A stretch of DNA of 25,958 nucleotides from Amoebophrya sp. AT5.2. Lineage: Eukaryota > Sar > Dinophyceae > Syndiniales > Amoebophryaceae. The number at the start of each line of letters is the position of its first letter. Within the stretch, counting starts at the first letter, position 1. Below, piece by piece: positions 1-25,958 of the stretch. The stretch spans positions 1 through 25,958 of the forward strand of contig RXOD01004213.1 of NCBI GenBank assembly GCA_005223375.1. Direction: 5' to 3'. The translations under genes and the position numbers were made by a program. A model generated the notes under the pieces. It was given only the letters and a program-made list of their open reading frames with translations, was not told where the DNA came from and made no database searches.

Positions 1-1
1 G

Positions 2-3000
2 GGAGCCACGACTCCGGCGGAAAGCGGCACTGCTGTCGGAGTTGCTGGGGGAGCGGCGCCTCCGTCGTCCCGGTCGCGCAGCACCACCAGCAGGCCGCCT
101 GGGTCGAAATCTAAATCAAAAGCGCCTCAAGAACGAGAAGTGGTTGTCGATCGCGAGACCTCCAAAGGAAGAAACTCAGCGGCGCCGCAGAGCGCCAAAA
201 CGTATTCGACATTGAACAAGGACCCCGGGGTCAGCGCGGCGCGGAGCCGTCGGCAAACGACCTCCGACCAAATGCAAACCGCCCCTCCAGGAGGTCGACC
301 TGCAGCTTCAGCGCCGCAGCAGGACGAGCAACAGCATCCCGCGCCGCGCCAGATGTTGAACCAAAAGCAAAAGCAAAAGGACCACCAAGCAGATACATCA
401 GTGCCAGCGGGACTACATCACCATCAGCCGGGAGCTGTCGAGGCACCGAGGAAAAAGAACCCGTGGTCAAGTAAGGCTGCAAGGGCACAGGCACTCAATA
501 ACGTGAACCAAAAACACGCTGGCGCTGCTCCGTCGAGCTCCAAACCCAAAGCCGCGAAGTCAACTATAGCTGCGACAGCGGATCGCGCCGGGAGCTGCGA
601 GTCCGCAAATACCGACCGTTCCGGCGGCGGTGGGCGAAGAGCTGCTGTGTCGGATAAAAGCCGAACAGAGCCGAATGAGCCCCGGGACCGCGGCTTGGAA
701 GATCGCTTGGGCACGAGAGCGACCTCTATTTCGCTGTTTCCGGACGAAGCACCGAATGAGCAGCAACGGAGGATATCGCCGAAATTGCTCGGAGTAGAAA
801 CCGCCGCGACCGCAGGAGCGCCGCCGATTAAAACAGCATCCCGGATGTTCGGTCCAGGCGCTACTGCAGCTGCAGAGCAAGGAGAGGAAAAAAGTGCCCA
901 ATCGGAAGGCGCGGTAATTGAAGTTCTTGCGCCAGCAAGCAATTTGCAGTCCAGCGTATCGATCGAACAGGGCACGAAGAAGTTCATGACTGGAGCGCCA
1001 GAAGTCGGCGACAAGGAGGAGCACAGGCACGAGACGCGACCTCTGGATGCGACGCTGAAGGTGGGTTTGCCGCTCCCTGCTGGTGGGCTAGGTGGCGCGA
1101 TTACGCCGAAAAAGGAGTCGACGACAAAAACAAGCCAAAGCCAAACTCCACTCGAGGATCTTCCCGCATTGCAGAGCACTACTTTGGTTGGAAAAAAAGA
1201 GACGAGCAGGACGACCACGATCCCGATCGACACTTGTAACAAAAGTCCCAATCCGCTGCCTGCTGCGGACGAAATCCCAATCAAAGCAAAAACGACGCCA
1301 GTCGACGTATTCGTGGCCGGTCGCGGTGCTGGCTTCTCGGAGTTTGGGGGCGCCGCTGCCGCAGCAGGGGCCCCGGGCGAACCGGCGCAGGTAGTCGCTC
1401 TCGTCGCTTTAACTTTTCGTTTTCCAGTCCCACCAACACCATGACCATTATTGTCTCAGTCTCTGTCCCGCCCTCTGCTACAAACAATAGCTACAAACAA
1501 TCAACACATACCTGTCAGTATAAGTTTGCTTTCCGCTTTCGTGGTGGTCGTCGTCGTGAATAGTACACGAGGACATTTAATGTGTTTTGAAATATCCATC
1601 GATCGGACCACAGCGGGAACAATTCCAGTTGGATCCGGAGACCGGGCTGCTAATCCCCGCCCGCGAAGACGCGCGCATTCAGTGTCCCCACTGCCACCGC
1701 AACTTCAACGAAGAAGCTGCTGCGCGCCACATTCCCCGCTGCAAGGATATCAAGCACCGTCCCGCCGCACGCTCCCTGCAGAAAAAGCAGTATGTGGTGG
1801 ACAAGTTGGGCAGGAGGGTGGCTGTAGAAGTGGACAATGGAGCTGCTCCTGATGGGGCGGCCTCGGGGGCGGAACAAGCCGGCGCGGCGCATCAACCAGC
1901 GCACGCGAACAGAACCTCTTTGAAGGGAAAGGGCAAAAAAGGCCGCACTATGCCCGCCGCCGCAAAGCGCTCTGCTGCAGGAGCGGACGACGGAACGAGC
2001 GTTCCCGGGGCGCCAGAACAAGCGCAGATGATTCCCGCCGCGCTAGATAGCCAGTGGGGCCAGGTGCAGATCCTGCTTACTGACGGGATCAACGCGGTGA
2101 ACAGCGGGGAACGAATCGCGGAGACCACGGGACGAGCGAAGTCCGGGCTGCAGTGGGTGCACGACGTCGAGCACTACGCAAAAACTAATGGCCTGATGAA
2201 GGGGAAGCTTTCCCGCATGCTGCTCCCGTTCAACAAGGACACGGACGCGAAGAACCAGGCGAACGTGAAGAGCGACTTGGGTTCGCCGGAACTGGACCAC
2301 ACAAACATTCCCCTTGAGACGAGGCGCGAAATGGTGCGGGAAGCGTTGAACGTGCGCAGGTTTCTGCGCGTAAAGGTGGCAGACGATGCCGACATGGACC
2401 TGCTCAAGGACTCTTTATCGCTCATCCTGGTTATGAAGCGGCGAACGTCAGCTGGTAACGCTAACGATGGCGCACTGGTATAAATCTAAGAGACAGGAGG
2501 AACAAGTGGACGTGGGGACATACTTAGGCAACCGAGGTTCATAATATTTGGTGGCTAGTAGTTCGAATTCTTGTAAATGTAGTTTTAGTACGGTCGGGTC
2601 TGGTGACGCTCCTCTGTTTCTGGCCCGGCGCGAAGAACAAGTCTGGGGCATTTATTCAGAGATGCCGCAACATTCTGAGGCAGAAGAGAGAGCAAGGTCG
2701 GGGTCAGAAGCGACACCAAAGGCAAGGGCAACATCAAAAGCCTAGTACAGGTACTACATTCAGAGTCAGACTTCCCCAGTCCCCACCCCCTGGTCTGCAC
2801 AACTAGCTAGGCGTCCATCCTGCCACTTATCAGCTGGTTCTCACATAATGACGTTCTTCCAGAACCTAAGCTGCCTGATGACGGGGCTACGGGCGAAGGG
2901 CGCAATCCGGGAAGACATGCAGACGCATGAGTTCATCCTGGAGAAGATGGGCGTCCCCTTTGCACACAAGTTCCGCGAAGGAACAGCTGGACCTGGAAAT

Positions 3001-3048
3001 AGTGGTCCGAGCATCTTTGAAAACGACAGAGACTACTTCAAATACTAA
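2..3048 (+). CDS. C2HC zinc-finger protein (ZC2HC1-like), 5' end outside window
   Basis: The reading frame is open from base 2, so the gene starts upstream. Model: exons 2-1390, 1614-2477 and 2863-3048, all joined in phase 0. The first exon encodes about 460 residues of disordered Ala/Ser/Lys/Pro-rich sequence. The second carries the only recognisable domain, a zinc knuckle CPHC-x12-H-x3-C at about 1690-1750 followed by KDIKHRP. This matches the zf-C2HC_2 type seen in ZC2HC1 proteins, which are often linked to cilia or basal bodies. After it come a Lys/Ala linker and a helical charged region. The third exon reads NLSCLMTGLRAKGAIREDMQ and ends in DYFKY-stop. Acceptors 1613 and 1628 both keep the frame in intron 1. 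For intron 2, the pair 2478/2862 (GTATAA to TTCTTCCAG) is preferred over 2455/2833. The zinc knuckle is visible; the cellular role is inferred only from the family. Confidence 0.7.
1391..1613 (+). other. Intron 1 of the C2HC zinc-finger gene
   Basis: It starts GTAGTC and ends CCACAG and is phase 0 on both sides. Stops in every frame separate two clearly coding stretches. It contains a short direct repeat, GCTACAAACAA, twice near 1479-1500. The acceptor could instead be 15 bases further on (TTCCAG at 1628) without changing the frame. Confidence 0.55.
2478..2862 (+). other. Intron 2 of the C2HC zinc-finger gene
   Basis: Donor GTATAA directly follows codon CTG and the acceptor is TTCTTCCAG, phase 0. 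If it is not spliced, the protein ends one codon later at TAA 2481. The short ORF after it (to 3048) has coding-like sequence but no homology I recognise, so this intron is less certain than the first. Confidence 0.45.
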
Positions 3049-4087
3049 TATGGGAGGCGAGAGCCAGTGCCAGAGCGAGAGGGCAGAGCGATGCAAGGCG
3101 TCGGACTCGAGGTAATAAAGTAAAGGATGATGTCCTTGCTGAAAGCTTAAACTTCTGCGTTGTTTTTAGTTCTTGTTCTACTGTCCTCCTCCTTCCCGAT
3201 CCCGATGAAGATAAACATATTTATACCTCTCGAATCTTTTCGTCGAAGCGCTGGACGAGGTAATATTAAAACTTGACCGACGATTGGTTCTTGCAGCCGC
3301 GAGCAATTCTGGCGAGGCAGGTAGTTGCTCTTGATAAAGAAGATAAAGCATATTTTCAACTTCAGTTGCGCGTCGGTTCTTTTGTTGTCCCCATCTTCGT
3401 ACTTCAGGCAGCCCAGGGAGCGATTCGATTTCCATCGTTGCTTGCGTGAAGTGTCCTCGATTTTCGTGTCGGTTGTTTTTGGTCCTGGATGTTGAATGCT
3501 TCTTGTTGCGAAGGGGCAGATAATTGCCGTTGCCCGCTAAAAGTTGTAAATCGTAATCGATTCGGAGTCGCCATCTACTTGCACCACCGCCTGCTCCTCT
3601 TCGTCTTCCGCTCCGTGAGCGGGGTTATTGTTATTCTTTACTCATACTTTGTGGTCGTGACAATTCTGATCGAGATGATTGAAGTCTCTTCATGTACTTC
3701 TAGGCCTGGTAACGTGAGTCTTTTACCTTTTATCTTCCTTCGTCGCAGCGAGCTCGAAAGATAGAGATAAAATTGGAGACGGCACTAGGAACCCGGCCAT
3801 GATCGTGGCATCCATGCAGCTGCCTCCCCCCAGATCGATGAGATTGCCAATTGTTTTTGAGGAACAGGAAGGCTAGTAGCTCTAGATCCTATATAGCGTT
3901 GGCGTACAACTACTTGTTATTCTTAAGAACCCGATACGTACCCATACAACGCACATCGATACTTCCCGCGAGAAGATGAACCCGGCAAGACAAAAACAAA
4001 GTATAAGCACTTTTACTTAGAGTTAGGACCACCAACGTCTCCTTGTACTAACTTATGTATAAGTAGGAAAGTAGTGACGACCGATCG
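3049..4087. other. Intergenic region between the zinc-finger and Mpv17 genes
   Basis: No convincing gene. It should hold the 3' UTR of the zinc-finger gene and the promoter and 5' UTR of the Mpv17 gene. A TACTAACTTA motif at about 4048-4057, followed by TATAAG, resembles the branch point and acceptor of the Mpv17 second intron, so a 5'-UTR intron or an upstream exon is possible. An 85-codon antisense ORF (3178-3435) has no recognisable features. Confidence 0.4.
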
Positions 4088-5915
4088 ATGTCGTGGCGCC
4101 GTCGGCTGTTTAAGTTCTACAGCAGGCAGCTGGAGCGGCGTCCGTACACCACAAACACCATCGCCGGCGCGGCACTTGGATGCCTCGGCGACGTGGTCTG
4201 TCAGTATGGGGTTGAGGGGAGACGGGAAATCGACGCAAGGCGGAATCTCGCGATGGCCACCTTCTGCGGTTGGTACCAGGGCGGCGTGGACACCTTCATA
4301 TACGGATTGTACTGCTTGTATGAACAACGCTTATGAGCCTTGCTTGGCTCCTTGATTGCCCATCCACGACGACCCTCTCACACACTTAAACAAAGTGAAA
4401 GTACAAGTTAGAGTATCTAGTTTGTATAATGTTAAAATGGGCCTATCTATGATCCTAGTGCTTACTTTGCCATTCACCATCCAGGTACTCCCGCTTTGGG
4501 CGCCACATGGCTCCCCTTCGGTTCGGGATCGCTTCCGCCCTATTCGACAACTTCGTCCATGTACCGGTCGGATACCTTCCGGCGTTCTACCTCACCCTAG
4601 GCGCCGTGCAGAGCCAGTTATGACGGGAGGACCACGACCAGCTGCTGGTAAGAAGTGACTAAAGCGGTATTCAGTTGTGAGTATAATTGCTATGTGTTGA
4701 TGGGGCCGCCGGGTAGGGGTACGGGATTTCGGGGCCCCGTACAACTTCGTGTGTCCTCGGGGGACAGGAGGTCTGCAGTAGACGTAGAGGTAAGAAGAAA
4801 GCAGGCGGCCTTCCGCGTTGCATAGGCCTAAGGACACGCACCCGCCATCTAGTACTGCAGTCTACAGCTGGCAAATAAGGGTCGCCAATCTAGTTCTAGA
4901 ACAGAAGGAAGAAGAATTGCAGAATGCCCTTCCCTCCCCCTCTCACAACAATGGTCCCACGGCGTCGGGAGCGAGGACCCCGCCGCTATAATTCTTGCCG
5001 TTGCCACGTCAAATAGTATGGCGCGCCGCTTCAGAGCCGCCCCCTATGCTTGCGCCAGGCGTTTTCGATCGCCTATAGTCGGTGCTCGCCAGCGCCACCT
5101 GCTAAGTGAACCCGTTACGCTCCACTTGCCGGTTGCTGCTCACGACATACTAACTTACTTTCTTTAAAGTGCTTAGTCGCCACCAGCTGGTCCCCTCATA
5201 CCAGTCGTGGGAGGAAATAAAGCGCGAGATGCGCAACACCTACTTCCAGTCGTGGGCGGCCTGTTGCACGATGTGGGTCCCGTTCCAGTTTGTCAACTTC
5301 TATTTCATCCCAGAGCGATTCCGTGTGCTCTTCGTCAACTGCGCGTGCCTGGTGTGGAACGTTATCATCGACTACATAAACCACCGTGGCGCTGGTCCTG
5401 CTGTAGCGGGGGTCGTGGGGGGCGTCGAGCCTCATCATAAGAAGGATAAGCAGATATTGATAGACGACCAGGACCACCACCACGTCCACGACCACGAGGT
5501 CGGCGAGCATGTTAGTGGCCGCGAGTGGGAGAAAGGCCGCATGCTGGACAGCCGTACGGCTGCCGCGGTCGCGGAGGTCGTGCAACTACATCAAGTGCCA
5601 GATCCAGCCGCAGGGCCACGAGGGGGAGAGCGGCCGTGGGAAGATAATGAAAAGAACCACGATCGCTCTGCTCTTCATTCCCGTCAAAACCACCGGGACC
5701 GGGAGCTCTCTTCTGAATCGCATTTATCTATACCGCCCGGGCCGATGAATCCCAGTATTGAGGAGGAAGTTCTTGATCCGGACGACCCGCTGCCGCGACG
5801 AATACTTCTACGCGCGAGCAAAAGGACTTTCTCGCAAGGACGAGGCAATGGTCGTGGTCATGCCTCTCCTTCTGGCGACCACCATGAAGAAGAGCAAGAG
5901 GAGGAGGAGCCGTGA
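4088..5915 (+). CDS. Mpv17/PMP22-family integral membrane protein
   Basis: Three exons are modelled: 4088-4317, 4485-4616 and 5177-5915 (366 residues). The sequence follows the Mpv17 family in order: an N-terminal RRPYTTNTIAGAALGCLGDVVCQ; then GWYQGGVDTFIYGLYCL joined to YSRFGRHMAPLRFGIAS; then ALFDNFVHVPVGYLPAFYLT; then WVPFQFVNFYFIPERFRVLF and CLVWNVIIDYINHRG, the usual family end. Members are four-helix proteins of the inner mitochondrial or peroxisomal membrane, reported as channels or metabolite-transport factors. The first junction (TT|GTATGA ... CCAG|G) is phase 2 and restores an uninterrupted family alignment. The second, phase 2 at 4617/5176, is one of several frame-keeping options. 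About 170 residues follow the normal family end, rich in His, Asp, Glu and Arg (HHHVHDHE, EEEQEEEE). Translation starts at ATG 4088. The family is secure; the organelle is not determined. Confidence 0.88.
4318..4484 (+). other. Intron 1 of the Mpv17-family gene
   Basis: Starts GTATGA, ends CATCCAG, phase 2, 167 bp. Removal joins YGLYCL to YSRFGRHM in the conserved middle of Mpv17. The first three bases of the intron (GTA) also follow the acceptor, so the exact cut is fixed only by the GT-AG rule. Confidence 0.8.
4617..5176 (+). other. Intron 2 of the Mpv17-family gene, with a TACTAAC branch-point motif
   Basis: A gap of about 560 bp with stops lies between two clearly homologous exons. A perfect yeast-type branch-point sequence TACTAAC sits at 5148-5154, 15 bases before TAAAG (5169) and 22 before TTAG (5176). 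The model GTTATG to CTTAG is phase 2. A donor at 4606 paired with the acceptor at 5186 (phase 0) also works. The strong-looking GTAAGA at 4647 lies beyond an in-frame stop and cannot be the donor in this frame. Confidence 0.6.
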
Positions 5916-6273
5916 TGATCATCGCGATGCATGCGCGATCGCCGGAAGCTGCAACACCAACACCAGTAAAGATAGACCTAGGTCGTGTAGCAGCACTTCA
6001 GTTTCACCCCCCCGGCCGAACACTCTGTACTAGGTAACGGCGCTCCTTCTTGCTACAACTGGTTTACTTTTCTCCTCTTGACCTGCTGGTGCATCAGAAT
6101 GTAGGGCAGTAAAGTTAATTTGAACAATTTACAAGAAAAATCAATCCAGCAGGGAGAGGGGCAACGTCGACGAACGGAACGGCAACGCATAAAAATGAAA
6201 ATCATGGAGATAAAGGAAAAGCACTGACAGGCTGTAATAAGAGCTGACTTCTTCTTCTGATACTGCGAACAAC
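5916..6273. other. Intergenic region downstream of the Mpv17-family gene
   Basis: No gene or RNA recognised. It presumably holds the 3' UTR of the upstream gene and the 5' UTR of the tentative gene at 6274. Sequence from about 6100 becomes more A-rich. Confidence 0.4.
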
Positions 6274-6658
6274 ATGTTTGCAGTGTACGACTACATGGCC
6301 GCTGCGAACATGCGCAGGAGCAGCGGTGAGTACAATACCGATTTCAAATTCAATGCAGCTCACGCTTGATCTCATTCCAAACGATGATGTACAATGTAGT
6401 ACTACTAATTTATGTCTCGGACAACTGCTTGCGCTGTTCGTGGCGTGCGCTGGAAGCATTTTTTTGATCGCTGCGTGCGCGGAACAAGAACCATCCAAGT
6501 GAACAAACAGATGGCGTGGCGCGAAGGTCGCGAAGCCGTCTGCGGTGAGCCGTGCTGCGCCGCCCGCGGCTGCGCCTCCTCGATCTGGAACCGTGATATT
6601 ACTCTTACTCATTCATGTTCTGCTCACCGTAGGTAGCCGTAGCAGGAGCAGGAGCTAG
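6274..6658 (+). CDS. Tentative three-exon gene for a 40-residue protein
   Basis: Model: exons 6274-6325, 6500-6544 and 6633-6658. The first ATG opens MFAVYDYMAAANMRRSS and is followed by a strong donor, CG|GTGAGTAC. The second exon, NKQMAWREGREAVC, ends at another CG|GTGAG. The third acceptor, GCTCACCGTAG, is preceded by a pyrimidine-rich tract and leads to a short SRSRSRS tail and TAG. All junctions are phase 1 and the total is 123 bases, a whole number of codons. The acceptor of exon 2 (CCATCCAAG) is weak. I recognise no family, and the product has no clear membrane segment. It may instead be the start of a longer gene, or chance. Confidence 0.3.
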
Positions 6659-7246
6659 ACGAAAAACTAAAACTTCATTTTCCATTTGTTTCGATTTTGT
6701 GCAAACAAAAGTGATATAGTACTACTAAGAGACTGATTTTTTGGCTTTTGCGGAACCAACTGGGTGGAGAGGAGGTGCTGGCTGCAGCCGGCGCCCGCGC
6801 CCCCCAGGCCCAGATTCAAGAAGCGAAGTTAGAATTAGATGAAGGAGCCGCGCTACCTAGTTGCACACGCATCGACGAGCGATCAAGATGAATGAGGGTG
6901 AGCGAGCGCGAGGGATGAAGAAATTAAGGCTGCCACCAATGGGGCTGAGGAAATTGAGGCTCGCTGTGTCTAGGTATGAAAAGTTCTTGATGTTGATCTT
7001 CGCTGGTTCAAGTAAGAAAAGCAAAAGGAAGCTCCGCATCTGCAATCGCAAACGGTGTGCTCGTCCTCGTGCAGTCGGAAACACAAAGTGAGAAAAGCAA
7101 TACGGGAACGGGCACGCCGGATGCGGTGGCTAGCAGTAGCGGCTTTCGGACAACTGCCAATCGCAATCAACAATGAATTGACGTATAGCTTATACTGTAT
7201 GTCTATGTACTCCGACGTATCGGCCCTAGCCAGCTAGCTATCGCAG
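6659..7246. other. Intergenic region before the secreted-protein gene
   Basis: No supported gene. The stretch has several short, overlapping, compositionally biased ORFs on both strands. A further GTGAG donor-like site follows ATGAATGAG at about 6890. Nothing else was recognised. Confidence 0.35.
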
Positions 7247-8456
7247 ATGTTGAGATTGAGAATGAAGATATCACTCAGGAGCCTCTGCTCCGTGGTGGCG
7301 CTCCTGTGTTATTCGTCCGGGCTCGCCAAAGAACGCCGCGGAGCGCACTTCCACCGCCGCCGCCGACCTCTTCTTCTGCAGAGAGCAACGTTTTCAACAG
7401 CCACACGAAGAGGAGGCAGGATCATAAGCAGCAAGAAGAACAATGCCAAGGCCAAGAGACAAGGTTCAGCCTAGTTAGTATTGATGTTTTTCGATGACTA
7501 GTAGCGATACAACTAGGTTAGTGAGTCGTGCTTCTACTTAAATAGACCCGAACCGGTGCTGGGCAATCGTTTTCCACTGCTTCAGCCAGTCAGTCAGTGG
7601 GCCAGAATGTTGACCAGTAGACTTATTTTTTCCACCGAGCTCCACCGCCAATGTTGAGTCAACGCATCACACCCACAGCCACGCCGGTCAAGTTGCAGTG
7701 GGGGATTAACGGCGAGACAGTGAACGCGAACCTCGTCGAGAATGAAGGTGGAACTGGAAACTGTGACGGAATCGCGGAACAGGATGGGGAGGAAGTGTAC
7801 AAATGCGGAGGAGTGGACAAGTACGTCTGGGCGTCAACGGAGAGTACAGTCGCGCCAGTATCGCCCGCGGCGGCGATCACGAGCTTCCGGGTGAAGTTTT
7901 CGATGACCGAGCTCGATGGGACGGCGTTCACCGTGGCGCTGAAGAGGGCTGAAGATGAAGGGGGCACCGTCATGCAGCTCGGCCTGGACGGTGGCGGTAA
8001 CAAGTTCTTCAGGGCGTCACTCCCGGGGGAGAGCACAAGTTCAGAAGTGGAGGCAGAAGGTAGTACTGTTTGTGTTTACTGTCGGTGCCTACAGAGAATG
8101 AGAAGGGGAAGGTCGTCAAGATTTTATTGTGTTTTCAGACCTGCGTGCACGACAACATACAAGATCAAGAAGTATATGTCAAGTTGCTGTTCTTTGCAAT
8201 TTAATTCCGCGCACCTACAGGCCCTAGCTGGGACGTGACGCAGCCCATGATTTTCGAGTTTACGCAGACAGGGGACGCGGCTTCGGCGAAAATCTTCGTT
8301 GGCACCGCAACGTATGAGCCGTGGCCCATCCCGTCGTTTGCAGGCACCACCGTGAAAAAGGTCGGCTTCCGCCCACACCGCGGCGAGGTGTACATCCCCA
8401 CCGGGGAGGCGCCAATCCCAGGAAGCTTCATGATGCGTCACAAAGATGAAAAGTAG
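7247..8456 (+). CDS. Probable secreted protein of unknown family
   Basis: Model: exons 7247-7463, 7640-8059 and 8221-8456, both junctions phase 1 (290 residues). ATG 7247 has an in-frame TAG 12 bases upstream. Residues 1-27 look like a signal peptide: basic start MLRLRMKISLR, hydrophobic SLCSVVALLCY, then SSGLA before KERR. A basic stretch to about residue 72 follows and may be a propeptide. The rest is a beta-rich soluble region: VKLQWGINGETVNANL, a Cys pair in GNCDGIAEQDGEEVYKC, and SFRVKFSMTELDGTAFTVAL. Exon 3 continues with WDVTQPMIFEFTQTG and KKVGFRPHRGEVYIPTGEAP, ending HKDEK-stop. Intron 2 (GTAGTA to CTACAG) is well supported because the frame and style continue across it. Intron 1 (GTTCAG to ACCGAG) is less certain; without it the protein would start at ATG 7651 with no signal peptide. 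The alternating hydrophobic pattern resembles carbohydrate-binding beta sandwiches, but I cannot assign a family. Confidence 0.6.
8060..8220 (+). other. Intron 2 of the secreted-protein gene
   Basis: 161 bp, GTAGTA to CGCACCTACAG, phase 1. A near-duplicate of the acceptor (GTGCCTACAG) occurs inside the intron at about 8085-8094, a possible decoy or alternative acceptor. Confidence 0.7.
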
Positions 8457-8751
8457 ATCGCTGGTGGACTTCTTCGACTTTGCCACCGTTATTTCTCACC
8501 AAAATTTTGTTTTCATCATTCTTTCACGACTTGTTACACTACAGTAAAAGAAATTTCACTTTATGAAACGACGAAAGCAGCCCGCCGTAAATTCAAAAGT
8601 CACCCTGGCTGAGCAGTACGAGACGAAGTAGACTTTGTTCCACATGCTGAATACGGTGGGAACGGGAAGTACAAGACCTCGAAACTTTTAACACGAGCAC
8701 ATCAAAGCAGCGCTGCCGCTGGATGCATGCGATGTGTTTGGAACTGCATTG
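8457..8751. other. Intergenic tail of the secreted-protein gene
   Basis: 3' UTR-like, A/T-richer sequence with no gene. It runs to the proposed left target-site copy of the retrotransposon, CATTGTTT at 8747-8754. Confidence 0.4.
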
Positions 8752-11477
8752 TTTTTTTACTACCAGCTCCACCAAGACCATGACCACCACCACCATCAGA
8801 GGGTGGAGGTGGTGGGATCGATTTGCATCACCAATACTCACAGCCGTGGCTGCCTTTCGGCGTCTTGCGAATTCCGTTACACCCCATGGGGTTGCCTGTA
8901 CTCTCTTTGACTCGCGGTCAACCGAGGAGGTAGGAAGACGACCAGTCTCCCCTTCAGAGGGAGAGCCGGATTTTCGACGACGATGACATGTAGTACTTTC
9001 ACCATAGTAGTGGTCCTCATGTTCATCGGCCGGTGTTCTGGTCGAGGCGTGTCCCCCGACTCGTTCTGCTTCTCGTGTCTTCGGTCTGGGTCCGCTGCGC
9101 GTTTGTTCGTGGGCTTCGTGATCGATGTCGGGGCCAGACCGGGGGGAAGCCACTTTCTCCCCCACAAACGCCCAGAGAGCCCCCAGAAAAACTAGCCCTA
9201 GGAGGGGAGAGCTGTGCGCGGCAGGCCGAGTCATCGATCACTCTTGTTCATTGACGGACTACTACCGCTCGGCATCCCCATCCTTCATCCCTTTCGCTCT
9301 CGCCTTTTCGGCTCGCCTTTTTGGCGTTCTTTTTCTTCTTCTCGTTTTTTCTCTTCGTTCCTACCTTTCTCGCGCGGACCATCTACGGGAAAAGAAATCA
9401 CAATCATTCATCGGCCATCAGGCATCATTCATTCTCCAGATGAGTTGAATTTGTTTCATACTCTTTCTGGTTTTCTTGTGCGGTTTTGTTGTTCGCGTTT
9501 TTGCTTGTGCTTCTGGTTGGTTCCCCTTCATGCCTACGCACGGCGTCGGGATCAACATCATAGGTGAGGTCACTTCCGAGTGGCCCGCCTGGGATGCGCC
9601 ACCTCATCCCCACTCTAGCGCCGTTCCCTCACCTCCGCATCCCCCTCGGCGTACGCGCAAAGCCGTCCAGTTCTTCCAGAATGCACTGCTCGCGTTTCCG
9701 CTGTCTTCCTCCCGTTTTCGGCTTGGTCCTTCTACGGTGGGTTCGGTTCCCTTCTCCCTTTCGCCCGTCGCGCTGCTCCTCCTCCCGCTTTGTTCGTCCT
9801 CTGCGTTGTGTCCTTCTTGTCCCGTCTCGGCTTCGCTCCTCCCGTCGGCTCCGCTAGACGTGTCTTGAGATCCACCCGGCGCGTTCTTCCACGACCTTGT
9901 CTGTCACTGTGGACTCCTCGCGCTTCTTGGTCTGCTTCGCCGACACGAACTTGATCCTCTCACTCTCATTGAAGTTTTTTGGGCCATCTTCGTGCTCGTT
10001 GAGTGGGGCTTCACCTTGGGGAGCTATTTCCCCCACCTCGGCCCCACTCTCTGGCGCCTTCTCAGGCACTTCCGTGTCTTCTACCTGCCCAGCAAGGAGC
10101 TCGCCTACTGATGGGGGCAGTATGCCCTGTGGGACCTCTTTCGCGCAGAGCGCGAGGAACTTCAGCACCTTCGATGGGCTGTTCTTTATGAAGGCGGCTC
10201 GGTCTTCCAGACTCACTCCGCCCCCCGCGAGATGTTCTGGGAAGATATCCTTCCTGATTCTCTCGAACGCGCCTTTTGCGCGGCAGCTGAACAGGAAGTG
10301 GTCACACGAGGGCACCGCCGGGATTTCGCAGAATGGACATTTCATGACCGGGACTGCCCCTGTCTTCCTGTTTCCGTGCTGTACGGAGGCCATCCCCAGT
10401 TGTCCCGGGTATGGGCATCCCAGCCAGACCTGGAAGAGTACTCTGTCCACCGCCGGGGGGATGTACGTCTTCGGTCGGTACGGGCCCAGGAGGGCCGCGC
10501 GTCGGGTCAGTTCCGGATGGGCTGACGACCTTTCGTACGCTGCTAACACCTTCGCGCGAATGATCCGGCGCAGAATGGGCGCAGTGAGTATCTTCTTATA
10601 CATCGCCCGCCCCCGCATTTCACCCACTTCGTGACACAAGCCCTGTGTGGCCATGTAGTCAGCGTAGTCATTGAATGGGTTGGCCATGTGTCCAGGAGTC
10701 CATCGGAACTCAAACACGACGCCCGGGCTGCGTGCCCTTTCCATCTCTTCGAGGCTTCGCACGATCATTATGACCAGCGGGCTGCTTTTGTCGTTGAAAG
10801 CATCCAACGCCTGCAGGAGCCCATTGGCATCCACATAGAAGACTATCTTCTTGACCGTCTTGAGGATCATTGGGGACATGCTGGTCCTCATCTGCTCGCA
10901 GTGGTGCACTATCGCGAATCCTTCGCCATCAAAGGAGTCCGGGTCGGCGCCAGGAATGTCCGAGTACACTCCGCAGCACGACGCCCACTGCGGGGTGGGG
11001 GCGGGGGCTTCAGGGTCTGGCGGGAGGTACCACGACACTCCGCCACCCGATCCGCGACTCGACTCTGGATCTGCCCCCCCATCCGTGGCCACCACTAACG
11101 TATCAGGATCTTCGAGGTCCTTCCTCGCTAGTTCGCAGTTGATCGTCGAGATCTTGGCCCGGGCCTTATCTACTTCTTCCTGTTTCTTCATCTGACTGAT
11201 GGGGGCTATGCCATTCCTTTTGGCCATTTTGTCCATATGCCAGACCACCATGTTGACTCCGCGCCAGTACTTCCGACCGAAGTCCAGGTTACGCGCGGCC
11301 TCTGAGATCTTCTCGAACTCTTCCGAAAGCGCAACTCGGTTGAGGCGGTGCGTCCATGGTTCAGCGCAGTACTCCCACGAAATTGAACAAAATGAAAACC
11401 ACGCACACAAAATAGCAGCTCCTGGGAAAGCGTTGCGCGGGCGACTGATGAAAACGACCGGAGCCAGCAGGTCTGTT
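8752..11477 (-). mobile_element. 5'-truncated non-LTR (LINE-type) retrotransposon
   Basis: The core is an RNase H plus zinc-knuckle ORF on the minus strand (9854-11476). Reverse transcriptase and everything before it are missing, the usual result of incomplete target-primed reverse transcription. Possible ends: a 7-T run at 8752-8758 (a short A tail on the minus strand), with CATTGTTT at 8747-8754 and again at 11478-11485 as candidate target-site duplications. The ORF is open exactly up to the right-hand copy. Between the ORF and the T run lies about 1.1 kb of purine-rich (minus strand) putative 3' UTR with no coding signal. The RNase H type with a C-terminal C-x2-C-x9-H-x4-C knuckle suggests an RNase H-bearing LINE lineage (I/Tad-like). 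The boundaries are inferred and the LINE identity is firm. Confidence 0.65.
9854..11476 (-). CDS. LINE ORF2 C-terminal remnant: RNase H domain and zinc knuckle
   Basis: The frame is open from 11476 down to TAG at 9856-9854. There is no convincing start: the first possible initiator is TTG at 11410, as expected for a truncated polyprotein. Counting from 11410, the RNase H catalytic set is visible: Asp110 in VVATDGGAD, Glu163 in DGEGFAIVHH, Asp194 in FYVDANGLLQAL, and His241 and Asp251 in WTPGHMANPFNDYAD. These lie between about 11100 and 10640. A zinc knuckle, CPFC with His371 and Cys376, follows at about 10339-10285. The tail is acidic then basic. In an intact element this part removes RNA from the cDNA hybrid after reverse transcription. 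No fingers/palm motif (YADD type) is present, so the copy cannot mobilise itself. The intact ORF suggests a fairly recent insertion. Confidence 0.9.
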   Translation of the reverse strand, partial: TDLLAPVVFISRPRNAFPGAAILCAWFSFCSISWEYCAEPWTHRLNRVALSEEFEKISEAARNLDFGRKYWRGVNMVVWHMDKMAKRNGIAPISQMKKQEEVDKARAKISTINCELARKDLEDPDTLVVATDGGADPESSRGSGGGVSWYLPPDPEAPAPTPQWASCCGVYSDIPGADPDSFDGEGFAIVHHCEQMRTSMSPMILKTVKKIVFYVDANGLLQALDAFNDKSSPLVIMIVRSLEEMERARSPGVVFEFRWTPGHMANPFNDYADYMATQGLCHEVGEMRGRAMYKKILTAPILRRIIRAKVLAAYERSSAHPELTRRAALLGPYRPKTYIPPAVDRVLFQVWLGCPYPGQLGMASVQHGNRKTGAVPVMKCPFCEIPAVPSCDHFLFSCRAKGAFERIRKDIFPEHLAGGGVSLEDRAAFIKNSPSKVLKFLALCAKEVPQGILPPSVGELLAGQVEDTEVPEKAPESGAEVGEIAPQGEAPLNEHEDGPKNFNESERIKFVSAKQTKKREESTVTDKVVEERAGWISRHV

Positions 11478-11756
11478 CATTGTTTGAGTGAACGCTCAAT
11501 GCCAAGGCGTGCGCGAGAGTCGCAGTCGACCTTGGCACCGCGCTACAGATTTTTGATTGATTCACTGACTGGTTGAAAATACGAGGCAGACTGACGCCGC
11601 CAGCAGTCGAGACGACCACGAAGGGCAACAGATGATCGCGACCTGTTGACGGAGACGCATCTCCTATCAACATGATGGTCTACTTGTAATTCTACTGCTA
11701 CAAGCGCCAGCTTTAGTAAGTAGTTTAACTTTAAGTGAAAAACATTCTCTACTAAT
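11478..11756. other. Spacer between the LINE remnant and the structured repeat
   Basis: No gene. It begins with CATTGTTT, the candidate right target-site copy, which is part of an imperfect palindrome (TTGAG-TGAACG-CTCAA). The rest is unremarkable. Confidence 0.35.
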
Positions 11757-11950
11757 AGCTGCGGCCTGTGCGCAGACTTAAGTTGGTCCGAGCCCCTATG
11801 GCTATGACGGTTTAGGCCGGCGCTCAAGCACGTTAATAAAGCCCGGGCTTGGCTGCAGCTCTAACTCCGTTAAGGCTTAGACTTTACCCTAACTGTTGAC
11901 TCATTCGTGTAACGTAAGCGAGGTTCGGAGCCCGCGAATTCTCCCAGCGA
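11757..11950 (+). repeat. Structured dispersed repeat, copy 1
   Basis: It shares a 51-base core (11781-11831) with 22174-22224, differing at 4 positions, then CGTTAAGG (11868-11875) and a second block, 11910-11939, matching 22335-22364 at 24 of 30 positions. Ends of the core region pair: GCTGCG (11758-11763) with TGCAGC (11854-11859), and CCGAGCCC (11788-11795) with GGGCTTGG (11845-11852). It lies about 120 bp upstream of the EF-hand gene start on the same strand. It could be a SINE, an independent ncRNA gene or a 5'-UTR/promoter element. Confidence 0.7.
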
Positions 11951-12073
11951 CATAGACTTAAGTGCTGTGCTTTCCTTTGTGATCCTCTAGCACACTTTGA
12001 TTCTCTACTATCAGTCTGAGTTTCAGGAGGAGTTGGATCGCTGAAGGCTATTCGCTGAACACGACACAGGACG

Positions 12074-15000
12074 ATGCTGTCTCCCTCGTCGACAGGAGAG
12101 CTCACTCGTCATGAGCAATGGCGCAACACGCACCCGGCGCACCATCAAAAATCCTCAGAAAGAACTAGCAACAAAAAGATGATGAAAATCGGTCGCGCGC
12201 GTCAAGATGAATGCAGCACCATCAAGAAGAAAGCGCCGTGGAAAAGTCGATACACTCTCGCGCTACGTGAGGTCGAGACGAAACTCGCGCTTTCCACCGC
12301 GGCCCGGGCAAGGACCGGTGACATGATCAATTCGGTCGGGGAGGTGGAGTCCTCGTCGGAGCAGCAGCTGCAGCAGCAGCTTTACTTCGTGCTAAAAGTA
12401 AATCAGCTGCATTGCTTCACCTCGGCCGCGGCAGGTCCTGCCTCGGCCGGGCGGGTGAAGCAATGCCAATCCGGGGCCGAAGAGATGTATCGCTGGGAGA
12501 ACATAGATTTCTCCTTCGACAGACTTGAGGACTTGAGCACCTGTGCCCTGTACCTATTTCAAGTCGTGGAGGACACCAGGGACGGGGGGCGACTAGATGT
12601 CGAGGCCGTTTTGCGCCGAAGCCTCGCCCAGCAGGAGCAGGATCAGGAGACCACCTTGTTGGAAACGAGAACGAATCCCAAGACCAAGAGAAGAAGTAAA
12701 GAAGAACTAGCGGGCGTCGCCGCAGAGATCTACGGCCAGAGGACTGTTGGTCACCAAATAAAGCAACAGGCTTCTCCTTCTCGTCCCTCAGATGAGGCGG
12801 CAGGCAGGGAAGAAGGCGACGCGGCGTCGATCGGTCGTGGCGCCGGCGTTGTATCGGAATCGGTTCCCTCGGATGCAAAAGGCCAGGATGGGCCACGCCG
12901 CGAGGACGACCTCGACCAGGTGGAGTACGGTCGCGACGAAGACGAGGAAAGCCACGAGCTGTACGAGCACCCTCCCGATGAGGGCGAGTTTGTCTTTCGC
13001 AGTCGGGATAAGAGCTTGCCTCGGGTCTTGTCTGAAGACGAAATCAAGGGGTTCTCGTCATCCTCCTCGAGCTCGAGTACCTCCGCAGCGCTTGCTGCAC
13101 AGAAACAGAGGCCGCAGTTGCGATTCCCGAGTCGCGCGGAAAACCTGGCCGACGTACAGGAGAGAATCGGTGGTGGCGGCGGCGACGTGGCCGCGTGTAC
13201 CGATCGACTGGCGGCGCAGCACGCCACGCAGGCGCAGGAGAGCGACGCGAACAGCAGTGAGGAAGATGGTGAAGATGAGGATGAAGAAAGCCAAAACGCT
13301 GCTGCTGCAGCGGCCGCCCTCATCTCTCGTCTGCTGCAAGGGGCCGACGACGATGACGACGCCGGCGAAATGCCCGAGGCGAAGCAAAACGTCGACAACG
13401 CCACCTCGGTTTGCCGCGAGAACGAAAACACCGACGGGGAGGACGATGACCCACGTGCGTTCCTTGAAAGGTACGCAGCCGGCAGCAGCTCCATTCAGCT
13501 TGCCACCAGGGGACCGGAAGAGCGAGATCAGGATGATACGGATTCAAAGAAGTCATCAGATCCTGAAGGGACGCCGTCTCCGAGCATAAACGACGAAATT
13601 TTGGGCGGTGGAGGTAGCGTTACCGGTAGCGACCGACAAGAGGGAGATGCCCTTGACGTAGAAGACAGCGACGAGCTGCCAGGTGAGTCTGAATCTGAAG
13701 ACGGGGCTTGCGAAGAAGGTGGCGAGGAAAGCGGGGGCAGCGCCGCGTGTCCAGAACCGTCGAAAAGCGTATCCTTCGAGGAAGACGGTGACTTTCAGGC
13801 GGAGAGTCAAGATGTCCTCCTAGCAGCGGCGTCCAGAAGTACCTCACGGACTGGACTTGGAGCAACTGCGTCTGCACCGCATTCCCATTCGCAGCAGGAG
13901 ACCACAGAGCAGCGGGCGCTCGCCGAACAGTCCGTGACTGTGTCTCTTGACGAGCAGACAGTAGCTCTTTACCACGACGACGAAATTGACACAGACGTCG
14001 ATAACAGCGGTTCAAGTTCTGCTGCGCCTTCGACGCTGATAAACAACAGTAAGGTCCTTGGAAGCGACCCCGGTTCCGGAACGGATGCTGGTGCTGCTGG
14101 TCACGACCGCGGAAATGGGATCCGACAGAGCAGGCTTGCGCCGATTTTGTCCGCCCGGGAGCTGGAGGACGAGGAGGACGCCGCGCAAATAGAGAAGCAG
14201 CTACAGCACGGCGAGCAGGAGGAGGAGGAGGACAGCTTCGATTTCGGGCTGCCGCTGGGTGGCGGCATTGGCACTGGGATTGACCAGGCACGGCACGGCG
14301 GAGGGGCACCAAATGAAAATGGGAACAACAGTGATCATGATAGCGATGACAGTGCCATAGGCTTTGACGCGTTTCTGCAAGGCGGCTCGCATAATGCAGG
14401 GCCGCCATCTTTATCCTCGCGCTCCTCCTCCTGCTCCTCCACATCTAGCTCTAGGAGCAGAAGCAGAATATCATCATCCACATCCTCGTCCGCTTCTCTA
14501 GACGAGAAAGAGCAGCACCAGCAAGACGAAGAAGCAAGAACAACAGAGCCACTTCCTTCGTTGCTGCTGCAAGTGCAACACGTACAAGAAGAACCGGCAG
14601 GGGTACAACTGTTCGAAGGTACGCACAATCGCGAGCTCACTAGCGAGGATGATGAGGGGGCAACGACGAGGACGACCAGCAGAAGGCAGCAAGAGCTCTC
14701 GCCAGGTACTAAAGCGACGACTTGGCAGCCGCGCTCACCTACATCTAGTGTCTTCGGGCAGAAGTATCAGACCCTTTCCCCCACCACCGCAGGGGGGAAG
14801 GCGAAGCGCGGTCGCCCGCTCGGGGTGTTCCGTGTTGCTCTCCCGCAGGATAGACGCGGAGTCTGCGAACTGACGCGGGGCTCCTGGGTTTCTTACCAGC
14901 AGGACCCCTTCGACGACGAGACTGGAGTTGCTGGGGTAGTGCCCATGCCGACGCCGGTGATTCGAATCGTGGTGAGCATTGCGGAGGAGGGATCCGCAAG

Positions 15001-16873
15001 CGATGCGACTTCGTCACTCGGCGGCGGGGGAGCAGGAGGTGCGGGAAAAAAAAGACTTTCGACCAGCGCAGCCGCATCAAGCCAGCGCCTCCTCAGCGAT
15101 GTGGACCGCCTGCTGTCTTTTGTCGAGGAAAAGACGAAGCCGGATGCGATCCTCGGTGGCCTCGCAGAAGTCGGCAGATCTCCGTCGGCGTCGCCTTCAT
15201 CGATTAAAAACCAAAAAAATTCCGCTTCCACGGACGGCGCCAGCACGCTTGGTGCGAGCAAGCGGAGCGTCTTGAGCTCGTCTCGCGGCGATCGCGGTGG
15301 CGCAATCAGCGTCGATGGAAGTCGACGGCTTACCGCCACTCGAGCGAGCGGAACGGGCGATGGCGACGATGGCGAAGCTGCGACTTCTGGCACTTTTACG
15401 AAAAGCGCCCGCGAACTGGATCTGGAAAAACGCCTTCGAGGACTCCACCCGACGGCTCCGGGTAGGACTCCCGACGGCAGGCGGAGCGCAAAGTCGAAGC
15501 GCGGCGAATCGTTGAGAGCGGCGGACCCGTCTACCTCTACTTCATCGCTACTACGGTTAAACAAGTTTCTCAACAAAGAAACAAAGCTCGACGACATCCG
15601 GGAGTGGAACGGGTTGCTGAAGAAGAAAATCTTCGTCCAGAACGCGGAAATCGAGGAGCTGGAAAGTCTTATTTCCGCTATGGAAAAACAAAAAGAAATG
15701 ATCCGCGCCTCCACCAGAACGCTCGAGAAACGTCGGGGTACTTCTAGCAAGAGGACCACGTCGCCGGAAGTGACGATGAACAAGAACAAAAAGCCCAGCA
15801 CGTACATGACGCCGAAGAGTGGTCTGATGCCGGTCAATCTTCGCGAATGGCCTTCCATCAAGGCAGATCTGCGGGGGCATGCTATGCCCGGCGCAATCCT
15901 GGAGCTGCTGAATCTCACGGCCGACGGCAAGTGGGCCCTGGTGAAGGTCTCAACGAGGACCTCGTCTGGGCGCAGTAGTACGGGATTCGTTCAGGTCGGC
16001 TCCCTGCAGGCACTTCCGCCGAACTTCGAGTTGACCGGCAAGATTCAGCAGCTACAGCTCAGCGCTTCTACTTCGACGACGGGGGCTGCACCAGCAGCAG
16101 CCCCAGGCAGTAGTACAGCGGAAGCCGATCAGCTGCAACTGAGCGCTGCGAGCGTCGTTCTGCAGGACATGTTTCATGAGATCGACGCCGATGGGGACAA
16201 AGTCGTGTCAAAAAATGAATTCTACGCGGCGATGAAGCGGCTGGGGGTGTAAGGTGATTTATTCTGCTTCGCTTCAAAGCACTTCAAAGATTAAGATTTT
16301 GACCTACCGCCCGGCTGCGGGGCACGGGACAGGGAAGACGCGGGGAAACGTGCAGAGTGCTCGGGGCACCTTCCTCACACGGGGAGGCATCTTCTATGCC
16401 TACCGCGTATGCCTGACACGGAGAGGCATCCCGGGGAGGGATTTTAGGAGTCACTCGGGGTGCAGACTGTAGTCGGGGGCGGGGTTCGGGAGCGAGCTGT
16501 TTGAGGGGGGATGCCGGAGGGGGTTTCGGAAGGGTTCTGCCAAGCCCTCTCCTGCGTGAGCCCCATCCCCAAACGCCGCGCGACCTCCCACGGAAGCAGA
16601 AGCTACGCAGCAGCTCCTGCTGCGTGATCTTGTTCCGGTAGGATTCTCCATTGGAATCGATTCATCTTTTGAAGCATGTTTCTTTGTAGTTCCGAACGAA
16701 GTAGAATGAATCGCCATAGGATGCAGAACATCGACCTTCTCTGGAACTCGGCGGCTGGTGAAGAAGCAAATGACGCTACTGCAGCTCGTGGGCTGACCTA
16801 CGAAGCGTTCGTTGCCCTTGCGACCGCGCCGAATTATGTTGGCGATGGCGGGGCGTCGAGATTAGGGTTTTAA
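12074..16873 (+). CDS. Giant disordered coiled-coil protein with SH3-like segment and C-terminal EF-hand pair
   Basis: Exon 1 is 12074-16248 and exon 2 is 16690-16873 (1,452 residues). ATG 12074 is the first after an in-frame TGA at 12056. Residues about 95-185 and 915-985 have the strand pattern of beta-sandwich (possibly C2-like) segments, for example YFVLKVNQLHCF and GVFRVALPQDRRGVCEL. Between them are about 700 residues of acidic, Ser/Gln/Asp/Glu-rich disorder. A coiled coil runs at about 1159-1222 (KKKIFVQNAEIEELESLISA). About 1251-1315 resembles an SH3-like barrel (ILELLNLTADGKWALVKV ... GFVQVGSLQAL). EF-hand 1 has the canonical loop DADGDKVVSKNE at 1371-1382. Read as one exon, the gene stops right after this hand. 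Splicing at GT|GTAAGG (16249) to TTTGTAG (16689), phase 2 on both sides, adds MQNIDLLWN ... GLTYEAFVALATAP, the partner EF-hand. A centrosomal or cytoskeletal calcium-responsive scaffold is a guess. Confidence 0.8.
16249..16689 (+). other. Intron of the EF-hand gene
   Basis: 441 bp, donor GTAAGG, acceptor TTTCTTTGTAG, phase 2, G-rich. It contains short near-repeats ACACGG(G/A)GAGGCATC at about 16377-16434 and a small hairpin AGGCAT-CTTCT-ATGCCT. Removal rebuilds the EF-hand pair and changes only the stop codon context: GT+T gives Val in place of the Val before TAA. Confidence 0.7.
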
Positions 16874-17756
16874 GATTTACGAAGAATAGAAACAAAAATC
16901 GCTAGAATTGCGAAGGAATGCCGCGAATATGAAAGAAGAATATGTGACACGAAAAATCGTAAGAAATGCATCGGTTTGGTTTTTGGTTTTCTTCCGTCCG
17001 CGGGTGCTATAATCCATCGACGATTGAAACGTAAACAGACACGCAAAGTCATCCTGTCTGAAACTACACCCCACGGCGCACTCTCCTGAGAGACGAAGAA
17101 GCGGCTTTCGTTCCGGAAATCCATATGTACTGATTCGATTCTGAAGAAGTGGAGCATGCACTACTCCGGTTTTTTCCGTTGAAAGTCATCGGTTGCATAC
17201 GGGTAAATCGTTGTGAGAGGAGAGCCTAGCACCCGGCACGGGCAAAACGAACAGGAGCCGAGTTTGTTTTCCGTTACATGCCCCTCCAACCTAAGTGCCT
17301 CCGCAACCAACAAGAGCCTTCTATTACACCAGGCACTTCCAGTCGTCCCCCAAGCTGAACGAAGTTCCATCTTCCACCTCCTTGGGCCCTACCACTGAAT
17401 TATTTGAACTCGTTCAACACCGATTACACTTCATTCTCACAACGTACGTACACTACCCACAACTGCACTGCTGTCGTCCCTCCAGTTCTTGCACTCAGCA
17501 CGAATTATTCTCCTAGCTACAAGCACAAGCAATTCCGAAACCGCAAGGACGAACTTCAGCCATATTTTTAGGCGGGTGGAGGTACCCCACAGCAACGCTT
17601 CATTGGCCAGCACACTTCATACCGAGCTACTTACTTGCATCGACCCTCGATTCGACTGCAACCACGCCTGGATCTGTAGCTCCTTTTTTCGATAGAAGGC
17701 CCAGGAAGCTCACGAGCATCGGACCTTAGGTCTCGCGGCTCTTCGGATCGGGCAAG
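16874..17756. other. Intergenic region upstream of the DLD gene
   Basis: No supported gene. The left half is A/T-richer 3' UTR-like sequence. The right half is C/A-rich with pyrimidine-AG sites around 17480-17515 that could belong to a 5'-UTR intron. I found no TATA box that I would defend. Confidence 0.35.
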
Positions 17757-19688
17757 ATGTTTAACCGGTCGGCCGCTCTTTTCGCGAAGAAGTTCGACGT
17801 GGTGGTGGTCGGCGGTGGTCCTGGCGGGTATGTGTGTGCGATCAAGGCTGCGCAGCTGGGGCTCTCCACCGCCTGCGTGGAGAAGCGCGGCGCGCTCGGG
17901 GGCACCTGTCTGAATGTGGGGTGCATTCCGTCGAAGGCCCTGTTGCACGCCTCCCACATGTACCACGACGCCACGCACTCCTTCAAAAAGCAGGGCATCA
18001 AGCTGAACGGCACCCTGGAGGTGGACGTCCCGGCGCTGATGAAGCAGAAGCAGAAGTCCATTACGGGGCTCACCCGCGGGATCGCCGGCCTCTTCAAGGC
18101 GAACAAGGTCGAGAACATCGCGGGGGCGGGCTTCTTCAAGGGCCCGAACCTGATCGAGGTCACCAACGCGGACGGCTCCAAGGAGGACATCGAGGCGGAC
18201 AACATCGTGGTCGCGGTTGGTAGCGAGGTCGCGGGACTGCCCGGGTTCCCCAAAGAACTCATCGACGAGAAGGACATCGTCTCCTCCACCGGCGCGCTCG
18301 AGTTCGGCGCCGTGCCGCAGTCGCTCACCGTGGTCGGCGGCGGCGTGATCGGGCTCGAGCTCGGCAGCGTGTGGTCCCGCCTCGGCGCCAAGGTGCACGT
18401 GGTCGAGTTTTTGAACAAGATCATGGGCCCCGCCGACACGCAGGTGTCGACGGAATTCCAGAAGATCTTGAAGAAACAGGGCCTCACCTTCGACCTGAAC
18501 AGCAAGGTGGTCGACGTGAAGAAGGTCGCGGGCGGCGTCGAGCTCACGTGGGAGAACAACGAGACGAAGGAGAAAACCACGCAGGTGTCGGAGAAGGTGC
18601 TCATTTCCACCGGCCGCATCCCCAACACGGCCAACCTGGGCATGGAGAACCTCGGGGTCACGCTCGACCGCGCCGGCCGCATCCCGGTGAACGGCCATCT
18701 TATCACCGAGACCAACGCCAACGTGTACGCGATCGGCGACTGCATCGCCGGCCCCATGCTCGCGCACAAGGCCGAGGAGGACGGCGTCTACATCGCCGAA
18801 CAGATCGCGGACAAGGTGAAAAACGGAGGCGCTCCCCCGAAAGCGGAGCCGATCTCGTACCACGCCGTGCCCTCGGTGGTGTACACGTTCCCGGAGGTTG
18901 CCTGGGTGGGCAAGTCCGAGGACGAACTGAAGAAGGAGGGCGTCGAGTACAACCTGGCCGTGTTCCCCCTGGCCGCCAACAGCCGGGCGCGGGCGAACGA
19001 CGAGGCGCAGGGAATGGTCAAGCTGATGACCAGCAAGGACGACAAAATCCTGGGCTGCCACATCATCGCGCCGTTCGCGGGAGACGTGCTCATGCTATGG
19101 CCCATGCGACACCACTGCGATGGTAAGAGGTCGAAAAAGCTCTGCAGTAGTGACGCAGGAGAAAAATAAAGGCGGCTTTCCGCATCCGCCTGATCGGCAG
19201 CCCATTGCAGCTCGTCGACAGCCTCCCGGTCCCGCTGTTGACGCTATTAGACTGTCACTCCGGTTCCCTCCTGCTCCTTCGTTTCGCCCCGCTTTCATCT
19301 GGCCCTACTACTTACCACGGCTTTCCACTATCGCGCCACCCCTTCGCGGCGCTACCTCCTCCCCATCGCTAATAGCCCCCATCGAAAAATGACAATGGGG
19401 CAGCTCATCTGAATAAACCGCCCGGCGCGAAGCGCCTTCCTTGACGCACAACTCGCCAGCGCCACCCGTCGAGTGCGGATGACCCCCCAGCAGCTAGAGC
19501 TCGCACTTACCACTTCCTTCGCTCACTTACCATCTGGTCTCGCTTCATACATGCCGGCGGTGATGTCCATGCAGTACAACCGGGATTGCAAAGAACTGGC
19601 CCACACCTGCTTCGCCCACCCAACGGTCTCGGAAGCGCTCAAGGAAGCCGCCATGAAGGTCAGCATGGGAAACTTCATCCACATGTAA
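17757..19688 (+). CDS. DLD: Dihydrolipoamide dehydrogenase (E3)
   Basis: This flavoprotein reoxidises lipoamide for the pyruvate, 2-oxoglutarate and branched-chain dehydrogenase complexes and the glycine cleavage system, in the mitochondrion. Exons: 17757-19095 and 19555-19688 (490 residues). Visible motifs: FAD-binding GGGPGGYVCAIKAAQLG (19-35), redox pair Cys51 and Cys56 in GGTCLNVGCIPSKA, NAD-binding VVGGGVIGLELGSVWSRLG, VYAIGDCIAGPMLAHKAEEDG, and the dimer-interface active site FAHPTVSEALKEA supplying the catalytic His and Glu. The first residue of that motif is usually His and here is Phe. The N-terminus before the FAD site is only about 12 residues (MFNRSAALFAKK): basic and hydrophobic, but short for a mitochondrial presequence. 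The coding frame is broken at 19096-19554 by an insert; removing it gives AGDVLMPAVMSMQYNRDCKE, exactly family length. Codons are strongly G/C-ending, more so than in neighbours, suggesting high expression. Confidence 0.95.
19096..19554 (+). mobile_element. Introner-like non-canonical intron with TIRs and CATGC duplication
   Basis: A 459-bp unit splits the DLD codons between GDVLM and PAVMS. CATGC stands at 19091-19095 and again at 19550-19554. Deleting one copy plus the insert gives a protein of exactly the length conserved in DLD. No register of the cut gives GT-AG; one register gives AT-AC but without U12 consensus. The ends are imperfect inverted repeats: TATG, GCGA, ACCA and GATGGTAAG occur in this order from the left (GATGGTAAG at 19119-19127) and, reversed, from the right (CTTACCATC at 19526-19534). 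The insert has an in-frame stop (TAA 19167), so it must be removed from RNA. A duplicated target with inverted termini is the signature of a DNA-transposon-like introner. Confidence 0.75.
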
Positions 19689-21205
19689 CTTCTAAGCAAT
19701 GAAGTTCAGATGTCCTCTGATATGAATGTAAGAGCGCCGATGGCTTTTATTCTGATTGTAGACTGGAGCTATGGAGGAACGGGCAGTAGTTGGGTGCGTC
19801 TGTCTATTTGTTTCCGGAAGTGGAGACTCAGACTAAGTAATAAATTGCCGGCGACGCCGCGGCACATACTTCTGCCGCGTGGGGCGGTTGGGGCCGCGGG
19901 AGGAGATGGAGATGCATCGACGAATACAGTGGTGATGGAGGCGGGCTGGCGATAAATCTGCACCGCGGACGGGCGGACGCCTTCAGAGGAAAGATCCGAT
20001 CGATTGATCAAGATTTTTTGCGTTCCGGTTTGACAGTCCCTATCCCTAAAACAAAAGTACGACGAAAATCATTTGCAACTTGTCCCTAACCGTTGTGGCT
20101 CGAAGGAATTAACCCAATCTATCAGAATCAATCTTAATCAAGTTTTTGCGTCCACCAATCTATCCTGGTTCGTAACTGCAACGTTTAGCATCACTGACTT
20201 ATCGTCCACCAGCTCCAGCGCCAACTAGCTTTTCACTGAGGAGACCAGGGGTGCTACTGCTAAGCGGCCCCTGCACTAGCTGCTCATGCTCCTGCATCGA
20301 ACGACATCGACAATGAATGTGGTCTAGAGTTTGATGTTCGTCTGGTGCAACAAGCATTCTCAAACAAGATCATGAGCTCCTTCTCGTGGTCGTGAATGAG
20401 CATAAGGCAGCTCCTCGTGGGATAACATTGACCTGAAGTAAGATCAGCATCAACATCAAGAGGGACTGTATAGCTCACTAAGCTCCTACCTCGGTGCTGC
20501 TGGCAAAATCAATATTTATGTGTGTCCAACATGTACATGTGCATAGCCTGATCCTCATGCTCATCCTCAGTAGAAGTACCAGTAGCAGCTGCTGCTGCTC
20601 GTCGGGTGTCACCTTGTCGGGCAGTGCCCGCTCGCCTGTGACGGACACGAAAATCCATCTTCAGGAACAAGTCAGCATGAAGATTTGTTTCCCTTTCCAC
20701 ATCACGTACAAACTAACAGAAGACCCGAGCGACATGTATCTGTCGCTCCTGCGGATCGGAGGTGCAAAATTCATGCGATAAAGGCAGTGTCCTGCCGTGG
20801 ATTCAAAATCATCAAATACTTGCACACCCCTTTCATCGCCTCGGTCTCACGATCAGTGATAAATGTTGAAGCCGAGGTCATCGTGGACGTCGACGTGTGG
20901 ATCCTAATCTTTAGACAGTATGTAATTCAAACAAAAGAATCGGGCGCGCTCGCAGTAGGAGCAGTACGAGTACCACTACTACATTTTGTTTTGTACGTTG
21001 ATTGTAGAATTAGGCACAAACGGAAACGAAGTTCGAATCCCGTGTAAAGCCTGTACAGTTGAGAAGATGAGTTGCTTACTTTCTCGAGTCATTTTTATGT
21101 TGCCATGATTTCCATTTTCATGTATGTTCGTTGCCTTTGCCATTGCCTCAGACTAGTCCATCATGCGCAGCGTGGTGAAAAATATGTATGAGGATACATA
21201 CAGCC

Positions 21206-21206
<1 letters not shown>
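19689..21206. other. Long intergenic region without a recognisable gene
   Basis: About 1.5 kb. Short ORFs occur on both strands, none with a known domain. The most protein-like is at about 20676-20781 (MKICFPFHITYKLTEDPSDM to a TAA), which could be a terminal exon, but I found no partner exon. A small perfect hairpin TATGTAT-GAGG-ATACATA lies at about 21184-21201, just before the A tract. Confidence 0.4.
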
Positions 21207-21240
<34 letters not shown>

Positions 21241-21255
21241 AAAAAAAACAAAAGA
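21207..21255 (+). repeat. Poly(A) tract: 33 A, then C-A8-C-A4
   Basis: A 33-base A run at 21207-21239, followed by C, eight A, C and four A. This is the only long homopolymer in the window. It could be the tail of a retroposed transcript on the + strand, or simple-sequence expansion. No retrocopy was recognised upstream. Confidence 0.85.
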
Positions 21256-21750
21256 CTTCAAGAGGCTATTGAGTTGAACCGATGCGATGCTGGCAGACAT
21301 GTCCACAAAGATCGAAATCGAAGCAGAAGATCGCGAGACAGAAAGAGGAACCGAAGAGATCAAAATCGAAGAGTAATGCGGATCAGAATGCGGAATGAAG
21401 ATTGGTCACACTGGAAAAACCATCGAAAGTATACAGTTCCAGGCTAGCCAAGGAAGCCAGCGGAAGGGTGACAAAGCACACCCAAAACGATGACAAAGAG
21501 CATCGGAGACATGCAGTTCCAAAATACAAGAATGAACAGTTCGCCAGATTGAAGAAGGTCGACGCGAAGCAGATTAAAACGCCAGAGCACCAACAGAAAC
21601 AGGCGAGAACAACGAGTAATATGGAAGTACGCGTGAGGTCGACAAGCACATGCAGCGCGGTTTCTCGAGCACCGTCACCGCGAAACGCACCGTCAACGCC
21701 AGTGTCATACCAGTGTCAGGTTCGTCCTCACCTCCCCACACAAGCCTTTA
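21256..21750. other. Purine-rich region after the A tract
   Basis: Contains charged, low-complexity reading frames (for example MLADMSTKIEIEAEDRETER to a stop at about 21376, and a Lys/Gln-rich frame from 21402) with no domain. The repeated GATCGAAATCGAAG-like motif suggests expansion rather than a conserved protein. Coding status unresolved. Confidence 0.3.
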
Positions 21751-21985
21751 CCGGATGTGGGAACAGGACGGCCACACACTGCCCGTCCTCTTGCCACATT
21801 CGGTGGTGGGTGCCTCGGGCCACCGTCCTCAACCCTGCGCGATTTGCCTTTTCCCCCTGTGTGACCTCCCGTCTTTATACGGCTTCGTCCGTACGCCCTT
21901 CTGTTTTGCCTTCGGTCACTTGCCCTTCCCGTGTGATTAGGGTGTCGTGTTCACTACTCACCGTGCGTGGTGAGTAGTGCTTTTT
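21751..21985. other. Cluster of inverted repeats, possible structured RNA or foldback region
   Basis: Three hairpins follow one another. Arm 21751-21771 pairs with 21783-21803 (18 of 21 positions, 11-base loop). TACGG-CTTCGT-CCGTA lies at about 21878-21893. The third is a perfect 11-bp stem CACTACTCACC / GGTGAGTAGTG (21952-21962 with 21969-21979), followed by C and five T. The last stem plus T run looks like a transcription end on the + strand. Confidence 0.5.
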
Positions 21986-22147
21986 CTCTTATTATTCCAT
22001 GTCAGCGCAAGTTGACTGAGTGGTTTACTAAGGTAAAATGTGTTCTGTTTGAACAAACACGAGGGATTGGAGTAGGGCTGCCGTGGAGGCCTATGCGAGC
22101 GAGAGGCACAACTGACGAGTGACTACCTACTTACCTGGAGTTAAGCC

Positions 22148-22375
22148 CTGCTGTGGCATGGTGCGCAAACTATAGTTGGTCCGAGCCCCTATGGCAATGA
22201 GGGTTTAGGTCGACGCTCAAGCACCGCTAATTAAACCCGGGTTTGGCTACAGCAGTAGTTAGCTCCTTACTTTATTTACTTTTCCTATTTGGCTACCTTA
22301 CCTTACCTTATTTGGCTTACTTGGCTCGTTAAGGTAACGTATGCGTGGCTCGAAACCCGCTAATGAACCCGCGAC
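22148..22375 (+). repeat. Structured dispersed repeat, copy 2
   Basis: Homologous to 11757-11950. Stem GCTGTG (22150-22155) pairs with TACAGC (22248-22253); compared with copy 1 a C-G pair has become T-A. CCGAGCCC (22181-22188) pairs with GGGTTTGG (22239-22246). The two conserved blocks are separated by a longer spacer here, with CTTACCTTACCTTA repeats. It lies about 180 bp upstream of the TRM13-like start on the same strand. Confidence 0.7.
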
Positions 22376-22555
22376 ACGTATGAGGGAATTTCGCGGCTTG
22401 GATTTTTTGTGAACAGAACCAGCAGGAGGTGCAGGTTCTGGTACGCAGTGCTAGTGACAGTGTAGTAGTAGTTCTTCTTCTTTGCTTTCTGTAGCTGACA
22501 GCGTGGGTGGCACCCGCAATCTTCTTCTACGACTCGATCTTAGAGAATTGCAATC

Positions 22556-24850
22556 ATGGGCGGCCAACGCGACTCGGATGCAGTGGTCCAAGTCGCGCAG
22601 GCGGGTCCGACCTCCGCTTCGGCTCCAGCGGAATTGGGTGTCAGACCCGGCTGCACTTCGTCCGCAGAGGCAGAAGTGGTGCCGAAGCCGATTGATAAAG
22701 TGGAGCAGCTCGTCGAGCCCAACTTCGGTACGAAGCAGGAGGCGAAGCGGCAAGCGAAGCGCGAGATGAAGAAAATCGCGCGTCGCGAAAAGCGATCGAA
22801 GATTCGGTACGATGCGGTCGAGCGCGTGGCAGATCTCTTCGGTTGGGAGGACCTCGGCGGGGGGTGCGTTCAGCAGCCTGACAAGAAAGGCGCGGCGAAC
22901 AGCATCAACAAAGTGAGGGACCTTGCGGCACTGCAGCAGCTCCCCCCCCACGAGCGGGAGGCGGCGAAGCTAGCCTTCATCCGCGAGCGGGAAGCACGGA
23001 AAAGGAGGGAGCCGGTAACCGAGGAGACGCTGGAGGACGTCCGGAGACGGGTGCTGAGCTACTTCGGATTCGAGGAGGGTGATCGTGATGTTACCAATTA
23101 CGTGGAGGACCTCCATGGTCATGGACGAGACTCGGTCGTCAAGATGACGCCCAGAAAGCAGGACCAGCTGCAGGAGGAGCGTGCTGCCCACACCCCTGAA
23201 ACAACGACAAAAGGAAGTCGAACTCGAAGTTGTGCTTCTGGTGGTGTGCTGCGCTCACGACCGTCCTCCCAACGATCATCTTCGTCAGTCAACGAGCCGG
23301 ACCACGAGGAGAGATCTCCTGCTGCCAAAGCCAAATCGTCAAAAATAAAACATAAACATCACGCGCAAGATGAAATCATGTCGGCAGCATCTTCATCGAA
23401 GCAGGCTGCGTCACAACAGGACGAGCAGCAAACAGTTGACGGCTGCTCTTCAGCGTCCTCTTCCAGCACGACAGCGCCATCACGGCCGTACACTCCTTAC
23501 CGCAAACTGCCGCAGGAGTTCACTTCCGCCTCCACTCTTGATTTCGTGGAACGCTTTTTTTCCCGCGGCGAGCACTATTCCCAGAAATTCTCACCGCAGG
23601 AGGCTTCTCTCCTCGAGCAGCTGGCAAGGCTCAACGCCGACGGGGAAACGATTCTGATCGACCTCGGCTGTGGTAACGCCACGCTGGTGCTGCTGGCGAG
23701 TTTGGTCTTCGGCAGCTACGCGATCGGTGTGGACCGGCGAACTCCGCACGTGAACTGCCAGGGGGAGAAATACTTCCCGGAGAACAAATTTCCGGAACTG
23801 AAGTTTTCGCGCATCGAGCGGTGCGTCTCCGACTGCTTGGCCGACGTGGTTGCGGCGATTTTGAAGGCACAGCTTGGGCGGTCGACTGGGCATTTGGAGG
23901 ACGATCTGGCAAATCTGAAGCAGCTGTTTTCAGGGTCATCCACATCCAGTAGGCTGGAAGATGAGCAGGCCGACGGAGGAGCGGACAGGGCTGGAATAGA
24001 GAGACGGTCTTCGTACACGAAAATCATCGTTTTGTGCAAGCATTTGTGCGGCGCAGGCACAGACTACTGCATTCGCTTCATGGAGGAGCTCGCGAAAACA
24101 GGGCTTCCTCTGACCGCCGCCGTCTTCGCTACCTGCTGCACGCACAAAATTTCCACTGACCCTCAAAACAAGGACCTGCCGTTTTTCCTCGACTACTACA
24201 AACACCAATCCGTCGCGCTCCGGCTTGGCACCGACGAAACCTTGACATTGTTAGATGAAGAAGTAGCTGGTCCTCAAAGTGAGCAGGCTACGGCTCGTCT
24301 TCCTTTCGATGATGGCGACGACGTAGTGTGCGAACCGTGTGGACGCGAGGTTGGCGGAGCTGCAGCTGTGGGGGCACCACCGGCTGATGGTGCTCGAAGT
24401 AGAAGTACTGGATATGGAACAAGTGGAAGAGGAGTGTTTTTTAGTCCCCGGACACGGTCGCGGTTTGCGCAGCTGTGTCGATGGGCAGCTTGGCGGAACA
24501 CGCAACAGAGCGCGGACTCGAAGTTGGGCGAAGAGCACATCTACGTAGCGGAGGTGTGCGATGACGTGGTGCAGGGACTCCGCATGGAGAAGCTGCGCAC
24601 CTTCTTCCCCAAGGTACACCAAATCGTCTACGTGCCGCTGGAAAACTCGATGCAGAACCGAGCGATCGTGTGCGAGTCCACCGCTGTAGCACACGAAGAT
24701 CACGAGGACGAACCCCACGTTCGCTTGGGGGCTGCTTGCTGGAAAAGCCGCCTGGCGACACTGCTCACGAGTGTCGCGAAGAGACACGCGCCCCACCTCC
24801 CAGTGAAACTGGCGGCACACGATCTGTATGCAAACGCGGAAGGAATGTAA
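22556..24850 (+). CDS. TRM13-like tRNA 2'-O-methyltransferase
   Basis: A single 764-codon exon. The Rossmann methyltransferase starts near residue 335. Motif I is ILIDLGCGNATLVLLASL (about 366-383), followed by YAIGVDRRTPHV, the SAM-ribose-binding position. The family hallmark CKHLCGAGTD is at 494-503 (KHLCGxxTD in TRM13), and FATCCTHKIS (Cys527-Cys528) corresponds to the family CC-H-H motif. TRM13 enzymes methylate the ribose of tRNA acceptor-stem position 4 using S-adenosylmethionine. The usual N-terminal CCCH and CHHC zinc fingers are not visible. Instead there is a basic helix (KRQAKREMKKIARREKRSKI) and a Ser/Gln-rich linker (about 210-320). Low-complexity inserts also lie between motifs (about 455-485 and 575-620). 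The start ATG 22556 is the first with good length. The methyltransferase call is firm; the exact substrate is family-based. Confidence 0.78.
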   Translation: MGGQRDSDAVVQVAQAGPTSASAPAELGVRPGCTSSAEAEVVPKPIDKVEQLVEPNFGTKQEAKRQAKREMKKIARREKRSKIRYDAVERVADLFGWEDLGGGCVQQPDKKGAANSINKVRDLAALQQLPPHEREAAKLAFIREREARKRREPVTEETLEDVRRRVLSYFGFEEGDRDVTNYVEDLHGHGRDSVVKMTPRKQDQLQEERAAHTPETTTKGSRTRSCASGGVLRSRPSSQRSSSSVNEPDHEERSPAAKAKSSKIKHKHHAQDEIMSAASSSKQAASQQDEQQTVDGCSSASSSSTTAPSRPYTPYRKLPQEFTSASTLDFVERFFSRGEHYSQKFSPQEASLLEQLARLNADGETILIDLGCGNATLVLLASLVFGSYAIGVDRRTPHVNCQGEKYFPENKFPELKFSRIERCVSDCLADVVAAILKAQLGRSTGHLEDDLANLKQLFSGSSTSSRLEDEQADGGADRAGIERRSSYTKIIVLCKHLCGAGTDYCIRFMEELAKTGLPLTAAVFATCCTHKISTDPQNKDLPFFLDYYKHQSVALRLGTDETLTLLDEEVAGPQSEQATARLPFDDGDDVVCEPCGREVGGAAAVGAPPADGARSRSTGYGTSGRGVFFSPRTRSRFAQLCRWAAWRNTQQSADSKLGEEHIYVAEVCDDVVQGLRMEKLRTFFPKVHQIVYVPLENSMQNRAIVCESTAVAHEDHEDEPHVRLGAACWKSRLATLLTSVAKRHAPHLPVKLAAHDLYANAEGM

Positions 24851-25390
24851 GGCTAGTAAAAGAAACGTGGAAAAAATGTCGCTGTTCTGTTGTCGGTGAC
24901 GTCGATGTTGAAAACCAGCATCGAGATCTGAGAGCTGTAAAAAAATAAATGTAGGGCTGCTCAGACTCAGAGTTGGTCATGTCAGTGGTTATGTTTGCCG
25001 CTGGTATGCCGCTCTGCAATCTTTTCTTCAGACTCAGAGTTGCCGGACGGGCATGATAACATCACCAGCGATTGTTCTGCGTCGTGAACAAGTCGGAGAT
25101 CGTTTGGCTTCGCAAAAGTGAAAAGGCTTCTGGACCACTTCCTCCGTGACTTGATCGCAATCTCAACACTTTCCTGATCGTGAAGCAGAAAGAGCAAAAG
25201 AACGAAATGTTAAAAGTAGTAATGGATTTGGATAGGAATCTGCCTCCGCTCAAGGAAACGCAGCCAATCAAAAGTTGGTCCGGGCTGAGAATGACATTGG
25301 CGTTGCGCCGGTCGACGTGTGAGTTGTTTACATTTCAACTACATTTTGATTGAGTAGGGATTTCAACCTTTAATTTACTATTTATTATTT
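24851..25390. other. Gene-free region after the TRM13-like gene
   Basis: 3' UTR and spacer. A 15-base direct repeat TCAGACTCAGAGTTG occurs at 24961-24975 and 25028-25042, 52 bases apart. No coding sequence recognised. Confidence 0.5.
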
Positions 25391-25393
25391 AAT

Positions 25394-25522
25394 AAATACT
25401 AAATAACTATGCGATTCCTAGCATAATAAATAGTAAATAATAAATAATGAACTCAGCGGCGCTAAATAGTAAATACTAAATAACTATGAGATTCCTAGCA
25501 TAATAAATAGTAAATAATAAAT
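25394..25522. repeat. AT-rich tandem duplication
   Basis: A 52-base unit (AAATACTAAATAACTATG ... AATAATAAAT) occurs at 25394-25445 and 25471-25522 with one mismatch, period 77. Flanking sequence contains further ATTTATTATTT palindromes, so the stretch could form cruciforms. It separates the gene cluster from the GC-rich minisatellite. Confidence 0.85.
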
Positions 25523-25550
25523 ACTAAAGTGGGTGGGAGTGGGGGTGGCC

Positions 25551-25958
25551 CTGCCCACCCACTCCCAAATACCGCACTACCACCAGCGGGCGGCGGGTAA
25601 TTCGGCAACCGCCCGCCAGCGCAGAAATCTGGCCACCGCACTACCTCCAGCGGGGCGGCGGGTATTTTGGCAACCGCACGCCAACGGGGTAAATTGGCCA
25701 CCGCACTACCTCCAGCGGGGCGGCGGGTAATTTGGCAACCGCGCGCCAGCGGTGTAATTTGGCCACCGCACTACCACCAGCGGCCGGGCGGCGGGTAATT
25801 CGGCAACCACCCGCCAGCGCAGAAAAAAATCCGACCACCGCACGGCGGAACGTGATTGGCCTTGCTGCAGCGGAACATGTTTCGGGAACTGGGGGCTGGG
25901 ATGGCCCGGCCGCCGGGAGTGGGTGGGCAGGCCAGGGCCGCCGGGAGTGGGTGGGCAG
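25551..25958. repeat. GC-rich minisatellite bounded by 16-bp inverted repeats
   Basis: Units beginning CCGCACTACC(A/T)CCAGCG start at 25572, 25636, 25701 and 25766, with a degenerate fifth at 25838 (periods 64, 65, 65, 72). Each unit carries GGCGGCGGGTAATTTGGCAA-type sequence. CTGCCCACCCACTCCC at 25551-25566 is the exact reverse complement of GGGAGTGGGTGGGCAG at 25915-25930 and again at 25943-25958. The window ends inside or at the edge of this structure. The form is like a foldback element or a satellite block. Confidence 0.85.

Follow-up and report, generated by a model that had tools for sequence, protein, structure and literature searches.

The DLD and Mpv17-family genes

The window (the whole 25,958-nucleotide stretch analysed, from Amoebophrya sp. 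AT5.2) of this marine parasite contains a dihydrolipoyl dehydrogenase (DLD) gene, which belongs to core metabolism, at 17757-19688 and an Mpv17-family gene. The DLD gene is interrupted by a 454-bp element with CATGC on both sides, and a sister element lies in the Mpv17-family gene (Table 1). Twenty 10-kb stretches sampled from the assembly have a GC content of 56.9%, and the proteins are nearest to those of Amoebophrya A120 among named genomes. The window also holds a 764-aa open reading frame with a match to TRM13 methyltransferase (22556-24850; E 3.7e-8) and, on the minus strand, a 518-aa open frame without a Pfam match at E 0.001 (9857-11410).

Table 1. Coordinates of the features of the two interrupted genes in the window.
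Feature	Position	Strand	Remark
Ordinary GT-AG intron, Mpv17-family gene	4309..4484	+	removal required to obtain P0121
Mpv17-family exon 5' of sister introner	4485..4618	+	matches P0121
Sister introner, target-site duplication copy 1, CCAGT	4614..4618	+	direct repeat
Sister introner, Mpv17-family gene, 582 bp	4619..5200	+	exact removal gives P0121, 299/299 residues
Sister introner, target-site duplication copy 2, CCAGT	5201..5205	+	direct repeat
Mpv17-family last exon	5206..5915	+	matches P0121; Pfam
DLD coding sequence 5' of element	17757..19095	+	ends with first CATGC; 85% identity to A120 protein P0002, residues 1-446
DLD target-site duplication copy 1, CATGC	19091..19095	+	direct repeat read in window
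Putative introner element in DLD, 454 bp	19096..19549	+	G-type end first, gene sense
Terminal inverted repeat (TIR), 5' arm	19096..19130	+	GGTAAG at 19122-19127
Alternative frame-preserving GT-AG intron wholly within DLD element	19123..19497	+	leaves 28 extra residues
Terminal inverted repeat (TIR), 3' arm	19515..19549	-	CTTACC at 19526-19531 on + strand
DLD target-site duplication copy 2, CATGC	19550..19554	+	direct repeat read in window
DLD C-terminal coding part 3' of element	19555..19688	+	stop TAA 19686-19688; 37/44 residues identical to A120; GC3 84%

The repeat unit in DLD, made up of the element and one CATGC, is 459 bp long. Its termini are imperfect inverted repeats that have the blocks TATG, GCGA-ACCA and the 9-nt GATGGTAAG in common. 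As RNA, the 40-nt arms pair at -27.0 kcal/mol, a value equalled in 3 of 1000 shuffles of the letters (shuffle mean -14.9). Folding of the whole insert is no better than that of shuffles (z 0.64).

As it stands in the window, the open frame of DLD is interrupted. Excision of the element with one CATGC restores a frame of 490 aa. Among the matches listed for the joined protein, the best named one is an Amoebophrya A120 protein, also of 490 aa (85%), followed by one from A25 (78%); a 490-aa DLD from the same species is absent among these 120 matches. The alignment to A120 has gaps at residues 360 and 489 alone and is gap-free at the junction (446/447). Identity to A120 is 378/445 before the junction and 37/44 after it, and GC3 before the element is 92%. 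When A120, A25 and six other full-length DLDs are aligned, none has an insertion at the junction site. There are six possible cut registers, of which none is GT-AG and one is AT-AC.

These results agree with an earlier sequence-only reading of the locus, which described a CATGC-flanked 459-bp unit with imperfect inverted ends, whose exact deletion restores DLD and which has no GT-AG register. That reading mentioned neither the AT-AC register nor the frame-preserving GT-AG pair inside the element. It also named an uninterrupted DLD elsewhere, combined with a lack of further copies of the termini, as a finding that would count against it. With the A120 DLD as query, the assembly (50.7 Mb in 2759 contigs, and possibly incomplete) returns the window gene in two pieces and otherwise one partial match, 37% identical; no other close DLD locus is found.

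The Mpv17-family gene contains both an ordinary GT-AG intron and the sister element. When both are removed, as they must be to obtain P0121, the predicted protein equals P0121 in 299/299 residues. This sequence is the top database match of the joined protein and carries the labels MMETSP0795, Amoebophrya and taxid 88552; the MMETSP label denotes a transcriptome project. All cut pairs were tested with a first intron base at 4561-4700 and a last one at 5140-5259. P0121 is obtained from only six of them, which are the registers of the CCAGT duplication (CC-TA, CA-AC, AG-CC, GT-CA, TT-AG and TA-GT), and GT-AG occurs in none of the six. With the element retained, the protein stops after 64 residues. 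The joined protein matches the Pfam family Mpv17_PMP22 (residues 42-100 to profile positions 2-60), and the match spans the junction, which lies at residue 46. The assembly contains no other close Mpv17 locus; the next best matches there are 32% and 27% identical.

The sequence-only reading proposed that the DLD element is removed at its duplication. At the Mpv17 sister copy this proposal is supported by P0121, which appears to be transcript-derived and fits only removal at the duplication, but could also stem from a strain that lacks the insertion. In the case of DLD, the conservation of the protein suggests removal. The isolated Mpv17 arms pair as RNA with 2/1000 shuffles as good, and the whole insert folds no better than shuffles (z 0.12). 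The GT-AG intron at 4309-4484 also has a short direct repeat (4 bp, GTAC) at its boundaries.

The element family across the genome

A full-length search with the DLD element matches only the element itself in the assembly, so its termini are needed as queries. The terminus TATGNNNGGACCAGNTGGTAAG, with up to 3 mismatches, occurs 1185 times (608 + 577), compared with 23 times (11 + 12) for the reversed pattern. The terminus GCGAGACCAGCGATGGTAAG, which is nearer to the DLD copy, occurs 149 times (74 + 75), compared with 4 (1 + 3) for its control. In this Amoebophrya genome the family numbers hundreds of copies. Many terminus matches lie a few hundred bases from contig ends, as if the repeat broke the assembly, and contig ends truncate 9 of the 30 fetched loci.

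An unbiased scan of 226 kb for 5-bp duplications adjoining inverted 4-mers gives three matches with TATG, namely both window elements and one in locus L007, and the termini of all three are related. The top 4-mer of the scan, AGGT, was set aside; 16/18 of its matches lie in one local repeat array (L002).

The 30 loci fetched from TATGNNNGGACCAGNTGGTAAG matches comprise 15 paired copies, 4 second arms of those copies and 11 loci without a partner. All but two of the latter (L032 and L040) are cut by a contig end. Most fetched loci were chosen because one arm fitted the consensus, and the sample is not random. Together with L053, L055 and L056, the 15 two-armed loci make up a set of 18 arm-paired copies, in which the duplication was ignored in pairing. 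Their flanks agree at 5/5 positions in 10 copies, at 4/5 in 5 and at 0-3 in the other 3, which are L045, L053 and L055 (one copy each at 3, 1 and 0 positions). In the positional profile, flank agreement is 78-89% at five positions and 6-44% at the 15 positions around them. The target-site duplication is 5 bp long, as this profile of the flanks shows.

A larger set of 25 copies omits L053 and includes, in addition, L007, the two window copies and five copies chosen partly by their duplication. In this set the copies are 293-582 bp long (median 454), with flanks that agree at 5/5 positions in 16, at 4/5 in 7 and at fewer in 2. Three loci (L025, L038 and L049) have more than one possible right arm, and the arm with the duplication was chosen. 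Both arms of L026, L028, L033 and L045 fit the 22-nt pattern with 0 mismatches. Copies of the family span 293-600 bp. A candidate 6.6-kb autonomous copy on contig C289 was rejected, since a separate partner for its right-hand end lies at a distance of 531 bp, with a perfect duplication; at its left-hand end, an arm in the opposite orientation follows at 600 bp, with flanks that agree at 3/5 positions.

Two end types, A-type and G-type, occur in the family. In a comparison of the interiors of 18 copies, the Mpv17 copy among them, many pairs match, with the four best pairs reaching 82-89% over 248-395 bp. No interior match to another copy at E 1e-3 is found for the Mpv17 and L036 copies, so their membership rests on their termini. 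The DLD copy matches other fetched copies in stretches of 17-49 bp only. The DLD, Mpv17 and L036 elements are thus either diverged or belong to subfamilies that are little sampled.

In the first 60 nt of both arms, GGTAAG occurs 63 times pointing inward and 0 times outward in the 25-copy set (50 and 0 in the arm-paired set). Whole-insert RNA folding is better than that of shuffles in the well-preserved copy L033 (z -4.7). The copies' own arms pair better than swapped arms (10/2000 permutations as good), a comparison that is confounded by the unequal ages of the copies.

The family conforms to the earlier description of the DLD insert as a transposon-like introner with a TIR and a target-site duplication, in that the termini recur genome-wide far above control. 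Many further copies exist with differing 5-bp duplications, as a proposed search for other copies anticipated. The donor-like GGTAAG noted there in both orientations is present inward in both arms. The description of the gain as recent is not upheld, given the short matches of the DLD copy and the much longer ones of the four best pairs.

Gene-sited copies and the position of the cut

Ten copies were assigned to genes with a readable frame: DLD, Mpv17, PKA-R, PKD2, SPC25 (locus L038), helicase, GT7, a polycystin-domain gene, L048 and L036. For the last two, which have no Pfam match, gene sense was assigned by visual inspection. A GT-AG register within the duplication is found in 0/10. There is no in-frame GT-AG pair within 15 nt in 6/10; such a pair is present in Mpv17, GT7, L048 and L036, with the loss of one codon in L036.

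The joined PKA-R and PKD2 proteins align to solved structures, gap-free at the junction. The joined SPC25 protein has no match among solved structures; at the junction it is colinear with its homologues P0126 and P0127. For the helicase, the alignment to WRN, a distant homologue, passes the junction by six residues with no gap. Pfam matches are found for 6/10 joined proteins, one of them (the polycystin domain) below the curated cut-off. Those of GT7 and the polycystin domain do not span the junction, and that of the helicase begins two residues past it. In an open-frame test of 18 copies, a weak test, exact removal gives the longest frame in 9/18 when compared with two shifted controls, and the window copies are not among the 9. 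The order of the ends, typed by the fifth base in gene sense, can be read in 7/10 copies. The A-type end is first in three (PKA-R, polycystin and SPC25) and the G-type end in four (DLD, PKD2, helicase and L048).

The DLD insert is very probably a non-autonomous TIR introner that made a 5-bp duplication on insertion and is removed from RNA at that duplication, leaving the protein unchanged. The strongest alternative is canonical splicing within the element, in which the GGTAAG of the 5' arm serves as donor, an AG close to the 3' arm serves as acceptor, and arm-encoded residues are kept. The DLD element does contain a frame-preserving GT-AG pair that would leave 28 residues, and introners that add codons are known in Aureococcus (accessible text of PMC9860276). 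One gene model, P0125 (eukprot g2537.t1), keeps to the SPC25 sequence of L038 through the junction but includes 36 extra residues from both arms (L038 1501-1929). These arise via a GT-AG pair internal to the element, as a canonical spliceosome would use it. However, the frame of Mpv17 and PKA-R hits a TGA stop at element nt 5, ahead of GGTAAG, and P0121 is without arm-encoded residues. The A120, A25 and six other full-length DLDs likewise lack an insertion at the site, and the extra residues are missing from the SPC25 homologues P0126 and P0127. Because of these homologues and of the Mpv17 protein, which has no such retention, P0125 may be an artefact of a GT-AG-only gene model. Canonical splicing within the element is unlikely.

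Excision from DNA at some life stage is far less probable still. The internal eliminated sequences (IESs) of ciliates have terminal inverted repeats and are excised precisely at a short direct repeat, and the anatomy here is alike. Against this, the elements are present in this genome assembly, and those of A25 and A120 were detected as introns by RNA-seq junctions on assemblies, according to the accessible text of PMC7789003.

A reading of the DLD copy as a disabled pseudogene holding a plain transposon is highly improbable; its interrupted frame would allow this, but the assembly has no other close DLD locus, and the downstream part of the window gene is as conserved as its upstream part, with high GC3, despite the diverged element. 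An AT-AC intron of the minor spliceosome can practically be dismissed, since an AT-AC register occurs in 3/10 copies (DLD, helicase and PKA-R) but not in the other 7/10, and minor-spliceosome snRNAs are reported absent in A25 and A120 in the accessible part of PMC7789003.

Known systems and a possible mechanism

Repeated non-canonical introns are already known in Amoebophrya, as the sequence-only reading stated. The accessible text of Farhat et al. 2021 (PMC7789003) describes introner elements in A25 and A120 with inverted repeats of 8-20 nt and direct repeats of 3-5 nt, in 252 and 1954 families, respectively. These introners resemble the elements here in being non-GT-AG, with terminal inverted repeats, 3-5-nt direct repeats over the exon boundaries and repeated families. 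The A120 repeats begin with TAT, as do the elements here. In contrast, the A120 motifs are described in the same text as ending in at least 3 A, whereas the terminus here is approximately TATGNNNGGACCAGNTGGTAAG and the duplication is 5 bp. The TIR introners with target-site duplications of other protists (Gozashti et al. 2022, PMC9860276, accessible text) also have transposon-like ends. Their splice sites lie in the element, the duplication or the neighbouring exon, and in most families removal leaves the mRNA length unchanged; here, GT-AG lies in the duplication in 0/10 copies.

The class is thus already known in Amoebophrya, and what is new is another family in another genome of the genus. 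The elements have the conserved TIR and the fixed-length (5-bp) target-site duplication of MITEs. They also have the inverted repeats, 3-5-nt direct repeats, repeated family and non-GT-AG ends of Amoebophrya introners, the last in DLD on the assumption of exact removal. They differ from canonical GT-AG introners, which have GT-AG at the element or duplication and leave the mRNA unchanged. Strain AT5 is cited as predicted canonical in the accessible text of PMC7789003, and that of a 2024 review (PMC11453091) repeats an AT5 figure of 99.98% canonical (GT-AG). A 2025 paper on another strain (PMC12005148) suggests, in its accessible part, that only some members of the genus have odd introns. None of the terms looked for occurs in a 2026 review of non-canonical splicing (PMC13149111), and among the accessible papers no report of this family and no re-examination of AT5 was found.

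The following sequence of events is proposed. A short TIR element would insert in the DLD coding sequence and make the 5-bp duplication. The DLD copy would be removed like its Mpv17 sister, with removal acting on RNA and not on DNA. The two TIR arms would pair and bring the exon ends together, and the base of the stem, rather than GT-AG dinucleotides, would set the cut. Both end orders occur in genes, so a one-way signal inside the element is unlikely, and a symmetrical signal such as paired arms would be simplest.

A similar process has been described in animals. In SOS splicing, DNA transposons with inverted repeats are reportedly cut from the mRNA of C. elegans and human cells by pairing of their TIRs, with no GT-AG, as with the elements here. 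SOS splicing is said to be a rescue system that requires RtcB. By contrast, the copies here lie in ordinary genes of an assembled genome, and the RtcB ligase domain (PF01139) has no match in the assembly, although an incomplete assembly or an intron-split gene could hide one; 9/14 control genomes have a match. Trl1-type ligase has no match in any genome, controls included. Hairpin-guided use of the spliceosome and use of some other cutter are about equally probable.

As RNA, the element has ACUUACC in its 3' arm and GGUAAGU in its 5' arm. The former has the letters of the 5' end of U1 snRNA, and the latter those of the U1 target. The inward GGTAAG copies may be subterminal repeats bound by a transposase, or a masked donor. 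No U1 snRNA was detected in A25 or A120 according to the accessible text of PMC7789003, and a U1-70K homologue is present in A25 according to that of a 2026 review (PMC12787238). A U1 snRNA search of the present assembly gives no match, but the U2 control failed likewise (18.4 bits, E 4.16). The U1-C protein domain is present in the assembly.

A broader proposal is possible but doubtful. It holds that paired TIR arms are the splicing signal and that the cut falls at the base of the stem whatever the dinucleotides or orientation, so that any insertion is instantly an intron. The element could then mask or replace U1 recognition in cis. Such introns would be wider in the genus than reported and, as P0125 suggests, would be hidden in genomes whose gene models allow GT-AG only, perhaps also in the one published as 99.98% canonical.

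The accessible text of Farhat et al. (PMC7789003) raises the question of how thousands of introns that lack GT-AG are spliced in one genome. The window is a compact test case, as its Mpv17-family gene combines an introner with an ordinary GT-AG intron, and both have to be removed to give a transcriptome-labelled protein. With its 5-bp duplication, two distinguishable ends and both orientations in genes, the family allows the hairpin, the arm sequence and the orientation to be compared as possible signals. Gene models restricted to GT-AG, apparently including P0125, may add transposon-encoded residues to proteins and hide introners.

The window contains other repeats. Two similar stretches at about 11785-11860 and 22165-22250 (TTGGTCCGAGCCCCTATGGC...GGTTTAGG) appear by eye to be copies of another repeat. 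At the contig end (25390-25958), also by eye, AT-rich repeats are followed by GC-rich repeated units, the last letters of which are GGGAGTGGGTGGGCAG.
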